A stretch of 64,000 bases of DNA from Sphingomonas sp. IC081 (GTDB lineage Bacteria > Pseudomonadota > Alphaproteobacteria > Sphingomonadales > Sphingomonadaceae): the NCBI RefSeq assembly GCF_006874585.1, contig NZ_CP029761.1:3746001-3810000 (forward strand). Reading direction: 5' to 3'. The position numbers and the translations under genes are program-made. The notes under the pieces are model-generated. The model was not told the origin of the DNA. It searched no databases and worked only from the letters and a program-made list of their open reading frames with translations. How positions within the stretch are numbered: the first letter of the stretch is position 1; every line of letters starts with the position of its first letter. This document shows positions 1 to 64,000 of this stretch, piece after piece.

Positions 1-1
1 C

Positions 2-1207
2 CTGATCGACACCCGCACGCTGACCGAGCACGTCGACGATGCAACCGGCATGACCAGCCGCGTCGTCACCGAAGACCGTTCGTCGCGCACCGCGAAGAAG
101 AAGGAAGACCTGCGTCCGCGCATCACCCTTCTGGACGATTCGTCGGGCGAGACCGCGCGCTACATGATGGCGCCGGGCACCACGCTGTCGGTCGAGGACG
201 GCCAGGCGGTCGAAGCGGGCGACATCATCGCCCGTGCCAGCCGCGAAGCCGCCAAGACCCGCGACATCACCGGTGGTCTGCCGCGCGTTGCCGAACTGTT
301 CGAGGCCCGCAAGCCGAAGGACAACTCGATCATCGCCAAGGTTTCCGGCCGCATCGAGTTCGTGCGCGACTACAAGGCCAAGCGCAAGATCGCGATCATT
401 CCGGAAGAGGGTGATCCGATCGAGTACCTGATCCCGAAGAGCCGCGTGATCGACGTGCAGGAAGGCGACTTCGTCAAGAAGGGCGACAACCTGATCTCGG
501 GTTCGCCCGATCCGCACGACATTCTGGAAGTCCTCGGTGTCGAGGCGCTGGCGGAATACCTCGTGGCGGAAATCCAGGAAGTCTACCGCTTGCAGGGCGT
601 GAAGATCAACGACAAGCACATCGAGACGATCGTTCGCCAGATGCTGCAGAAGGTCGAGATCACCGCGGGTGGCGACACCACCCTGCTGCCGGGCGAACAG
701 GTCGACTACGAAGAGATGTTCGAGATCAACAGCAAGCTTCCCGAGGGCAAGATGCCCGCGGAAGGCAAGCCGGTGCTGCTCGGCATCACCAAGGCTTCGC
801 TGCAGACCCGTTCGTTCATCTCGGCCGCATCCTTCCAGGAAACCACCCGCGTGCTCACGCAGGCGGCGGTCGAAGGCAAGAAGGACACCCTGATCGGCCT
901 GAAGGAAAACGTCATCGTTGGCCGCCTGATCCCGGCGGGTACGGGTGCCGGCATGAACCGCATGCGCGTCGCCGCGTCGAGCAGGGACGCTGCCCTGCGC
1001 GCTTCGTACCGCCGCATGCAGGAAGCTCTGATCGCTGCCAACTCGGCGGAAGAAGAGCATGCCGCCGAACTGGCCCAGGGTCCGGAAGCGGCGATCGGCA
1101 ACGATCCGCTGGCGATCGTCGAGGGTGAAACCCATGGTCTGGACGCCGATGCCGGCGATTACCTGATCAAGGGTGACGATCAGGCCGAAGGTGAAGGCGA
1201 AGCGTAA
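2..1207 (+). CDS. rpoC: DNA-directed RNA polymerase subunit beta', C-terminal part
   Basis: This is the 3' end of the gene for the beta' subunit of RNA polymerase; the 5' part lies outside the window and the reading frame is open from the first bases. The visible part is about 401 residues. It includes the C-terminal conserved region: [13 protein letters not shown], then [19 protein letters not shown], which corresponds to the bridge to the C-terminal clamp, then [14 protein letters not shown]. The acidic tail after residue 330 is poorly conserved in the family. The gene is followed at once by a strong intrinsic terminator, so it ends its operon, presumably rplKAJL-rpoBC. Identification is secure. 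Confidence 0.97.
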
Positions 1208-1238
1208 GCTTCCCTTCCCCCGGCTTAGCAGCCCCATG

Positions 1239-1273
1239 AAAAACCCCGCCGGAGCGATCCGGCGGGGTTTTTT
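1239..1273 (+). terminator. Rho-independent terminator after rpoC
   Basis: A 13-bp GC-rich stem (AAAACCCCGCCGG pairing with CCGGCGGGGTTTT) has a 6-nt loop, AGCGAT, and runs straight into a T tract. It begins about 30 bp after the rpoC stop. The A tract on the left arm could allow weak leftward termination too. Confidence 0.93.
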
Positions 1274-1369
1274 CTTGGATTTGGCCTTTTTGGCGCCTTG
1301 TCATGGTTACGGGAAAGTAACCTTCGAGCGACTAAGCACTTGTCCTGAGATGCTGGCAGGACAGGGTCG

Positions 1370-3568
1370 ATGGCCTGGAATTTCGGACGTTCAGACAGGT
1401 TGGCCGCGCGCGCGGCGTCCCGGCAGGCCCTGCTGCTGGGTGCGGAAGAAGCGCAGAGCTTCTGCCGGGCGGTGGAAGGCATCGACGGTATCGGCTTCTG
1501 GGCATCCGACGCGCAGGGCGCGATCCGCTATCTGTCGGAAAAGGCGCTCGTCCGGCTGCCCTCGCCCGATGCCGTGCTTGGCCAGCCGCTGACCGATGTT
1601 TTTGATACGCGCGATGACGGTGCCGGATCGGGACGCAGTCTGCGCTTCGTGCTTTCGCGCCGCTCGCGCTTCGAGAAGCTGACCGTCTGCACCGGTGATG
1701 GCGGTCAGCGCCGCTGGTGGCAGCTGTCGGGCGAGGCGCAGTTCGGGCCAGGCGGGGGGTTCGAGGGCTTCTGCGGGCTCTGCGCGGAGATCACCGACGA
1801 ACGTCGGGTCGCCGAGGAGAACTCGCGCGATGCGATGCACGATCCGCTGACCGGGCTGATCAATCGGCGCGAGATGGCGCGGGCGCTGGAACGCACGCTC
1901 TCGGCCTACCGCGTGCAGGAACGCCCCTGTGCGACGCTGCTGATCGATCTGGACCGTTTCAAGCAAGTCAACGATACACTGGGCCATTCGACCGGCGATG
2001 CCCTGCTGCGGCAGGTTGCCGATCGTCTGGTGACGATCGTCGGCCAGGCCGAGCGGATCTGCCGGCTCGGCGGCGACGAATTCCAGATCCTGGTCCCCGA
2101 TGTCGAGGATCGGGGCGATCTCGGTAATCTCGCCGAGCGGATTATCGCCATGCTTTCGCAGCCCTATTCGGTGGAGGGCAATCGCTGCATCATCGGCGCC
2201 TCGGTGGGTATTGCCGTGGCCCCGTTCGACGGCCAGGATGTTGATGAACTGGTGCGCAACGCCGATCTTGCGCTCTATGCCGCCAAGCACGGTGGGCGAG
2301 GGCGGTTCCGCTTCTTCTCACGCGATCTGCTGACGGCGGCGGAAGACCGCCGGATGCTGGAGGAACACCTCCACGATGCGCTGGCTCGCGGCGAACTGGA
2401 ACTTCATTACCAGCCGATCGTCGCGGCGGGCAGCGATGCGGTTTCCGGCGCGGAGGCGTTGATGCGCTGGAACCACCCCGGCAAAGGGGTGATCAGCCCG
2501 GCCCAGTTCATCCCCATCGCCGAGGAATCGCCGATGATCTGCCAGATCGGCGAATGGGCGCTGCGCCAGGCCTGCCAGGATGCGGCGCAGTGGCCGGGGG
2601 ACTTGCGCGTGGCGGTGAACGTCTCGCCGCGCCAGTTCACCGATACGGGGTTCCCCGCGGTGGTGGCAAGCGCGCTGGCGGCCTCGGGGTTGGCGGCGGA
2701 GCGCCTCGAGCTGGAGATCACCGAAGGCGTGTTCCTGGCCGAAGGGGCGGATACCGATGCCCGCTTCCACACGCTCAAGGCACTGGGGGTGCGGCTTGCC
2801 CTCGACGATTTCGGCACCGGCTATTCTTCGCTCGGCTACTTGCGTACGGCTCCCTTCGACAAGATCAAGATCGACCAGAGCTTCGTGCGCGGCACCGCCG
2901 AGGCGGGCACACGCAACAAGGCACTGATCAGCGCGATCGTCGCCATGGCCAAGGCCATCGGCATGGAAACCACCGCCGAGGGCATCGAGACGCTCGATCA
3001 ACTGGCGATGATGCGCGAACTCGGCGTCAGTCATGTTCAGGGCTTTGTCTATGCCCAGGCGATGCCGGCAGCGGAATTCCTCGCTGCCGCCGCCCAGCCG
3101 CACTGGGGCATCGTGCCGAGCGGACCTGCCCGCCAGCGCGGCGAGCGTATTTCGATGTTCCGCTGGATCGGCGCGATCCACGAGGATCATTACTATCCGG
3201 CCGTGCTGCGCAATCTCTCGGCCACCGGCGCGCTGATCGACGGGCTGGAGGACGTTCCGGTGGGCACGCGCTTCGTGCTCTATTTCGGCGAGGGCCAGTT
3301 GGAGGTGGCGACGGTGCGGCGCACGATCGGCGAGCAACTGGGCGTGGCCTTCGAGAAGAGCCTGGTCAACGACGGTAACGGGGGGCTTTGCACCCGCACG
3401 CGAATTTCGCCTTACGATCTCGTCAATGCGGGCTTGCCGCCCGATTTCGAGGTCAGCACGATCCGCACGCCGATCGCGCCGCGCGACGGCCGGATTGCCA
3501 TCCCGGCCTTCACCTCGACCGTCGGGCGCAAGGCGATACAGGGAACAGGCGTCTCGACTGGCGGCTGA
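1370..3568 (+). CDS. PAS-GGDEF-EAL-PilZ cyclic-di-GMP turnover and sensing protein
   Basis: A 732-residue protein with no evident membrane segment, so probably cytosolic. Residues about 30-145 look like a PAS-type sensor. A diguanylate cyclase domain follows with the GGDEF motif intact at 234-238; no RxxD inhibitory I-site is visible upstream of it. The EAL phosphodiesterase domain starts with EAL at 362-364 and keeps the expected catalytic and metal-binding blocks: NVSPRQF, ELEITEGVF, DDFGTGYSS, KIDQSF and AEGIE. The last ~110 residues look like a PilZ c-di-GMP receptor domain, with NLSATG matching the NxSxxG motif; the preceding arginine motif is less clear. It could both make and degrade c-di-GMP and read its level. 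The target is unknown, though a flagellar locus lies 42 kb away. Confidence 0.88.
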   Translation: MAWNFGRSDRLAARAASRQALLLGAEEAQSFCRAVEGIDGIGFWASDAQGAIRYLSEKALVRLPSPDAVLGQPLTDVFDTRDDGAGSGRSLRFVLSRRSRFEKLTVCTGDGGQRRWWQLSGEAQFGPGGGFEGFCGLCAEITDERRVAEENSRDAMHDPLTGLINRREMARALERTLSAYRVQERPCATLLIDLDRFKQVNDTLGHSTGDALLRQVADRLVTIVGQAERICRLGGDEFQILVPDVEDRGDLGNLAERIIAMLSQPYSVEGNRCIIGASVGIAVAPFDGQDVDELVRNADLALYAAKHGGRGRFRFFSRDLLTAAEDRRMLEEHLHDALARGELELHYQPIVAAGSDAVSGAEALMRWNHPGKGVISPAQFIPIAEESPMICQIGEWALRQACQDAAQWPGDLRVAVNVSPRQFTDTGFPAVVASALAASGLAAERLELEITEGVFLAEGADTDARFHTLKALGVRLALDDFGTGYSSLGYLRTAPFDKIKIDQSFVRGTAEAGTRNKALISAIVAMAKAIGMETTAEGIETLDQLAMMRELGVSHVQGFVYAQAMPAAEFLAAAAQPHWGIVPSGPARQRGERISMFRWIGAIHEDHYYPAVLRNLSATGALIDGLEDVPVGTRFVLYFGEGQLEVATVRRTIGEQLGVAFEKSLVNDGNGGLCTRTRISPYDLVNAGLPPDFEVSTIRTPIAPRDGRIAIPAFTSTVGRKAIQGTGVSTGG

Positions 3569-3586
3569 CGCACGCCGACCGGCGAC

Positions 3587-3645
3587 ATGGCCTTGCGCGG
3601 CGGAACGGGCGATAGAGGGGGTACCCCCCGTTCCCGCAAGGCCAT
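3587..3645. terminator. Long stem-loop after the GGDEF/EAL gene
   Basis: Outer arms ATGGCCTTGCG (3587-3597) and CGCAAGGCCAT (3635-3645) enclose GGAACGGG/CCCGTTCC and a G-run/C-run inner stem. There is no T tract, so intrinsic termination is uncertain, but the fold is strong and sits 18 bp after the stop codon. Confidence 0.5.
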
Positions 3646-3651
3646 ACGCTC

Positions 3652-3774
3652 ATGGACTCCCCTGTATCAAAAGTCGTCCGGGCCTCTTACCTCTCGGCTG
3701 CCGTGATGACGGCTTTTGTGGTCTGGTATGGTCTTGCGGGATTTGGGACCGGACCATGGGGCGGGGCGGTCTGA
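3652..3774 (+). CDS. Possible 40-residue single-span membrane protein
   Basis: An ATG-initiated frame of 40 codons lies between the stem-loop and the convergent protease gene. The product starts MDSPVSKVVRASYL and has a hydrophobic stretch (about residues 14-31, including AAVMTAFVVWYGLAG) that could span the membrane once; it ends in GPWGGAV. No strong ribosome binding site is seen. I do not recognise a family. It could be a real small protein or chance coding in high-GC DNA. Confidence 0.3.
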   Translation: MDSPVSKVVRASYLSAAVMTAFVVWYGLAGFGTGPWGGAV

Positions 3775-3778
3775 GCCC

Positions 3779-4306
3779 TCAGGGTTTGGCGCTGCCGAGC
3801 GTCATGCGCTGACCCTCTATCCGGACATCCCCTATTTGCGAGAGGAACGACTGGCCGAGCAGCGAGACGTCGAGCCCTTCGGGGATGATGGCAGCCGGCA
3901 CGTCGCGCGCCGTCATGCCGCCCAGTTCGACGCTGGAGAGTCTGACGGGCACGCCGTAGACGGGGCCTGTGGCGCCGCGTCCGATCGGGGCGAGGTCATT
4001 GTCGCTCCAGCTCAGTCCGACGGCACGGGCATCGCTGCCGGTCAGCACCACGAGGGAGGCTCCGGTATCGATCAGGAAATGGGTGCTGTGCTGCTCGACG
4101 CTGGCATCGGCGTAGAAGTGGCCGTCGGCGGCGCGGGGCAGTTCGATCTCTCCGGCCAGCCATGCCGCCCGGGTGCGGCCTTCATCACCGGGGGTGACCG
4201 AGGCAGGGCCTGATGGAGCGGAGCCGGTTCCCGCATCGAGGTGCGGGGCGAGCCAGGCCACGCCGCCCAGTGCGGCAACCAGCAGGAAAAGAGGGCCCGA
4301 ACGCAT
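3779..4306 (-). CDS. Retropepsin-like aspartic protease, membrane-anchored or secreted (TIGR02281 type)
   Basis: A 175-residue protein. The N-terminus is a hydrophobic signal or anchor (MRSGPLFLLVAALGGVAWLAP), so the enzyme domain should face the periplasm. The active-site block FLIDTGASLVVLTG at about residues 78-91 carries the DTGA motif of clan AA aspartic proteases of the single-domain, dimer-forming kind. The C-terminal LLGQSFLSQIGDVRIEGQRMTLG block is the second conserved region of bacterial retropepsin-like proteins. It lies 11 bp downstream of the membrane-protein gene on the same strand and may be co-transcribed. The substrate is unknown. Confidence 0.85.
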   Translation of the reverse strand: MRSGPLFLLVAALGGVAWLAPHLDAGTGSAPSGPASVTPGDEGRTRAAWLAGEIELPRAADGHFYADASVEQHSTHFLIDTGASLVVLTGSDARAVGLSWSDNDLAPIGRGATGPVYGVPVRLSSVELGGMTARDVPAAIIPEGLDVSLLGQSFLSQIGDVRIEGQRMTLGSAKP

Positions 4307-4317
4307 GGGGGCTGACC

Positions 4318-5055
4318 CTAGGCGTAAAGGTTTAACGGTTCCGTGCAGGCGTCTTCGCCGCGGTAGCCGTGGTGGAGACCGGTGGCGGCGAGCGACGCCA
4401 TCTGCCCCACCACCAGCGCATCGAGCACCATGAGCAGCCAGACCAGCCAGATCGGGCGGTCCAGCGCGGCAATATGGTCGGCGCGGTGCAGCACCTGCAG
4501 CAGCAGCCAGACCGGGCCGATGTGGAGCAGGATCCGCAGGGCCTTGGTCCAGCCGCTGCGGTAGATCGCCAGCAGCCCGGTCTCGCGATCACCCAGCAGT
4601 CCGCCGACCATCAGCACCAGCCCCGGCAGACTGGCGAGCGTGAGCACCAGGCTCATCGTCAGCTGAACCACCGGCGCCACGCGCAGATCGAGCAAGGCCG
4701 GAAGCGAGGCGACTATCTGGACGCCGAGCCCCAGCAGGACCTGCTTCCAGGCAATCCCGGCAAGGCTCCAGCCGCGCAGGCCGGCGGCACGATTGGCCCA
4801 GAACCGCGCGCCCGCGAGCACCGCCAGCACCAGCGCGGCGATCTTGACCCCGCCGAACGCCAGGCGCTGCGGATCCAGCGCCAGGCTGGTGAAAGCCTCC
4901 TGGCTGGCGAACATGCCCAGACGGATCTCGACGGCATGCTGCGCCAGTTCCGGCAGCACCGCGATGAGCGGAACCAGCGGGGCAAGCGCCCAGAGCCGCA
5001 CCGAATCGCGCAGCGTCGCGCCCAGCCCGCCGAGTTCGCGCTTGAGGCGGCTCAT
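4318..5055 (-). CDS. Conserved multi-pass inner-membrane protein
   Basis: A 245-residue hydrophobic protein with about five to six predicted spans, for example [67 protein letters not shown] and [19 protein letters not shown]. No catalytic motif is visible and I cannot assign a family. The ATG overlaps the ispG stop codon by 4 bases (ATGA), so it is translationally coupled to ispG. The start was chosen on that overlap; a longer frame upstream is only the antisense shadow of ispG. Coupling suggests co-expression with isoprenoid synthesis, but no function follows from that. Confidence 0.78.
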
Positions 5056-6182
5056 TCGGCGGCCTGGGCCTCCGCCGCGGCATTGGCGGCTTCGATCTCG
5101 GCGGCCTTGGCCTCGACCAGCTTGACGATATGGTCGAGCATGTCTTCCGATTGCACGACATGGTCGGTCACCCCCGAAAGGTAGACCATGTGCTTGCCGT
5201 TGCCGCCTCCGGTCAGGCCGATGTCGGTCTCGCGCGCCTCTCCCGGCCCGTTCACGACGCAGCCGAGTACCGAGAGCGAAAGCGGCGTCTTGATGTGCTG
5301 GAGACGGTCTTCCAGCGCTTCCACCGTGCGGATCACGTCGAAGCCCTGGCGAGCGCAACTGGGGCAGGAGACAACACGCACGCCGCGCGTGCGCAGGCCG
5401 AGGGCCTTCAGCATCTCGAAACCGACACGCACTTCCTCTTCCGGCTCGGCCGAGAGCGAGACACGCAGGGTGTCGCCGATGCCGGACCACAGCAGCATGC
5501 CCATGCCGATCGAGGACTTGACGGTGCCGCCGATGAGCCCGCCCGCTTCGGTGATGCCGAGGTGCAGCGGGCAGTTCACCGCCTCGGCCAGCCCCTGGTA
5601 GGCGGCGACGGCGAGGAACACGTCGCTGGCCTTCACGGCCACCTTGTATTCGTGGAAATCGTGGTCCTGCAGCAGCTTGATATGGTCGAGCGCGGATTCG
5701 ACCAGCGCCTCGGGGCAAGGCTCGCCGTACTTTTCGAGCAGGTCCTTCTCGAGGCTCCCGGCGTTGACGCCGATGCGGATCGCACAGCCGTTGGCCTTGG
5801 CTGCGCGCACCACTTCGGCGACGCGGTCGTTCGAGCCGATGTTGCCGGGGTTGATGCGCAGGCAGGCGGCACCGGCATCGGCGGCTTCGAGCGCGCGCTT
5901 GTAGTGGAAATGGATGTCGGCGATCAGCGGCACGCGGGCAGCGCGTACGATCTCCTTCATCGCCGCGGTGCTTTCCACGTCCGGGCAGGAAACGCGGATG
6001 AGGTCCGCGCCGGCATCCTCGCAGCGGCGGATCTGGTCGATCGTCGCCTTGGCGTCGGACGTCAGCGTGTTCGTCATGGTCTGGACCGTGATCGGGGCAT
6101 CGCCGCCGACGGGGACATTGCCGACCATGATCTGGCGGCTCTTGCGGCGCTCGATGTCGCGCCAGGGACGTACGGAAGACAT
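5052..6182 (-). CDS. ispG: 4-hydroxy-3-methylbut-2-enyl diphosphate synthase
   Basis: A 376-residue enzyme, the usual length for the proteobacterial two-domain type. It reduces methylerythritol cyclodiphosphate to HMBPP in the non-mevalonate isoprenoid pathway, in the cytosol, using a [4Fe-4S] cluster. The cluster ligands are visible: C273 and C276 in SCPSC, C308 in [10 protein letters not shown], and the neighbouring glutamate E315. The N-terminal TIM barrel has the family blocks [12 protein letters not shown] and [17 protein letters not shown]. It lies leftward after the metK terminator and is followed by an overlapping membrane-protein gene. Confidence 0.96.
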
Positions 6183-6261
6183 GGCGCTCCCTATAGGCGT
6201 TCCATGTCTGGGTTTGAAGCGCGATTACGGTCGAGATGGATCGATGGAGCGCAAAACGCAG

Positions 6262-6293
6262 AAAAGGGGCGAGGCCTTGCGGCCTCGCCCCTT
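6262..6293 (-). terminator. Rho-independent terminator after metK
   Basis: Read leftward, a 13-bp stem (arms 6264-6276 and 6281-6293, core GGGGCGAGGCC) with a 4-nt loop ends in TTTTC, a short U tract. It sits about 25 bp after the metK stop, so it separates metK from ispG. Confidence 0.88.
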
Positions 6294-6318
6294 CAATTCT
6301 TCAGGCCTTGAGGCGCGT

Positions 6319-7548
<1,230 letters not shown>

Positions 7549-7555
7549 CGGGACA

Positions 7556-7581
7556 CCACATATAAAGAAATCTTTATGTGG
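7556..7581 (-). promoter_or_regulatory. AT-rich palindromic operator just upstream of metK
   Basis: A perfect 16-bp inverted repeat, ATAAAGA-AA-TCTTTAT (7562-7577), extends on both sides to CCACATA/TATGTGG with a 2-base insertion in one arm. It ends only 8 bp before the metK ATG, in otherwise GC-rich DNA. This resembles the operators of ArsR-family methionine/SAH-responsive repressors (SahR type) of proteobacteria. That assignment is inference from form and context. Confidence 0.6.
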
Positions 7582-7589
7582 GTCCGCGT

Positions 7590-9257
7590 CTACTCCCCCC
7601 GGCGGCGGAGCGCAATGCCAGAAACCGCAATCACCAGCAGAAGTGCGGCAAATGCAAGCGGCAGCAGGTTGCCCCAGCGTGCGAAAAGGGTGGGATGATG
7701 GGACGGCGGGATCAGTCCGTCGAGCCGTCCGGCCTGGTGCCAGGGCACATGGGCACGCACGATGCCGTCGGCATCGATCACCGCGCTGATGCCGGTGGTG
7801 GTGGAGCGCATGACCGGCAGGCCTTCCTCGATCGCGCGCAGGCGGGCCTGCGCCAGATGCTGCGGCGGGCCCCAGGCGCCGAACCAGCCGTCGTTCGACG
7901 GATTGAAGATGTAGTCCGGGCGCAGGCGCGGATCGACCACTTCGCCGCTGAAGACGATCTCGTAGCAGATCTGTACCCCTGCCTTGCCCCAGTCGCCGAA
8001 GTCGATCGTGCGGGGGCCGGGGCCGGGCAGGAAGTCCAGCGCACCGGGGACGAGGCGGGTCGCGCCCAGCGGCTCCAGCAGCCAGCGCAGCGCGAGGTAT
8101 TCGCCGTAAGGCACGAGGTGGGCCTTGGAATAGGAGGCGATGAGGTTGCCGTCGCCATCGATCGCGCTGACCGAATTGCGGGCCGCGATTTCCTCCTCGT
8201 CCTTCATCACCACGTCGACGGCGCCGGTCATCAGCAGCCCGTAGGGGCCGATCACCCGGCCGATCCGACGGCGGGCGAGCACCGGGTCGCCGGCATAGGT
8301 ATAGATGCGGTAGAGGTAGGGCGGATAGCCGTCGCGGACATAGTCGCCAAGGCCTGATTCAGGCCAGAACACCACGCGCTTCTCGCCCGGGCGCCGGGGC
8401 AGCGAGAGGCGGGCGAGGGTGATGAAATTGGTCTCGAAATTGCGCGGATCGTCGATGAATTCCTGGCGGATGTCGGGCTGGACGAGGGTGAAGCGTACGG
8501 CGCCTTCCTCGCGCTGGCCCCAGGGGTCGGGCAGGAGCATCACTGCGGTCAGCGCGGCGTAGATCGCCAGCATCGGCAGCGCCCAGGCCCAGCGCCGGGC
8601 GCGTTGGCGCGTTGGCGGCGCGGCTTGGCTCAGCCGCAGGCACAGTCCGGGCAGGGCGGCGAGCAGCACCAGCAGGCCGGAAAGGCCATAAGTGCCGATC
8701 CAGGGCGCCGCCAGCGCCAGTCCGCGGGTCTCGAAACCGCCGAGCAGGGCGATGCCGAGCGGGTTCCAGGCAAATCCGGTGAAGACCCAGGCTCGCAGCC
8801 ATTCCGCGACGATCCAGCACCCCGCCGTGGCCAGGGCCAGCGCGGCGAACACGGCGGCGCCGCCTGGCTGGCGGGCTCGGTGCAGCACCAGCCAGCCACC
8901 GAGTGCGGCCAGCGCGGGATAGATCGCAAGGTAGAGCGAAAGCAGCACCACTGCGACCATGCCCAGCCATGCCGGCATGTTGGCCTGATAGGTGAAGGCC
9001 GTCGCGATCCAGTTGTTGCCGAGCGTGAAGTGGCCGAGCCCGAAGCACCAGCCGATCAGGAACGTTCGCTGCCAGCCCGGTGCGCGGGCGACGAGTTCGA
9101 GCAGGACCGCCACGCCGATGAGCGTCAGCGGCCAGAGCGAGAGCGGCTGGAATCCGCAGGCTGCTGCGGCGCCGGCGAGAATGGCTAGGGCGCCGCTGGC
9201 AAGGCGGGGGTGCCGGGACAGGACGGTGCGGCCGGGAAGGGCCGGTTCGGATTTCAC
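7590..9257 (-). CDS. lnt: Apolipoprotein N-acyltransferase
   Basis: A 555-residue integral membrane enzyme that transfers an acyl chain to the N-terminal cysteine of apolipoproteins, the last step of lipoprotein maturation. The first ~245 residues hold several membrane spans. The C-terminal half is a periplasmic nitrilase-like domain, with the expected triad E300 ([12 protein letters not shown]), K378 ([13 protein letters not shown]) and C431 (VQICYEIVF). A final span ([20 protein letters not shown]) closes the protein. The start is GTG at 9257. It is a little longer than the E. coli enzyme. It lies between DUF4167 (with a hairpin between) and metK on the same strand. Confidence 0.95.
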
Positions 9258-9352
9258 GGCGCGGATGTCACGGCAGGGCCTCGCGGGGCAAAGGAATCGT
9301 CCTGCGCGGCTATGTCGGCAAGCCTTTCGAGACGCAAGCGGGAAGCTGGAAA

Positions 9353-9400
9353 CGAAACGGCCCGCATACTGCCTCGAGAGGCGGTATGCGGGCCGTTTCG
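9353..9400 (-). terminator. Terminator after the DUF4167 gene
   Basis: A near-perfect 23-bp inverted repeat (arms 9353-9375 and 9378-9400, core ACGGCCCGCATACTGCC, one G-U pair) lies 22 bp after the stop. The arms end in CGTTTCG in both directions, so it may work bidirectionally, although the U tract is short. Confidence 0.75.
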
Positions 9401-9422
9401 ATTACGGGCTTGCGGCCCGTTC

Positions 9423-10337
9423 TTAGGAGTTCACTGCCTCCAGCGTGCTGTCACCGGCTTCGTCGGCTGGCGGAGCGGCCTTGCGGGTGCGGCGACGGCG
9501 GGGCTTTTCCTCGCCGGTCGCTTCGTCGACGGGCGCGGCGGCGGCAGGCTTCTTTTCCTTCTTCTCCGGTTTGGCGGAGATGGCGGGCGGAAGCGAGGCG
9601 GGGTCGAGGACGGCCTCGGTCGGTGCGGCTTGGGCGGCAGGTGCCGTCTCGGCGCCGTCGGCGTCCTCTTGGCGATCGCGGCGCGGCTTGCGCGGCTTCA
9701 GGCCACGGTTGCTGCGGGCGTCGCGCACGAAGGGGTTTTCGGCCGGTTCGTAGACCGAACGGTTGCCGTCGGCTTCGACCTGGTCGCTCTCGGCTGCGGC
9801 CTCGGATTCGGCAAATTCGTCGGCCGGCGCTTCGACGCGGGGTGCGCGTTCGTGGCGCGGCTGGCGCTCCTGACGGTCATAGCCGCGTTCAGAACGGTCC
9901 TGACGCTCGGCTCGTTCCTGGCGCTCGGCTCGTTCCTGGCGCTCGGCTCGTTCCTGGCGCTCGGCTCGTTCCTGGCGCTCGGGACGTTCCTGACGTTCTT
10001 GGCTGCGTTCGGGCACGGCGTCGTAGTCGCCGTAATCGTCGCCGTAATCGTCCGAATAATCAGGCGAGCGGTCGTCGCGGCGGGGCTGGCGAGCCTCGTC
10101 CTGACGCTGCTTCTGGTCGGCGATCACGCGGAAATAGTGGTCTGCGAACTGGAGGTAGTATTCCTCCGTCACACGGTCCCCGTTGAGATGCGCGTCATGG
10201 GCCAGCTTCTTGTACTTCTCCAGCAGCTGCGGAGCGTTGCCGCGAGCCCTGCTGTCGATCCGGTTGGTCTGCTGGCCGCCCTGCTGGCGATTGTTACCGC
10301 GGCCGCGCCGACGGTTGTTACCACGATTATTATTCAA
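9423..10337 (-). CDS. DUF4167 protein with Arg/Gln/Glu repeats
   Basis: A 304-residue, highly charged and largely disordered protein. The N-terminal ~90 residues are the DUF4167 domain: a basic RGNNRRRGRGNN head, then APQLLEKYKKLAHDAHLNGD and a YYLQFADHYFRV helix. The middle contains tandem RQERAE hexapeptides. The tail is alanine- and lysine-rich (KPRRRRTRKAAPP). The basic head suggests RNA or ribosome binding, but this is inference; the domain's function is not established. The start is TTG at 10337, supported by a GAGGAA ribosome binding site 8 bases upstream. It follows prmC with a 239-bp gap that probably holds its promoter. Confidence 0.88.
   Translation of the reverse strand: MNNNRGNNRRRGRGNNRQQGGQQTNRIDSRARGNAPQLLEKYKKLAHDAHLNGDRVTEEYYLQFADHYFRVIADQKQRQDEARQPRRDDRSPDYSDDYGDDYGDYDAVPERSQERQERPERQERAERQERAERQERAERQERAERQDRSERGYDRQERQPRHERAPRVEAPADEFAESEAAAESDQVEADGNRSVYEPAENPFVRDARSNRGLKPRKPRRDRQEDADGAETAPAAQAAPTEAVLDPASLPPAISAKPEKKEKKPAAAAPVDEATGEEKPRRRRTRKAAPPADEAGDSTLEAVNS
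9899..9980. repeat. 18-bp tandem repeat inside the DUF4167 gene
   Basis: Four near-identical 18-bp units begin at 9905, 9923, 9941 and 9959 (unit GCTCGGCTCGTTCCTGGC on the + strand). They encode RQERAE repeats. Unit length is a multiple of three, so copy changes keep the frame. Confidence 0.9.
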
Positions 10338-10576
10338 GGATTTATTTCCTCAAAACCCAGGGCATCGGCCGGATCCTTTCGGGCCGATCTGCCACACGTC
10401 ACATGATCACGGATCGCCCCCGAGTGCCGTGATCTCCATCGTTGCCGAGTCGTAGCGCGTTTTCGCCGCGACGGTCATGCAAATGATGGAGATGAAGCGT
10501 CCGCATGGGAAATTCCATCCATGTGCCGCTTCGCGTTTATCCTTAGGCATTCCGGAGCGGGATTCCAAGAGGAATC

Positions 10577-11431
10577 TTACGCAATTGTTGAAAACTCGAG
10601 CATGCGTGGACGATTTCCAAGGTCGCGATGCAAGCGACTGGAAAGGCCTGCTTCTTGTCCGATCGCGGCAACCGACTCGGCCTGGCGATAGCCGATCTCG
10701 ACCAGCGCGACTCCGCCCGGAGCCAGCAGCCGGGGCAGTTGCGGCACCAGTACCCGGTAGTCGTCTAGGCCTTCCTCACCGGCATAGAGCGCGCTGGCCG
10801 GCTCGAACGCGGCGACCGAGCGATCGAGGGTGACGGTCGTCTCGACATAGGGTGGATTGGCCAGAACAAGGTCGAACGGGCCGCCGAGCGGCTCGTCCCA
10901 GCCGGGGCTGTGCCAGTCGGCCTCGGCGATGCGGGCGCGGTCGGCCAGGCCCAGCGCCCGCGCATTGGCGGCAGCGACGGCACGGGCACCGGGCGAGCTG
11001 TCAATGCCGACACCGGTAGCCCCGGGCAGGTTGGCGAGTACTGCCAGCAAGAGGGCGCCGGACCCGGTGCCGCAGTCGAGCACCCTGCGGGTCTCGATCC
11101 CTGCCCGTGGAGGGACCGCGAGTGCGGCTTCGACCAGAACTTCGGAATCGCCGCGCGGGATCAGCACTTCGGGGCCGACCATGAAGGGCATTCCGAAGAA
11201 TTCCTGATGGCCGGTGATATAGGAGACCGGTTCATGCTTCCCGCGGCGCTCCACCAGCGCCGCGAAACCCGCCGGCGCGGGGTCACGCATGCGCGCCAGC
11301 AGCATCGCCGAGCGCGAGCAGCCCAGCGCATGGGCCATCAGCACTTCTGCGTCGAGCCGGGCGGTATCGCTGGTTGCGCAGAGGCGTTCCGCCGCCTCGC
11401 GGATCGCTTCGCCGACAGTCCGGTCAGGCAT
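10577..11431 (-). CDS. prmC: Peptide chain release factor N5-glutamine methyltransferase
   Basis: A 284-residue SAM-dependent methyltransferase that modifies the glutamine of the GGQ motif in release factors. The catalytic NPPY motif is visible in [10 protein letters not shown], and the SAM-binding motif I is [17 protein letters not shown]. The N-terminal helical domain ([27 protein letters not shown]) is the release-factor-binding part. The start at ATG 11431 overlaps the prfA stop by 8 bp; a TTG four codons upstream is possible but less likely. Its overlap with the gene for its own substrate, prfA, is the classic arrangement. Confidence 0.94.
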
Positions 11432-12494
11432 CCATGGCGGCAAGGCGCTTGGCCTCGTCCTCGGCGATCAGGGCATCGACCAGTTCGGCCAGGCCAGGGC
11501 CTTCGAGAATCTCGGGCAGGCGGTGCAGGGTCAGGTTGATGCGGTGATCGGTGACGCGGCCTTGCGGGAAATTGTAGGTGCGGATGCGCTCCGAGCGGTC
11601 GCCCGAGCCGACCATGGCCTTGCGGGCCTCGGCCTCGGCGCCGTGGGCTTCCTCGCGCATCTTCTCGTAGAGGCGCGCGCGCAGGACCTGCATGGCCTTG
11701 GCCTTGTTCTTGTGCTGGCTGCGCTCGTCCTGGCAGATCACCACGAGGTTGGTCGGCAAGTGGGTGATGCGCACGGCCGAATCGGTGGTGTTGACGTGCT
11801 GGCCGCCCGCGCCCGATGCGCGGAAGATGTCGATCTTGAGGTCCTTGTCCTCGATCTGCACATCGACTTCGCTGGGTTCGGGCAGCACCGCCACGGTTGC
11901 CGCCGAGGTGTGGATGCGCCCGCCCGATTCGGTGACCGGCACCCGCTGTACGCGGTGGACGCCGCTCTCGAACTTGAGCTTGGCGAAGACGCCCGCGCCC
12001 GCGACGTTGGCGACGACTTCCTTGAAGCCGCCGAGGTCGTTGGCGTTGACGCTGATCATCTCGACCCGCCAGCCTTGCTCGGCGGCATAGCGTTCGTACA
12101 TCCGGTAGAGATCGGCGGCGAACAGCGCGGCCTCGTCACCGCCGGTGCCGGCGCGGATTTCCAGCATGGCCGGGCGCACGTCGGCCGCATCGCGCGGCAG
12201 CATGGCCACGGCGAGCTGGCGCTCGGCCTCGGGCAGTTCGGCCTTGAGGCGGAGCACCTCCTCTTCGGCCAGTGCGCGCATGTCGGGGTCCGGGTCTTCC
12301 AGCGTCTGGAGCATGTCCAGTTCGCCGCGCATCGACACGACTTCGGCGGCGACACGCGCCACCGGTTCCAGCTCGGCATAGTCGCGACTGGCGGTGACAA
12401 AGGCGTCGCCTTCCAGCGTTCCAGAGGCAAGGCGTGCCTCAAGCTCGGAGAAACGCGCGGCGATCTGCGCCAAACGGGTGTCGGATATGCTCAC
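11424..12494 (-). CDS. prfA: Peptide chain release factor 1
   Basis: A 356-residue class I release factor, the usual length, recognising UAA and UAG in the ribosomal A site. The peptidyl-tRNA hydrolysis motif is present in [20 protein letters not shown] PxT-type anticodon-mimic loop is expected upstream; the segment [23 protein letters not shown] matches it in position, PVTESGG being the bacterial RF1 form. It starts with GTG at 12494, overlapping the hisS stop by 4 bases (GTGA), and overlaps prmC at its end. Confidence 0.96.
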
Positions 12495-13747
12495 GGATGG
12501 ACCGACTGGAGAACCTGCTCGACCGCGAGATACTCGGCGGTCGGCTCGGCCGCACGCAAGTTGGCGACGGGGGCGCCGTCCTTGCTGCCGAACGAGACGA
12601 GCACCTTGGCGCCCATCTTCACGGCCTTGTCGAAGCGCTTGCGCGGGCTGCCGGTGGCGATCATCTCTGCGTCGAGGCCCTGGAAGCGCAGTGCGGTGAT
12701 GACTTTCTGGGCATAGGCCAGCGCGGCGTCGTCCTCGACTGCGAGAACCACGGTCAGCGGCGCTTCGACCAGTACGCCGGCATCGGCGACGAGCATCGAC
12801 AGGCGCTCGATCCCTGCCGCCCAGCCCACCGCCGGGGTGGCGGGGCCGCCGAGGCTTTCCATGAGCCCATCATAACGGCCGCCGCCAAGGACAGTGCCCT
12901 GCGCGCCGAGGCGGGTGGTGACGAATTCGAAGGCGGTGTGGCGATAATAGTCGAGCCCGCGCACCAGCGAGGGCGCACGTTCGTAGGCGACACCGGCGGC
13001 ATCGAGGCCGGCCGTGACCGCCGCGAAGAAGTCCTGCGCCTCGCCCGAGAGGAAGTCGTCGATCTTCGGGGCGTCGCCGACAAAGACCTTGTCGCGCGGG
13101 TCCTTGGAATCGAGGATGCGCAGCGGATTGCGCTCCAGCCGATCCTGCGAATCTTCCGAAAGCTCGGCTTTGTGGGCACGGAAGTATTCGACCAGCGCGG
13201 CGCGCCAGGCGTCGCGGCTCTCGGCATCGCCCAGGGTGTTGAGCTGCAGCGTCACCCCGTCCGAAATGCCCAGTTCCTTGAGCAACTGGTCGGCCATGAT
13301 CAGCAGTTCCACATCGGCAATCGGCTCGGGCGAACCGATCAGTTCGGCGTCGATCTGGTGGAACTGGCGATAGCGGCCCTTTTGCGGGCGCTCGTAGCGG
13401 AACAGCGGGCCGTGCGTGGCGATCTTGACCGGCGCGAACTGCTTCCAGCCATTGGTGAGGTAGGCGCGGGCGATGCCGGCGGTGAATTCGGGGCGCAGGG
13501 TCAGCGATTCGCCGCCGCGGTCCTCGAACGAGTACATTTCCTTGGAGACGACGTCGGTGGTTTCGCCGATCGAGCGCGAGAACACTTCGGTCTTTTCGAA
13601 GACCGGCATCTCGGCGCGGCGGAAGCGATACAGCTTGCGGACACGTTCGAAGGTTTCGACGACATGTGCGAACGCCTCGGCGTCGGGGCCGAAGATATCC
13701 TGGGTTCCGCGGATCGCCTGAGGCGTTTTGGTCGATGTCGTGCTCAT
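12491..13747 (-). CDS. hisS: Histidyl-tRNA synthetase
   Basis: A 418-residue class II aminoacyl-tRNA synthetase that charges tRNA-His in the cytosol. Visible are the N-terminal [13 protein letters not shown] block, motif 2 around [19 protein letters not shown], the histidine-binding [15 protein letters not shown] block and motif 3 at [11 protein letters not shown]. The C-terminal anticodon-binding domain covers roughly residues 325-418. The start at ATG 13747 ([10 protein letters not shown]) was preferred over longer frames because it precedes the conserved N-terminus by about 10 residues. First gene of the coupled hisS-prfA-prmC unit. Confidence 0.96.
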
Positions 13748-13923
13748 AACGCGCGCGCTTAGCCCGATTGCGTCGGCGGGGAAAGTGGCTGCGGTGCGCT
13801 CTCTGTCATGGCCGTGCATCATGCCTGTCGGGAATGATCGAAAATTGCCCCGACCTCGGGGCCAGCGCGCCTGCGTGAATTGGATGGTTGCCAAACCCGG
13901 CAACAGCCGCAAAGAATGCCGAA

Positions 13924-15873
13924 ATGAAATATCGTAACGCGGTCGTCACGCTCCTCGCCCTTCTTTCCGTCTCCACTCCGGCGCTTGCATCGGCCCAGGA
14001 GTCGAATACGCGCACGACGCCGATGGCGCCCGCGTTGCCCGCGCCGCTGCCCGCAGCGCAGGACAAGCCCTATGCGGGCACCATCGCGCTCGACATCGAT
14101 GCCACCGACACGGTGCACGGCGTCTACCGCGTGACCCAGCAGGTTCCGGTCGCGCCCGGCACCACCAAGCTCACTCTGATCCAGCCGAGCTGGCTGCCCG
14201 GCAACCACTCGCCCACCGGTCCTTTCGCGCTGCTGGCGCAGATCCACTTCTTTGCCGATGGCAAGGAGATCAAGTGGGAGCGTGACACCGTTGCCGTGAA
14301 TGCCTTCCATCTCGCGCTGCCCGCGGGCACGACGATGGTCACCGCGCAGTTCGTCCACACTTCGCCGGTGCAGTCGAGGGAAGGCCGCATCAGCATGACG
14401 CAGGAAATGCTGAACCTGCAGTGGGAAAAGATGAGCCTCTACCCGGCGGGCTATTACACCCGTGGCATCACCTACAAGCCGACCGTGAAGTTCCCGGCGG
14501 GCTGGACCGTCTACACCGCGCTCGACGGCAAGAGCCAGCAGGGCGACACGGTGACGTGGAACCCGATCGACTACGAACGTCTCGTCGATTCGCCGATCTT
14601 TGCAGGCAAGTACGCGCAGCGCTGGGATCTCGGCCACGGCGTCAGCATGGACGTGGTCGCGGATGAGCCCAAGCTGCTCGGCATCAAGCCCGAGAACATG
14701 GAGACCTACCGCAATCTCGTCTCGCAGGCCTTGTTCACCTTCGGCGCGCGCCACTTCGACCACTACGACTTCCTGCTGGGCCTGACCGACCGCATGGGCG
14801 GCATCGGCCTCGAACATCACCGTTCGAGCGAGAACCAGATGGAGCCCAAGGTCTGGACCGACTGGGACAAGATGGAATGGGATCGCAACGTGATCCCGCA
14901 CGAGTTCACGCATAGCTGGAACGGCAAGTACCGCCGCCCCGCCGACCTGTGGACGCCGGACTACCAGCAGCCGATGCAGAACACGCTGCTCTGGGTCTAC
15001 GAAGGCCAGACCCAGTTCTGGGGCTATATCCTCGCCGCGCGCTCGGGTGTGCAGTCCAAGCAGACCATCCTCGACACGCTGGCCGGCGCCGTCGCTCGCT
15101 ATGCCGAGGCGACGCCGGGCCGCGGCTGGCGTTCGGTGGAAGACACCACGCATGCGCCGATCCTCAACATGCGCCGTCCGCTGCCGTACAGCTCTGTCAC
15201 CCGCAACGAGGACTATTACGTCGAAGGCGCGCTGACCTGGCTCGAAGCGGACCAGATCATCCGTCAGGGCACGAAGGGCGCAAAGGGGCTCGACGACTTC
15301 GCCAAGGCCTTCTTCGGCGTGCGTGACGGCGACTGGGGCGAACTGACCTACGATTTCGACGAAGTCGTGAAGACGCTGAACGGTGTCTACCCCTATGACT
15401 GGGCCACTTTCCTCAAGACCCGCATTTACGACACCAATCAGCCCGCGCCCACCAAGGGTATCGAGATGGCCGGTTACAAGCTGGTCTGGAAGGATACGCA
15501 GAACGGCTACGAAAAGGGCATCGGCGATTCGCGCAAGTCGCTCGACCTCAGCTATTCGCTGGGCGTGTCGCTCGACAACGAGGGCACCGTCACCGCTTCG
15601 GTGTGGGATAGCGTGGGCTACAACGCCGGTCTCGTTGGCGGCGTGAAGGTCGTGGCGGTGAACGGCAAGGCCTACAGCGGCGAAGCGATCAAGGACGCGA
15701 TCACCGCGGCCAAGTCGGCAAAGGAGCCGATCAGCCTGCTCGTGAAGCGTGGCGATGCTTTCAACACCGTCGCCGTCGATTACCACGGCGGCCTGCGGTT
15801 CCCCTGGCTGGAAAGCACCACGCCGGGCAAGGCCAACGGGCTCGATCGCCTGCTGGCGCCGCGCACCAGGTAA
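13924..15873 (+). CDS. Secreted M61-family glycyl aminopeptidase-like metallopeptidase
   Basis: A 649-residue exported protein. The N-terminus [20 protein letters not shown] followed by LASAQ is a Sec signal peptide. An N-terminal beta domain (about 45-230) precedes the catalytic domain with the zinc motif HEFTH at 326-330 and the downstream glutamate in [11 protein letters not shown]-terminal PDZ domain (about 540-625) contains the [14 protein letters not shown] and [13 protein letters not shown] blocks. The family removes N-terminal glycine and some other residues. It is divergent from hisS, with a 176-bp shared intergenic region, and is followed by its own terminator. ATG 13924 was chosen because it starts the signal peptide. 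Confidence 0.92.
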
Positions 15874-15897
15874 GCCTGCATCTGGCATGATTGCGAG

Positions 15898-15930
15898 CGG
15901 GGCCGAACTTCACAGTCCGGCCCCGTTTTT
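15898..15930 (+). terminator. Rho-independent terminator after the M61 peptidase gene
   Basis: GGGGCCG (15899-15905) pairs with CGGCCCC, the right arm ending at 15924, followed by GTTTTT. It lies 25 bp after the stop codon. Confidence 0.8.
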
Positions 15931-16153
15931 GTGACCGCAAAGGACCAAACGGCTCGTCTGGACCGTGGACATGGCCGAGGCAAGTCCGACCAATGTCGTG
16001 TATCGCGGCCGCAGCGGAGCCGCGATCCTTCCATTGCACGTGCGAGAAGGCGGTTGCGATGAATTAACCGTGCCGCTAAGCCCCGCCGTCAAAGTTCTAC
16101 GCGGCGCGCGTTCTGTGGCGCCGCTCAAATCGTGCCCGTTGAAAAGGACCAAC

Positions 16154-16699
16154 ATGCGCATCGACATGATCCCTGTCGGCAAGAACCCGCCGGAGAGCCT
16201 GAACGTCATCATCGAGGTTCCCGTTGGCGGTGAGCCGGTAAAGTACGAATTCGACAAGGATTCGGGCGCGCTGTTCGTGGATCGCATCCTGCACACGCCG
16301 ATGCGCTATCCGGCCAACTACGGCTTCGTGCCGCACACCCTCTCGCCCGATGGCGACCCGCTCGACGCACTGGTCGTTGCCCGCTCGCCCTTCGTGCCCG
16401 GCTCGGTGGTGCGCGTGCGCCCGATCGCGGTGCTGAACCTGGAAGACGAGCACGGCGGCGACGAGAAGCTGGTCTGCGTGCCCGATGACAAGACTTTCCC
16501 GTACTACTCGGACGTGTCGGAAAAGGGCGACCTGCCCCCGATCGTGTTCAGCCAGATCGAACACTTCTTTACCCACTACAAGGACCTCGAGGCCGAAAAG
16601 TGGGTGCGCATCGGCACCTGGGGCGGCGCTGAGGAAGCCCGCCAGATCGTGATCGAGGCGATCGAGCGCTACGAGGCGGACAAGGCCGCGAAGGCCTGA
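16154..16699 (+). CDS. ppa: Inorganic pyrophosphatase, family I
   Basis: A 181-residue soluble pyrophosphatase that hydrolyses PPi and pulls biosynthetic reactions forward. It has the family I metal-binding signature DGDPLDALV, and the substrate-binding blocks KYEFDKDSGALFVDR and RYPANYGFVPHTL, near the N-terminus. The C-terminal FFTHYKDLEAEKWVRIGTW block is typical. ATG 16154 follows a GAAAAGGAC ribosome binding site. It is a single gene with a terminator behind it. Confidence 0.97.
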   Translation: MRIDMIPVGKNPPESLNVIIEVPVGGEPVKYEFDKDSGALFVDRILHTPMRYPANYGFVPHTLSPDGDPLDALVVARSPFVPGSVVRVRPIAVLNLEDEHGGDEKLVCVPDDKTFPYYSDVSEKGDLPPIVFSQIEHFFTHYKDLEAEKWVRIGTWGGAEEARQIVIEAIERYEADKAAKA

Positions 16700-16729
16700 G
16701 CCACTACAAGTTCACACCCCATGTGAAGG

Positions 16730-16762
16730 AAGGGCCGGTGGAGCGATCCGCCGGCCCTTTTC
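16730..16762 (+). terminator. Terminator between ppa and the convergent SDR gene
   Basis: AAGGGCCGGTGGA pairs with TCCGCCGGCCCTT (one mismatch) around a short loop and runs into TTTTCC on the right. It probably serves ppa and perhaps the convergent SDR. Confidence 0.8.
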
Positions 16763-16807
16763 CATGGGCCCGAGAGCTGATTCTCCTCAGTACGGTGACG
16801 TCCGGGA

Positions 16808-17557
16808 TCAGCTCACCACGCGGCCGCCGTTGACGCCGATGGTCTGCCCGGTGACGTACTGGCTGCGTTCGTCGCAGAGCCAGGCGCAGGCATTGGCGAT
16901 GTCGTCGGGCTCGCCCATGCGGCGCACCGGGATGGCCTGGATCAGCACTTCGGTGGGGACCTGGAAACGCTCGCGATTGGCCTCGGACATGATCGTGCCC
17001 ATCACCGACCCAGGCGGGATGTTGTTCACGGTGATGCCGTAGGGTCCGAATTCCTGCGCCATCGAGCGGGTCATGGTCACCACGGCGCCCTTCGAGGACG
17101 AATAGGGGATCATGTTCACTGCACCGGTCTGCGCGCTGGAGGACGAGATGTTGACGATGCGGCCCCAGCCGGCGTTCTTCATGTCGGGCAGGCATTCCTG
17201 CGTCATGATGAACAGGCCGCGCACGTTGACGGCGTAGATGAAGTCCCAGCGCTCGTCGGTCAGTTCCTCGAACGGGGTGAAATCGGTGACGCCGGCGTTG
17301 TTGACCAGGATCGAGACCGGGCCCAGCGCCTCGCGCACCTGCTCCACGGCGGCCTTGACGGATGAGCGGCTGGAGACGTCCGCGCCCAGCGCGATGGCGG
17401 TGCCGCCGCCTTCGCGAATGGCCTTGACGGTATCGGCGCAGCGCTCGGCATCGAGGTCGAGCACGCCCACGGCTACCCCTTCCTTCGCCAACCGCTTCGC
17501 GCATGCCGCGCCGATCCCGGCGGCGGCGCCAGTGACGATGGCAACCTTGTAGGACAT
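16808..17557 (-). CDS. Short-chain dehydrogenase/reductase, FabG-like
   Basis: A 249-residue classical SDR, probably an NAD(P)-dependent alcohol or 3-oxoacyl oxidoreductase in the cytosol. The cofactor-binding TGAAAGIG is at residues 9-16. ILVNNAGV follows, then the catalytic serine in INISSSSAQTG and the tyrosine/lysine pair in PYSSSKGAVVT. The C-terminal WLCDERSQYVTGQTIGVNGG is also typical. An aspartate at the end of strand beta-2 (GVLDLDAERC) favours NAD over NADP. A TetR-type palindrome lies about 80 bp upstream, but no regulator gene is adjacent. The substrate cannot be assigned. Confidence 0.88.
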   Translation of the reverse strand: MSYKVAIVTGAAAGIGAACAKRLAKEGVAVGVLDLDAERCADTVKAIREGGGTAIALGADVSSRSSVKAAVEQVREALGPVSILVNNAGVTDFTPFEELTDERWDFIYAVNVRGLFIMTQECLPDMKNAGWGRIVNISSSSAQTGAVNMIPYSSSKGAVVTMTRSMAQEFGPYGITVNNIPPGSVMGTIMSEANRERFQVPTEVLIQAIPVRRMGEPDDIANACAWLCDERSQYVTGQTIGVNGGRVVS

Positions 17558-17636
17558 TGCTTTCTCCCATGCGGCGCATGGCGCGCCTCGTTGGGAACAG
17601 GGCTAAACGGAAAGGGGGCTTGACGGGAAGAGTGAG

Positions 17637-17654
17637 TTTGAACGTTTGTTCAAA
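17637..17654. promoter_or_regulatory. TetR-type palindromic operator upstream of the SDR gene
   Basis: Perfect 7-bp arms TTTGAAC and GTTCAAA are separated by 4 bases, 80 bp upstream of the SDR start. This is the form often bound by TetR-family repressors of acyl-CoA genes. Function is inferred from shape only. Confidence 0.45.
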
Positions 17655-17690
17655 TTTCGCGGGGGCGTAGGGGAAGAGAAGAAAGAGAAG

Positions 17691-18133
17691 GATTCTGGGG
17701 GATGATCCCCCAGACCCGCAAAGCGTCTTCGTTGGGCATCGCCTATCCGTAGTGCGCTCCTTGCGGCGCAGCCAATGCGTCTCCCGACGCAGCCATGGGC
17801 GCACAACGCTGTTGGCCCGCGTGACCTAGGTCGTAAACTCATAAACGGCACCATCGAGGCGCCCAAATGGCGAACAGCTCGGGCCGAAGTTGCCGCCGGG
17901 CGGGCTGGTTGCCCGTCCAAGGCCGCTTCGGTTCGAGATGGAAGCCATTTGGGCGCCCCTTCGGGGTTTGCCCAAAATGGCCCAGCGCTGCGTCGGGAAG
18001 TCTTGAAATATCGACATATTCCAGCGCCTTCCCTCCTGACGCTGAGCCATTTTGCCTCAAACCTCGATGGTGCCGTTTATGAGTTTACGACCTAGACGGT
18101 ATCGGGGGGGGCAGGGGGGCTATGCTCCCCTGC
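17691..18133. repeat. Dispersed intergenic repeat, copy A (split by a MITE)
   Basis: The left part (17691-17829) aligns with 27520-27650, and the right part (18092-18133) continues the alignment at 27647-27683, including the hairpin GCAGGGG...CCCCTGC. A second hairpin, CTGGGGG...CCCCCAG, starts the left part at 17695-17713. No coding potential is seen. Confidence 0.75.
17830..18091. mobile_element. 262-bp MITE-like element with perfect 30-bp terminal inverted repeats
   Basis: The first 30 bases (starting GTCGTAAACTCATAAACGGC) are the exact reverse complement of the last 30. The element is flanked on both sides by CTAG, as expected of a 4-bp target duplication of IS5-type transposases. A second internal inverted repeat (GCGCCCAAATGGC near 17860 and GCCATTTGGGCGC near 17943-17955) is also present. 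It is too short to encode a transposase and has no convincing gene. A related locus at 27647-27650 shows a single CTAG at the same point, i.e. the empty site. Confidence 0.85.
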
Positions 18134-18148
18134 TTTATCCTTAGTTCT

Positions 18149-19600
18149 TCAAGCCGGCTTGATACCCATGCAGAGGTATTTCACCTCCATGTAGTCATCG
18201 AGGCCGTAGTGCGATCCTTCACGCCCGAGGCCGGACTGCTTGACCCCGCCGAACGGCGCCACTTCGGTGGAGATGAGCCCGGTGTTGATGCCCACCATGC
18301 CCGCCTCCAGCGCCTCGGCCACCCGCCAGACGCGGCTGAGGTCGCGGGCGTAGAAGTAGCTCGCCAGGCCGAACTCGGTATCGTTGGCCATGCGGATGGC
18401 ATCGGCTTCGTCGGTGAAGCGGATCACGCCCGCCAGCGGCCCGAACGTCTCCTCGCGCGCCAGCTTCATGTCCGGCTTCACGCCCGCCACCACGGTGGGG
18501 TTGAAGAACGAGCCGCCGCGTTCGTTGCGCTGGCCGCCCGCCAGTACCTTGGCCCCTCCGGCGATGGCATCCTGAAGGTGCTCCTCGACCTTCTCGACCG
18601 CCTTCTCGTCGATCAGCGGGCCGACTTCGGTGCCCGCGTCCATGCCGTAGCCGACTTTCATGGCCGAGACGCGCTTGGCCAGCTTCTCGACGAATGCGTC
18701 GTAGACGCCGTCCTGCACGTAGAAACGGTTGGTGCACACGCACGTCTGTCCGCCGTTGCGGAACTTGGAGATCATCGCCCCATCGATCGCGGCATCGACA
18801 TCGGCATCGTCGAACACCAGGAACGGCGCGTTGCCGCCCAGTTCCATCGAGGTCTTCTTGATCGTCTCGGCGCATTCGCGCAGCAGGTCGCGGCCGATCT
18901 CGGTGGAGCCGGTGAAGGTCAGCTTGGCGACCTTGGGGCTCTGCGTCAGCGCCGAGCCGATCTGCCCGGCGCTGCCGGTAACGACATTGACGACGCCCGC
19001 CGGAATGCCCGCCAGTTCGCACAGATGCGCGATGGCGAGCGCGGAATAAGGCGTGGCCGAGGCGGGCTTGATGACGATCGTGCAGCCCGCCGCCAGCGCC
19101 GGGCCGAGCTTGCGGGTGATCATCGCATTGGGGAAGTTCCAGGGCGTGATCGCGGCGACGACACCGACGCCCTGCTTGATGACGACGATGCGGCGGTCGG
19201 CGGCATGGCCGGGAATGGTGTCGCCATAGGCGCGCTTGGCCTCTTCGGCGAACCATTCGATGAAGCTGGCGCCATAGGCGATCTCGCCGCGCCCTTCGGC
19301 CAGCGGCTTGCCCTGTTCGCGGGTGAGCAGTTCGCCGAGGTCGTCCTGATGCTGGATCATCAGGTCGAACAGCCTGCGCATCAGTTTCGAGCGTTCGCCC
19401 GCGGTCCTGGCGCGCCATGCGGGAAGCGCGCGCTCGGCAGCCTCGATGGCGCGGCCCGTCTCGTCCGCACCCATCTTCGGCACCGTGCCCAGCACCGCAC
19501 CGGAGCCGGGATCGGTCACTTCGAACGTCGCCCCGCTATCGGCATCGCACCACTGGCCGTCGATGTAGCACTGCTGACGGAGAAAATCGGTGAAAGCCAT
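18149..19600 (-). CDS. NAD(P)-dependent succinate-semialdehyde dehydrogenase-like aldehyde dehydrogenase
   Basis: A 483-residue aldehyde dehydrogenase, the typical length. The Rossmann part has ITPWNFPNAMITRK and the nucleotide loop FTGSTEIGRDLL. The general base is E253 in SMELGGNAPF and the catalytic cysteine is C287 in NGGQTCVC. The closest recognisable group is GabD, which oxidises succinate semialdehyde to succinate, but related enzymes take other omega-aldehydes. The start at ATG 19600 (MAFTDFLRQQ) was chosen because the 48 residues upstream look unlike the family. It reads leftward towards the MITE-containing gap. Confidence 0.88.
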   Translation of the reverse strand: MAFTDFLRQQCYIDGQWCDADSGATFEVTDPGSGAVLGTVPKMGADETGRAIEAAERALPAWRARTAGERSKLMRRLFDLMIQHQDDLGELLTREQGKPLAEGRGEIAYGASFIEWFAEEAKRAYGDTIPGHAADRRIVVIKQGVGVVAAITPWNFPNAMITRKLGPALAAGCTIVIKPASATPYSALAIAHLCELAGIPAGVVNVVTGSAGQIGSALTQSPKVAKLTFTGSTEIGRDLLRECAETIKKTSMELGGNAPFLVFDDADVDAAIDGAMISKFRNGGQTCVCTNRFYVQDGVYDAFVEKLAKRVSAMKVGYGMDAGTEVGPLIDEKAVEKVEEHLQDAIAGGAKVLAGGQRNERGGSFFNPTVVAGVKPDMKLAREETFGPLAGVIRFTDEADAIRMANDTEFGLASYFYARDLSRVWRVAEALEAGMVGINTGLISTEVAPFGGVKQSGLGREGSHYGLDDYMEVKYLCMGIKPA

Positions 19601-19809
19601 GGTCGTGCAGGTCCTTGCTGGTTGCGTGCGCGCCACATTCCTGAGGCTGCGGGCTGCCGCGGAGATAGGCAGCACGGGATAGCGAGGCAACCGCCGGCGG
19701 GCCGTCCGGTTCCAGCCAGCGCCCTCGCGATTGACGCGGCCCATTTGCGCCGACAGTCTTTTTTCGAAAAGAAATTCGCAAAAGTGAATTATCTCGGAGT
19801 GGGCTGCTG

Positions 19810-19953
19810 GATGACGCAGGTTTCATTGACGGCGCGTTCGTGGCCCGGCAGGGCTCGGCGTTGGAGGTGCTCGATCCGTCCGAAGAGAGCGTCGCCGCGC
19901 GGATCACCGGGCTTTCCCTTGGACAGCTGGAGCAGGCTATCGAGATCGCGGAT
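19810..19953 (+). pseudogene. N-terminal fragment of an aldehyde dehydrogenase
   Basis: About 48 codons read like the extreme N-terminus of an aldehyde dehydrogenase: GFIDGAFV, then LEVLDPSEESVAARI and LSLGQLEQAIEIAD, which match the FIDGxFV...NPATEEVVARI...A pattern. No start codon with a good ribosome site is seen, and the rest of the enzyme is missing. The frame runs on into an unrelated remnant. Confidence 0.55.
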
Positions 19954-20290
19954 TGGGGCATCCGCGTGCATCCGCTCATCCGCTTCGCCCTCGACGAAAA
20001 GCGCCTCTCCGGTGTGATCCAAGTTCACCTCGGCGAGGTCATATACGGGCTGACGGTCAGCGAAGTCGTCGGCTCCGATCTCCCCAATTACGTGGTGGGG
20101 AGGCTTGTTGATGACCGCACCGGCTGGCGCGAATATGCCGTTGTCGCGCCGGACAAGGCCGATGGGCGACGGGCGCATCCGTTGTCCTGAAGCCGAGGTC
20201 GAAGGGCTGGGTGCTGCCGCCGGGGCTTTCGCCGGGGTGTTTTCTGGCAACACCCATCTAGGCAAGCTGCTGGTGAAGGTGTCAGGCTGA
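19954..20290 (+). pseudogene. Remnant of a CurA-type NADP-dependent medium-chain oxidoreductase
   Basis: One frame gives HLGEVIYGLTVSEVV, then VVGRLVDDRTGWREYAVVAPDK, which resembles the N-terminal catalytic domain of CurA/PTGR-type MDR proteins. It stops at 20188. A shifted frame then gives EGLGAAAGAFAGVFSGN and GKLLVKVSG, ending at 20290, which looks like the extreme C-terminus of the same family. The whole Rossmann domain between them is gone. This is a gene with an internal deletion and a frameshift. Confidence 0.55.
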
Positions 20291-20320
20291 CCGGCGAAAA
20301 CACAATCGCAGGATGCCACC

Positions 20321-21352
20321 ATGACGGTTCATTACCCGCCGCCGCCGCGCCAGACCGCCAATCCCGCTCCGCTGCGCTCGGCGAACTCGCTGCGCCGTAC
20401 TTCCAGCATAGATGTCGCCTGGCCCGATGGCGTGGATGGGCAGCGCCTCTTTGTCGGCCGCGCGCGCGATTATCTGACCGGGCCGGACGGGCACGGCTGC
20501 ACGCTCGCCACGGGCGAATTCTCGCTGCGGATGAGCGAGGACAAGACGATCACCCGGATTGCCGCCGAGCCTGCGCCGACGAGCATCGGTCAGCTTGTCG
20601 GCGCGCGGGCGGGCGGGCACTTGCGCATGGCGCTGCGCGAGATCATGCCCGAACTGATTGTCCGGGCTGATCCGCTCTACCTCGTGCTCGACGACCTTTC
20701 GGGCACCGCGCTGGTTTCGTCGTTTGCCTGGGGCCAATGGTTTCCCGAGCGGATGGAACTGCTCAAGAAGCGGCTGGGCGGGAGCGGCGAGGACAACCCG
20801 GTGCTGGCCCAGCGCGTCAATGTCTGTTGGGGGCTTACCGAGGGCAACAGCGGGGTTACCGGAGGCGCGGCGCTGGAAAACGTGGCGGACGCGGACGCCG
20901 GGCATCTGCGCAATCCGGCCGATCCTGAAGGCTGGCACGCGTTTCTTGAACACGATGGCCCCGGGTTTCGCCGCGCTCGTCGCATCGATGTGACGCTGGA
21001 CAGGAGCGGAGGGAACGGCGGCCTGATCCGTATCGCCTCTGCCTTTCAGGACAGCGCTAGGCTGCGCGACGGCGGCCGCGTCGCCATCCATGAATACAAC
21101 CTTGGCGCGACCGTCGATGCGGAAACACTGGAAGTGCTGGCCCTCGAGCCCGAAGCGCGGATTCTCCCGTTCCGTGAGTGTCCCGGTGCGCTTCGTAACG
21201 TTGCGCGCCTTGTCGGGCGTAACCTTGGCCAGGTTCGCGAGGATGTGCTTGAAATGCTGCGTGGCCCGGAAGGCTGCACCCACCTCAACGACGCCCTGCG
21301 CGCACTGGCGGATGTGCCAAGGCTGGTCGAGGCACTGCGCCAGTCGGCGTGA
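20321..21352 (+). CDS. DUF2889 family protein
   Basis: A 343-residue protein. The C-terminal third has the pattern I associate with DUF2889: a strand-rich middle, then FRECPGALRNVARLVGRNLG and GCTHLNDALRALADVPRL. The upstream part has a basic, proline-rich N-terminus (HYPPPPRQTANPAPLRSANS). No catalytic residues are known to me. ATG 20321 lies 30 bp after the degraded oxidoreductase. In other bacteria such genes occur near CoA-dependent aromatic or steroid catabolism, which would suit the region, but this is context only. Confidence 0.65.
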   Translation: MTVHYPPPPRQTANPAPLRSANSLRRTSSIDVAWPDGVDGQRLFVGRARDYLTGPDGHGCTLATGEFSLRMSEDKTITRIAAEPAPTSIGQLVGARAGGHLRMALREIMPELIVRADPLYLVLDDLSGTALVSSFAWGQWFPERMELLKKRLGGSGEDNPVLAQRVNVCWGLTEGNSGVTGGAALENVADADAGHLRNPADPEGWHAFLEHDGPGFRRARRIDVTLDRSGGNGGLIRIASAFQDSARLRDGGRVAIHEYNLGATVDAETLEVLALEPEARILPFRECPGALRNVARLVGRNLGQVREDVLEMLRGPEGCTHLNDALRALADVPRLVEALRQSA

Positions 21353-21375
21353 AGGGCAGGGAAAGGTGCCGGTGC

Positions 21376-21460
21376 CGTTCGACAAGCTCAGGGGATTCCC
21401 CGGGCCCGCAAAATGTCTTTGTCGCGCTCAAACCATCCGTGACGGGCTCCCCTGCCTGAG
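21376..21460. repeat. Dispersed intergenic repeat, copy B (partial)
   Basis: TTCGACAAGCTCAGG followed by GATTCCCCGGGCCCGCAAAATGTCTT resembles the start of copy C at 27509-27550 (TTCGACCAGCTCAGG...). Similarity fades after about 21435. Confidence 0.55.
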
Positions 21461-21582
21461 CCCTTTCCTCGCCCCCAACCGCACCCCCAATTGACCCCGA
21501 CTGCGCACCGTGCGCTCCCTGCTTGCACCCCCGCGCGCCATCTGGAAGGCCGCGAGAAAGAACAGGACAGCCGGGGATTCAA

Positions 21583-24500
21583 GTGACCAGGACGGTCGTT
21601 ACGCTGGAGGACAAGTACAGGCAGGCCGATGGGCAGGTGGTGCTCGCGGCGCTGCAGGGCGTGGTGCGCCTGCTGATCGATCAAGCGCGACGGGACCGTG
21701 CACGGGGCCTCAACACGGCGGGCTATGTCACCGGCTATCGCGGCTCCCCGATCACCACGCTCGATGCGCAGCTCTGGGCCTGCGAAAAGCTGCTGAGCGA
21801 ACATCGCGTGCGTTTCGAGCCCGGCCTGAACGAGGAACTGGCGGCGACCTCGCTGCGCGGCACCCAGCAGCTGGGTTGGTATGGCAAGCCCCATGTCGAT
21901 GGGGTCTTTGCGCTCTGGTACGCGAAGGGCGTCGGTGTCGAGCGTGCGGGCGAGGCGATCAAGGCGGCGAACCTGGAAGGCACGCACCCCCGCGGCGGCG
22001 CGCTGCTGCTCTGCGGGGACGACCATGCGGCCAAGTCCTCGCTGACCGCCCACCAGTCCGAACACGTGCTGATCACGGCGATGGTCCCGGTGCTTTACCC
22101 GGCGACGACCGACGAGATTCTCAGCTTCGGCCAGTTCGGCTGGGCGCTGTCGCGGGCCAGCGGGCTCTATGTGGCGATGAAGGCGGTGACCGACACGCTG
22201 GATCTGACCACGACCGTCACGCTGCCTGGGAATGACTTTCCGATCGTCCTGCCGGAGATCGCCGCCGGACCTTCGCCGAACTTGCGCATTGCAATGTCGG
22301 CGTTGGAGCAGGAGCGCATGGTGATCGAGCGGCGGCTGCCGATCGTGCCGATGTTCACCGCACTCAACCCGGTCGACCGCGTCAGTCATGCTGCATCCGG
22401 AGCGCGGCTGACGGTGGTGAGTGCGGGCAAGGCCTGGCTCGATCTCTGCCAGGCGCTGGCAGATCTGGGGCTGGACGAGGAGGGATGTGCGGCGCTGGGG
22501 CTGAGGGTCGTCAAGCTTGGTCTTGTCTGGCCGCTCGATGCCGTGTTTGTGCGGCAGGCCTGCAGGGGCAGCGCCGAGGTCATGGTGGTGGAGGAAAAGC
22601 GGCCCGTCATCGAGGATCAGGTCGCCCGCCTGTTCTATGGCCGTGCCGATGCCCCGGCGCTTTCGGGCAAGACCGCGCCTGATGGCGCTGCGCTGCTCTC
22701 GCAAGTGGGCGTGCTTGATGCCTCGGCGGTGCGCCGCGCGCTGCTGGTGCGCATGGCGGCGCTCGGCATGCTGCAGCCTCATCTGGCCACGCGCGATGCC
22801 ATGCTGCGCGTGCGGGAGGACTCCGCCGCCGCGCTCGAACGCACCGCGATCCGCCCCGCCTTCTTCTGCTCGGGGTGTCCTCACAATACCTCGACGCTGG
22901 TCCCGGAAGGTTCTGCGGCAATGGGGGCGACCGGATGCCATGGCCTTGCCCATTACATGCCGGAACGCCGTACGATGCAGACGGTGTCGATGGGGCAGGA
23001 AGGCATGCCCTGGATTGGCGCGCAGCATTTTGTCGATACACCGCACATGTTCCAGAACCTGGGCGATGGGACTTACACCCATTCCGGACTGCTGACGATC
23101 CGCGCGGCGGTGGCGGCAAAGAGCCGGGTGACCTTCAAGATCCTCTACAACGATGCCGTCGCCATGACTGGCGGACAGCCCGCCGAAGGCGCGCTCAGTC
23201 CCGAGCAGATCGTGCGTGAACTGGTGGTGGAAGGTGTCCATCCGGTGGTGCTGGTGAGCGAAGATCCGGCGCGCTTTGCTGCATCCGACCTGCCCGCCGG
23301 AACCCGGGTGCTGCACCGCGACGAACTGGACGCGGTGCAGCGCAGCTTGCGCGAAATGCCGGGAACCAGTGCCCTCGTTTACGAGCAGACGTGCGCCAAC
23401 GAGAAGCGCCGCCGCCGCAAGAAGGGGGCCTATCCCGATCCCGACAAGCGTCTCTGGATCAACCCGGCGGTCTGTGAGGGCTGCGGTGACTGTTCGGTGC
23501 AGTCGAACTGCCTCTCGGTCGTGCCGGTCGAGACCGAGTTCGGCCGCAAGCGGGCCGTCGACCAGTCGAGCTGCAACAAGGATTTTTCCTGCATCAAGGG
23601 TTTTTGCCCGAGCTTTGTCGAGGTCGCGGGCGGTTCGCTCAGAAAGCGCGGCATCGATGATGCTGCACTCACGCGCATGGTGGCGGCCCTGCCCGAACCG
23701 GCGGTTGCGGCCATGCCGGGCGGGGCCTCGGCCATCGTGGTGGCGGGGATCGGCGGGACGGGGGTGCTGACGGTCGGCGCGGTGCTGGCGATGGCGGCGC
23801 AGCTCGAGGGCAAGGCCGCCAAAGTGCTGGACCAGACCGGCATGGCGCAGAAAGGCGGCGCGGTGGCGAGCCATGTCCGTATCGGCACCGCTGCTGCGGC
23901 GATCCCCTCCGCAAGACTGGGGGCGGGCATGGCGGACCTGGTGGTTGCGTGTGATCTGGTCGTGGCTTCCTCGCCCGAAGTGCTGTCGCTGGCGCGGCCC
24001 GATACGCGGGTGCTGGCGAACGAGGACGTGGTGCCGACCGGCGAATTCCAGCGCGACCGCAATCTCGATCTTACCGCCAGCCGCTTTCTGCGCGCCATCG
24101 GCAAGCGGGTCGATCCGGCGATGATCGCCTCGCTGCGCGCCGGTTCGCTGGCGACGCGGCTCCTTGGGGATTCGATCTTCACAAACCTGATGATGCTGGG
24201 TTTCGCCGCGCAGAAAGGGCTTCTGCCGGTACGACTGGCCTCGGTGGCGGAAGCGGTGCGGCTGAACGGTGTGGCGGTGGGCGCGAACCTGGCCGCGCTG
24301 TCGCTGGGAAGGCTGGCGGCAGCGGGCGGGGAGGACCTGTTCGCACTCGCCGATGCTGCGCCCCGGGTGAGCGAATCGCCTCGCGATCTGGCGGCCGTGA
24401 CGGCCAGTTATGCACGCCTGCTGACCGATTGGCAGAACGCGGCCCACGCTGCGGACTATCTCCGGTTTCTTGACGAAATTGCAGACGCGTTGGCGGCGCG

Positions 24501-25053
24501 GGGGCTGGCGCAGAGTGAGCCTCTGCTGCGCGAGATCGCATGCCAGCTGGGCCGGCTGATGAGCTACAAGGACGAATACGAAGTGGCCCGCCTCTACAGC
24601 GCACCGGCCTTCCGCGCGGGGCTGGCGGACACGTTCGATGGCAAGCTTCGCCTCAGGCTGCACCTTGCCCCGCCGCTTCTGGCCTTGCGCAAGGACCGCA
24701 AGACCGGGCGCCCGCGCAAGATCGCCTTTGGCAGCTGGATTCTGCCGGTCTTTGCCTTGCTTGCCAGGGCTAGGCGCCTGCGCGGCACCTGGCTCGATCC
24801 CTTCGGTCATTCTGCCGAACGCCGCACCGAGCGTGCGCTGATCGGCGAGTACCGTGATCTCGTGCGCGAGATTGCCGCCAAAGTGAGCGTCGTGACCATG
24901 CCGCTTGCGATCGAACTGGCGGCAAGGCCTTCGCTGATCGCGGGCTATGGTCCGGTCAAGGAGGCAGGGGTCGCGGCCTATCGTGCAGAAGTCGCGGTGC
25001 TGCGGGCGAAGTTCGATGGCGCCCGGCAGGCGCCGCAGCGGGCCTTCGCCTGA
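21583..25053 (+). CDS. Indolepyruvate ferredoxin oxidoreductase, fused alpha/beta form
   Basis: A 1156-residue fused 2-oxoacid:ferredoxin oxidoreductase of the kind that oxidises indolepyruvate or related aryl-pyruvates to the acyl-CoA. The N-terminal half carries the thiamine-diphosphate-binding modules (TPP part around YMPERRTMQTVSMGQEG and GDGTYTHSG). A ferredoxin-like cluster site follows, with C631, C634, C637 and C643 in CEGCGDCSVQSNC and more cysteines in CNKDFSCIKGFC. The gamma domain starts at about AIVVAGIGGTGVLTVG. The C-terminal DUF6537-like region ends in the basic tail. GTG 21583 was chosen over an upstream TTG because it has the better spacing and gives the usual length. Confidence 0.9.
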   Translation: MTRTVVTLEDKYRQADGQVVLAALQGVVRLLIDQARRDRARGLNTAGYVTGYRGSPITTLDAQLWACEKLLSEHRVRFEPGLNEELAATSLRGTQQLGWYGKPHVDGVFALWYAKGVGVERAGEAIKAANLEGTHPRGGALLLCGDDHAAKSSLTAHQSEHVLITAMVPVLYPATTDEILSFGQFGWALSRASGLYVAMKAVTDTLDLTTTVTLPGNDFPIVLPEIAAGPSPNLRIAMSALEQERMVIERRLPIVPMFTALNPVDRVSHAASGARLTVVSAGKAWLDLCQALADLGLDEEGCAALGLRVVKLGLVWPLDAVFVRQACRGSAEVMVVEEKRPVIEDQVARLFYGRADAPALSGKTAPDGAALLSQVGVLDASAVRRALLVRMAALGMLQPHLATRDAMLRVREDSAAALERTAIRPAFFCSGCPHNTSTLVPEGSAAMGATGCHGLAHYMPERRTMQTVSMGQEGMPWIGAQHFVDTPHMFQNLGDGTYTHSGLLTIRAAVAAKSRVTFKILYNDAVAMTGGQPAEGALSPEQIVRELVVEGVHPVVLVSEDPARFAASDLPAGTRVLHRDELDAVQRSLREMPGTSALVYEQTCANEKRRRRKKGAYPDPDKRLWINPAVCEGCGDCSVQSNCLSVVPVETEFGRKRAVDQSSCNKDFSCIKGFCPSFVEVAGGSLRKRGIDDAALTRMVAALPEPAVAAMPGGASAIVVAGIGGTGVLTVGAVLAMAAQLEGKAAKVLDQTGMAQKGGAVASHVRIGTAAAAIPSARLGAGMADLVVACDLVVASSPEVLSLARPDTRVLANEDVVPTGEFQRDRNLDLTASRFLRAIGKRVDPAMIASLRAGSLATRLLGDSIFTNLMMLGFAAQKGLLPVRLASVAEAVRLNGVAVGANLAALSLGRLAAAGGEDLFALADAAPRVSESPRDLAAVTASYARLLTDWQNAAHAADYLRFLDEIADALAARGLAQSEPLLREIACQLGRLMSYKDEYEVARLYSAPAFRAGLADTFDGKLRLRLHLAPPLLALRKDRKTGRPRKIAFGSWILPVFALLARARRLRGTWLDPFGHSAERRTERALIGEYRDLVREIAAKVSVVTMPLAIELAARPSLIAGYGPVKEAGVAAYRAEVAVLRAKFDGARQAPQRAFA

Positions 25054-25163
25054 TGTGACGCCGTGGCGGTATGTACCGCTGAGGATTTGCTCCACATCGC
25101 GTTTTCCCGCACCGTCTCGAGGCTTGATGAATGCAGGCCCGCGCCTGCGGGCGGGGAGGATGG

Positions 25164-25979
25164 ATGGAGGCAAAAGAGTTCGCGGCGCGCTACGGCCCCT
25201 GGGCACTGGTCGCCGGGGCTTCGGAGGGCACGGGTGCCGAGTTTGCCCGTCAATTGGCTGCCGCCGGCCTGAACCTGATCCTTGTCGCTCGGCGTGAAGC
25301 TCCGCTCGAAGCGCTTGCCGATGCGCTTCGGCTTGCCCATGGCATCGCGTGCGTGACGGCCTCGATCGACCTTGCGCGCGAGGATGCCGCCGATGCGCTC
25401 ATGACGCTGGCGGAAGGGCGCGAAACCGGACTGCTGGTGCTGAATGCCGGGGCCGATCCCAATGGCGCGCTGTTCCTCGATACGCCGCTGGACAACTGGA
25501 ACCTGCTCGCTGCGCGCAATGTCATGACAACGATGCAGGCACTCTACCGGTTTGCCGGGCCGATGCGTGCGCGCCGGCGCGGCGGATTGCTCGTGGTGGG
25601 CTCTGGGGCCTGCTATGGCGGCTTGCCGGGGATTGGTGTCTATGCGGCGAGCAAGGCGTTCGACCTGGTGCTGTGCGAGGCGCTCTGGGCGGAACTGGAG
25701 CCATACGGCGTCGACGTCCTGAGTTATGTGATCGGCCGTACCGACACGCCTGCTCACCGCGAACTCATGGCTGCGCGCGGCATGGCGATGCCGGAAGGCC
25801 TGGCGGACCCGGCGAATGTCGCGCGCCTCGGTCTGGAGCGCCTGCCCCACGGGCCGGTCTGCAATTGGGGCGAGGCCGATGATGCTGCGGGCATGTCCGC
25901 GACATCGGCGGCGCAGCGGCGCGAGCGGATCCGGCATGTCGCGGCAATCTCTGCTGCTTATGCGGGAGCCGCGCGGTGA
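25164..25979 (+). CDS. Short-chain dehydrogenase/reductase
   Basis: A 271-residue SDR. The cofactor loop is VAGASEGTGAEFARQLA and the base-specifying strand ends LVARRE, which favours NADP. LVLNAGADPN stands in place of the usual NNAG. The catalytic block is VVGSGACYGGLPGIGVYAASKAF, with tyrosine and lysine in YAASK. ATG 25164 follows a GGGAGG ribosome site; an in-frame ATG 11 codons upstream is possible. Its stop overlaps the next gene (GTGA), so this is the first gene of a three-gene coupled unit. The substrate is unknown. Confidence 0.87.
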   Translation: MEAKEFAARYGPWALVAGASEGTGAEFARQLAAAGLNLILVARREAPLEALADALRLAHGIACVTASIDLAREDAADALMTLAEGRETGLLVLNAGADPNGALFLDTPLDNWNLLAARNVMTTMQALYRFAGPMRARRRGGLLVVGSGACYGGLPGIGVYAASKAFDLVLCEALWAELEPYGVDVLSYVIGRTDTPAHRELMAARGMAMPEGLADPANVARLGLERLPHGPVCNWGEADDAAGMSATSAAQRRERIRHVAAISAAYAGAAR

Positions 25980-26479
25980 AGGAATTGCTGGAGGAACTGG
26001 CGGATCGGCAGGCGATTGCCGACCAGATCCATCGCTATTGCCGCAGCGTGGACCGCCTCGATGTCGCGCTCGGGTATACGGTGTTTCACGAGGATGCAGA
26101 GGCCGACTACGGCGAGCAGGGCTATCGCGGCAGCGGACGCGGTGCGATCGACTGGATCTGCGCGGCACACGCGGACCTGCTCCACCATATGCATCAGGCT
26201 GGCAACGTGCTGATCGAACTCGACGGAGACCGTGCCGGCAGCGAGACCTACGTCACCGCCACGCTGCGCATGGCACGCGAGGGCAAGGTCATGCAGCTCG
26301 AGACCCATGCGCGCTACTGCGACCGTTGGTCGAAGCGCGGTGGCCACTGGGCGATCGATCGCCGCGAGGCGGTGATCGAGTTCGATGCCATCCGCGAAGT
26401 CACCCCGATGAAGAGCCATGCCCACGCACGCAGGGACCGCGGGGATCCCTCTTATGCCGCACTGGAGATCAGGCCGTGA
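25976..26479 (+). CDS. SnoaL-like / NTF2-fold protein
   Basis: A 167-residue protein with the pattern of SnoaL-like domain proteins of the NTF2 fold: an N-terminal helix ELADRQAIADQIHRYCRSVDRLD, then FHEDAEADYGEQGYRG and DLLHHMHQAGNVLIELDGD, and a strand-rich C-terminal half (ETYVTATLRMAREG and ARYCDRWSKRGGHWAIDRRE). Such proteins are often dehydratases, isomerases or hydroxylase partners in secondary metabolism or aromatic breakdown. It starts with GTG overlapping the SDR stop by 4 bases and ends overlapping the next gene by 4 bases. Confidence 0.82.
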   Translation: MKELLEELADRQAIADQIHRYCRSVDRLDVALGYTVFHEDAEADYGEQGYRGSGRGAIDWICAAHADLLHHMHQAGNVLIELDGDRAGSETYVTATLRMAREGKVMQLETHARYCDRWSKRGGHWAIDRREAVIEFDAIREVTPMKSHAHARRDRGDPSYAALEIRP

Positions 26480-27483
26480 ATGCCATTCGTATCAACGTCT
26501 CATTCGACATGCGCTCGCCGGGCTGGGCAACGCCGACGCACGAACTGTACCGCGCGGCTGTCGAGATGGCCGCCTTTGTCGACAGGATCGGGGCCGACCA
26601 GATCGGGCTGATGCAGCATCACGGCTCCGAGGACGGGTACCTGCAGCAGCCTTTCACGCTGGCGGCCGGCATGGCGGCGGTGACCAGCCGTATCCGTTTC
26701 ATGCTCGGCGCGGTTGTGCTGCCGCTGCACGATCCGGTCGAATTGGCCGAGCAGATCGCGATTGTCGACCAGATGTCGAACGGACGGCTAAATGTCATTT
26801 TCGGCGCCGGTTATGTGCCGTCCGAATTCGCCATGTTCCGCAAGTCCCTGAAGGACCGGGCGCGGTTGATGGACGAAGGGCTGGAGGTGATCCTGCGCGC
26901 GCTGCGGGGCGAAAGGTTCGAGTTCGACGGTCGCCCGATCTACGTCCGTCCGCTTCCGGTGCAGGCACCGGAGGACATCGTCATGGTCGGCGGCGGGGTG
27001 CCTGCATCGGCCAGGCGCGCGGCGAAGTTCGGCGTCGGCTTCGGGCCGATGAAACCCGAACTCGTCGACCTCTACCTTGCCGAATGCGAGCGGCTCGGCC
27101 ACGCGCCGCGCACCCATTTCCGCCCGACGCCGGGGATGCCGCTGGCAGTCCATCTTTGCGAGGACCCCGATGCGGGCTGGGAAGCCATCGCGCCCCACGC
27201 GGTCCATGTCATTACCGAATATGCCAAGTGGGCCGAGCAGGAAGGCGATGGTTCGAACTCGCCGTTCAAGGGCCTTACCGATCCGGCGGTGCTGCGCCAG
27301 GCGGGCATGTTTGCAGTCTGGACGCCGGATCAGCTCGTGGAGAAAGTGCGCAGCATGGGCGGCGTGGGCCATGTCGGTTTCCAGCCTTTGCTGGGCGGAC
27401 TTTCACCTGAGGAGGGGTGGAAAAGCCTCAAGCTGTTGGAAGCGACGATGCCGCGACTGAAGGTGGTTGCGGCTGAAGTTTGA
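26476..27483 (+). CDS. LLM-class flavin-dependent oxidoreductase (luciferase-like)
   Basis: A 335-residue TIM-barrel flavoprotein of the bacterial luciferase superfamily, likely a flavin-dependent monooxygenase. Visible blocks are DRIGADQIGLMQHHGSEDGY and MAAVTSRIRFMLGAVVLPLHDPVELAEQIA, and the typical QMSNGRLNVIFGAGYVPSEF segment. The GTG start at 26476 overlaps the SnoaL-like stop (GTGA); a longer frame exists upstream but antedates the family N-terminus (INVSFDMRSPG). Together with the two upstream genes it forms a coupled cassette, suggesting joint action on one hydrophobic substrate. Confidence 0.86.
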   Translation: MNAIRINVSFDMRSPGWATPTHELYRAAVEMAAFVDRIGADQIGLMQHHGSEDGYLQQPFTLAAGMAAVTSRIRFMLGAVVLPLHDPVELAEQIAIVDQMSNGRLNVIFGAGYVPSEFAMFRKSLKDRARLMDEGLEVILRALRGERFEFDGRPIYVRPLPVQAPEDIVMVGGGVPASARRAAKFGVGFGPMKPELVDLYLAECERLGHAPRTHFRPTPGMPLAVHLCEDPDAGWEAIAPHAVHVITEYAKWAEQEGDGSNSPFKGLTDPAVLRQAGMFAVWTPDQLVEKVRSMGGVGHVGFQPLLGGLSPEEGWKSLKLLEATMPRLKVVAAEV

Positions 27484-27504
27484 AGGCAGGAAAGAAGTCC
27501 TGGG

Positions 27505-27683
27505 GCCCTTCGACCAGCTCAGGAGATCCCCCAGACCCGCAGAATGTCTTCGCCGCGCGCCACCTGGCCGGAGTCCGCCCCTTGCGGCGCAGGCAATATG
27601 TCTCCCGACGCCGCCATGAGCGCGCAACGCGGTTGGTCCGCGTAACCTAGACGATATTGGGGGTGCAGGGGGGCTATGCTCCC
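27505..27683. repeat. Dispersed intergenic repeat, copy C (intact, empty MITE site)
   Basis: This fills the gap between the convergent LLM and LysR genes. It starts with CCCTTCGACCAGCTCAGG, includes GATCCCCCAGACCCGC and TTGCGGCGCAGG, and ends with the hairpin GCAGGGG...CCCCTGC at 27665-27687. It matches copy A over most of its length and carries one CTAG at 27647-27650. Confidence 0.75.
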
Positions 27684-27687
27684 CTGC

Positions 27688-28560
27688 TTATTCCTTTTCT
27701 TCCCGATACAGCCGGCGCAAAATCTCCAGAAAAGCGCTCCGTCTCGCGCTCCCGGCGTGCAGCAGTCCCACCTCGCGCGTGAGTTCGAAATCGCGCACCG
27801 GCACGAACTGCACCGAGCCATCGGCGAACCCCTCCGGCATCATCCCGACCCCGGCGCCGCTGCGGATCACTGAGAGAACGCGCTCGTCGCTGGTGGTCTT
27901 GAGCACGAAGCGCGGGCGGACGCCGCGCTGGGTGAAGAAGCGGTTGATCTCCGGCAGGGCCTCGCAGTGGCGGCGCAGCGCCATGCGGTCCCTCGCGAGT
28001 TGTTCGGCGAGAATTTCGCGCTCGGCGGCCAGGGGATGGTCGGGCGGCAGTACCATCATGTAGCGTTCGCGGGCGAGGACCTCGGGCTGGTAGCGCGCGT
28101 GGTGGGGGCGAACGACCGTAAGGGCCACGTCGATCCGCCCGCGCTCCAGTCGCTCGGCAAGATCGCGCTCGCTGCCGTCGAGCAGTTCGAGCGCTTCGCC
28201 GCCGCCCTGTTCGTTATGCTCGGTCAAGGCGCGGCGTATCACGTAGGTCGGAATGGTGCCCAGCACGCCCACGCGCAGCAGGCTTGGTTCGGCGGCCTCG
28301 GCCAGTTCGACCAGCGCGTGCTCGTATTCGGCGGCGATGCGGCGGGCGCGGACGAGGAAACGGCTTCCCGCCGGAGTCAGGGCAACGCGCTGGCGATCCC
28401 TGTCGAACAGGCGCGCGCCCAGTTCGCGTTCCAGCTTGGCGATCCCGGCGGAAAGCGTCGGCTGGGTGACGCTGACCGCCCGCGCCGCGCGGCTGAAATT
28501 GCCGGTTTCGGCCACGGCCAGGAAATAGCGCAGCAGATATTGGTCGATCATAGGTGTCAT
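27688..28560 (-). CDS. LysR-family transcriptional regulator
   Basis: A 290-residue LysR-type regulator. The N-terminal winged helix-turn-helix is [44 protein letters not shown] (about residues 8-50), and a periplasmic-binding-protein-like effector domain follows from about residue 90. It is divergent from the acyl-CoA carboxylase operon, with a 116-bp shared region that holds a perfect palindrome, so it very likely controls that operon and itself. The start may be ATG 28560 or ATG 28551; neither has a strong ribosome site. The stop lies just outside the copy C repeat. Confidence 0.9.
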
Positions 28561-28572
28561 CTATTACGAAGG

Positions 28573-28593
28573 GCGGAAACTTTCAATTTCCGC
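28573..28593. promoter_or_regulatory. Palindromic operator between lysR and the carboxylase operon
   Basis: Perfect 7-bp arms GCGGAAA (28573-28579) and TTTCCGC (28587-28593) around a 7-base spacer. The size and the location, 13 bp before the lysR start, fit a LysR recognition dyad. Confidence 0.6.
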
Positions 28594-28676
28594 TGACCTT
28601 TCGGCTTGTCTACATAAGTGGGGCACATCACTCGAACGTGGGAAGCGGCCTGAGCGGCCCGACCGGAGAAGGAAGC

Positions 28677-30278
28677 ATGAGCGCACCAGTGCTCCAGACC
28701 AGCCTGAATCTCGACAGCCCCGAAGCGCAGGCGCGTGATCGCCATAACCGCGCGCTGGTGGCCGAACTGCGCGGGAAAGTCGCCAAGGCGGCGCTCGGCG
28801 GGAACGAGAAATCGCGCGAACGCCATGTCGCGCGCGGCAAGCTGCTGCCGCGGGAACGCGTGGAGCGGCTGCTCGATCCCGGCTCGCCATTGCTGGAACT
28901 GGGGCAGCTTGCCGCGGAAGGACTCTATGAGGACGACATTCCCGGCGCCGGGCTGATTACCGCCATCGGCACGGTTTCCGGTCGTCAATGCATGATCGTC
29001 TGCAACGATGCCACCGTGAAAGGCGGCACCTATTACCCGATCACCGTGAAGAAGCACGTCCGCGCGCAGGAAATCGCGCAGGAAAACAACCTGCCGTGCA
29101 TCTACCTTGTCGACAGTGGCGGCGCCAATCTGCCGCATCAGGCCGAGGTGTTTCCCGATCGCGACCACTTCGGCCGCATCTTCTTCAACCAGGCGCAGAT
29201 GTCCGCGAGGGGCATTCCGCAGGTCGCCTGCGTGATGGGAAGCTGCACCGCCGGCGGCGCCTATGTTCCGGCGATGAGCGACGAGAGCGTGATCGTGAAG
29301 GAGCAGGGCACGATCTTCCTCGCCGGGCCGCCGCTGGTGCAGGCGGCGACGGGCGAAGTGATCTCGGCCGAAGACCTTGGCGGCGGCGATCTCCACAGCC
29401 GCAAGTCGGGCGTGACCGACCACCTTGCCGATAACGACGAGCATGCGCTGACCATCGTGCGCGATATCGTCAGCCATCTCGGCCCGCTGCATCATCACGA
29501 TCAACCGCTGCGCGCGCCGCGTCCGCCCAAGTACGACCCGGAAGAACTCTATGCCATCGTGCCGGAGGATGTGCGTGCGCCTTATGATGTGCATGAGGTG
29601 ATCGCCCGCATCGTCGATGGCAGCGAGTTCCACGAGTTCAAGGCGCTCTACGGCACCACGTTGGTCTGCGGTTTCGCGCATATCCACGGGCAACCAGTGG
29701 CGATCCTTGCCAACAACGGCGTGTTGTTCTCGGAGAGCGCGCAGAAGGGCGCGCACTTCATCGAACTGGCCTGCCAGCGCCGCATCCCGCTGCTGTTCCT
29801 CCAGAACATTTCCGGCTTCATGGTCGGCGGCAAGTACGAGGCGGAGGGCATCGCCAAGCATGGGGCCAAGCTCGTCACGGCTGTCGCCACCGCCACCGTT
29901 CCGAAGATCACCGTGCTGATCGGCGGCTCGTTCGGCGCGGGCAACTATGGCATGTGCGGGCGTGCCTACGATCCGCGTTTCCTGTTCACCTGGCCCAATG
30001 CGCGTATCTCGGTGATGGGCGGCGAACAGGCGGCTTCGGTGCTGGCGACTGTCCACCGTGATGCCGCGACGTGGTCGCCAGAGCAGGCGGAGGCGTTCAA
30101 GGCGCCGATCCGCCAGAAGTACGAGGATGAGGGCAACCCCTATTACGCCACCGCGCGCCTGTGGGATGACGGCGTGATCGACCCGGCGCAAACCCGCGAC
30201 GTGCTGGGCCTTGCGCTGGCGGCCTGCCTTGAGGCACCGATCCCCGAGAAGCCGCAATTCGGCGTGTTCAGGATGTGA
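28677..30278 (+). CDS. Acyl-CoA carboxylase, carboxyltransferase (beta) subunit
   Basis: A 533-residue carboxyltransferase subunit that moves CO2 from biotin to an acyl-CoA. It reads most like 3-methylcrotonyl-CoA or geranyl-CoA carboxylase beta: length ~535, the early [22 protein letters not shown] block, and the pair [19 protein letters not shown] and [15 protein letters not shown]. The late [18 protein letters not shown] block also fits. ATG 28677 follows a GGAGAAGGA ribosome site. It is first in the operon beta-DUF3088-alpha-MaoC with 1-4-base overlaps. The exact acyl-CoA is not shown by sequence; methylcrotonyl-CoA (leucine) and geranyl-CoA are the main options. Confidence 0.88.
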
Positions 30279-30595
30279 TGGCGATGGCCAAGGATACTCT
30301 TTTTGTGCTCGATTTCGATTATGCCGATCCGGCTCTCGGCGGCGAGCGCCGATTCTATTGCAAGGATTGCGTGACGGTCGAGGGCCTCCTGGCGCTGTTC
30401 CCCGAGCGGGCGGGCAATATCGAGGTTGTCCGTGTCGGCTGGCCGCGCCCGCGCGCGGCGGTGGTCGCCATGCTGGGCGAGGCCAATCAGAACCTCCCCG
30501 CGCTTGCCTTTGCCGAGGGCGGTTTCGCGGGCGACATCGAGGGCGTCCTTGCGGCGCTGCATACCCGCCACGGCTTTCCGGAGCGTCATCCATGA
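30278..30595 (+). CDS. DUF3088 protein
   Basis: A 105-residue protein with the DUF3088 pattern: LFVLDFDYADPALGGERRFYCKDCVTVEG, then FPERAGNIEVVRVGWPRPR and LGEANQNLPALAF. The FYCKDC pair of cysteines and the thioredoxin-like order of elements suggest a redox fold, but no activity is known. ATG 30278 shares its A with the stop of the beta subunit (TGATG), and its stop overlaps the alpha-subunit start (ATGA), so it is translated in step with both carboxylase subunits. A role as a carboxylase partner is inference. Confidence 0.75.
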   Translation: MAMAKDTLFVLDFDYADPALGGERRFYCKDCVTVEGLLALFPERAGNIEVVRVGWPRPRAAVVAMLGEANQNLPALAFAEGGFAGDIEGVLAALHTRHGFPERHP

Positions 30596-32433
30596 TCCAG
30601 TCGTTGCTCATCGCCAATCGCGGCGAGATTGCCTGCCGCGTCATCCGCACGGCCCGCCAGATGGGTATCCGCACTGTTGCCGTCTATTCCGATGCGGACG
30701 CCGATGCGCTGCATGTGCGCGAGGCGGACGAGGCCGTGCATATCGGCCCTTCACCGGCGCGCGAGAGCTATCTTGTCGGTGAGAAGATCCTTGCCGCGGC
30801 AAAGGCGACCGGGGCCGAGGCGATCCACCCCGGCTACGGCTTCCTGTCCGAGAATGCCGAGTTCGCGCAGGCGGTGATCGACGCGGGGCTGGTCTGGGTC
30901 GGGCCGAACCCGTCCTCGATCACTGCGATGGGCCTGAAGGACGCGGCGAAGAAGCTCATGGCCGAAGCCGGGGTGCCGGTGACGCCGGGCTACATGGGGG
31001 CTGACCAGGACCCTGCCTTCCTGGCCGACGAGGCCGCCAAGATCGGCTATCCGGTGCTGATCAAGGCGGTGGCCGGCGGCGGCGGCAAGGGCATGCGGCT
31101 GGTCGAGGCACCGGATGCCTTCATCGACGCGCTGGCCTCGTGCAAGCGCGAGGCGGCGTCGTCGTTCGGCAACGACCATGTGCTGATCGAGAAGTACATC
31201 GCCAGCCCGCGCCACATCGAAGTGCAGGTCTTCGGCGACAGCCACGGCAACGTCGTCCACTTGTTCGAGCGTGACTGCTCGCTCCAGCGCCGCCACCAGA
31301 AGGTGATCGAGGAAGCCCCCGCCCCCGGCATGGATGCGGCGACGCGCGAGGCGCTTTGCGCCGCCGCCGTGCGTGCGGCCAAGGCGGTGGACTATGTCGG
31401 CGCCGGCACCATCGAGTTCATCGCCGACGGTTCGGGCCCGCTTTCGGCCGACCGCATCTGGTTCATGGAAATGAACACGCGCCTGCAGGTCGAGCATCCG
31501 GTGACCGAGGAGATCACCGGGGTCGACCTCGTCGAATGGCAATTGCTCGTCGCCAGCGGCCAGCCGCTGCCCAAGGCGCAGCAGGACCTCGAGATCCATG
31601 GCTGGGCGATGGAGGCGCGCCTCTATGCCGAGGATCCGGCCAAGGGCTTCCTGCCCAGCATCGGCACGCTCGAACTGCTCGAGTTCGGCGAGGCCGAGGG
31701 CGGCCGCATCGACACCGGCGTCTACGAAGGCGCCGAAGTCTCGCCGTTCTACGACCCGATGATTGCCAAGGTCATCGCCTGGGGCGAGGACCGCGAGGAG
31801 GCGCGCGGGGCGCTGGGCGAGATGCTGGAGGACACCGCCGTCTGGCCGGTGCGCACCAATGCCTCGTTCCTCGTGAAAGCCCTGCAGCATCCCGACTTCG
31901 CCGCGGGCAAGGTCGACACCGCCCTGATCGGCCGCGATGGCGAGGCGATGGCCGAGGCGCCCGTGCCCTCGGACGAAGTGCTGGAGGCTGCCGCCAACTC
32001 GCTCGTGCCCGTCACCCCGCTCGCCGGTTTCCGCCTCAATGCTGCGCCGGCGCGGTCAGCATGGTTCTCGCTCGACGGCGAGAAGGTGGAGATCGCGCTG
32101 ACGGGTGAAGGCAGCGACGAGCCCGAGGCGGCCGTGCTCGTCACCGAGCAGGGCCAGGCCTGGCTGCTCACCCCCTGGCGCCGCGACGGCGTGCATGGCA
32201 GCGCCGATGCCTCGGGCGCGATCCTGGCGCCGATGCCGGGCAAGGTGATCGCCGTCGAGGTCGCCCAAGGCCAGACCGTGACCAAGGGCCAGAAGCTGCT
32301 CACGCTCGAGGCGATGAAGATGGAGCACACGCTCACCGCGCCGTTTGACGGCACGGTGGCCGAACTCAACGCCGCTGCCGGAGCGCAAGTGCAGGTCGAA
32401 ACCCTGCTCGCCCGGATCGAGGAGAGCGAATAA
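30592..32433 (+). CDS. Acyl-CoA carboxylase alpha subunit (biotin carboxylase + biotin carrier)
   Basis: A 613-residue protein. Residues 1-450 are biotin carboxylase: the start SLLIANRGEIACRVIRTARQMG, the ATP-grasp glycine loop AVAGGGGKGMRLV, and EMNTRLQVEHPVTEEITG. The C-terminal ~75 residues are a biotin carrier domain with the biotinylated lysine K576 in EAMKMEHT. Length and linkage fit methylcrotonyl- or geranyl-type carboxylases rather than the longer propionyl type. It pairs with the beta subunit two genes upstream. The ATGA overlap with the DUF3088 stop fixes the start. Confidence 0.92.
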   Translation: MIQSLLIANRGEIACRVIRTARQMGIRTVAVYSDADADALHVREADEAVHIGPSPARESYLVGEKILAAAKATGAEAIHPGYGFLSENAEFAQAVIDAGLVWVGPNPSSITAMGLKDAAKKLMAEAGVPVTPGYMGADQDPAFLADEAAKIGYPVLIKAVAGGGGKGMRLVEAPDAFIDALASCKREAASSFGNDHVLIEKYIASPRHIEVQVFGDSHGNVVHLFERDCSLQRRHQKVIEEAPAPGMDAATREALCAAAVRAAKAVDYVGAGTIEFIADGSGPLSADRIWFMEMNTRLQVEHPVTEEITGVDLVEWQLLVASGQPLPKAQQDLEIHGWAMEARLYAEDPAKGFLPSIGTLELLEFGEAEGGRIDTGVYEGAEVSPFYDPMIAKVIAWGEDREEARGALGEMLEDTAVWPVRTNASFLVKALQHPDFAAGKVDTALIGRDGEAMAEAPVPSDEVLEAAANSLVPVTPLAGFRLNAAPARSAWFSLDGEKVEIALTGEGSDEPEAAVLVTEQGQAWLLTPWRRDGVHGSADASGAILAPMPGKVIAVEVAQGQTVTKGQKLLTLEAMKMEHTLTAPFDGTVAELNAAAGAQVQVETLLARIEESE

Positions 32434-32885
32434 TGCCCGGCAAGTTCTTCGACGAATGGACCCTCGGCGAGCGCATTACCCACCAGCCCAGCCGCACCGT
32501 TACCGAGACCGACAACCTCCTGTTCTCGGCGATGACGCACAACATGCAGCCGCTCCATCTCGACGCCGAGTTCGCGAAGCAGAGCGAGTTCGGCCAGATC
32601 CTCGTCAATTCCACTTTCACCTTCAGCCTTGCCGTCGGCCTGTCCATCGCGGACACCACGGTGGGCACGCTCGTCGCCAACCTCGGCTTCGACAAGGTGG
32701 TGACGCCCAGGCCCACCTTCATCGGCGATACGCTCACCTGCCATTCCGAAGTGGTCGAAATGCGCGAGAGCAAGTCGCGCCCGGCGCAGGGCATCGTCGT
32801 GTTCAAGCACGAACTGACCAACCAGCGCGGCGAGATCGCGCTGTCGATGCTGCGCACCGTCCTCCTCAAGAAGCGAGACGCCTGA
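32433..32885 (+). CDS. MaoC-family enoyl-CoA hydratase / dehydratase
   Basis: A 150-residue hot-dog protein of the MaoC family, a probable (R)-specific enoyl-CoA hydratase. Visible are FFDEWTLGERITHQPSRTVTETDN, then the active-site helix NMQPLHLDAEFA and the PRPTFIGDTLTCHSEVVEMRESKS strand block that ends the fold. The ATG starts on the last base of the alpha-subunit stop (TAATG), so it belongs to the carboxylase operon. It probably hydrates the unsaturated product made by the carboxylase, but the order of steps is not shown. Confidence 0.87.
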   Translation: MPGKFFDEWTLGERITHQPSRTVTETDNLLFSAMTHNMQPLHLDAEFAKQSEFGQILVNSTFTFSLAVGLSIADTTVGTLVANLGFDKVVTPRPTFIGDTLTCHSEVVEMRESKSRPAQGIVVFKHELTNQRGEIALSMLRTVLLKKRDA

Positions 32886-32894
32886 TCCGGCCCG

Positions 32895-33047
32895 GTTGAC
32901 ACTGTTGACACGGTCCAGAGGAAAAAAACCGCCTCCAGGCCGTGAAACGTGTCACCTTGCGGGTTGAACCGTCATCTTGTGCGCGAAAAGTGTCACCTTG
33001 TGACCGCGCAAGGCGACACTGTCCGCCGGTGCGTGTCACTTTGTGAA
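32895..33047. repeat. Iteron-like GTGTCA repeats between convergent genes
   Basis: GTTGACAC occurs twice (32895-32902, 32904-32911). The related motif GTGTCAcctTG, in direct orientation with variants, has its GTCA at 32951, 32971, 32992 and 33035, i.e. spacings of 20, 21 and 43 bp. An inverted variant (CAAGGCGACAC) is at 33009-33019. No coding potential is seen. Confidence 0.6.
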
Positions 33048-33161
33048 GCCCCGCGCCCGCTTTTCCCACGATGTCAAAGATCGCCTCGCGCGGGATCATG
33101 GCAGGGCGGGGCGATGTAGGAAAACGCTTTGCATTTGGGGGCGAAGGGAAAAACGCGAGGG

Positions 33162-33986
33162 TTAATCGCCGCCACCTCCACAGCCGCCGCCGCATGAGCT
33201 TCCACAGGAGGAGCCGCAGGCGTGAGAAGCGCTGCAATCGTGTCCATGCGAGGCGTGGTCGTTGCCGGAGGAGGAGCAACTTGTCGTCCCGCAGGAACTC
33301 CCGCCGTCATTCCGGCGGTTTTTCGGGTCTGCAGGGGCTTGCTCCAGACGGCTTGTGACAAGCGGGAGCACCAGAAGCGCGCCGGCGGAAACGACGATCC
33401 CCACGGCAAGGGCGGCAAGGCCCCGGGAGGCCAGGCCGATCGCGAGGATCAGGCAGATGACAAGGATCGGGGTGATCGGGTTCAGCGCGAGTATCGCGGA
33501 TCGCCGCGCGGGTCTGACCGGCGGGGCAGCGTTCGAGGTGCAAGGCCGGGGCCAGACGTCGATGGGGGGATGCTCGCCGAACGTCGCTTCGTACCGCCGC
33601 AGGGTTTCAAGATAGGCGTCGCGGTGTCGCCCCGTATCCTCCGCGCTACCGGAAGAGGGTTCGTGGTGGAGGTCCGTTTCGAGAATCGTCCGGCACAGCA
33701 CTTGCCAGTAATGGCGCGTGTGCAGAAGGTGGAGGTGCCATGCGCGATCGATATCGTCTGATGGCACGACCATCGACGGCGCTGTTGCCGCCAGCGCCAG
33801 AAATCGCAGGTACTCACTGTAGGCGCGTTCGGAGCGCGGCGAAGACCAGCCATTTTCAGCGGCCAGCTTGATCGTGAAATCGCTCCGGGCACCGGGGCGC
33901 ACGATCTGCATGGTGAGAAGTTTCGCGTGAATATCGAGCGCGCGGCGGGCAAGCCCGTCGGCGTGGACGTTCCTAGCGTCACTCAT
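33162..33986 (-). CDS. Membrane protein with GRDP-like domain and Cys/Gly-rich tail
   Basis: A 274-residue protein in three parts. The N-terminal ~150 residues resemble the glycine-rich-domain-containing protein module: YLRFLALAA, then DIDRAWHLHLLHTRHYWQVLC, and RDAYLETLRRYEATFG. The middle (about 163-210) is two hydrophobic spans (PILVICLILAIGLASRG and AALAVGIVVSAGALLVLPLV). The last ~48 residues are Gly, Ser, His and Cys rich with seven cysteines (SCGTTSC and ACGSSCGSSCGGGCGGGGD). The layout recalls the TIGR04222 family. A metal-binding tail is plausible but unproved. No Shine-Dalgarno-like site stands out upstream of ATG 33986. Confidence 0.7.
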   Translation of the reverse strand: MSDARNVHADGLARRALDIHAKLLTMQIVRPGARSDFTIKLAAENGWSSPRSERAYSEYLRFLALAATAPSMVVPSDDIDRAWHLHLLHTRHYWQVLCRTILETDLHHEPSSGSAEDTGRHRDAYLETLRRYEATFGEHPPIDVWPRPCTSNAAPPVRPARRSAILALNPITPILVICLILAIGLASRGLAALAVGIVVSAGALLVLPLVTSRLEQAPADPKNRRNDGGSSCGTTSCSSSGNDHASHGHDCSASHACGSSCGSSCGGGCGGGGD

Positions 33987-34373
33987 GTCTGGATATCCCG
34001 TAAGGAGGGTGGAGCGGACCGGAAGGACGGGCGTTTTTGCCTGGGTTCAGGCAGGATAGGATCGCCCTGGGGGTGTCTCTGGTCCACGGCGTCATCATAG
34101 CGTATCGGCGCTTATTGTCTACTATTTTACTTGAGAATTATATTTCCGCCCTTCAACGATGTCGCCGGGCACTGCCACCAGTGCGGATCATGGCGATGCG
34201 GTCACGCGTGCGTCAATCGGGACATGTCGACGCGCTGCCCGCAGGCACGGGGTTACGATGACCCTGTAATCTCGATAAAATCTTGCAATTGCCGATGCTT
34301 AGCTAACGCTATTGATCCCGTGCGAACGGGGCGGCACCGGCTTCCCCCAACCATCGACATACAGGTTATCAAG
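33987..34373. other. Intergenic stretch with no recognised feature
   Basis: About 390 bases between two divergent genes. It is lower in GC than the surroundings near 34105-34145, which may mark promoters, but I see no clear gene, repeat or terminator. Confidence 0.5.
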
Positions 34374-35231
34374 ATGAAGTCTGCTTATCGGCTCCCCGAT
34401 CCGGGGCACATCCTGCCGGAGAGGGCGGTCGCGATCCGGCGGCACGGATTTGCCGACCATTATCGCCTGCTGTTCATCAGCGTTGTCCTGGGGCTGGTTT
34501 CGATCGGCACGGTGGTTGTCGTCTGGCCCGGACTCTACGCCGATTATCGCATCAGGCAGAACCCGGTGGAGGTGCCCGAGGCCTCGCTCGCCAGCAGCGA
34601 GTGCAAGACCAAGAACATCAGCGTCAATTGCAAGGCGGGAATCGCCTATCCGCGCGATGGACAGACCCAGATCCGTTCGGTCGAATTCTCGTTCATCAGC
34701 CTCGATCGCGGCGATTTCGAAACGACGGTGGTTGCCGAGCGCGGCCATCCCGACAACATCACCCTGTCGCTGGCGATCGACGAGCTGTGGAACCGCTTCC
34801 TTGGCTCACTGGCGATCGTCGTGCTGCTCGGCTGGACCGCGATCCTGATGGCGCGGCGCTTTATCCATGTTTCCGCCGCCGTGAAGGCGTTCAGGCAGCC
34901 GGCGGTGCTGCAGCCGGTCTGGGCGCGCATCACCATGCGCGGCAAAGGCAATCGCTGGGGCTGGGGCGGCGGCAGGAACCGCATCACCTATTTCCCGGTC
35001 ACCGGGCTGCGCAAGGGCATGGCGATACCGACGCTGTTCACCAAGGCGGAGACGCCGTGGATGCATTACGATCCCGCGCAGAACGAGACCTTCGCGCTGG
35101 CGGCGCTCCATCCCGGCGCGATCCTGCCGATCATGCTGGACGAGGCGTTTGACCGCCTGGAACTGACCGATGACGAAGTGCGCCAGGCCCGCGTGGTCCG
35201 CGACGGGCTGGCGGCCCGGATCGGGGAGTGA
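34374..35231 (+). CDS. Two-span membrane protein of unknown function
   Basis: A 285-residue protein. Spans lie at about residues 32-50 (LLFISVVLGLVSIGTVVVV) and 142-160 (FLGSLAIVVLLGWTAILMA). Between them is a ~90-residue loop, probably periplasmic, with two cysteines (SECKTK and NCKAGI) that may form a disulfide. The C-terminal ~120 residues are soluble (GRNRITYFPVTGLRKGM and AALHPGAILPIMLDEAFDRLE). I do not recognise a family. ATG 34374 was chosen as the start because the N-terminus then directly precedes the first span; a longer upstream frame is unlikely. It stands alone between the Cys-rich protein gene and iclR. Confidence 0.6.
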   Translation: MKSAYRLPDPGHILPERAVAIRRHGFADHYRLLFISVVLGLVSIGTVVVVWPGLYADYRIRQNPVEVPEASLASSECKTKNISVNCKAGIAYPRDGQTQIRSVEFSFISLDRGDFETTVVAERGHPDNITLSLAIDELWNRFLGSLAIVVLLGWTAILMARRFIHVSAAVKAFRQPAVLQPVWARITMRGKGNRWGWGGGRNRITYFPVTGLRKGMAIPTLFTKAETPWMHYDPAQNETFALAALHPGAILPIMLDEAFDRLELTDDEVRQARVVRDGLAARIGE

Positions 35232-35255
35232 GGCGCGCTGTGGGCTGCGCGCCGC

Positions 35256-36044
35256 TCAGCCTGCGAGATGGTCGCTGAGCGAGCGTGCCGCGCCGACCAG
35301 CGCCTGTTTTACCCGCTCCATCTCGCCGCGCAGGGTGGCGCCGATGCCGATGGCAACGAGGGCGTGGGTCGGCACGCCATTGCCGCGCCCGCCCTTCCAC
35401 ACCGGCGCGGCGATCACGGTGACGCCGGCGATGTAGTGGCCCTCGTCCACGGCAATGCCGGTCTGCCGCGCTTCGGCGACTTGCGCGCACCATTCTTCCC
35501 ATGACGGCGCATGGTCCCAGCGCAGCGCCTCGAAGCGCGGGCGCAAGCTTTCGAGGTCGGAGACCCCAAAGGCGGCGATGCAGCGGCCGGTGGCGGAAAC
35601 GAGCGCGGGGAAGCGGCTGCCCACTTGCGTCGAGAGCTGGAACGCCTCGCTCGCCTCAGCCATCGCCGTGACGATGATGTGGTCGAGCCCGAAGACCTGC
35701 ACGCCCAGCGTGGTCAGCCCGAACTCGCGCGAGATGCGGTCGAGCGGGCCTTGCGCAAGATCGTTGAACTGGTCTCGCTTGAGCCAGCCACGGGCCAGCG
35801 TGAGCACGCCGGCATCGAGCGCGTAGCGCTTGGTATCGGGGTCAAAAGCCACGAATTCCTCGGCCACCAGCGCCCTCAGGACATAGAGGCAGGTGCTGGG
35901 CACGAGGCCCAGTTCGCGGGCCACGGCCTGCACCCCCATCGGCGATCCGCGCTTGCCCAGCAGGCGCAGCACGGCGGCCGCCCGGGCGATGGCGGGGGCC
36001 TTGCTGGCGCGCACGGCGTCTTCGAGGGGGTCTGTCTGGCTCAT
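35256..36044 (-). CDS. IclR-family transcriptional regulator
   Basis: A 262-residue IclR-type regulator. The N-terminal winged helix is AIARAAAVLRLLGKRGSPMGVQAVARELGLVPSTCLYVLRALVAEEFV (about 18-66). The C-terminal effector domain, GAF-like, has VSATGRCIAAFGVSDLE and RQTGIAVDEGHYIAGVTVIAAPV. It is divergent from the acyl-CoA ligase gene with 132 bp between, and an AT-rich repeat in that gap is a likely binding site. It is expected to respond to an intermediate of the neighbouring acyl-CoA pathway. The family includes both activators and repressors. Confidence 0.92.
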   Translation of the reverse strand: MSQTDPLEDAVRASKAPAIARAAAVLRLLGKRGSPMGVQAVARELGLVPSTCLYVLRALVAEEFVAFDPDTKRYALDAGVLTLARGWLKRDQFNDLAQGPLDRISREFGLTTLGVQVFGLDHIIVTAMAEASEAFQLSTQVGSRFPALVSATGRCIAAFGVSDLESLRPRFEALRWDHAPSWEEWCAQVAEARQTGIAVDEGHYIAGVTVIAAPVWKGGRGNGVPTHALVAIGIGATLRGEMERVKQALVGAARSLSDHLAG

Positions 36045-36046
36045 TG

Positions 36047-36073
36047 TTCAATATATAGAATAACATTCAATAT
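36047..36073. promoter_or_regulatory. AT-rich repeated motif upstream of iclR and the acyl-CoA ligase
   Basis: TTCAATAT occurs twice (36047-36054 and 36066-36073), 19 bp apart. The first copy extends into a near-palindrome TTCAATATATAGAA (36047-36060). Placed 3 bp from the iclR start, it could block or drive both promoters. IclR binding is inferred. Confidence 0.5.
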
Positions 36074-36176
36074 TTACAAAACAAGCGCGTTTCATCACCA
36101 TTGCTGAACACAAGGACAAAAAGCCGATGCGCGAGTCGTGCAAGCGAGTCGTGTCGGCGGGCAAGCGGGATGAGCG

Positions 36177-37763
36177 ATGGTGAAGTTGACCGATCTTTCG
36201 AGCTATGCCGATGCGCAGGCGCATGCCTCCTCGGCAGCGCTGTGGGAACTGTTCGACGGCGACCGCGACGTGCTCAACATCGCGCATGAGTGCATCACCC
36301 GGCATGCCGATGGTTCGGGCCGGGCGGCGGTGCGGATCGCCCACGCAGATGGCCGCGATGAAATCCTCAGCTTCGACCTGATCGCCGCCGGAGCCGCGCG
36401 CTTTGCCCACTGGCTCGATGCCGAGGGGGTGCAACCGGGCGAGCGCATCGCCTTCATGCTGGAGCCCTCGCTGCCGTTCTACGTCTGCCTGTTCGGGGCG
36501 ATGCAGACCGGGGCGATCTCGGTGCCGCTGTTCACGCTGTTCGGGCCCGACGCGCTGAAGCTCAGGATCGACGACTGCAAGCCCTCGATCCTCGTCACCA
36601 ATGCCGAGAAGGCGGAGCTTGCACGCGGCGCGGTGACGGCGGAAAACGGCCTGCGCGTGATCGTCGCGGACGAGGGCCTGCTGGACGAGATCGCGAAGTT
36701 CCCCGCGACGTATGCGCCGAAGACCAGGGCCGGCGACCTCGCCGTGTTCCAGTACACCAGCGGCACCACGCGCGAGCTGCCCGAAGCGGTGAAGCACACG
36801 CACAAGGCATTGGTCACGCTGATGTTTGCGGCGCTCTACGGCACCGGGATCCGTCCGGGCGACGCGTTCTTCTGCCCGTCCTCGCCCGCATGGGGCCATG
36901 GTCTCTGGCACGGCACGCTGGCGCCATTAGGTCTGGGCGTCACCACCGGCACCTTCGCGGGGCGCTTCGATCCGGTGCGGCTGATGAAGGCGCTGGATGA
37001 CTACGGCATCACCAATATGTCGGCGGCGGCAACGCACTACCGGATGATGAAGAACAGCGGCGCGGCGGGGGACTACGCGTTCCACTTCCGCAAGCTGTCC
37101 TACACCGGGGAGCCGATCGATCCGGCGACGCTGGAATGGATCGACGAGACGTTCAGGGTGCCGGTCTGCTCGATGTACGGCACCACCGAGATCGGCGTGG
37201 TGCTGGTGAACTACCCCGGTGCGGCGGACTTCACGGTGAAGCCGGGGTCGCTGGGCAAGGCGGTGCCGGGGCAGAAGCTGGAAGTCCAGCGCGCCGATGG
37301 CACGCCCACCGCCCCCGGCGAGATCGGCGAGCTGATGCTCTGGCGGGGCGGCGCCTGGATGACCACCAAGGACCGCGCGAAGATCGACGACGAGGGCTAT
37401 TTCTACCACTGCGGCCGCGCCGATGACGTGATCATCTCGGCCGGCTGGACGATGTCCGCCGTCGAGATCGAGAACACCATGCTGCGGCATGACAACGTGC
37501 TGGAATGCGGGGTGATCGGCGTGCCCGACGCGCAGCGCGGGCAAGTGGTGAAGGCCTTTGTCGTCGCCGATCGCGCGGGCGACGATGGCTTCGTCAAGGA
37601 GCTTCAGGACTTCACCCGCGAACGCCTCGCCCAGCACGAATTCCCGCGCATCGTGGAGTTCGTGGACGAGCTTCCCAAGAACCCGGCCGGCAAGGTCCAC
37701 CGCAAGATGCTGCGCGACCGCGAGGCGGCGAAGGCCGCTGAAGCGGTAGCAACTGTGAACTGA
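36177..37763 (+). CDS. AMP-dependent acyl-CoA synthetase/ligase
   Basis: A 528-residue ANL-superfamily ligase that activates a carboxylic acid to its CoA ester through an acyl-AMP. The P-loop-like block is QYTSGTTRELPEAVKHTH, an altered form of the usual TSGTTGxPKG seen in some acyl and benzoate CoA ligases. SMYGTTEIGV is the A5 motif and KDRAKIDDEGYFYHCGRADDVIISAGWTMS covers A7-A8. The catalytic lysine is in NPAGKVHRKML near the C-terminus. It is the first gene rightward of iclR. The substrate cannot be read from the sequence. Confidence 0.9.
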   Translation: MVKLTDLSSYADAQAHASSAALWELFDGDRDVLNIAHECITRHADGSGRAAVRIAHADGRDEILSFDLIAAGAARFAHWLDAEGVQPGERIAFMLEPSLPFYVCLFGAMQTGAISVPLFTLFGPDALKLRIDDCKPSILVTNAEKAELARGAVTAENGLRVIVADEGLLDEIAKFPATYAPKTRAGDLAVFQYTSGTTRELPEAVKHTHKALVTLMFAALYGTGIRPGDAFFCPSSPAWGHGLWHGTLAPLGLGVTTGTFAGRFDPVRLMKALDDYGITNMSAAATHYRMMKNSGAAGDYAFHFRKLSYTGEPIDPATLEWIDETFRVPVCSMYGTTEIGVVLVNYPGAADFTVKPGSLGKAVPGQKLEVQRADGTPTAPGEIGELMLWRGGAWMTTKDRAKIDDEGYFYHCGRADDVIISAGWTMSAVEIENTMLRHDNVLECGVIGVPDAQRGQVVKAFVVADRAGDDGFVKELQDFTRERLAQHEFPRIVEFVDELPKNPAGKVHRKMLRDREAAKAAEAVATVN

Positions 37764-37770
37764 CCCTTCC

Positions 37771-37856
37771 CGTCGTCCCCGCGAAAGCGGGGACCCCGCT
37801 TTTCTTGGCGGGCGCAGCGAGAAGGAAGCGGGGCCCCCGCTTTCGCGGGGGTGACG
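37771..37856. repeat. Paired intergenic palindromes (REP-like)
   Basis: CCCCGCGAAAGCGGGG (37777-37792) and CCCCGCTTTCGCGGGG (37834-37849) are inverted copies within a larger arrangement bounded by CGTC and GACG, so the whole can fold into a long cruciform. This motif is a familiar dispersed element of sphingomonad and some other GC-rich genomes. Confidence 0.7.
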
Positions 37857-37889
37857 AAACAGAGTTTGAATATTCAGGAGAGTACCGAA

Positions 37890-39032
37890 ATGGCAACGAC
37901 AGCAGAGCCTACCACCAAGTTCCCCAAGATCACCGAGGCCGGTCTCGATGACCTGCGCGCCCGCATCGGCGTGAAGATCGAGAACACCGTCGAGCCGTGG
38001 AACTACGAGGCCACCCGCGACGCGATCCGCCACTATGCGCACGGCATCGGCGACGACAATCCGCTGTGGTGCGACCCCGAATATGCCGCGAAGACGAAGT
38101 ACGGCTCGCTCGTCGCGCTGCCTTCGTTCCTGTTCACCACCAGCCGCATCGTCTCGGGTTACTGCGGCGGCCTTTCGGGCGTCCACGCGATGTGGGCGGG
38201 TGCCGACTGGACCTGGCACAAGCCGGTGCTGCGCGGCGACACCATCAGCACCGTCGCCTACCTCAAGGATCTGGTCGAGCATCAGACCAAGTTCGCGGGC
38301 CGCTCGTTCCAGCAGATCTACCACGTCGATTTCTACAACCAGCACGGCGAGCAGGTGGCCGGCGCGGACTCGTGGGTGTTCCGCACCGACCGTGACGAGG
38401 CGCGCGAGCGCGGCACCAAGTACACCGAAGCCCGCGGCCGCGTGGAGCCCTTCACCCAGGCCCAGCTCGACGAATTCTACGACATCTACGACCAGGAAGA
38501 GATCCGCGGCGCCGCCCCGCGCTACTTCGAGGACGTCAACGTCGGCGACAAGCTGCCGCCGATGATGAAGGGCCCGATGACCGTCACCGGCTTCATCTGC
38601 TACGCGCAGGGCTGGGGCGGCCTCTACATCCGCGCCAACAAGCTGGCCTACAAGATGCAGAAGGCGCATCCGGGCCTGGGCATCCGTAACCGCTTCAACG
38701 TGCCGGACTGCCCCGAGCGCGTGCACTGGGACGAAGCCTTCGCGCTCGAAGTCGGCGCGCCGGGCGCTTACGACTACGGCCCGGAGCGCTGCTCGTGGCT
38801 GACCCATCACATGACCGACTGGATCGGTGACGACGGCTTCCTCCACAAGTCGAACTGCCAGATCCGCCGCCACAACCCGGATGGCGATGCCATCATCATC
38901 ACCGGCGAAGTGACGCGCAAGTTCGAGGAAGGCGGCAAGAAGTACGTCGAAGTGGCGCAGAAGGCGACGACCCATCGCGGCGAGCTTTCGGCCTTCGGCA
39001 CCGCCGTGGCCGAACTGCCCGGCAAGGCCTGA
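37890..39032 (+). CDS. FAS1-like dehydratase / double hot-dog acyl dehydratase
   Basis: A 380-residue protein with two hot-dog halves. The first (about 25-180) carries VEPWNYEATRDAIRHYAHGIGDDNPLW and the hot-dog strand block MWAGADWTWHKPVLRGDTIS, as in FAS1-type dehydratase regions. The second (about 210-370) has APRYFEDVNVGDKLPPMMKGPMTVTGFI and HWDEAFALEVG, then VTRKFEEGGKKYVEV. Related enzymes include mesaconyl-CoA hydratases, so it may hydrate or dehydrate a dicarboxyl- or branched acyl-CoA. ATG 37890 follows CAGGAG at a suitable distance. It is downstream of the ligase, beyond a palindromic repeat. Confidence 0.75.
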   Translation: MATTAEPTTKFPKITEAGLDDLRARIGVKIENTVEPWNYEATRDAIRHYAHGIGDDNPLWCDPEYAAKTKYGSLVALPSFLFTTSRIVSGYCGGLSGVHAMWAGADWTWHKPVLRGDTISTVAYLKDLVEHQTKFAGRSFQQIYHVDFYNQHGEQVAGADSWVFRTDRDEARERGTKYTEARGRVEPFTQAQLDEFYDIYDQEEIRGAAPRYFEDVNVGDKLPPMMKGPMTVTGFICYAQGWGGLYIRANKLAYKMQKAHPGLGIRNRFNVPDCPERVHWDEAFALEVGAPGAYDYGPERCSWLTHHMTDWIGDDGFLHKSNCQIRRHNPDGDAIIITGEVTRKFEEGGKKYVEVAQKATTHRGELSAFGTAVAELPGKA

Positions 39033-39066
39033 TGGTCTGAAGCCCCGAACAACGGGGGAGCGATTT

Positions 39067-39097
39067 CGGCCCGGACCTTTGCGCAAGGTCCGGGCCG
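39067..39097 (+). repeat. 13-bp perfect stem-loop after the dehydratase gene
   Basis: Arms CGGCCCGGACCTT (39067-39079) and AAGGTCCGGGCCG (39085-39097) enclose a 5-nt loop. No T tract follows, so it may stabilise the upstream mRNA or cause weak termination before the CaiB gene. Confidence 0.6.
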
Positions 39098-39134
39098 TGT
39101 CGTAGGAATGCTGCCAAACGCAACGGGAGAGAGC

Positions 39135-39230
39135 ATGGGCCAGAGCTATCATTACGGCCTCCACAGGCCCGAAGGGCGCGATGCGGTGGCCGCGATCCGT
39201 TCCCTCTTTCGCGAGAACCTGTCCCGATGA
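39135..39230 (+). CDS. Possible 31-residue leader protein coupled to the CoA-transferase gene
   Basis: An ATG with GGGAGAGAG upstream opens a 31-codon frame whose stop overlaps the next ATG (ATGA). The product begins MGQSYHYGLHRPEG and ends RSLFRENLSR. Coupled translation and a good ribosome site favour a real small gene or a translated leader. I recognise no family. Confidence 0.45.
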   Translation: MGQSYHYGLHRPEGRDAVAAIRSLFRENLSR

Positions 39231-40435
39231 GCACGGACACGCCTTGGGCGGGGCCGCTCGCCGGGGTGCGGGTGATCGATTTCACCCGCGTGCTGGCAGG
39301 GCCCGCAGCCAGTCTGGCATTGGCCGACTTGGGCGCCGAAGTGTTCAAGATCGAACCGCCCGGCAGCGGCGACGAGACGCGCACCTTCCCGCCCCTGCGC
39401 GAGGGCGAGAGCCACTATTACCTCGCGGTCAATCGCGGCAAGAAGTCCATCGTTGTCGACCTCAAGAGCGAGGAGGGACTGGCGCTGGTGCGCGATCTCG
39501 CAGCCAAGTGCGACGTGCTGGTGGAGAACTACCGCCCCGGGGTGATGGACCGGCTCGGCCTTGGCTACGAGGCGATGAAGGCGATCAACCCGCGGCTGAT
39601 CTACTGCTCGATCTCCGGCTACGGCCAGACCGGCCCGCTCAGGGACCGGCCCAGTTTCGACATCGTGCTCCAGGCCATGTCCGGCGCGCTCTCCATGAAC
39701 GGCGAGCCGGACGGGCTGCCGACCAAGCTGGGCATTCCGCTGGGCGATCTGGTCGGCGGCATCAACGGGCCGATCGGCATTCTCTCGGCGCTTTACGAGC
39801 GGGAGCGGAGCGGCAAGGGGCGGCATATCGACGTCAGCCTGATGGACGGGCTGATCGGCATGCTCGGCTACATCGCGCAATTGGCCTTCTTCAACGGCAG
39901 CGATCCCAGCCGGGTGGGGTCGCAGCACCCCAATCTGGTGCCCTACGGCATCTTCCCGGCGCGCGAGGGATCCATCGTCATCGCCTGCCTGACGCCGGGG
40001 TTCTGGAGCCGGATCTGCCGCGCGATCGAGCGGCCGGACCTGACCGAAGATCCGCGCTACGACACGCTGGAAAAGCGCCGCGACGCGCGGGCCGAGGTCA
40101 ACGCCATCGTTTCCGCCTTTACCGAGCGCCGCAGCGTGGACGAACTGGTGGCGATCTTCACCGCGCATGAAGTGCCGCATGCGCCGATCCTGGGCGTCAC
40201 CGAGGCGCTGGCGCAGCCGCAGGCGGCGGCGCGCGAGATGGTGGTGGAAACGCAGCACAAGACGCTGGGGCCGATCCCCATCGTGGGTCGTCCGATCCGC
40301 TTCACCGACGCCCCGCAGCCGGTGCCGAGCGCGCCGCCGGTGCTGGGCGAGCATACCGATGCCATTCTGGAAGCGGTGCTCGATCTTTCGCCGGAGCGAA
40401 TTGCGCAGTTGCGCCGCGCCGGAGTGGTTGCCTGA
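39227..40435 (+). CDS. CaiB/BaiF (class III) CoA-transferase
   Basis: A 402-residue class III CoA-transferase, which moves CoA between acids by way of an aspartyl-CoA intermediate. Family signatures are PLAGVRVIDFTRVLAGPAAS, then LADLGAEVFKIEPPGSGDETR, and YLAVNRGKKSIVVDLK. VLVENYRPGVMDRLGL is next, and the catalytic aspartate lies in the GRHIDVSLMDGLIG block. Its ATG overlaps the stop of a 31-codon frame. It can activate a substrate at the expense of another CoA ester, alongside the ligase upstream. Substrate unknown. Confidence 0.92.
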   Translation: MSTDTPWAGPLAGVRVIDFTRVLAGPAASLALADLGAEVFKIEPPGSGDETRTFPPLREGESHYYLAVNRGKKSIVVDLKSEEGLALVRDLAAKCDVLVENYRPGVMDRLGLGYEAMKAINPRLIYCSISGYGQTGPLRDRPSFDIVLQAMSGALSMNGEPDGLPTKLGIPLGDLVGGINGPIGILSALYERERSGKGRHIDVSLMDGLIGMLGYIAQLAFFNGSDPSRVGSQHPNLVPYGIFPAREGSIVIACLTPGFWSRICRAIERPDLTEDPRYDTLEKRRDARAEVNAIVSAFTERRSVDELVAIFTAHEVPHAPILGVTEALAQPQAAAREMVVETQHKTLGPIPIVGRPIRFTDAPQPVPSAPPVLGEHTDAILEAVLDLSPERIAQLRRAGVVA

Positions 40436-40484
40436 GGCCGTGCTTCGGGCAAGGCTGGCGTAAAGAACTCGAGAGGATTTCCCG

Positions 40485-41408
40485 ATGGCCGACTTGCGCT
40501 TCGATGACCGTGTTGCCGTGATCACCGGCGGCGGGCGCGGTCTGGGCCGCGCCCACGCGCTCCTGCTGGCGAGCCGGGGCTGCAAGATCGTCGTCAACGA
40601 TCCCGGCGTCTCGATGGCGGGCGATGCCACCGATGAGGGCCCCGCCGAGGCGCTGGCCGCCGAGATCCGCGCCATGGGCGGGGAGGCTGTCGCCAACACC
40701 GATAGCGTCGCCACCCCCGCAGGCGGCAAGGCGATCATCGGCGCGGCGCTCGATGCCTTCGGGCGGATCGACGTGCTGATCCACTCGGCGGGCAACGTGC
40801 GGCGCGGCAGCCTGAGCGATCTCGCCTACGAGGATTTCACCAGTGTCCTCGATGTCCACCTCAAGGGCGCCTACCACGTCGTGCGCGAGGCGTTTCCGCT
40901 GATGATGGCGCAAGGCTACGGGCGCATCGTGCTCACCAGTTCGATCAACGGGCTTTACGGCAAGTCGGACAATGTGACGTATGCGATGTGCAAGGCGGGC
41001 TTCATGGGCCTGTCCAACACCGCCGCGATCGAGGGGCAGCACAATGATGTGAAGTCCAACCTGATCGTGCCCGCCGCCGTCACCCGCATGTCCGAAGGCA
41101 TCGATACCAGCCAGTTTCCGCCGATGGAGCCGGAACAGGTGGCGCCGATGGTCGGTTATCTCTGCCACGAAAGCTGCACGGCCTCGGGCGAGATGTTTGT
41201 CGCCATGGGCGGCCGCCTGGCGCGGGCCCGGGTGACCGAGAACGCGGGCGCCTTCCGCCAGGACTGGTCGCTGGAGCAAGTGGCGGACCAGATCGAGGCC
41301 ATTCGCGATGGCGGCGCGGTTCTGGCCTTCCCGCCGGTGCCCGACGGCCAGCTTGAACATCTGCTCTACGGTTTCGGCATGATCCGGCGCGAGACGGCGG
41401 CGGTCTGA
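40485..41408 (+). CDS. SDR of the MFE-2 (3-hydroxyacyl-CoA dehydrogenase) type
   Basis: A 307-residue SDR resembling the dehydrogenase domain of peroxisomal multifunctional enzyme 2. It has AVITGGGRGLGRAHALLLASRG and the extended loop KIVVNDPGVSMAGD, which is typical of that group. VLIHSAGN follows, then the catalytic tyrosine and lysine in NVTYAMCKAG and the serine in LTSSINGLYG. A C-terminal extension (SLEQVADQIEAIRDGG) is also family-like. It likely oxidises a 3-hydroxyacyl-CoA. It is 49 bp downstream of the CoA-transferase, same strand. Confidence 0.85.
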   Translation: MADLRFDDRVAVITGGGRGLGRAHALLLASRGCKIVVNDPGVSMAGDATDEGPAEALAAEIRAMGGEAVANTDSVATPAGGKAIIGAALDAFGRIDVLIHSAGNVRRGSLSDLAYEDFTSVLDVHLKGAYHVVREAFPLMMAQGYGRIVLTSSINGLYGKSDNVTYAMCKAGFMGLSNTAAIEGQHNDVKSNLIVPAAVTRMSEGIDTSQFPPMEPEQVAPMVGYLCHESCTASGEMFVAMGGRLARARVTENAGAFRQDWSLEQVADQIEAIRDGGAVLAFPPVPDGQLEHLLYGFGMIRRETAAV

Positions 41409-41522
41409 GGACAGGCCTCGAAAGTCCGCCTCCGGCCCGCTGCTGGCATCACCGTCCGGCGGCTTTCGGGGCCGGGCCTGATTGCGGTTAAATTCCTGCA
41501 AGGCTTGCGGTATGGCGAGGCC

Positions 41523-41867
41523 ATGGTTCCGGCGCTCCCGATCTGTACCTGTCTTGCGGCCCTGCTGCTGATCGCGCCTGCCGCGGCCCATCCCGGCGGG
41601 CTCGATGCCGCCGGGTGCCACACCAATCGCAAGACCGGCGGCTACCATTGTCACGGCGGCCGAAGCGCCGCTTCGTCATCGCCGAAGGGCCCGTCATCGC
41701 CATCGCCATCGCCATCATCGCGGGCGCGGCGCATGCCACTGTCCGGTTCCGGCTATTACCCCAATTGCGCGGCCGTGCGCGCGGCGGAAGCGGCGCCGTT
41801 GCGGCGGGGCAGCCCCGGTTATCGCGCCGGGCTGGACCGCGACGGCGACGGGGTGGCCTGCGAATAG
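41523..41867 (+). CDS. Secreted excalibur-domain protein
   Basis: A 114-residue exported protein. A signal peptide ALPICTCLAALLLIAPAAA ends before HPGG. The segment LDAAGCHTNRKTGGYHCHGG is the YHYH-type motif found with excalibur proteins. A proline/serine linker follows. The C-terminal domain NCAAVRAAEAAPLRRGSPGY then DRDGDGVACE is a calcium-binding excalibur motif (DxDxDGxxCE). The start at ATG 41523 was preferred to a TTG six codons upstream because it begins the signal peptide. The family is often linked to nucleases or cell-wall proteins; the function is unknown here. Confidence 0.85.
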   Translation: MVPALPICTCLAALLLIAPAAAHPGGLDAAGCHTNRKTGGYHCHGGRSAASSSPKGPSSPSPSPSSRARRMPLSGSGYYPNCAAVRAAEAAPLRRGSPGYRAGLDRDGDGVACE

Positions 41868-41945
41868 ACCTCGGAGTCTGGCCGGAAAATGCCCTTGCGG
41901 GCTGGCGCCGCGAAATTCGCTTCTCGTGAATTTCCAAAAGGTCTC

Positions 41946-42506
41946 TCAGCCGCGCAAGTCCTCGAGGCAGCGGGTGAACCAATCGGCGACTTGTCGGCGT
42001 TCGTTCTCGCCGAAGCCGGTCAGCGGCAAGTGCCTGAGGAAAAACACGAAGCCGATCGAGAGGATCGAGATCTGCAGCGCCTTGACCGCGCCGCTGTCGC
42101 CGCCGATCGCCTCGGCGAGCGGTGCGATGCAGCGGCGGGCAAAGACGCGGGCGGCGATCTCGGCGGCTTCCGGCGCGCCCGAGGCCATGGCAATCATCAG
42201 CATCGGCTGGACCGATTCCGCCCGCCCCAGCAGTTCCCCGGTCACATGGCGGGCAAAGTCTTCGGGCGCAACCGCGAGCAGCGGGTCCACCGTCATGGCC
42301 TGGTCCAGCGCCGCCTCGAACAGGCCGGCCTTCGATCCGAAGTAGCGCAGGAGCAGCGGCGAACTGATGCCGGCGCGCGCGGCGATCTCGCGGATGCCGC
42401 TATGCGAATAGCCCTTGGTCGAAAACAGCTGCTTGGCGGCATCGAGAATGCGCGCACGGGTGGCTTGGGCATTTCTGGCGCCGCTGGGGGGAGGGGGTGC
42501 TTCCAT
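41946..42506 (-). CDS. TetR-family transcriptional regulator
   Basis: A 186-residue TetR-type regulator. The DNA-binding domain is RARILDAAKQLFSTKGYSHSGIREIAARAGISSPLLLRYFGSKAGLFEAAL (about 15-66). The C-terminal helices should bind a ligand. ATG 42506 (MEAPPPPSG) was chosen; a longer frame upstream is unlikely. It is divergent from the alpha/beta hydrolase with about 86 bp between, where a small dyad (GTTA...TAAC) occurs, so it probably represses that hydrolase and itself. Confidence 0.88.
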   Translation of the reverse strand: MEAPPPPSGARNAQATRARILDAAKQLFSTKGYSHSGIREIAARAGISSPLLLRYFGSKAGLFEAALDQAMTVDPLLAVAPEDFARHVTGELLGRAESVQPMLMIAMASGAPEAAEIAARVFARRCIAPLAEAIGGDSGAVKALQISILSIGFVFFLRHLPLTGFGENERRQVADWFTRCLEDLRG

Positions 42507-42554
42507 CGCCGGGAGGCTATCGCCCGGATTGACAGAAGGGCAAGGGCGCCTGAA

Positions 42555-42570
42555 GTTACCAGTCGATAAC
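42555..42570. promoter_or_regulatory. Possible TetR operator
   Basis: GTTA and TAAC arms are separated by 8 bases within the divergent intergenic region between tetR and the hydrolase. The arms are only 4 bp, so support is modest. Confidence 0.3.
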
Positions 42571-42592
42571 ATAGGGCGGGGAGAGGACGAAA

Positions 42593-43315
42593 ATGGCGAC
42601 ATTTGTACTCGTGCACGGCGGCGGTCATGGCGGCTGGTGCTACAAGCCGGTGGCGCAGGGTCTCAGGGCGCTGGGGCATGAGGTCCATGCGCCCTCGCTC
42701 AGCGGCCTTGGCGATCGCAAGCATCTGCTGGGCCCGGCGATCGATCTCGACACCCATATCGACGATATTGCCCAGTTGCTGGAATACGAGGACCTGCGCG
42801 AGGTGATCCTGGTCGGCCACAGTTATGGCGGCATGGTCATCACCGGGGCGGCGGATCGCCAGCCGGGGCGGGTGGGGCACCGGGTCTATCTCGACGCGGC
42901 CTATCCGTGCGACGGCGAATCGCTGCACGACCATGCCTTCGTGATGATCGATCAGGCCCGCCAGACGATGCGGCAAGTGGACGGCGTCGAGGTGGTGCTC
43001 GAACCGGCACCGGGGTTTGCCGCCTTTTTCGGCGTGATCGATCCGGTCCTGGGGGCCTGGACCGATGCGCGGCTGACCCGGCAGCCGTGGAAATGCTTTG
43101 CGCAGAAGATCGTCTTCACCAACGAATCGGCCATGCGGGCGATTCCGGAGAGCCATCTCATCTGCACATCAACCATTCCCACCCGGGACATGTCCTTAAT
43201 CACCGAGCGCTCGCAAGGGCGGGTATGGGATATCGACACCGGGCACGATCTCATGCTGACCAAGCCGGAATGGGTCTGCGAAAAACTCGATGCGATCGCC
43301 AGGCTGGAAAATTAA
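42593..43315 (+). CDS. Alpha/beta hydrolase (esterase / hydroxynitrile-lyase-like)
   Basis: A 240-residue alpha/beta hydrolase of the small soluble type. The oxyanion region is LVHGGGHGGWCY near the N-terminus, the nucleophile serine lies in VGHSYGGM, and the catalytic histidine is in DIDTGHDLMLTKPEWV. Overall it resembles the plant-type esterase and hydroxynitrile lyase family (HGGGHGGW and SYGGMV), which usually act on small esters. The substrate is unknown. It is divergent from tetR, suggesting induction by its substrate. Confidence 0.9.
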   Translation: MATFVLVHGGGHGGWCYKPVAQGLRALGHEVHAPSLSGLGDRKHLLGPAIDLDTHIDDIAQLLEYEDLREVILVGHSYGGMVITGAADRQPGRVGHRVYLDAAYPCDGESLHDHAFVMIDQARQTMRQVDGVEVVLEPAPGFAAFFGVIDPVLGAWTDARLTRQPWKCFAQKIVFTNESAMRAIPESHLICTSTIPTRDMSLITERSQGRVWDIDTGHDLMLTKPEWVCEKLDAIARLEN

Positions 43316-43495
43316 CTCGATAATGGAGGCGGTTGTCGTGGAAAGTGCGGCTGCAGAAGCGTGAATACCGGTTTCACCATGAACGGAGAGGCTGTAGCAA
43401 CCTGATACGGGGTGAAAGCCCACGTTGTTTGTGCGGATTGACAGTCGGGCCCACTTGGGGACTTTGGCGCATCCGCATGGACCGGGTTAGCAACG

Positions 43496-43945
43496 ATGGC
43501 GAGTTCCGTGATCGAACGAGTTTCCGAGACCGACGTATGGACCGCGCGCCTGCGCGACTTTCTCCACGACTGCGCGGGCAGCGCCCCGGCGGAGGAGCAC
43601 GATCGCATTCGCGAGGCGGTGCTGCTGCTGCATGATCCCGACGGGCTGGTCGGCCATGCCTTCGAACCGGCGGCGATCGCCGCGATGCTGGCCTGCGGGG
43701 CGGGGGAAAGCGCGGTGCTGGCGATCCTGGGGCCGGACCTCAATTGCATGATCTCGCGCGGGAGCGCCGGTTCGTGCCTGGCCACGCTGGTGCTGGCGGA
43801 TGGTTCGGAAGAAGTGATCTGCGAAGGCTCCACGCTCGCGCTGGCGCTGCTGGCGGCCTATGTCTCGATGCTGCTGGCCGGTGCCGAGCGGGAGGATGAG
43901 GCCGTCAGCACGTTCACGATGCCCGCGGGCGTCCGGTTGCACTGA
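43496..43945 (+). CDS. Hypothetical protein
   Basis: A 149-residue protein, alanine- and leucine-rich, with no signal peptide. Segments such as LRDFLHDCAGSAPAEEHDRIREAVLLLHD and AAIAAMLACGAGESAVLAILGPD are predicted helices; a strand-like DGSEEVICEGSTLALALLAAYVSMLL follows. I recognise no family or catalytic residue. ATG 43496 lies in a region without a clear ribosome site; another ATG at 43478 opens a different frame. A genuine gene is likely from codon pattern and length, but the role is unknown. Confidence 0.55.
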   Translation: MASSVIERVSETDVWTARLRDFLHDCAGSAPAEEHDRIREAVLLLHDPDGLVGHAFEPAAIAAMLACGAGESAVLAILGPDLNCMISRGSAGSCLATLVLADGSEEVICEGSTLALALLAAYVSMLLAGAEREDEAVSTFTMPAGVRLH

Positions 43946-44658
43946 CGCAGCCGATCCACTCTGGCACCCACTCTGGCCAGCCCGGCGTCGGCTGGCGCGG
44001 GCTATCGAGTGCATGATGCGATGGGTGAACGGGACGGCGCATCCGGGGGGTCGCACGAAGACCGGATGCGCCGCCAGTCGGGGTCATGGGGTCTCGCGGC
44101 GGTTCCGGCCCGGAGGGTGTCAAGGCCTGCCGCCTCGCCCCGGGCGGAAACCGCGGGTGCGAGACCGATGCCGGCGGAGTAATCAGGTGGCGTGCCGGCC
44201 TTCGGTTATCTAACGCAGCACTCGCTAAACCTTCGTGGGCGGCATGCTAAGGTCTATTCCGGGGCGGATTGCCAAGGCGAGTCAGGGGCCCTCGACGCTG
44301 ATGCCATCGGACTCGCGCACGCAGGCGACGTCTTTGCGCCATTGTCGGCCGTTCCGGGCCTCATTTGACGGGTTTGGGAGTCGACCGTCCGTTTTCCCCG
44401 GCCGACTAGGTTCGCCAGCGGTGCCGAGGGGTGGAAAGCGAACCCACTGCTTTTGGACCTGTCGTGCGCATAGCCGACATCATGTGGCGCTAGTGCCCTC
44501 TGTCGGCGTGAAGCCACCTCTGCTACTCAGCCTCATCTTGAGTCGGCTGCGTGGGTCATAATCCAGCTTGATAGTGACGCAACGACGTTTCACGAAAATC
44601 TGAAAAGATAGGCGGCGGCGGAATTTTCGTCCTGAACCGCCTGATGAGGAGGTGACAG
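43946..44658. other. Gene-poor stretch upstream of the NYN gene
   Basis: About 710 bases with no convincing gene. From roughly 44220 onward the GC content falls below that of the flanks and continues low through the NYN gene. Short open frames exist on both strands but none has a good start and family pattern. No tRNA or known repeat was recognised. Confidence 0.5.
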
Positions 44659-45261
44659 ATGACAACGGACAGGGTGCACATAGTTTGGGATAATTCTAAC
44701 ATCTTCGTTTCTGGTAAAAAGCTTTGCGACCGGCAGGAGTATAGACCCGGACCTTTCCGCATCCATTTTCAGCACCTCATTGATCTCGCGGCGGACGGCC
44801 GACCAATCGAACAGGTATTTTGCGTCGGGTCGGTTCCTCCTCCTACTGACGCGGTCTGGGGGCACATCGAGCGACTTACCGGGAAGAAGCCCGAATTATA
44901 TGAGCGGGGTGCGGCGTCCGGTACAGAGCAAGCCGTCGACCAAGCGCTCCAAACACGTATGTTGCGGTTAGGTTATGATTACGACCCGCCCGAGACAATC
45001 GTACTACTTAGTGGTGACGGAAGGGGATTTGAGGAGGGTATTGGCTTTTTCGCGGACATTCGGCGCTTGCATCGTGTGGGATGGAACGTGGAGGTCCTTG
45101 CCTGGAACGATAGCGTCAAACGAGAGATGCGCGACTGGGCAGAATCTGCGGGCATCTTTGTTCCGCTCGACAGCTTCTATTCCTCTGTTACCTACTTGGA
45201 GACGTTGCGTCCCGTCAAAGCGCTGAATTTGGCAGATCGGCCACGTAAATCAGAGGTATGA
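44659..45261 (+). CDS. NYN-domain (PIN-like) putative ribonuclease
   Basis: A 200-residue protein of the NYN family of PIN-like nucleases. Likely metal-binding acids are D11 in VWDNSN, D94 in EQAVDQAL and D120 in LLSGDGRGFEEG; the usual following acid of the SGDGD motif is replaced by RG. GWNVEVLAWNDSVKREMRDWAE is the typical late block. A very strong ribosome site, GAGGAGGTGAC, precedes the ATG. Its base composition is lower in GC than both neighbours, so recent acquisition is likely. It stands alone with a stem-loop behind it. Toxin, RNA-processing and defence roles are all possible. Confidence 0.85.
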   Translation: MTTDRVHIVWDNSNIFVSGKKLCDRQEYRPGPFRIHFQHLIDLAADGRPIEQVFCVGSVPPPTDAVWGHIERLTGKKPELYERGAASGTEQAVDQALQTRMLRLGYDYDPPETIVLLSGDGRGFEEGIGFFADIRRLHRVGWNVEVLAWNDSVKREMRDWAESAGIFVPLDSFYSSVTYLETLRPVKALNLADRPRKSEV

Positions 45262-45297
45262 TAGAGACGAAAGTTCTTTGCTTTGAATATCAATCTA

Positions 45298-45342
45298 ACA
45301 ATGTTGCTGATCGTTGAATTGGTTAACGATCAGCAACATTGT
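45298..45342. repeat. 18-bp perfect inverted repeat after the NYN gene
   Basis: ACAATGTTGCTGATCGTT (45298-45315) and its reverse complement (45325-45342) enclose a 9-nt loop. It is a strong stem-loop 36 bp past the NYN stop. There is no T tract, so it may be a weak terminator or a trace of a mobile element end. Confidence 0.7.
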
Positions 45343-45874
45343 AGCTGGTAGCCAACGGCTGAATTTTCGATTCGTAGGTTCCAATCCCGACAGTCGCCTA
45401 CCGGCCCAAACCGGCCCCTTGTCGAGGACTGGATCTGCCTGTGCCGCGTGACTCCTGGGGATTGCGGGTGGGGTCCATGGTCGGGGCATTGCAGGGGCCG
45501 TCGCTTGCCTTGCCTTGCCTTGTTGTCTCTCGCGCCAATTCAGTGGCGCGCCAGCGATCGGAGCGGGGCCGTGCTGGAGGGCGCGGTTTGTACATGGCAC
45601 TGGATCTGGTCGGTTCCGATCGGCAGGCGCGCTGGGCGTTGTTCCGGGCGACTGGGTTTCCGGGAGCGGTGCCTTGCAGTGCCGGTTTTTATGGGCGCCG
45701 CTCCCGGAGACTTTCGGGGCCGAGATGCTCTGGCCAAGCCGAAGGGTAGATGGCCCCGGCCATGGCGGCCGGGAGGCATGGTTCGCGTTTTGCCCGCTGC
45801 TCCGCCGTCAGGCCGGTACCGGGCCCCGGCTCCGGCCCCGGCCCACGGCACTGGCATTGGCGGCGGGCGGGCGG
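45343..45874. other. Intergenic stretch before the flagellar locus
   Basis: About 530 high-GC bases with no convincing gene. Open frames on both strands are compositional. No terminator or repeat with clear structure was found. Confidence 0.45.
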
Positions 45875-46477
45875 TCAGTTCACCAGCGCTGCCTCGATGG
45901 CGATGCGGATGGCGTCGGAGGTGTGGTTGGCGCCCAGCTTGTTGAGCATGTTGGCGCGGTGGATTTCCACCGTGCGCGGGCTGATCGAGAGCTTTTCGCC
46001 GATCAGCCGGTTGGACAGGCCGCTGGCGACGCCGCCCAGCACTTCGCGTTCGCGGCGGGTCAGACGTTCCACCCGGGCGCGGGCCATGACTTCGCGCAGC
46101 TTGGCATTGCCCACCGTTTCCGCGCGGGCAATCGCCCGGGCCAGCGTTTCGTTGAGTTCGGCGGCGCCGATGGGCCAGGCGATATAGTCGATCGCGCCGT
46201 CCAGAATGGCCGCGACGATGCGGTTGGCGGAAGGGTCCTCGCTGAAGGCGATGATCGGGAACCATTCGCCGTGGTGGGCCATGGCTTCGATCAGGTCATC
46301 GATCACCCCGGCTTCGTCATGGATGAGGATCACGCCCGAGCGGGGCCAGGTGCTGGACAGTTCGCTAATGTTCTCGAACGGTTCGACGTGGATATTGCCG
46401 CTGGACAGGGCATGGCTGATCGCAGCCCGGCGTCGCATGTTGTTGTCGATAAGGATAAGGTTCGAAATCCGCTCCAC
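45875..46477 (-). CDS. LuxR/FixJ-type response regulator with atypical receiver
   Basis: A 200-residue two-domain regulator. The receiver (1-120) has D11 and a possible phospho-aspartate D54 (ILIHDEAG), but the conserved lysine is replaced in DYIAWPIG and one acidic position near D11 is asparagine. So phosphorylation may be impaired. The C-terminal helix-turn-helix is LTRREREVLGGVASGLSNRLIGEKLSISPRTVEIHRANMLNKL. It starts with GTG at 46477, preceded by GGGAGG. It lies downstream of fliS in the same direction, but 172 bp separate them. A role in flagellar or motility control is inferred from position. Confidence 0.85.
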   Translation of the reverse strand: MERISNLILIDNNMRRRAAISHALSSGNIHVEPFENISELSSTWPRSGVILIHDEAGVIDDLIEAMAHHGEWFPIIAFSEDPSANRIVAAILDGAIDYIAWPIGAAELNETLARAIARAETVGNAKLREVMARARVERLTRREREVLGGVASGLSNRLIGEKLSISPRTVEIHRANMLNKLGANHTSDAIRIAIEAALVN

Positions 46478-46649
46478 GGGTATCCTCCCGATTCGGCATC
46501 TGCCTTAGGGGAGATAACCCATGTTGCGGAGCAGGCAGCCGGGCACCTGATCCGAAACCGAGGTACCGGCGGGCCGATCGGGGAAGGATCCGTACAAACG
46601 GCAGGAAACCGGTAACCAAAATGGAAGCAGCTGGCGGGGGCGACGGTGT

Positions 46650-47021
46650 TCAGCCGCCTTGCAGGGCGCGGCCGATCTCCGCGAAATCGCTGCGGAGCGT
46701 CTCGATTCGGCGCGGCTCGAACTCCACCGCGCTGTCCAGGATCGTGCGCTGGGCGGCGGCGTAGAGCTGGGTCAGCGCGCCGGCCATGCTGCTTTCGCCC
46801 GAGATGCCCAGTTGCAGCGCGGTGATCGCCGTCAGCGCCCGGGTGAGCGAGCGGCTGCGCAGGCCATTGTCGCCGATGCCGTGGGCATGGACAGCGGTGC
46901 TGAGCGCGCTCACCAGGTGTTCGTAGCACAAGTGCACGAGGTCCGCCGGCTTGGCGCCGTTGACGCGGGCGTCGAAGTCGACGCGGCGATAGGCTTCGTG
47001 CGGGTTCTGTTGGCGACGCAT
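46650..47021 (-). CDS. fliS: Flagellar export chaperone FliS
   Basis: A 123-residue helical protein with the FliS pattern: EAYRRVDFDARVNGAKPADLVHLCYEHLVSALSTAV. The C-terminal half is helical (LTRALTAITALQLGISGE). The family keeps flagellin soluble before export and binds its C-terminus. It is 13 bp downstream of fliD in the usual fliDS order. The flagellin gene itself is not in the window. Confidence 0.87.
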   Translation of the reverse strand: MRRQQNPHEAYRRVDFDARVNGAKPADLVHLCYEHLVSALSTAVHAHGIGDNGLRSRSLTRALTAITALQLGISGESSMAGALTQLYAAAQRTILDSAVEFEPRRIETLRSDFAEIGRALQGG

Positions 47022-47034
47022 GGGCGGTTTCGAC

Positions 47035-48480
47035 CTAGCTTGACTTGTTCCACTGGGCGATCTGGTTCTGCAGCATCGTCAGTGTCGATTTCGAGGTGCC
47101 GATGCGCGTTTCCGACACGGTGAATTGCGAGACCAGCCGCGCCCGCAGGGTTTCCTGCTGGGTGGCGAGGTCGCTCTGGTCGGTGGTCACTTTGGCCAGC
47201 AGCTTGGTGTAGCGGCTGATCGAACCGCCCAGCGAGCCGGTATCGGTGGTGGAACTGGCGGCGCGGTAGATCTTGTCGATCGCCGCGAAGACGCCGTTGA
47301 TGCCATTGGTGAACATCGCCGAGACACCGTCGGGGTCGGCCGCGAGGGTGGCGTTGAGGCGGGTGGTGTCGAGCGTGAACGAGCCGTCGCGCTGGGTCTT
47401 GAGGCCGAGGTCGGCCAGGGTCCTGGCGGCGCCCGTGGCACCGGGCATGATCTGGGTGCCGGCGAGCGCCGAGAGCGAACGCTTGAGCGCGCGGGCGCCG
47501 GCGTCGTTGGCAAGGTCGCCGCCGATGGCCGTGGCGGTGCCGAGCGCGCTGGTCACTTCGTTGAGCGCATCGACGAGGTCCTGCATCGACGCGGCGATCG
47601 AGGTGGTGGGATCGGCAAAGCTCACCGTTGTCGGCGCGCCGGCATTGGTGGCCTTGAGGGTGAGCTTCACGCCGGGGATCACGTCGGTCAGCGTGTTCGA
47701 GGTTGCCGTCATCGACAGGCCGTCGACCTTGTAGGCGGCGTCGCTCGCACTGGCGAGCAGGGTGGCGTTTGTCGAACCGGCGCTCCAGGCAAGGCCGGCA
47801 AGACCGGGATTGGCGCTGTCCTCGGCAGCCTCGATGGTGAAGCCGTTCTTGGCCCCTTCCGCGCCCTTGATCACCAGCTGGGCGCCGCTGGTGGTCTGGG
47901 CGACATAGGCGCTGACCCCGGCGTTGGCGGCGTTGATCTTGCTGGCGACGTCGGCCAGCGTGTCGGTGGCGCCGATGGTGAGGTCGAGCGCGGCATGGGC
48001 CGTGTCGGCGGTGAAGCTGCTGCCCGAGACGGTGCCGAAGCGCAGCGTCAGGGTGCCGGCGCCGACGAGGTCGGTCCTGGCGGTATAGGCCTTGCTGGCA
48101 AGCTGCTGGCCCGAGGCGAGCTTGCTGACTTCCAGCGAATACGTGCCGGTGGGCGTGGTCGAGCCGGTCAGCGCCCCGCTGGCCACCGCGCTGTTGGCGA
48201 TGCTGGGGGTGCGGGCAAGGTCGCCGCTGCGCACCAGGGTGCCGAGCGAGGTGTCGATCGCCAGCAGCATCGACTTGATGTTCGAGGCGGTGGAGATCTG
48301 GGTGTTGAGCTTTTCCGCCTGGGTGGTCAGCCGGTTGTTGCGGCTGGCGAACTGGGCCACGGCGAGGTTGTTGGCCAGCGCCGTCATGTCGACGCCGCTG
48401 CCGCCGCCGAGCGCGGTCACCAGCGAACTGGTGGTGAGCGTGGACGCGGCGCTGGTCGTCGAGGTGGTGCTGGTAACCAT
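47035..48480 (-). CDS. fliD: Flagellar filament cap protein FliD (HAP2)
   Basis: A 481-residue cap protein that directs flagellin assembly at the filament tip. The N-terminal helical D0 part has VTALGGGSGVDMTALANNLAVAQFASRNNRLTTQAEKLNTQIS, and the C-terminal coil has KLLAKVTTDQSDLATQQETLRARLVSQFTVSETRIGTSKSTLTMLQNQIAQW. Both match FliD. The variable middle is alanine- and threonine-rich. ATG 48480 fits the family start. The gene is followed by fliS. Confidence 0.92.
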   Translation of the reverse strand: MVTSTTSTTSAASTLTTSSLVTALGGGSGVDMTALANNLAVAQFASRNNRLTTQAEKLNTQISTASNIKSMLLAIDTSLGTLVRSGDLARTPSIANSAVASGALTGSTTPTGTYSLEVSKLASGQQLASKAYTARTDLVGAGTLTLRFGTVSGSSFTADTAHAALDLTIGATDTLADVASKINAANAGVSAYVAQTTSGAQLVIKGAEGAKNGFTIEAAEDSANPGLAGLAWSAGSTNATLLASASDAAYKVDGLSMTATSNTLTDVIPGVKLTLKATNAGAPTTVSFADPTTSIAASMQDLVDALNEVTSALGTATAIGGDLANDAGARALKRSLSALAGTQIMPGATGAARTLADLGLKTQRDGSFTLDTTRLNATLAADPDGVSAMFTNGINGVFAAIDKIYRAASSTTDTGSLGGSISRYTKLLAKVTTDQSDLATQQETLRARLVSQFTVSETRIGTSKSTLTMLQNQIAQWNKSS

Positions 48481-48555
48481 GGGCGGGGAGAACGGCAGCG
48501 CGCGCGCTTGTTTAAGCCCCCGGACCGCCCATCCGGGCGATTTCCAGACGGCCCC

Positions 48556-49731
48556 TCAGGTCTGCATCAGCATGCGGCTGACATTGCGCGAGAGCAGCGG
48601 AATCCGCGCGGCGGCGCGCAGGCCGAGGTGGCGGGCGGCGCGGGCGGCGGGGCGCTCGGCGGTGTAGAGGCCGACGATCATGTTGGTGGCGGTATAGATC
48701 GGCCGGCTGGCAAGGCGGTGCGCGGCCTCGTAGCGGCGCAGCAACAGCGAGGAGGCGATGGCATCGCTGCGGCCGCCGCGATGGGCCTCGGCCACCAGCC
48801 GCCCCAGCGTGCTGGCGCTGGCAAGGCCGAGGTTGAAGCCATGCGCGGTCACCGGGTGCATGCCGACCGCGGCATCGCCGATGAGGGCGGCGCGGCGCGC
48901 GGCGAAGTGGCGGGCGTAGGTTGTCGCGAGCGGGTAGACATGGGCCTTGCCGATCAGGCTCATGCGCCCGAGCCGTCCTTCGTAGCGGCGGGTGATCTCG
49001 GCGGCGAGGCGGTCGGCATCGAGCGCGGCCAGCCGCTCGATCTCGGGCGCGGCAAGGGTCAGCACGGCGGAGGACTCCCGGCCGCCGAGCGGCAGCATGG
49101 CGATCGTCTGGCCATGGTCGAACCATTCGGTGGCGACACCCTCGTGATCGAGATCGTGGGCCATGCGGCAGACCATCATGGCGCGGCCGGTGCGGTTCAC
49201 TTGCGCGCCGATGCCCAGTTCCTCGCGCACGAAGGAGAAGCGCGAATCCGCGCCGACCAGCAGGCGGCCGGTCAGCCGGGTGCCGTCGGCCAGTTCGACC
49301 TCGGCCCGCTCGCGGTCGGTGCCGAGCGCGGCCACCGCCTGCCCGGCCAGGATCTCGAGATTGCCCTGCGTCTCGGTGGCGGCGAACAGCGCGCGGCGGA
49401 TGCGGTGGTTGGAGACGAGGCAGCCCAGCCGGTCCTCGCCGCTGCCGTCGGCCCCGAACGAGAGGGCGAAGGGCGAACCGCCGTTGAGCACGCGCGCCTC
49501 GCGCAGCGGCGAGACCTGCCGCGGGTCGATCCAGCCCCAGGCGCCGAGCGTTTGCAGCGCACGGACGGAGCGATGGGTGAGCGCGATCTCGCGGCCGTCG
49601 ACCGCCGGCTCGATCAGCGCTTCGAGCGGCTGGCGCTCGACGATGGCGATCCGCAGGGCGGTGTCGGCCAGCGCGGCCGCCAGCGCCAGACCGGCCGGTC
49701 CGCCGCCGACGATTATCAGGTCATGGGTCAT
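48556..49731 (-). CDS. UbiH/UbiM-type FAD-dependent hydroxylase
   Basis: A 391-residue flavoprotein monooxygenase of the ubiquinone-hydroxylase type. The N-terminal FAD motif is DLIIVGGGPAGLALAAALAD, DG-motif part VGADSRFSFVREEL, and the FAD/substrate-binding block GDAAVGMHPVTAHGFNLGLASA. The C-terminal stretch resembles UbiM more than UbiH, but the assignment within the family is tentative. It sits inside the flagellar locus, between flhB and fliD, with no evident link to flagella. ATG 49731 was chosen because the dinucleotide-binding motif starts three residues later. Confidence 0.85.
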   Translation of the reverse strand: MTHDLIIVGGGPAGLALAAALADTALRIAIVERQPLEALIEPAVDGREIALTHRSVRALQTLGAWGWIDPRQVSPLREARVLNGGSPFALSFGADGSGEDRLGCLVSNHRIRRALFAATETQGNLEILAGQAVAALGTDRERAEVELADGTRLTGRLLVGADSRFSFVREELGIGAQVNRTGRAMMVCRMAHDLDHEGVATEWFDHGQTIAMLPLGGRESSAVLTLAAPEIERLAALDADRLAAEITRRYEGRLGRMSLIGKAHVYPLATTYARHFAARRAALIGDAAVGMHPVTAHGFNLGLASASTLGRLVAEAHRGGRSDAIASSLLLRRYEAAHRLASRPIYTATNMIVGLYTAERPAARAARHLGLRAAARIPLLSRNVSRMLMQT

Positions 49732-49844
49732 CGCGCGGGGCTCCAACGATTTATCCGGGATTGGGAAGATAGAAGATAGGAGCGCAAGCGGTGCCGGGCA
49801 CATGCGATCTGCGCCATGATTCACGTCAAAAATGGCAAGTCCGT

Positions 49845-50981
49845 CTACAGGCTCGAAGGATCGGGACGGCCATCGGCGTCGAAGCGCACGGTGACCGGCA
49901 CCGAGATTTCCGGCGCCGCGCGCCGCTCGCCGCGCCTGAGCGAGAGCACGAAGGCCAGGATCGCGGCGACGGCGACATAGTGTTCCTCGCGGATCATGCG
50001 TCTCTCGCGGCTGGTGTAGAACACCGAGCGGGCCAGCGCGGGATAGGACAGCACCGGCACCGCGTGTTCGGCCGCCAGCTCGCGCATGGCCAGCGCCTTG
50101 TCGCCGCGCCCCTTGGCCAGGACGATCGGGGCGGGCGCCTTGGCCGGATCGTAGGCGAGGGCGACCGCGAAATGGGTGGGGTTGGTGATGACGAACTGCG
50201 CTTCCTGCATCGCCGGCACCAGCCCGCCCATGGCGATGCGGCGCTGGCGGTCCTTGATCGCGGCCTTCTTTTCCGGCGCGCCTTCGGCATCCTTGTTCTC
50301 GTCGCGCAGTTCCTGCAGCGTCATGCGCAGGCGCATGATCCGCCGCACGATCTGCACCGGCAGGTCGAACATCGCGATCACGAATAGCCCGCCGGCCAGC
50401 CAGAACAGCAGGTGGGTGATCGTGCCCCAGGCCCGCGCCGCCTCGCCGATCAGGTCGCCGCGGCCTAGCTGGACCAGGGTGGCCAGCTCGCCGCGCGCCC
50501 AGAACCAGGTGATCGCCGCCAGCAGCGACACTTTGGCCAGCCCCTTGGCCATCTCGATGGCGCCGGTCGGCCCGAACATGCGCTTGAGGCCGGAGAGCGG
50601 GTTGATGCGCGAGGCCTTGGGCAGCATGTTGCCGCCGACCCAGCGCCCCTCGCCGAACCCGAGCTGCGAGATCAGCGAGACCAGCATGACGCCGAGCCCC
50701 AGCACCAGCACCGGCGGCAGCAGCGCCAGCAGCACGTCGAGCAGGCGCTGGCCGGGGGTGAAGTCATCGAGGTCGGCGCGGCTCCAGGTGAAACCCGCCC
50801 GCAAGGCGCGCAGCAGCCGGTCGAGCACCCAGGGACCGGCGAGCAGCAGCCAGGCCCCGCCCACCGCCATGCCCGCTGCCGTCGCCATCTCGCGCGAGCG
50901 GATGACGTCGCCCTTCTCGGCGGCGTCCTTGCGCCGCTTGGCGGTGGGGGCAAAGCTCTTCTCGCCGTTGTCGTCGCTCAT
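49845..50981 (-). CDS. flhB: Flagellar export apparatus protein FlhB
   Basis: A 378-residue export-gate protein that switches substrate class from hook to filament. The N-terminus (KSFAPTAKRRKDAAEKGDVIRSREM) and four spans are typical. The autocleavage site NPTH is at 267-270 in FVITNPTHFAVALAYD. Its N-terminal neighbours are fliR, 18 bp upstream, as in many bacteria where flhB follows fliR. A C-terminal basic tail of ~25 residues follows the cytoplasmic domain. Confidence 0.94.
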   Translation of the reverse strand: MSDDNGEKSFAPTAKRRKDAAEKGDVIRSREMATAAGMAVGGAWLLLAGPWVLDRLLRALRAGFTWSRADLDDFTPGQRLLDVLLALLPPVLVLGLGVMLVSLISQLGFGEGRWVGGNMLPKASRINPLSGLKRMFGPTGAIEMAKGLAKVSLLAAITWFWARGELATLVQLGRGDLIGEAARAWGTITHLLFWLAGGLFVIAMFDLPVQIVRRIMRLRMTLQELRDENKDAEGAPEKKAAIKDRQRRIAMGGLVPAMQEAQFVITNPTHFAVALAYDPAKAPAPIVLAKGRGDKALAMRELAAEHAVPVLSYPALARSVFYTSRERRMIREEHYVAVAAILAFVLSLRRGERRAAPEISVPVTVRFDADGRPDPSSL

Positions 50982-50999
50982 GGGGGGCTCATGAGGGGC

Positions 51000-51782
51000 T
51001 CACGGCTGCAGCACGAGGGCGGCCTGGTCGATGGCCATGGCGGAGAGCCGGGCGACCAGGTCGGTCAGCACCGGGGCGCTCACCAGCAGCGCGGCAAGGC
51101 CGCCCAGCACGCCGGCCGGCAGGCCGAGCGCGAAGAGGTTGAGCGCCGGGGCCGAGCGGCCGAGCACCCCGGTGACGACCTGCACCACCATCAGCACCAG
51201 GCAGGCGGGCAGGGCGATGGCGGCGCCGGTCACGAACGTGCGCGCGGCAAAGGAGGCGACGAGGGCAAAGCGTTCCGGCCCCAGCCAGGTCTGGCCGGGC
51301 GGGAAGGCGCGGTAGCTGTCGACCAGCAGCGCGAACCATTGCAGGTGGGCGCCCAGCGCCAGGAACACCATGGTCATGACCACCGCGAAATACTGGCCGA
51401 GCGCGGGGGACTGGGTGCCGGAATTGGGATCGACCGCGACCGCCATGTTCATGCCCATCGATCCGCCCACCACTTCGGCGGCGAGGATCGGCGCGGCAAA
51501 GGCCAGTTGCAGCACGAACCCCAGCGCCAGCCCGACCGAGACCTCGCCGCCGACCGCCAGCAGCCCGGGCAGCGACAGCAGCGCCGGGGGCGCGGCGACC
51601 GGGCTCCAGGCGCAGACCAGCACCGCCACCGCCCCGGCGACGATCACCCGCACTTGTGCGGGCACCCCGGCAATGCCGAACATCGGCGCGGCGACGAGGG
51701 CGGCGCCGATCCGCGTCATCACGAAGAGCAGGCGCCAGAATTCGGCCTCGAGCGGGCCGAAGCCGAAGTCGAGGCCGATCAT
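51000..51782 (-). CDS. fliR: Flagellar export apparatus protein FliR
   Basis: A 260-residue, six-span component of the flagellar type III export gate. Recognisable parts are EFWRLLFVMTRIGAALVAAPMFG near the N-terminus and VGGEVSVGLALGFVLQLAFAAPILAAEVVGGSMGMNMAVAVDPNSG in the middle, which matches the family conserved region. The ATG overlaps the fliQ stop (ATGA), and that fixes the start. A longer upstream frame is the shadow of fliQ. Confidence 0.92.
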   Translation of the reverse strand: MIGLDFGFGPLEAEFWRLLFVMTRIGAALVAAPMFGIAGVPAQVRVIVAGAVAVLVCAWSPVAAPPALLSLPGLLAVGGEVSVGLALGFVLQLAFAAPILAAEVVGGSMGMNMAVAVDPNSGTQSPALGQYFAVVMTMVFLALGAHLQWFALLVDSYRAFPPGQTWLGPERFALVASFAARTFVTGAAIALPACLVLMVVQVVTGVLGRSAPALNLFALGLPAGVLGGLAALLVSAPVLTDLVARLSAMAIDQAALVLQP

Positions 51783-52069
51783 GGGCGGGTCTGTTCGGCC
51801 TGCCCGGTGCGGGCGACCTGGGCAAAGACTTCCTGCGTGAAGTCGCCGATCAGCGTCATCATCGAACCGCCCAGCACCACCAGCACCAGCGCCGTCACCG
51901 CCAGCTTGGGCACGAAAGTCAGCGTCTGTTCGTTGACCGAGGTCGCCGCCTGCACCACCCCCACCACCAGCCCCACCGCCAGCGAGGCGAGCAGCACCGG
52001 CGCGGCGACCAGCGCGGTGACCCACAGCATCTTGTCGGCAAGGTCGAGCAGGGCGCCGATGTCTTCCAT
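51779..52069 (-). CDS. fliQ: Flagellar export apparatus protein FliQ
   Basis: A 96-residue, two-span protein, about the usual ~90 residues. It reads ALLDLADKMLWVTALVAAPVLLASLAVGLVVGVVQAATSVNEQTLTFVPKL, which is the FliQ signature. It overlaps fliR by 4 bases at its end and starts 14 bp after fliP. It belongs to the export gate complex with FliP and FliR. Confidence 0.92.
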   Translation of the reverse strand: MEDIGALLDLADKMLWVTALVAAPVLLASLAVGLVVGVVQAATSVNEQTLTFVPKLAVTALVLVVLGGSMMTLIGDFTQEVFAQVARTGQAEQTRP

Positions 52070-52083
52070 GGCTTCTCTCCCCG

Positions 52084-52908
52084 CTAGCCGAAGCTGGCCG
52101 CCAGCGAGCCCATCAGCAGGGCCCAGCCATCGACCATCACGAAGAGCAGCAGCTTGAACGGCAGCGAGACCACCATCGGGCTCATCATCATCATGCCCAG
52201 GCTCATCAGCACCGAGGAGACGACGAGGTCGATCACCAGGAACGGCAGGAACAGCATGAAGCCGATCTGGAAGGCGGTCTTGAGCTCGCTGGTGACAAAG
52301 GCGGGCAGCAGGATCGAGAACGGCACTTCGGCGGTGCTGGCAAAGCGCGGGCCGCCGCCGGGACCGGCGGGGTTCGCGCTGGTGCTGTGCGCCATGTCGG
52401 CAAACATGGTGAGGTCGCGCTCGCGGGTCTGGCGGATCATGAAGGCGTGGAATTCGCGCCCTGCCGCCGCGATCGCCTGCTGGGCATTGATCCGGTCGGC
52501 GGCATAAGGGACGATGGCGGAGGCGTTGACCCGTTCCAGCGTGGGCGACATGACAAACAGCGAGAGGAACAGAGACAGCCCGATCAGCACCTGGTTGGGC
52601 GGCGATTGCTGGAGCCCGATCGCCTGCCGCAGGATCGCCAGCACCACGAGGATGCGGGTGAAGCTGGTCATCATCAGCACCAGCGTGGGCAGCAGGGTCA
52701 GCAGCCCCATGATCAGCAGGAGCTGGAGCGAGAGGCTCATACCCGGGCCGCCGGGGCCGGAGCCGGTTCCGCCGATGGCGCCGAGGGCACGGTCGAGCGC
52801 GCCCGGAACGGCCGAGGGAACCGCGGACTGCACGGCGGATTGGGCCTGGACCGCCAGCGGCAGCAGCAGCGCCGCAAGCGCCGCGCCCAGGACGGCGATC
52901 CGCTTCAT
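52084..52908 (-). CDS. fliP: Flagellar export apparatus protein FliP
   Basis: A 274-residue membrane protein with a cleavable signal peptide (MKRIAVLGAALAALLLPLAVQAQ) and the family blocks LLLIMGLLTLLPTLVLMMTSFTRILVVL and SMMVVSLPFKLLLF-type C-terminus (PMVVSLPFKLLLFVMVDGW). It forms the core of the export gate. Its ATG overlaps the fliO stop by 4 bases. The N-terminal loop after the signal peptide is longer and glycine-rich (GSGPGGPG). Confidence 0.93.
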   Translation of the reverse strand: MKRIAVLGAALAALLLPLAVQAQSAVQSAVPSAVPGALDRALGAIGGTGSGPGGPGMSLSLQLLLIMGLLTLLPTLVLMMTSFTRILVVLAILRQAIGLQQSPPNQVLIGLSLFLSLFVMSPTLERVNASAIVPYAADRINAQQAIAAAGREFHAFMIRQTRERDLTMFADMAHSTSANPAGPGGGPRFASTAEVPFSILLPAFVTSELKTAFQIGFMLFLPFLVIDLVVSSVLMSLGMMMMSPMVVSLPFKLLLFVMVDGWALLMGSLAASFG

Positions 52909-53210
52909 GGCGCCATCTCTGCGGCAGATCCGGCGGCACCTTCCGGGGTGGACGCGGTGCGGGCGGGGGCCTCTGCCAGCGTGGTCAGCCCCTGGCGCGA
53001 GGCGGAGACGAGGATCTCGCGGCCATGGAACTCGATCACCGCCAGCCGCAGCGTCGGCGAGAGCATCAGCGTCTCCACCACCCGCAGCGAGCGCCCGGCG
53101 GCGGGACTACCGGCCCGTTCCTGCAGGCGCCGCGCCAGCCACAGGCAGCCCCAGGCCATGGCGCCGATCAGCGGCAGCAGCAGGATCAGCTTGAGCAGAT
53201 ACCAGGCCAT
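52905..53210 (-). CDS. fliO: Flagellar biosynthesis protein FliO
   Basis: A 101-residue protein with one N-terminal span (LLKLILLLPLIGAMAWGCLWLA) and a soluble beta-rich domain: AGRSLRVVETLMLSPTLRLAVIEFHGREILV, matching the FliO/MopB pattern. It is needed for stable FliP assembly. It overlaps fliP by 4 bases and lies 6 bp after fliN. The alanine-rich tail is not conserved. Confidence 0.85.
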   Translation of the reverse strand: MAWYLLKLILLLPLIGAMAWGCLWLARRLQERAGSPAAGRSLRVVETLMLSPTLRLAVIEFHGREILVSASRQGLTTLAEAPARTASTPEGAAGSAAEMAP

Positions 53211-53216
53211 CGCCGC

Positions 53217-53591
53217 CTACTCCGCATCCGAGGCGGCGGGATCGGGCAGCACGGCATCGCCGGTTTCGCCGCCCGCATGGCCCCCCGCATGGCCCCCCGC
53301 ATGCCCCCCCGCATGGCCGCCGCCTTCCGCGCCGCCGTCGCTTTCGTGCCCGGTCATCTCGACGATCCGCAGGCCGAAACGGCCATTGTGGGCGATCACC
53401 TCGCCCTTGGCGATCGGCTTGCCGTTGACCATGACGTCGAGCAGTTCGTCGGTCATGCGGTCGAGCACGACAAGGCTCTCGGGCCCCAGCGTCAGCACTT
53501 CGCGCAGTGTCAGGTGGGTCCGCCCGAGTTCCACCGAAAGGCGGACATCGACGTCGCGCAGGAAGTCCAGACTGCGGGGATGGATGTTCAT
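53217..53591 (-). CDS. fliN: Flagellar motor switch protein FliN with GGHA repeats
   Basis: A 124-residue C-ring protein. The SpoA domain is FLRDVDVRLSVELGRTHLTLREVLTLGPESLVVLDRMTDELLDVMVNGKPIAKGEVIAHNGRFGLRI, typical and complete. It is followed by a tail with four GGHA repeats (EGGGHAGGHAGGHAGGHAGG), encoded by 12-bp units. FliN normally ends soon after the SpoA domain, so this tail is an addition; it is histidine-rich and may be disordered. It is 18 bp downstream of fliM. Confidence 0.92.
   Translation of the reverse strand: MNIHPRSLDFLRDVDVRLSVELGRTHLTLREVLTLGPESLVVLDRMTDELLDVMVNGKPIAKGEVIAHNGRFGLRIVEMTGHESDGGAEGGGHAGGHAGGHAGGHAGGETGDAVLPDPAASDAE
53270..53317. repeat. 12-bp tandem repeat in the 3' part of fliN
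   Basis: Units based on CCCCCCGCATGG (+ strand) repeat about four times and encode the GGHA tail. Copy number change would keep the frame. Confidence 0.85.
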
Positions 53592-53609
53592 GGGGCTTGG
53601 CTTTCCGTT

Positions 53610-54530
53610 CTAGAACGCGATCTGAATCTGGACGGCGACACGGTCGTCGAGCTCGCCGACCGCTCCGGTGGCAAACGTGCGCCCGCCCAGTTGCAGCGGC
53701 ACGCTGCGCGCCACCGCCACCGGCAGCACGTCGCCGGGGCTGAGCGCGGAGAGGCGCGCCATCGGCACGGTCATGTCGACCAGCAGGGCGGTGACTTCGA
53801 CCGGGATCGAGGCAAATGGTTCGCGGCGGGCATCAGGGCGCATGGGGGGGCGCCTGCCCTGGGCGCGGCCCTTGCTGGCGGCCGGACGGCGCGGCGGCAG
53901 GGTCACCGCGGCCAGTGTCGCGACCGGAAAGGAAAGCCGCAGCGACCAGGGGGCAAAGCCGGTTTCCTCGACCTCGAGGGTCAGCATGAGCAGGTCTTCG
54001 CCGCGCGGGAAAGGATCGAGCTGGCGCAGGCTGGTGTCGCGGCGCAGGCTGCGGGCAAGATAGGGGGTGGGCCCCTCCAGCGCGGCGCCAAGCGCCTGGC
54101 CCAGGCAGGTCTCGATCTGGTCGACCAGCAGCAGCGCGGAAAGCGGGAAGGCCTCGGGAATCGGGTCCGGCAGCACGCCGCGGCCGCCGAAGGTGCGGTC
54201 CACCAGGCGAAACACGGTCTCGGCCTCGAACGTCGCCAGCAGCGGCAGGCCGCCGGGATCGAGCACCATGAGCGTATGCGCGGCGAGCCCCTCGAGGTCG
54301 CCCTGCAGGCTGGCCAGGGTGCCGTCCATCGGCATGCCGGCCGAGACCACCGGCGGATCGCCGCCCGCAAGCCGGGCCAGCGCGGCGGCAAGCGTGCGGC
54401 TCAGGCGTTCGCCGATCAGCGAGAGCGCGGGCACCAGTTCGGCCAGGCTCGGCGCCTTGCCCAGCAGCTCGGTGCAATGCGCGGCCTTGCGGTACGTGCC
54501 GGAGAGGGTTGCGGGGGCGGAAGAGGCCAT
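53610..54530 (-). CDS. fliM: Flagellar motor switch protein FliM, divergent
   Basis: A 306-residue motor-switch protein. The CheC-like middle domain and the C-terminal SpoA domain (AFASIPVEVTALLVDMTVPMARLSALSPGDVLPV and RSVPLQLGGRTFATGAVGELDDRVAVQI) are visible. The N-terminus begins MASSAPATLSGTYRKAAHCTEL and shows no EIDALL-type CheY-binding motif. The whole protein is shorter than the usual ~330. Assignment rests on the SpoA domain and on gene order between fliL and fliN. ATG 54530 was chosen; upstream codons run into fliL. Confidence 0.82.
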   Translation of the reverse strand: MASSAPATLSGTYRKAAHCTELLGKAPSLAELVPALSLIGERLSRTLAAALARLAGGDPPVVSAGMPMDGTLASLQGDLEGLAAHTLMVLDPGGLPLLATFEAETVFRLVDRTFGGRGVLPDPIPEAFPLSALLLVDQIETCLGQALGAALEGPTPYLARSLRRDTSLRQLDPFPRGEDLLMLTLEVEETGFAPWSLRLSFPVATLAAVTLPPRRPAASKGRAQGRRPPMRPDARREPFASIPVEVTALLVDMTVPMARLSALSPGDVLPVAVARSVPLQLGGRTFATGAVGELDDRVAVQIQIAF

Positions 54531-54538
54531 GGTGGCGG

Positions 54539-55135
54539 TCACTGGATGATGAAGTTGCGGAAATAGACGTTGTCGACCCCGCCGAAGCCTTCCTTCTGGA
54601 TCAGCACCCGGTTGATCGCATCGGTCATCCGCTTCTGCAGACGGCCCTTGCCCTCGATCGTGTAGATGTCGTCCTCGGGGGTATCGGCCATGATCGCCAG
54701 CAGCGCCGAGCGGATCGCCAGTTCGTGCTTCTTGATCCACTGCAGCACGCGCCCGTCGTAGCGGGTCGAGCAGGCCAGGCTCAGTTGCAGCAGGGCGTCG
54801 GATTCCTTGAGGTTCGAGGTGAAGTCGTCGGTGAAGGTGTAGTAGGCGGTGCGATAGGGATCGCCGCCCTCGCCTTCGGGTTCCTCGCCGCCTCCCCCTT
54901 CGCCTTCGCCGCCTTCCTGCTTGGGCATGAAGGGGTCGGCCTCACCCTTGCGCACCAGCTTCGGGCGGTTGTCTTCCTTCACCTCGTGCTTGCCGCCGCC
55001 GATCACACCGGTGGCGACCAGGGCAAAGGCGCCGCCGCCGCCCACTGCCAGCATGCCCACGGCGACCAGGATCAGGCCGAGCTTGCCCTTGGATTTCTTG
55101 TCGCCCTCGCTCTCGGTTGCTGCCTTTTTGCTCAC
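54539..55135 (-). CDS. fliL: Flagellar basal body-associated protein FliL
   Basis: A 198-residue membrane protein. After a basic N-terminus (KKSKGK), one span (LGLILVAVGMLAVGGGGAFALVA) leads to a periplasmic domain. The domain has YYTFTDDFTSNLKESDALLQLSLACSTRYDGRVLQWIKKHELAIRSALLAIMADTPEDDI, the FliL pattern. The glycine/glutamate linker (GGEGEGGGGEEPEGEGG) is long. FliL supports stator function and surface sensing. It starts with GTG at 55135 and is 8 bp upstream of fliM. Confidence 0.9.
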   Translation of the reverse strand: MSKKAATESEGDKKSKGKLGLILVAVGMLAVGGGGAFALVATGVIGGGKHEVKEDNRPKLVRKGEADPFMPKQEGGEGEGGGGEEPEGEGGDPYRTAYYTFTDDFTSNLKESDALLQLSLACSTRYDGRVLQWIKKHELAIRSALLAIMADTPEDDIYTIEGKGRLQKRMTDAINRVLIQKEGFGGVDNVYFRNFIIQ

Positions 55136-55162
55136 AATGCTTGCCCCTCGTCGCTGGTCGGA

Positions 55163-56875
55163 TCAGGCGTAGATGCCGCTTCGGCCGGGTCCGGGGCCGG
55201 GTCCGGCGGCCGGGGGCCGGGTGCTCCCGCTGGCCTCGCCGGAGGCCTGGACGATGGTCGCCGCGCTGCCCTGGCGGGCGCGCTCCTCGTCCCTTGCTCC
55301 GGACTGCGCGGCGGTTCGATCTTGATTCGGGCGCGAATCCGCTCCGAACGAACCGGCCGCCCCCGGCCCGGAGTGGCTGGCGGACGCCTGTTGCCAGGCC
55401 TGCCGGGCCTCGCCGCTGCCGTTGCCGCTGCCGTTGCCGTTGCCGTTGCCGTCCGCAAGGGCGCCATTGCCGGCGCCCGCCGCCAGCGTGGCGGCGAGGC
55501 CGGTCTGGACCGCGCTGGCAAAAGCCGGATCGGCATTGGCCATGGTGACGCTGAGGGCGCCGCCCTCATGCCGGAACTGCAGCGATATGGGGCCGAATTC
55601 GCCATGGGTGATCGCCGTGCGCACGAGATGGGGGCTGGCCGCCTCGCGCGCCTCGCCCAGCTTGCTCACCAGTGTGGCGAAGTCCTGCGGGCCTTGCGCG
55701 GTTTCGCCGGTGCCGCTGGCAGGGGGCGTAAATGCGGAGGTGGGAGGGGCGGCCGCGCTGCTGCCGGAGGCGCCGATGGCGACGGTGTCCGGGGCGCTCT
55801 GCGCCAGTGTCACCGGCGCGGCCGGGAGCGCGGGTTGATCTGCCAGCGGATCGGCAGAGGAATTGCCAGAGGAATTGCCAGAGGGATAGGAGGCGCTGCG
55901 GCGGGCCTCGGCCAGCCGGGCGCTCGAATCCGGGGGCGGCGCTAAGGCGGGAGTGCCGGTACCGCCCGCGGTGGGCGCGGCCGGGTCTGTCGCCAGGGAA
56001 AGCGTTGCCGGCGCGGGATGGGCGCCGATACTGGTGTCGGTACTGCTGCCGGTACTGCTGAAGTCTTGTCCCGCAAGCGGCGAGGGGCGCAGGGCCGGCA
56101 CTATCCGGGCGTTCATGGCCAGACCCCCGGCGGCCACCGGGGCCTTGTCCGCCGGCAAGGCGGTCTCATCCGGGCTATCTGGCGCTGGGGTGGGGTTGCG
56201 GTTTGCCGGATTTGGGGGGGCCGGATTTGCGGGGGCCGGATTGGCGGCGGCCGGATCGTCCGCAGCCGCATCGACGGGAACCAGTTCGATCGCCGCGAGA
56301 GCCACAGCCTTCGGTGCGACCGGGGCGCGTTCACCCGTTGCCGGGGCAAGTGCCGGGTCGCTCGACAACGGCGTCCCGGCAGGCACGGCGGCAGGCAGCG
56401 CGGGCACTGCCCGTGCGGGAACAGGCCGGGGCTCGGCCGAGGGCGAGATCGCGCGTGCCTCGCTGCCTTGCGGGGCCGCGGACGCTGCGGTCGCGGCAAG
56501 GTTCGGCACCAGCGCCAGGGCGGCGATCGCGGCCGCCAGCGGGGATGGATCGGGGGCCATCGGATCGGCAGCCAGCGGTTCGGGGCGGGGGATGTCTTGC
56601 ACCGCGCCGCTTTCCCGCGTGCCGGGTTCCTCGCCTTGCGCCTTGGTGACGTCGTTTGCAGCCGCTTTTGCAGGCAGGACCGGCAAATCCTTGCCGGTCG
56701 GCTTGCCGCTCCCGATGCTGCTCCCGCTCCCGATGCCGCCCGCGATCGCCTGCGGGCCGGCTTCGGCGCCGCCGAGAATGGCGGCAAAACCGCCGCTTTC
56801 GGGGGGCGGTCCGGCACGCGTGCCGAGGCTGGCGGTGGCGGCGCCGGAAGCGGTAGGGGCGGAAAGCGGGGTCAT
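55163..56875 (-). CDS. fliK: Flagellar hook-length control protein FliK
   Basis: A 570-residue secreted ruler-like protein. The long N-terminal and middle part is Ala/Pro-rich and disordered, with repeats such as NPAPANPAPPNPANRNP. The C-terminal domain has HGEFGPISLQFRHEGGALSVTMANADPAFASAVQTGLAATL, matching the FliK C-terminal conserved region. A low-complexity GNGNGNGSGNGSG stretch follows. FliK length control depends on the protein's extent, so the in-frame repeats may alter hook length. It is 45 bp upstream of fliJ in the operon direction. Confidence 0.86.
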   Translation of the reverse strand: MTPLSAPTASGAATASLGTRAGPPPESGGFAAILGGAEAGPQAIAGGIGSGSSIGSGKPTGKDLPVLPAKAAANDVTKAQGEEPGTRESGAVQDIPRPEPLAADPMAPDPSPLAAAIAALALVPNLAATAASAAPQGSEARAISPSAEPRPVPARAVPALPAAVPAGTPLSSDPALAPATGERAPVAPKAVALAAIELVPVDAAADDPAAANPAPANPAPPNPANRNPTPAPDSPDETALPADKAPVAAGGLAMNARIVPALRPSPLAGQDFSSTGSSTDTSIGAHPAPATLSLATDPAAPTAGGTGTPALAPPPDSSARLAEARRSASYPSGNSSGNSSADPLADQPALPAAPVTLAQSAPDTVAIGASGSSAAAPPTSAFTPPASGTGETAQGPQDFATLVSKLGEAREAASPHLVRTAITHGEFGPISLQFRHEGGALSVTMANADPAFASAVQTGLAATLAAGAGNGALADGNGNGNGSGNGSGEARQAWQQASASHSGPGAAGSFGADSRPNQDRTAAQSGARDEERARQGSAATIVQASGEASGSTRPPAAGPGPGPGRSGIYA

Positions 56876-56920
56876 GCCGGTGAAGTCCTCCAGTCGCGCG
56901 AGCGGATGCGGTGCCGGGGA

Positions 56921-57346
56921 CTATTCAAGTCCCGTGCCAGACGGGCGACGCGCCGCCAGCGAGGGCACCTGACCGGCTTTGGCGATCATCCGTTCCTGCA
57001 AGGCGGCGCGTTCCTCGATGGCGGCGCGGCGGCGTTCGGCCTCGGCCAGTTGCAGCTGCTTGGCGTCCGCAATCGATTGCGCACGCTGCGCGTCGCCCTG
57101 GGTGCTGCGCGAGATCGCCGCCAGCCCGCTGGCGAAGCGCCCGACCTGGTGCAGCGCCGCGCCGTCGGCCATCTCGCGGCGCTGGCCGTAGTCCTCGGCC
57201 AGTCGCCGGGTGCGTTCGCAGAGCCCGCGCAGCTGTGTCAGCGTGCTTTCTGCCTGTGCGGCCTCCAGCGCGGCATTCTGCCTGGCGACGGCACGGATCT
57301 TCTCGAGCCGCCGAAGGCGCAGCAGGCGCTGGCGCTCGGCGTTCAT
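56921..57346 (-). CDS. fliJ: Flagellar export protein FliJ
   Basis: A 141-residue, almost wholly helical coiled-coil protein rich in Arg, Glu, Gln and Ala (RLRRLEKIRAVARQNAALEAAQAESTLTQLRG and AEAERRRAAIEERAALQERM). It escorts export cargo and activates the FliI ATPase. Its ATG overlaps the fliI stop by 4 bases (ATGA), which fixes the start. Sequence similarity within the family is low, so assignment rests on coiled-coil form, length and position. Confidence 0.82.
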   Translation of the reverse strand: MNAERQRLLRLRRLEKIRAVARQNAALEAAQAESTLTQLRGLCERTRRLAEDYGQRREMADGAALHQVGRFASGLAAISRSTQGDAQRAQSIADAKQLQLAEAERRRAAIEERAALQERMIAKAGQVPSLAARRPSGTGLE

Positions 57347-58680
57347 GCCGCCAGCAGGTGGGCAAGCTGCGCGGTGCTGGCGGGCAGGTCGACGACGTCC
57401 CCGGCGGGCTGGCCGAGGAAACCGCTGAGCGCGCGGTGCATGGCGATCGCGCGGTCCAGCTGCGGGTCGGCCCCGGCGCGGTAGGCGCCCATCAGCACGA
57501 GGTCGCGATTGGCCTCGTAGCTGGCCGACAAGGCCCGGAACTGGCGGGCCAGCGCCTGATGGTCGGGCGGGACGATGTCGTTCATCACCCGGCTCAGCGA
57601 GGCGGCGATGTCGACCGCCGGATATTGCCCGCGCTGGGCCAGATCGCGCGACAGCACGATGTGCCCGTCGAGGATCGAGCGGGCGGTGTCGACGACGGGG
57701 TCGTCCTGGTTGTCGCCATCGGCCAGCACCGTGTAGAGACCCGTCACCGAGCCGCCGCTCGCGGCCGAATTGCCGGCGCGCTCGACCAGCTTGGTGATCG
57801 TCGCGAGCGCAGAGGGCGGATAGCCGCGGGCCGCGCCGGGTTCGCCCAGCAGCAGGCCGATCTCGCGCGCGGCGTGGGCGACGCGGGTCAGGCTGTCCAT
57901 GATCAGCAGGACCCGAAGGCCCCTGGCGCGGAAATGCTCGGCCATCGCGGTCGCCAGCAGGGCGCCGCGCAGCCTGAGGTTCGGCGCATGGTCGGCGGGA
58001 ACCGCCACGACCACGGTACGCTCCTTCTTCTCGGCATGCATGTGCCGCTCGACGAAGTCCGACACTTCGCGCGCGCGCTCGCCGATCAGGCCGACGATCA
58101 CCACGTCGGCGCCGCCGGTGCGCGCCGCGCCGCGCGCGATCATGTCGATCAGCACCGACTTGCCGACACCCGATCCGGCCATGATGCCGATCCTCTGGCC
58201 GACGCCGAACGTGGTCAGCGCATTGAGCGCGCGCACCCCGGTATCGAAGGGCAGGCGGACCGGGCTGCGGTCCAGCGCGGACGTGCGCACGCCGCCGGCG
58301 GGCCATTCCTTCCGGGTGTGGATCGGATAGCCGCCGTCGATCGGCAGCCCCTCGCCATCGACCGCGCGGCCGAGGAACGCCTCGCCCACCGGCAGCAGCC
58401 CGGGGCGTCCTTCGGCCCAGACGCGGGCGCCGGGCCGCAGCAGGATGGTGTCGCCCAGCAGCATCATCATCGTCCGCCCGTTGCGAAAGCCGATCACTTC
58501 GGCGGCCAGCGAGGCGCGGGGGCCATGCGAGACCCGGCACATCGCCCCGACCGGCACCGAGAGCCCGCTCACTTCGAGCAATCCGCCGTCGCAGGCGGCA
58601 ACCAGCCCGAACCGGCGCGGCGCCAGGTCGATGGGCTCGGCGGCACAGTCGGACAGGATGGAATCGAACAGGCTCAGCAC
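57343..58680 (-). CDS. fliI: Flagellum-specific ATPase FliI
   Basis: A 445-residue export ATPase related to the F1 beta subunit. The Walker A motif is GSGVGKS (about 169-175) and the Walker B block is LRVLLIMDSLTRVAHAAREIGL. The GYPPSALATITKLVERAGN and DRDLVLMGAYRAGADPQLDRAI blocks are also typical. Its GTG start overlaps the fliH stop by 7 bases. It powers or primes the export gate with FliH and FliJ. Confidence 0.95.
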   Translation of the reverse strand: MLSLFDSILSDCAAEPIDLAPRRFGLVAACDGGLLEVSGLSVPVGAMCRVSHGPRASLAAEVIGFRNGRTMMMLLGDTILLRPGARVWAEGRPGLLPVGEAFLGRAVDGEGLPIDGGYPIHTRKEWPAGGVRTSALDRSPVRLPFDTGVRALNALTTFGVGQRIGIMAGSGVGKSVLIDMIARGAARTGGADVVIVGLIGERAREVSDFVERHMHAEKKERTVVVAVPADHAPNLRLRGALLATAMAEHFRARGLRVLLIMDSLTRVAHAAREIGLLLGEPGAARGYPPSALATITKLVERAGNSAASGGSVTGLYTVLADGDNQDDPVVDTARSILDGHIVLSRDLAQRGQYPAVDIAASLSRVMNDIVPPDHQALARQFRALSASYEANRDLVLMGAYRAGADPQLDRAIAMHRALSGFLGQPAGDVVDLPASTAQLAHLLAA

Positions 58681-59132
58681 TGGTCGAGCGCTTCGGCGAT
58701 GGCGCGGCGCCAGGTCGCCGGGCCATCCTCGACCCCGCCGCTGGCGGTCTCGATGCGCACGGTGTCGCGCAGGCGCAGGCGCAAGTCCTCCTCCAGCTGG
58801 CTGTCGATCCGGGCGAAGGCAAGGGACAGGTCTTCGCGCGCGCGCGCGTCGATCTCGGCGCGGTGCCCGGCCTCGAGGCTGGCCTGGCGGTGGCCCTCGG
58901 CAAACCCTTGGGCAAAGGCCTCGCCCACGGGGTCGGGCCGGTCGGCTTCCGGCTCGGCGGCAGGTTGCGGCGCGGCGGGTTCCTCGGCGCCCGCGCCAGC
59001 GGGGCCGAAGCGGGCATCGGGACGGAAGGCGGCCGGCCGGGCCAGCGCCGCGAGGAGCTGCGCGACCGAGCCTGCGGGGCTCGCCCGGTCCGCGCCGGGA
59101 AACCCTTTCAGCGAGAAGCCGAGGTCAGACAT
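58674..59132 (-). CDS. fliH: Flagellar assembly protein FliH, short
   Basis: A 152-residue protein in the fliH position. Residues 70-125 form the central helix (EAFAQGFAEGHRQASLEAGHRAEIDARAREDLSLAF). The C-terminus reads RIETASGGVEDGPATWRRAIAEAL, like the end of the FliH domain. The usual ~230-residue protein has a longer C-terminal beta domain that is missing here. FliH binds and regulates FliI. It overlaps fliG by 8 and fliI by 7 bases, so it is translated. The short form may reflect an internal loss. Confidence 0.75.
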   Translation of the reverse strand: MSDLGFSLKGFPGADRASPAGSVAQLLAALARPAAFRPDARFGPAGAGAEEPAAPQPAAEPEADRPDPVGEAFAQGFAEGHRQASLEAGHRAEIDARAREDLSLAFARIDSQLEEDLRLRLRDTVRIETASGGVEDGPATWRRAIAEALDQC

Positions 59133-60132
59133 AGTCGTCGTCTCCCGAACCGAACACGATCGCGCCGTCGGCGGCGAGCTTGCGGGCGATGGTCACGACT
59201 TCCTTCTGCGCGATCACCACGTCGGCCAGCCTGGTGCGGCCGCGCGCGGCGATCTCGTCGCGCACGCCGTCCGCCGCGCGCGAGGACATGGCGCGGAAGA
59301 AGACGTCGCGCTCCTCCTCGCTGATGCCCTTGAGCGAATCGATCAGCACTTCGCTGGGCACGTCGCGCAGCAGGGTGCCCATCGACTTGGGATCGAGCAC
59401 GAAGAGGTGTTCGAACTTGAACATCTCGTCCTCGATCTGGCGGGCCAGCACCTTGTCGCGGCGGACCAGCTCGCTCATGACCCGTTTCTCGACGACTTTG
59501 CCGACGCCGTTGACGATGCCCGCCGCCTCGCGCACGCCGCCGACCTCGAAGGGGCGCTGGCCGTGGCACTCGGTGATCCGCCGCGCCAGCAGCTCCTCCA
59601 GCATGACCAGCGCCTGCGGCGAGATCGGCCCGAGCGTGGCGACGCGGTGGACGATCTCGGACTGCGCCGGTTCGGGCTGGGCATGGAGCACGGCGGCGGC
59701 GATGTCCGGGTCGAGCTGGACCAGCAGCACCGCCAGCGCCTGGGGATGCTCGTCGCGCACCAGCGGGATCAGCGATTCCGCCGTCAGCCAGCGCGCCAGT
59801 TCGAGGCTGGAGTGGCGCGGCGCCTCGGGGACGATGCGGCTCATCAGGTTCTCGGCCTTCACCTCGCCGACCGCGCGGGTGATCATCGTGCGGACCTGGC
59901 CGACCCGGTCATGGGCGACAAGCCCGAGCGCCTCGGTCTTCTCGATGAAACCGGCAATGGCCTCGGCGATCAGTTCGGGGCCGATCTCGCCCAGCGCGCA
60001 CATCTTCTCGCCCAGGCGGCGCAGTTCGTCGGGTTCGAGCTCGGCGAGGATGTGCGAGGTCTGCTCGTCGTTGAGCAGCATCATCATCACCGCGGCATTG
60101 TCGGCGGGCAGCAGGGAGGCGGGCTCGTCCAT
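59125..60132 (-). CDS. fliG: Flagellar motor switch protein FliG
   Basis: A 335-residue rotor protein that meets the stators. It reads AAVMMMLLNDEQTSHILAELEPDELRRLGEKM at the N-terminus. The middle has the EHPQALAVLLVQLDPDIAAAVL block, and the C-terminal torque helix region is SLKGISEEERDVFFRAMSSRAADGVRDEIAARGRTRLADV, with the charged residues that contact MotA. ATG shares one base with the fliF stop. Length is normal for the family. Confidence 0.94.
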   Translation of the reverse strand: MDEPASLLPADNAAVMMMLLNDEQTSHILAELEPDELRRLGEKMCALGEIGPELIAEAIAGFIEKTEALGLVAHDRVGQVRTMITRAVGEVKAENLMSRIVPEAPRHSSLELARWLTAESLIPLVRDEHPQALAVLLVQLDPDIAAAVLHAQPEPAQSEIVHRVATLGPISPQALVMLEELLARRITECHGQRPFEVGGVREAAGIVNGVGKVVEKRVMSELVRRDKVLARQIEDEMFKFEHLFVLDPKSMGTLLRDVPSEVLIDSLKGISEEERDVFFRAMSSRAADGVRDEIAARGRTRLADVVIAQKEVVTIARKLAADGAIVFGSGDDDYV

Positions 60133-61958
60133 CAGGCGGCCTTGGTTTCGTCGCTGCCGGGATCGTTGATCATCTGGCGCAGCGCGGCGACGGCGCTGTC
60201 CGGCTTTTCGGCGACGAGGCGCTGCGCGAGGTCGACCTGGCGGGCGAGCAGGTCGGAACGCGACACGTCGCTGTCCATGTCGATCACCCCGGCTGCGGGA
60301 ATCGCCTGCCGGCCGAGCGGGCGTGCCCCTTCGGTGGGGGGGAGGATGTCGACCCCGTCGCCGTCATCCTCGTCCTCGTCGTCGGCGGCGGCTTTGCCCC
60401 TGGCGGTTTTGCCTTTGCGCTTGCCCTTGGTGCCGCCCGCGCGCTCGCCGCGCAGTGCCCGCACCATCGGCCGGACCCCGATCAGCAGCACCAGCAGCAC
60501 CGCCAGCACGGCGGCGCCGTTGCGCACCAGCATCGCGAACCACGGGGTCTCGTAGAAGGCCAGCTTGTCGGCGGGGGCGGCGGCGTCGAAGGAGCGGATG
60601 ACCACCTTGACCTGATCGCCGCGCTGCGGATCGGCGCCGACGGCGGCGCTGACCAGCGCCTGGATGTCCTGGATGTCTTGCGGCTTGGCGCTCTTGAGCG
60701 CGGCGGCGCTGATCGCGACCGCGACCGAGATCCGCTTCACCCCGCCGGGGCGCGAGCTCGACACCGAGACCTCGCGCCCCAGTTCGTACATGCGGCTGGA
60801 GGAACTTTCGCCGTTGGTCGGCGGCGGGGTCGCTCCGGGGGGAGCTCCGGGGGCGGCACCGGGTGCGGGCGCATTGCCCTGCGGGGCGCCGGGCCGGGCC
60901 TGGGTGGGCGGCGGCGGGGTGTTGGACAGCACGCCGGGAACGCCGGCGGCCGGGCCGGTGCCGGACTGCTGCGACTGCTGCTGGGTCTCGGAGCGCACGA
61001 CGCCGTCCTTGTCGTAGCTTTCGCGGGCCTGGGTCACGTCGGCCATGTCGAGCTCGACCTGGGCCTGGGTGGTGAAGTTGGGTTCTCCCAGCATCGGGAT
61101 CAGCAACTGGCTGACCTGGTCGCGCAGCTTGGCTTCCATGCGCGATTGCAGGTCGAGCCGGTCGGAATCGACGCCGCCCCCCGATCCGCCCCCCGTTCCG
61201 CCGCGCGACAGCAACCGGCCGTGCTGGTCGGCCACCCGCACCGCGTCGGGCGAAAGGCCGGGGATCGATCCGGCGACCAGGTTGACGATGGCCGAGACCT
61301 GGCTGTCCGCCAATTGCCGTCCCGGCTTCAGCCGCACCATGACCGAGGCCGAGGGCGCCACGTTGTCGCGCACGAAGACCGATTTCTCGGCTTCGGCGAT
61401 ATGCACGCGCACGCCCTCGACGCCGTCGATCTCGGCGATGGTCAGTTGCAGGTCGTGTTCGCGTGCGGCGCGCAGGCGTTCGCCCTCCAGCGTGCGGCTG
61501 GCCCCCATCGGCAGCTTGTCGAGCAGCTGGTCGCCGCTTTCCGGCGTGGCCAGTGCCCCGTCCGAGGCGACCAGCATGCGGGCGCGGTAATAATCGCCCT
61601 CGGCCACGGTCAGCGCGCCGGTCTCGTTCTCGATGCGGTAGCCGATGCCCGCCTGGTCGAGCGCGGCGGCGACGCCGGCCCGGTCGGCATCGCCAAGCTG
61701 GGAATAGAGGATCCGCTGCGGCGAGGGGGCCATCGCGTCCCAGGTCAGCAGGGCGCCGCCGACCGCCGCCAGCGCGACGAAGGCGGGCATGATCCGCCGC
61801 ACGGCGGGCTGGGCGGTGAACGAGCCGATGCGGGTCAGCACCGGCCCGCCCTGGGGATCGGCGAAGGGGGCAAACAGCGATTGCGGAGCCGGCAGCTGCC
61901 CGGAAGTCGCAGGCCCGCCCGCGGCGCCGGGGATGTCGGGAACGGCGGGATCGGCCAT
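60132..61958 (-). CDS. fliF: Flagellar MS-ring protein FliF
   Basis: A 608-residue MS-ring protein. Two spans are visible, VRRIMPAFVALAAVGGALLTW near the N-terminus and FAMLVRNGAAVLAVLLVLLIGV near residue 485. The periplasmic ring domains between have GYRIENETGALTVAEGDYYRARMLVASDGA and DVTQARESYDKDGVVRSE, and a Pro/Gly-rich loop follows. The C-terminal FliG-binding helix is DLAQRLVAEKPDSAVAALRQMINDP. It is 7 bp upstream of the fliG-coupled end and 7 bp downstream of fliE. Confidence 0.93.
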   Translation of the reverse strand: MADPAVPDIPGAAGGPATSGQLPAPQSLFAPFADPQGGPVLTRIGSFTAQPAVRRIMPAFVALAAVGGALLTWDAMAPSPQRILYSQLGDADRAGVAAALDQAGIGYRIENETGALTVAEGDYYRARMLVASDGALATPESGDQLLDKLPMGASRTLEGERLRAAREHDLQLTIAEIDGVEGVRVHIAEAEKSVFVRDNVAPSASVMVRLKPGRQLADSQVSAIVNLVAGSIPGLSPDAVRVADQHGRLLSRGGTGGGSGGGVDSDRLDLQSRMEAKLRDQVSQLLIPMLGEPNFTTQAQVELDMADVTQARESYDKDGVVRSETQQQSQQSGTGPAAGVPGVLSNTPPPPTQARPGAPQGNAPAPGAAPGAPPGATPPPTNGESSSSRMYELGREVSVSSSRPGGVKRISVAVAISAAALKSAKPQDIQDIQALVSAAVGADPQRGDQVKVVIRSFDAAAPADKLAFYETPWFAMLVRNGAAVLAVLLVLLIGVRPMVRALRGERAGGTKGKRKGKTARGKAAADDEDEDDGDGVDILPPTEGARPLGRQAIPAAGVIDMDSDVSRSDLLARQVDLAQRLVAEKPDSAVAALRQMINDPGSDETKAA

Positions 61959-61965
61959 GGTTCAG

Positions 61966-62364
61966 TCAGACCCCCAGCCGCATGATGTCCTGGTAGGCGG
62001 ACAGCAGCTTGTTGCGGACTTGCAGCGTGGCCTCGAAGGCGACCCCCGCCTCCTGCCGCGCCAGCATGACCTTGGCGACGTCGGTCACTTCGCCTTTCTG
62101 GTAGGCGTCGGTCAGGGCCTCGGCCCTGGACTGCACGCCGTTCACGCCGTCGAGCGCGTTGTGCAGGCTCTGGGCAAAGCCGTTGGCGGGGCTGTCGAGC
62201 GGGATGGAACCGCTGGCGGTTGCAGTCTGGGCGCTTTCCTGCGCGGCGTGGATCTGTTGCAGCAGGTCGCTGCGCTGGATGATCTGCTGGCGCATCGCCA
62301 TGATCTGCTGGATGCCGCCGGCATTGCCGGCAGCACTTCCGACGAGGCCGGAGATCGCGCTCAT
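61966..62364 (-). CDS. fliE: Flagellar hook-basal body complex protein FliE
   Basis: A 132-residue rod-junction protein. It has ANGFAQSLHNALDGVNGVQSRAEALTDAYQKGEVTDVAKVMLARQEAGVAFEATLQVRNKLLSAYQDIM, the FliE family pattern at the C-terminus. The ~50-residue N-terminus is longer than in E. coli (104 residues). ATG 62364 overlaps the stop of the sigma-54 activator (ATGA), so it is the first structural gene of the operon. Confidence 0.9.
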   Translation of the reverse strand: MSAISGLVGSAAGNAGGIQQIMAMRQQIIQRSDLLQQIHAAQESAQTATASGSIPLDSPANGFAQSLHNALDGVNGVQSRAEALTDAYQKGEVTDVAKVMLARQEAGVAFEATLQVRNKLLSAYQDIMRLGV

Positions 62365-63737
62365 CTGCCGCCTCCGGCGGCGCGGCTGGCGATCACGCCG
62401 GACAGCGGCGTCACCACGTTGCGGCCGATCTCGATGCCGGCCTCGCGCAGCGAGGCCAGCCGGTAGCGCAAGGTGCGTTCGGAAATGCCCAGCGCGCGGG
62501 CGGCGCGCACGCGGCTGCCGCCGCAGGCTTCCAGCGTCTCGACGATGGCGCGGGCCTCGGAGATCTGGACGATGCTGGAGAGGCGGCGCGGGCCCGCGTC
62601 GTCGTCGGCGATGAGCGGCACGCCGGGGATGAAGGCGCCGGGGATGGAGGCACCGGGGATGGATGCGCCGGGCAGGGCGGCGCCGAGCAGGCGGGCCGGG
62701 CAGTCGAACACGATGTGTTCGGGGGTGATCATTGGCCGTCCGTGGGCGAGCAGCAGCGCGCGGCGCATGACGTTTTCCAGTTCGCGCACGTTGCCGGGCC
62801 AGGCATGGAGCTTGAGCATCGCGATCGCGCAGTCGGACAGGCACGGCACCCGCGCCGGATCGGGGGCATGGCGCAGGGCCATCGCGAAGGCGAGCGGGGC
62901 GATGTCGTCGGGCCGCTCGCGCAGCGAATCGAGCATCAGCGGGAAGACGTTGAGCCGGTAGTAGAGGTCGGCGCGGAAGCGCCCTTCGGCCACTTCGGTG
63001 GGCAGGTCGCGGTTGGCGCAGGCGATCACCCGGATGTCGACCTTGATCGGCCGGGTCGACCCGATCGGCACCACTTCCTGTTCCTGCAGCGCGCGCAGCA
63101 GCTTGGCCTGGAGCGGCAGCGGCATCTCGGCGATCTCGTCGAGCAGCAGGGTGCCGCCGTCGGCCGCGCGCATGAAGCCCTCGCTCGACTGGGTGGCGCC
63201 GGTGAAGGCGCCCTTCTGGTGGCCGAACAGCATGGCCTCCAGCATGGTTTCGGGCATCGCCGCGCAGTTGACCGCGATGAACGGCCCGCCCGCACGGCTG
63301 CTGCGGGCATGGATGAAGCGGCTGAGCACTTCCTTGCCGGTGCCGGTGGGGCCGTTGATGAGCACCGGGATGTCGCTCGCCGCCAGGCGGCTGGCGAGGG
63401 CAAAGATCGAGAGGCTGGCCGGATCGGCGGCGATCGGCGCCTCGGGGCCGGACATCGCCGCCAGCAGCATCGCCAGCGAGGCCTCGCTCACCGGGTCGGC
63501 ATAAGTCACGGCGATGGCGCCGGATGCCGCGCGCGACAAGGCGGGGGCCTGTCCCCGTGTCAGGCGGACCTGACGGGCACCGGAGGCCATTGCCGCCTCG
63601 CGGTGGCCGGTGCCTGTCGCGGCGTCGCTCAGGACAACGCCGTCCGGGTCCAGCAGCGAGGCCGTGATGATCGCCGCACGGCGTGCCAGAGGGCCGTGGC
63701 GACGCTCGAATTCGGTGTCGAAAGCCTGTTCGGCCAT
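62361..63737 (-). CDS. Sigma-54-dependent flagellar activator (FlbD/FleQ type)
   Basis: A 458-residue bacterial enhancer-binding protein. The AAA+ domain has Walker A GPTGTGKE at 129-136, the sigma-54 contact loop GAFTGA at 176-181 and Walker B LLLDEIAEM at about 197-205. The C-terminal helix-turn-helix is AIVETLEACGGSRVRAARALGISERTLRYRLASLREAG. The first ~105 residues are not a clear response-regulator receiver. Between the AAA+ and DNA-binding parts is a tandem PGASIPGASIPGAFIPG linker encoded by 15-bp repeats. Its stop overlaps fliE, so it heads the flagellar operon and probably controls its own and other class genes. Confidence 0.9.
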   Translation of the reverse strand: MAEQAFDTEFERRHGPLARRAAIITASLLDPDGVVLSDAATGTGHREAAMASGARQVRLTRGQAPALSRAASGAIAVTYADPVSEASLAMLLAAMSGPEAPIAADPASLSIFALASRLAASDIPVLINGPTGTGKEVLSRFIHARSSRAGGPFIAVNCAAMPETMLEAMLFGHQKGAFTGATQSSEGFMRAADGGTLLLDEIAEMPLPLQAKLLRALQEQEVVPIGSTRPIKVDIRVIACANRDLPTEVAEGRFRADLYYRLNVFPLMLDSLRERPDDIAPLAFAMALRHAPDPARVPCLSDCAIAMLKLHAWPGNVRELENVMRRALLLAHGRPMITPEHIVFDCPARLLGAALPGASIPGASIPGAFIPGVPLIADDDAGPRRLSSIVQISEARAIVETLEACGGSRVRAARALGISERTLRYRLASLREAGIEIGRNVVTPLSGVIASRAAGGGR

Positions 63738-64000
63738 GTCTCCGGTTTCCCCATGGAATTAATGTTCTTCCAAGGGATGGTATGGGTCCCAAACGGCGAA
63801 CCCTTCGAAAATTTAAGTCCCCGTAGCCCCCCGTAGTTTTGCCCCGCGAAGCGGCGGGATCGCCGGTCTTTTTGCCGGCCTGCGGCAAGCATCCGGCAAG
63901 CAGGCGGCTTAATTTTGCCGGTCGCTTGCCGGTCTAGGGTCCGACAGCCGTGCCGGATGGGCCGGCATCAGGGCTGTTTCAAACTTCGGGACACGCAACG
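63738..64000 (-). promoter_or_regulatory. Upstream region of the flagellar activator with repeated TTGCCGG/CCGGCAA motifs
   Basis: The 260 bases upstream of the activator hold TTGCCG-N5-CGGCAA at 63872-63888, CCGGCAA at 63893-63899, TTGCCGG at 63915-63921 and 63926-63932, and further GCCGG elements to 63967. I did not find a good sigma-54 promoter (GG-N10-GC). The dyads may be binding sites of the activator itself. No other gene is visible here. Confidence 0.5.

Follow-up and report, generated by a model that had tools for sequence, protein, structure and literature searches.

A family of miniature elements in Sphingomonadales with a conserved foldable core and different matched end pairs resembling those of IS5-family insertion sequences

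Introduction

In most accounts a bacterial MITE derives from a single insertion sequence (IS) and is recognised by its conserved ends. The ISs of the IS427 group of the IS5 family are autonomous, 0.8-1.3 kb in length, and consist of orfA (DUF4096) and orfB (DDE_Tnp_1). The MITE described here shares with them the outer ~20 bases of its ends, the flanking TA and YTAR-like targets, but it has no transposase and its arms are alike over all 31 bases.

Small elements of other bacteria offer partial parallels. In the sections consulted of its description (PMC6382973), MITEAba12 of Acinetobacter is identical to its presumed helper ISs only in the terminal repeats, and any of several ISs could mobilise it. 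Unlike the present MITE it is 113 bp long and AT-rich, makes 9-bp duplications and shows little divergence between copies, and those sections describe no exchange of ends. RUP of Streptococcus pneumoniae, as portrayed in excerpts of PMC2229807 and PMC3049150, is likewise small and structured, uses TA targets and has ends like those of a resident IS, but its helper is of the IS630 type, its length is 107 bp and it has one end type. The Correia or NEMIS elements of Neisseria resemble the present MITE in their terminal TA, long terminal repeats (24 bp there) and stable transcript folds, according to the relevant parts of PMC2229807 and PMC10969869, while differing in taxon and sequence.

Here we describe a MITE from a window of 64,000 nucleotides (the whole stretch of DNA analysed) of the genome of Sphingomonas sp. 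IC081, together with its copies and relatives. Judging from sequence comparison, it is very probably moved in trans by transposases of the IS427 group of the IS5 family, and it belongs to a family in which a conserved core is combined with different matched end pairs.

Results

An earlier note on this DNA had proposed a noncoding 262-bp MITE with perfect 30-bp inverted ends. The type of element and its perfect inverted ends held, while its size had to be corrected: the MITE is 264 bp long (17829-18092, GG...CC) and has perfect 31-bp terminal inverted repeats. The features of the locus, in window positions, are:

17704..17829, + strand: left part of the host repeat R2, recipient of the element (C1:3763704-3763829)
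17827..17828, no strand: left TA of the target duplication, target CTAG
17829..18092, + strand: MITE, 264 bp, GG...CC
17829..17859, + strand: left terminal inverted repeat, type A ends, 31 bp
17860..17955, + strand: core hairpin P2, in the consensus fold and the single-sequence fold
17956..17966, + strand: small hairpin CCCC-TTC-GGGG, in the consensus fold
17973..18054, + strand: core hairpin P3, an inverted pair, in the consensus fold and the single-sequence fold
18062..18092, − strand: right terminal inverted repeat, 31 bp
18093..18094, no strand: right TA of the target duplication
18090..18135, + strand: right part of R2 (C1:3764090-3764135)
27505..27689, + strand: R2 copy with the empty site, a single CTAG

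The arms appear longer than 31 bp because CTAG is a palindrome; 34 nt are 100 % complementary (17826-17859 and 18062-18095). The second internal inverted pair that had been noticed previously was borne out, with pairs at 17858-17957 and 17973-18054. The window contains the 18-base end at two places, and none of 100 shuffles contains it at all. In the 123 elements compared below position 1 is G in all and position 2 is G in 99 %. The element is shorter than about 500 bp, has terminal inverted repeats and IS-like ends, is free of transposase, and occurs in dispersed copies with a target duplication, as is characteristic of MITEs.

On the + strand of the window element one frame is open across all 88 codons. 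The same frame is open in 44 of the 91 elements of 264 bp, compared to 3.9 % of base shuffles, and is interrupted by stops in the other 47; it is not conserved as such, and its reading as a gene was rejected. The right repeat read on the + strand gives VYEFTT, which may be compared with VYESTA at the transposase C-terminus of a matching IS. No promoter or terminator pattern was found inside the element, two terminator-like matches at 18114-18131 (shuffled mean 0.9) being located outside it. A search of 17600-18300 only (701 bases) against Rfam 15 gave nothing at the curated score, the sub-threshold match being MIR839 (29.6 bits compared to 200).

The host repeat R2, ~185 bp long and intergenic, is likewise dispersed: it gave 32 matches in the genome, some of which are pieces of one copy. 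The paralogue at 27505-27683, which had been named as the empty site, was confirmed as such: 27505-27690 aligns with the flanks of the element and contains one CTAG at the insertion point, which supports insertion into a paralogous repeat. Since R2 is itself a dispersed family, this empty site is one of many, and of 18 aligned R2 copies without the element, 10 have CTAG at the site and 8 have a variant. Another R2 copy (C1:2783435-2783865) is also occupied by a MITE at the same site and in the same orientation, with nothing similar outside R2 plus MITE. With the elements removed, the flank pairs of the two occupied copies are 86.7 % identical over 211 bp, whereas their MITEs differ at 6 of 264 positions and have unlike nearest copies in the genome, L002 for the window element (3 differences) and L008 for the other (5 differences). 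These figures favour two probably independent insertions into the same R2 site over the alternative of a shared origin followed by conversion. At the orthologous locus of the relative G006 both flanking genes are present and both MITE and R2 are absent.

Blast searches found 22 full-length copies in this genome, 20 with type A ends and 2 with other ends. The type A copies are 82-100 % identical; in the remaining two, L021 and L022, the core matches and the ends differ. Broken copies are also present (L023 with L025, L024 with L027, and L026). When up to 3 mismatches were allowed, the 19-base end gave 53 matches in this genome (27 forward, 26 reverse) and its reversed control none. The earlier note had made its reading depend on further copies or matching IS ends, and both were found, the former as the 22 full-length copies and the latter in relatives and on plasmids.

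Beyond this genome the family spans several Sphingomonadales genera. Matches were obtained in 28 of the 98 genomes searched, its own included. The exact 19-base end was found in one of 397 genomes drawn from the family, which is its own, and also in G047 and G056, both outside that draw. A scan of genome contigs for a 20-base core motif gave at least 101 stretches. Among the matches listed, 85 of 101 such stretches passed the arm filter, distributed over Novosphingobium (60), Stakelama (9), Sphingobium (6), Parasphingopyxis (4), Altererythrobacter (2) and stretches without a genus assignment (4); Sphingopyxis was added through plasmid matches. Stretches labelled as Verrucomicrobiia, Brevibacterium and Pedobacter, again among the matches listed, yielded no inverted-repeat element and probably arose by chance. 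In viral contigs the end had no match, and the one contig with the core motif yielded no element.

A longer form of ~285 bp, in which 21 bp (CTTACGGTGAGCTTCGCTTG-like) are added between the two hairpins, is represented by three type A copies of this genome (L016, L019, L020) and by N. clariflavum copies. Isolated ends of this genome were examined in 11 regions, where no partner end completing an IS matched at more than 13 of 20 bases within 2.5 kb inward. Three of these (L082, L083 and L085, near 2228, 2745 and 2119, minus strand) are relics of ~22 bp of the form GG(T/C)CGT...ACTCAT...GCGGCC or ACGGCC, of which two are bordered by TA or TAG-like sequence, and they resemble MITEs shrunk by deletion between short ACGG repeats; the other eight ends are partnerless.

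The flanking CTAGs had been taken for the target duplication. They are indeed present, but the duplicated unit is TA alone, inside a YTAR target. A 4-bp duplication is incompatible with the other copies of this genome, because the four bases on their two sides are often unlike: where TTAG on the left is combined with CTAG on the right, or CTAG with CTAA, only TA is common. TA stands exactly on both sides of 106 of the 141 elements with well-paired arms, and the targets rebuilt from these are CTAG (52), CTAA (22), TTAG (15), TTAA (12), TTAT (4) and CTAT (1), i.e. YTAR in 101 cases. Base composition showed no strong preference outside the four target bases. One copy of this genome (L006) has TTA on its right side, possibly a 3-bp duplication or an extra T. 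IS5-group elements usually make YTAR duplications and those of the IS427 group TNA-like ones.

At one locus (L009 and L096, C2:928440-929691) an IS630 copy sits immediately next to a MITE copy, inserted at its CTAG edge; the two kinds of element share this target.

For the relation of the targets to genes, we used the 85 insertions that are bordered by TA at both ends and have 600 bp of flank distinct from that of the others, from which 4 with non-YTAR targets were removed. The remaining 81 sites form 78 similarity clusters and are therefore mostly independent. With the element removed, 30 of the 81 targets lie on a predicted stop codon, while among 207 further YTAR sites of these stretches the number is 11 (Fisher p 8.6e-11). 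The genes were predicted with our own small codon-usage script trained on the window in place of a tested gene caller. One of the sites, L009, is better dropped, since it is a stop site only through the abutting IS630; this leaves 29 of 80. The predicted excess persists at stricter gene cut-offs with smaller absolute numbers (22, 11 and 6 of 81 compared to 7, 4 and 2 of 207, L009 included). Genes enter from the two sides in 17 and 13 cases (16 and 13 without L009), and in all 12 cases read the stop codon after insertion is TAG, made of TA and the G of the element. Insertion on a stop codon would be tolerated from either side because TA and the first G of the element form this codon. A scan of 10 stop-site genes gave Pfam matches for 8 (weak for L013) and none for 2. 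Those of this genome include a sulfatase and a TspO protein, and for an aldehyde dehydrogenase, a response regulator and an AMP-binding enzyme the match reaches the end of the last domain. Either target choice or the survival of harmless insertions may account for the excess.

For comparison of the elements, 159 loci were taken into extraction, of which 9 gave no element (no anchor or a contig edge). At least 22 of 31 arm positions match in 141 of the 150 elements. A stricter filter (24 of 31 and at least 255 bp) left 139, and removal of identical elements 123. Both arms are of type A in 79 of these, of type B in 35 and of neither type in 8, while one element joins an A arm to an arm of neither type and none joins A to B; nor does any of the 11 elements failing the stricter filter. 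The two arms of one element agree at 96 % of positions. Comparison of A with B elements gives a mean identity of 49.5 % for the outer 24 bases and of 79 % for the cores. In the closest pair of unlike type, L300 (B, Novosphingobium sp. MD-1) and L310 (A, Novosphingobium sp. SCN 66-18), the cores are 98.5 % and the ends 46 % identical, and on both sides the alignment shows a sharp break at the CGAGG edge, with length constant. Similarly, L141 (B) and L394 (A), both from MD-1, have cores that are 98 % identical. On the maximum-likelihood tree of the cores, 17 changes between A and B are needed (15-17 in bootstrap trees), at least 6 of them forced by well-supported branches, whereas shuffled labels need 30.3 and none of 500 shuffles was as low as observed. 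The near-identical cores with unlike ends and the 17 changes on the tree indicate that, as far as sequences can tell, ends and core are inherited partly apart, and not at random.

The consensus fold of the 123 elements (RNAalifold) consists of a closing stem P1 formed by the ends, the large hairpins P2 and P3 and one small hairpin. In this fold 97.2 % of cells pair and both sides have changed in at least 2 sequences in 62 of 88 pairs; the figures for P1 lean upward because the paired-arm filter favours it, which does not apply to P2 and P3, and near-copies are counted many times. When the partners were slid by 1-3 columns, pairing dropped to 32-46 %. Conservation of the core columns is similar whether unpaired (0.87) or paired (0.86). 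As RNA the window element folds with -171.5 kcal/mol (z -15.6), mostly due to the arms, and its core as DNA has z -6.2. The small hairpin (17956-17966) is absent from the single-sequence RNA fold and formed in the DNA fold. The ratio of G-T to A-C cells is 53:44 in P1, 105:25 in P2 (three mostly G-T pairs excluded) and 10:37 in P3. No single transcribed strand is indicated, since the counts in P2 and P3 favour opposite strands.

The outer 20 bases of the type A end match the left ends of TA-flanked ISs of Sphingomonas paeninsulae and Novosphingobium sp. MBES04 at 18 positions. Both were reached through plasmid searches. The former has GGTCGTGAACCCATAAACGG as its left and GGCCGTAGACTCATAAGCG as its right end, with 823 bp between the TAs; the latter begins with GGTCGTAAACTCATTAATGG and is 1170 bp long. 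Plasmid searches also gave a full-length matching element in Blastomonas, and in G006 the contigs break inside a multicopy IS beginning GGCTGTAGACTCATAAACG, which reads as a transposase C-terminus ending in VYESTA. The genome studied here has two copies of an 836-bp IS with the ends GGCTCAGGACCCATTG and GGCTCAGGACTCACTG between TA dinucleotides, the frames of which match DUF4096 and DDE_Tnp_1 and are assigned to the IS5 family by NCBIfam. The ends of L021 and L022 match this resident IS at 16 of 20 positions, their first 14 bases being those of its left end GGCTCAGGACCCATTG. The IS copies are flanked by cta or tta, so that the TA/YTAR target is common to IS and MITE, and the right ends of the ISs match the MITE less well than the left ends. 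Related copies from Agrobacterium bear the annotation 'IS5-like element IS427 family transposase', and the group name used here comes from this annotation and not from comparison with ISfinder. These full-length IS5-family, IS427-group elements with matching ends in relatives and on plasmids support the IS5-type parent that had been suggested for the element.

An IS with an A-type transposase was not found in this genome, G047 or G056 (E up to 0.001), the best matches being 38-43 % identical; within that search, the helper of the 20 type A copies is not resident now. The core showed no convincing similarity to seven ISs of the IS427 group (best E 0.036), i.e. no IS interior is retained, and origin of the MITE as an internal-deletion derivative of such an IS was not borne out. 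Nor do the MITE ends match the IS5_3 elements of this genome, whose ends are AGAGCCC or AGAGGCC.

Discussion

The reading of the element as a MITE is based on the TA duplication within YTAR, ISs of the same genus with similar ends, many dispersed copies and empty sites. In the proposed mechanism, transposases of the IS427 group would move the element in trans, and each end pair may let the core use another transposase, so that the family need not die with one IS lineage. Elements within the same cell could recombine or undergo gene conversion to bring about the exchange, the conserved CGAGG/CCTCG edges marking its limits. Either the ends or the cores may be the replaced part, and conversion of the core between resident elements would fit the data as well as replacement of the ends. 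IS ends of both types, A and B, occur in the genus, and the two sets resemble those of different lineages of the IS427 group.

Alternatively, the ends could have become unlike gradually, by substitutions that tracked the specificity of transposases as these slowly diverged; conversion within the element would have kept its arms alike, and no modules would have been exchanged. There are indeed other end types, intermediate ones among them (8 of 123 elements are neither A nor B on both arms), the end types cluster on the core tree (17 changes compared to 30.3 in shuffles), and with 96 % arm identity something must keep the arms of an element alike. However, the near-identical cross-type pairs speak strongly against drift, as ends with 46 % identity over 24 bases are joined to cores with 98.5 and 98.0 % identity. 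The change is moreover abrupt at the same edge on both sides, and substitution would have to rewrite both ends while sparing ~200 bp. We regard gradual drift as improbable. Still less can be said for an IS630/Tc1-mariner transposase as the mobiliser, which the TA duplication and the CTAG-like targets would suggest. Seven near-identical IS630 copies with CTAG at their edges are present in this genome, but their ends (TAGTGGATTGACTCC...) are unlike those of the MITE, whereas IS427-group ends do match and have the same TA flanks, which makes this mobiliser extremely unlikely.

It is also conceivable that the core is a structured RNA or DNA serving the host or itself, e.g. an element of mRNA 3' ends, and that mobility is its means of spread. 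The pairs changed on both sides in at least two sequences (62 of 88, with P1 favoured by the choice of elements) and the unpaired core columns, conserved like the paired ones, are in line with such a function; and as 29 of 80 insertions are directly on a stop codon, the fold would there begin the 3' untranslated region. Against it, genes enter about equally from either side (16 and 13 without L009), the wobble counts of P2 and P3 point to opposite strands, and the element lacks a promoter or terminator pattern. In addition, the sites differ between genomes (78 of 81 unrelated) and the one orthologous locus examined, that of G006, is without the element. A functional core of this kind therefore seems rather unlikely to us. 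Returning to a MITE moved by IS427-group transposases, its core may tentatively be seen as the persisting unit, which is structured, occurs in several Sphingomonadales genera, repeatedly changes its ends and helper and settles on stop codons that it rebuilds itself; we give this broader view a little less than an even chance.

The reading as a MITE served by an IS5-type helper is sound, and an element of this sort is nothing out of the ordinary. Exchangeable end modules, a core fold conserved across genera and a preference for stop codons go beyond the earlier note. The open-access literature searched, in the portions considered (including PMC11578231, PMC10969869, PMC6382973, PMC2229807 and PMC3049150), holds no description of this family or of MITE-end exchange, and interchangeable ends on a conserved core and stop-codon sites are beyond that literature to the same extent. 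With a conserved interior and two ends that vary jointly between elements, the family amounts to a natural experiment in how a non-autonomous element may switch helpers. It can now be tested whether a 26-bp end pair suffices for such a switch, and whether the core itself plays a part. Insertion at stop codons offers a straightforward explanation of why 266 bp of added DNA need do no harm.

Two further arrangements were seen among the related sequences. Some IS427-group elements have an extra gene between their ends (L233 321-1593 and L231 423-1593), which is SMI1/KNR4 (SUKH) in Agrobacterium and a hypothetical gene in Novosphingobium MBES04. On the Sphingopyxis indica plasmid pMC4 (L399 1501-2700), a type A MITE, another IS5-family IS and the start of a type B end stand in a row joined at CTAG sites.
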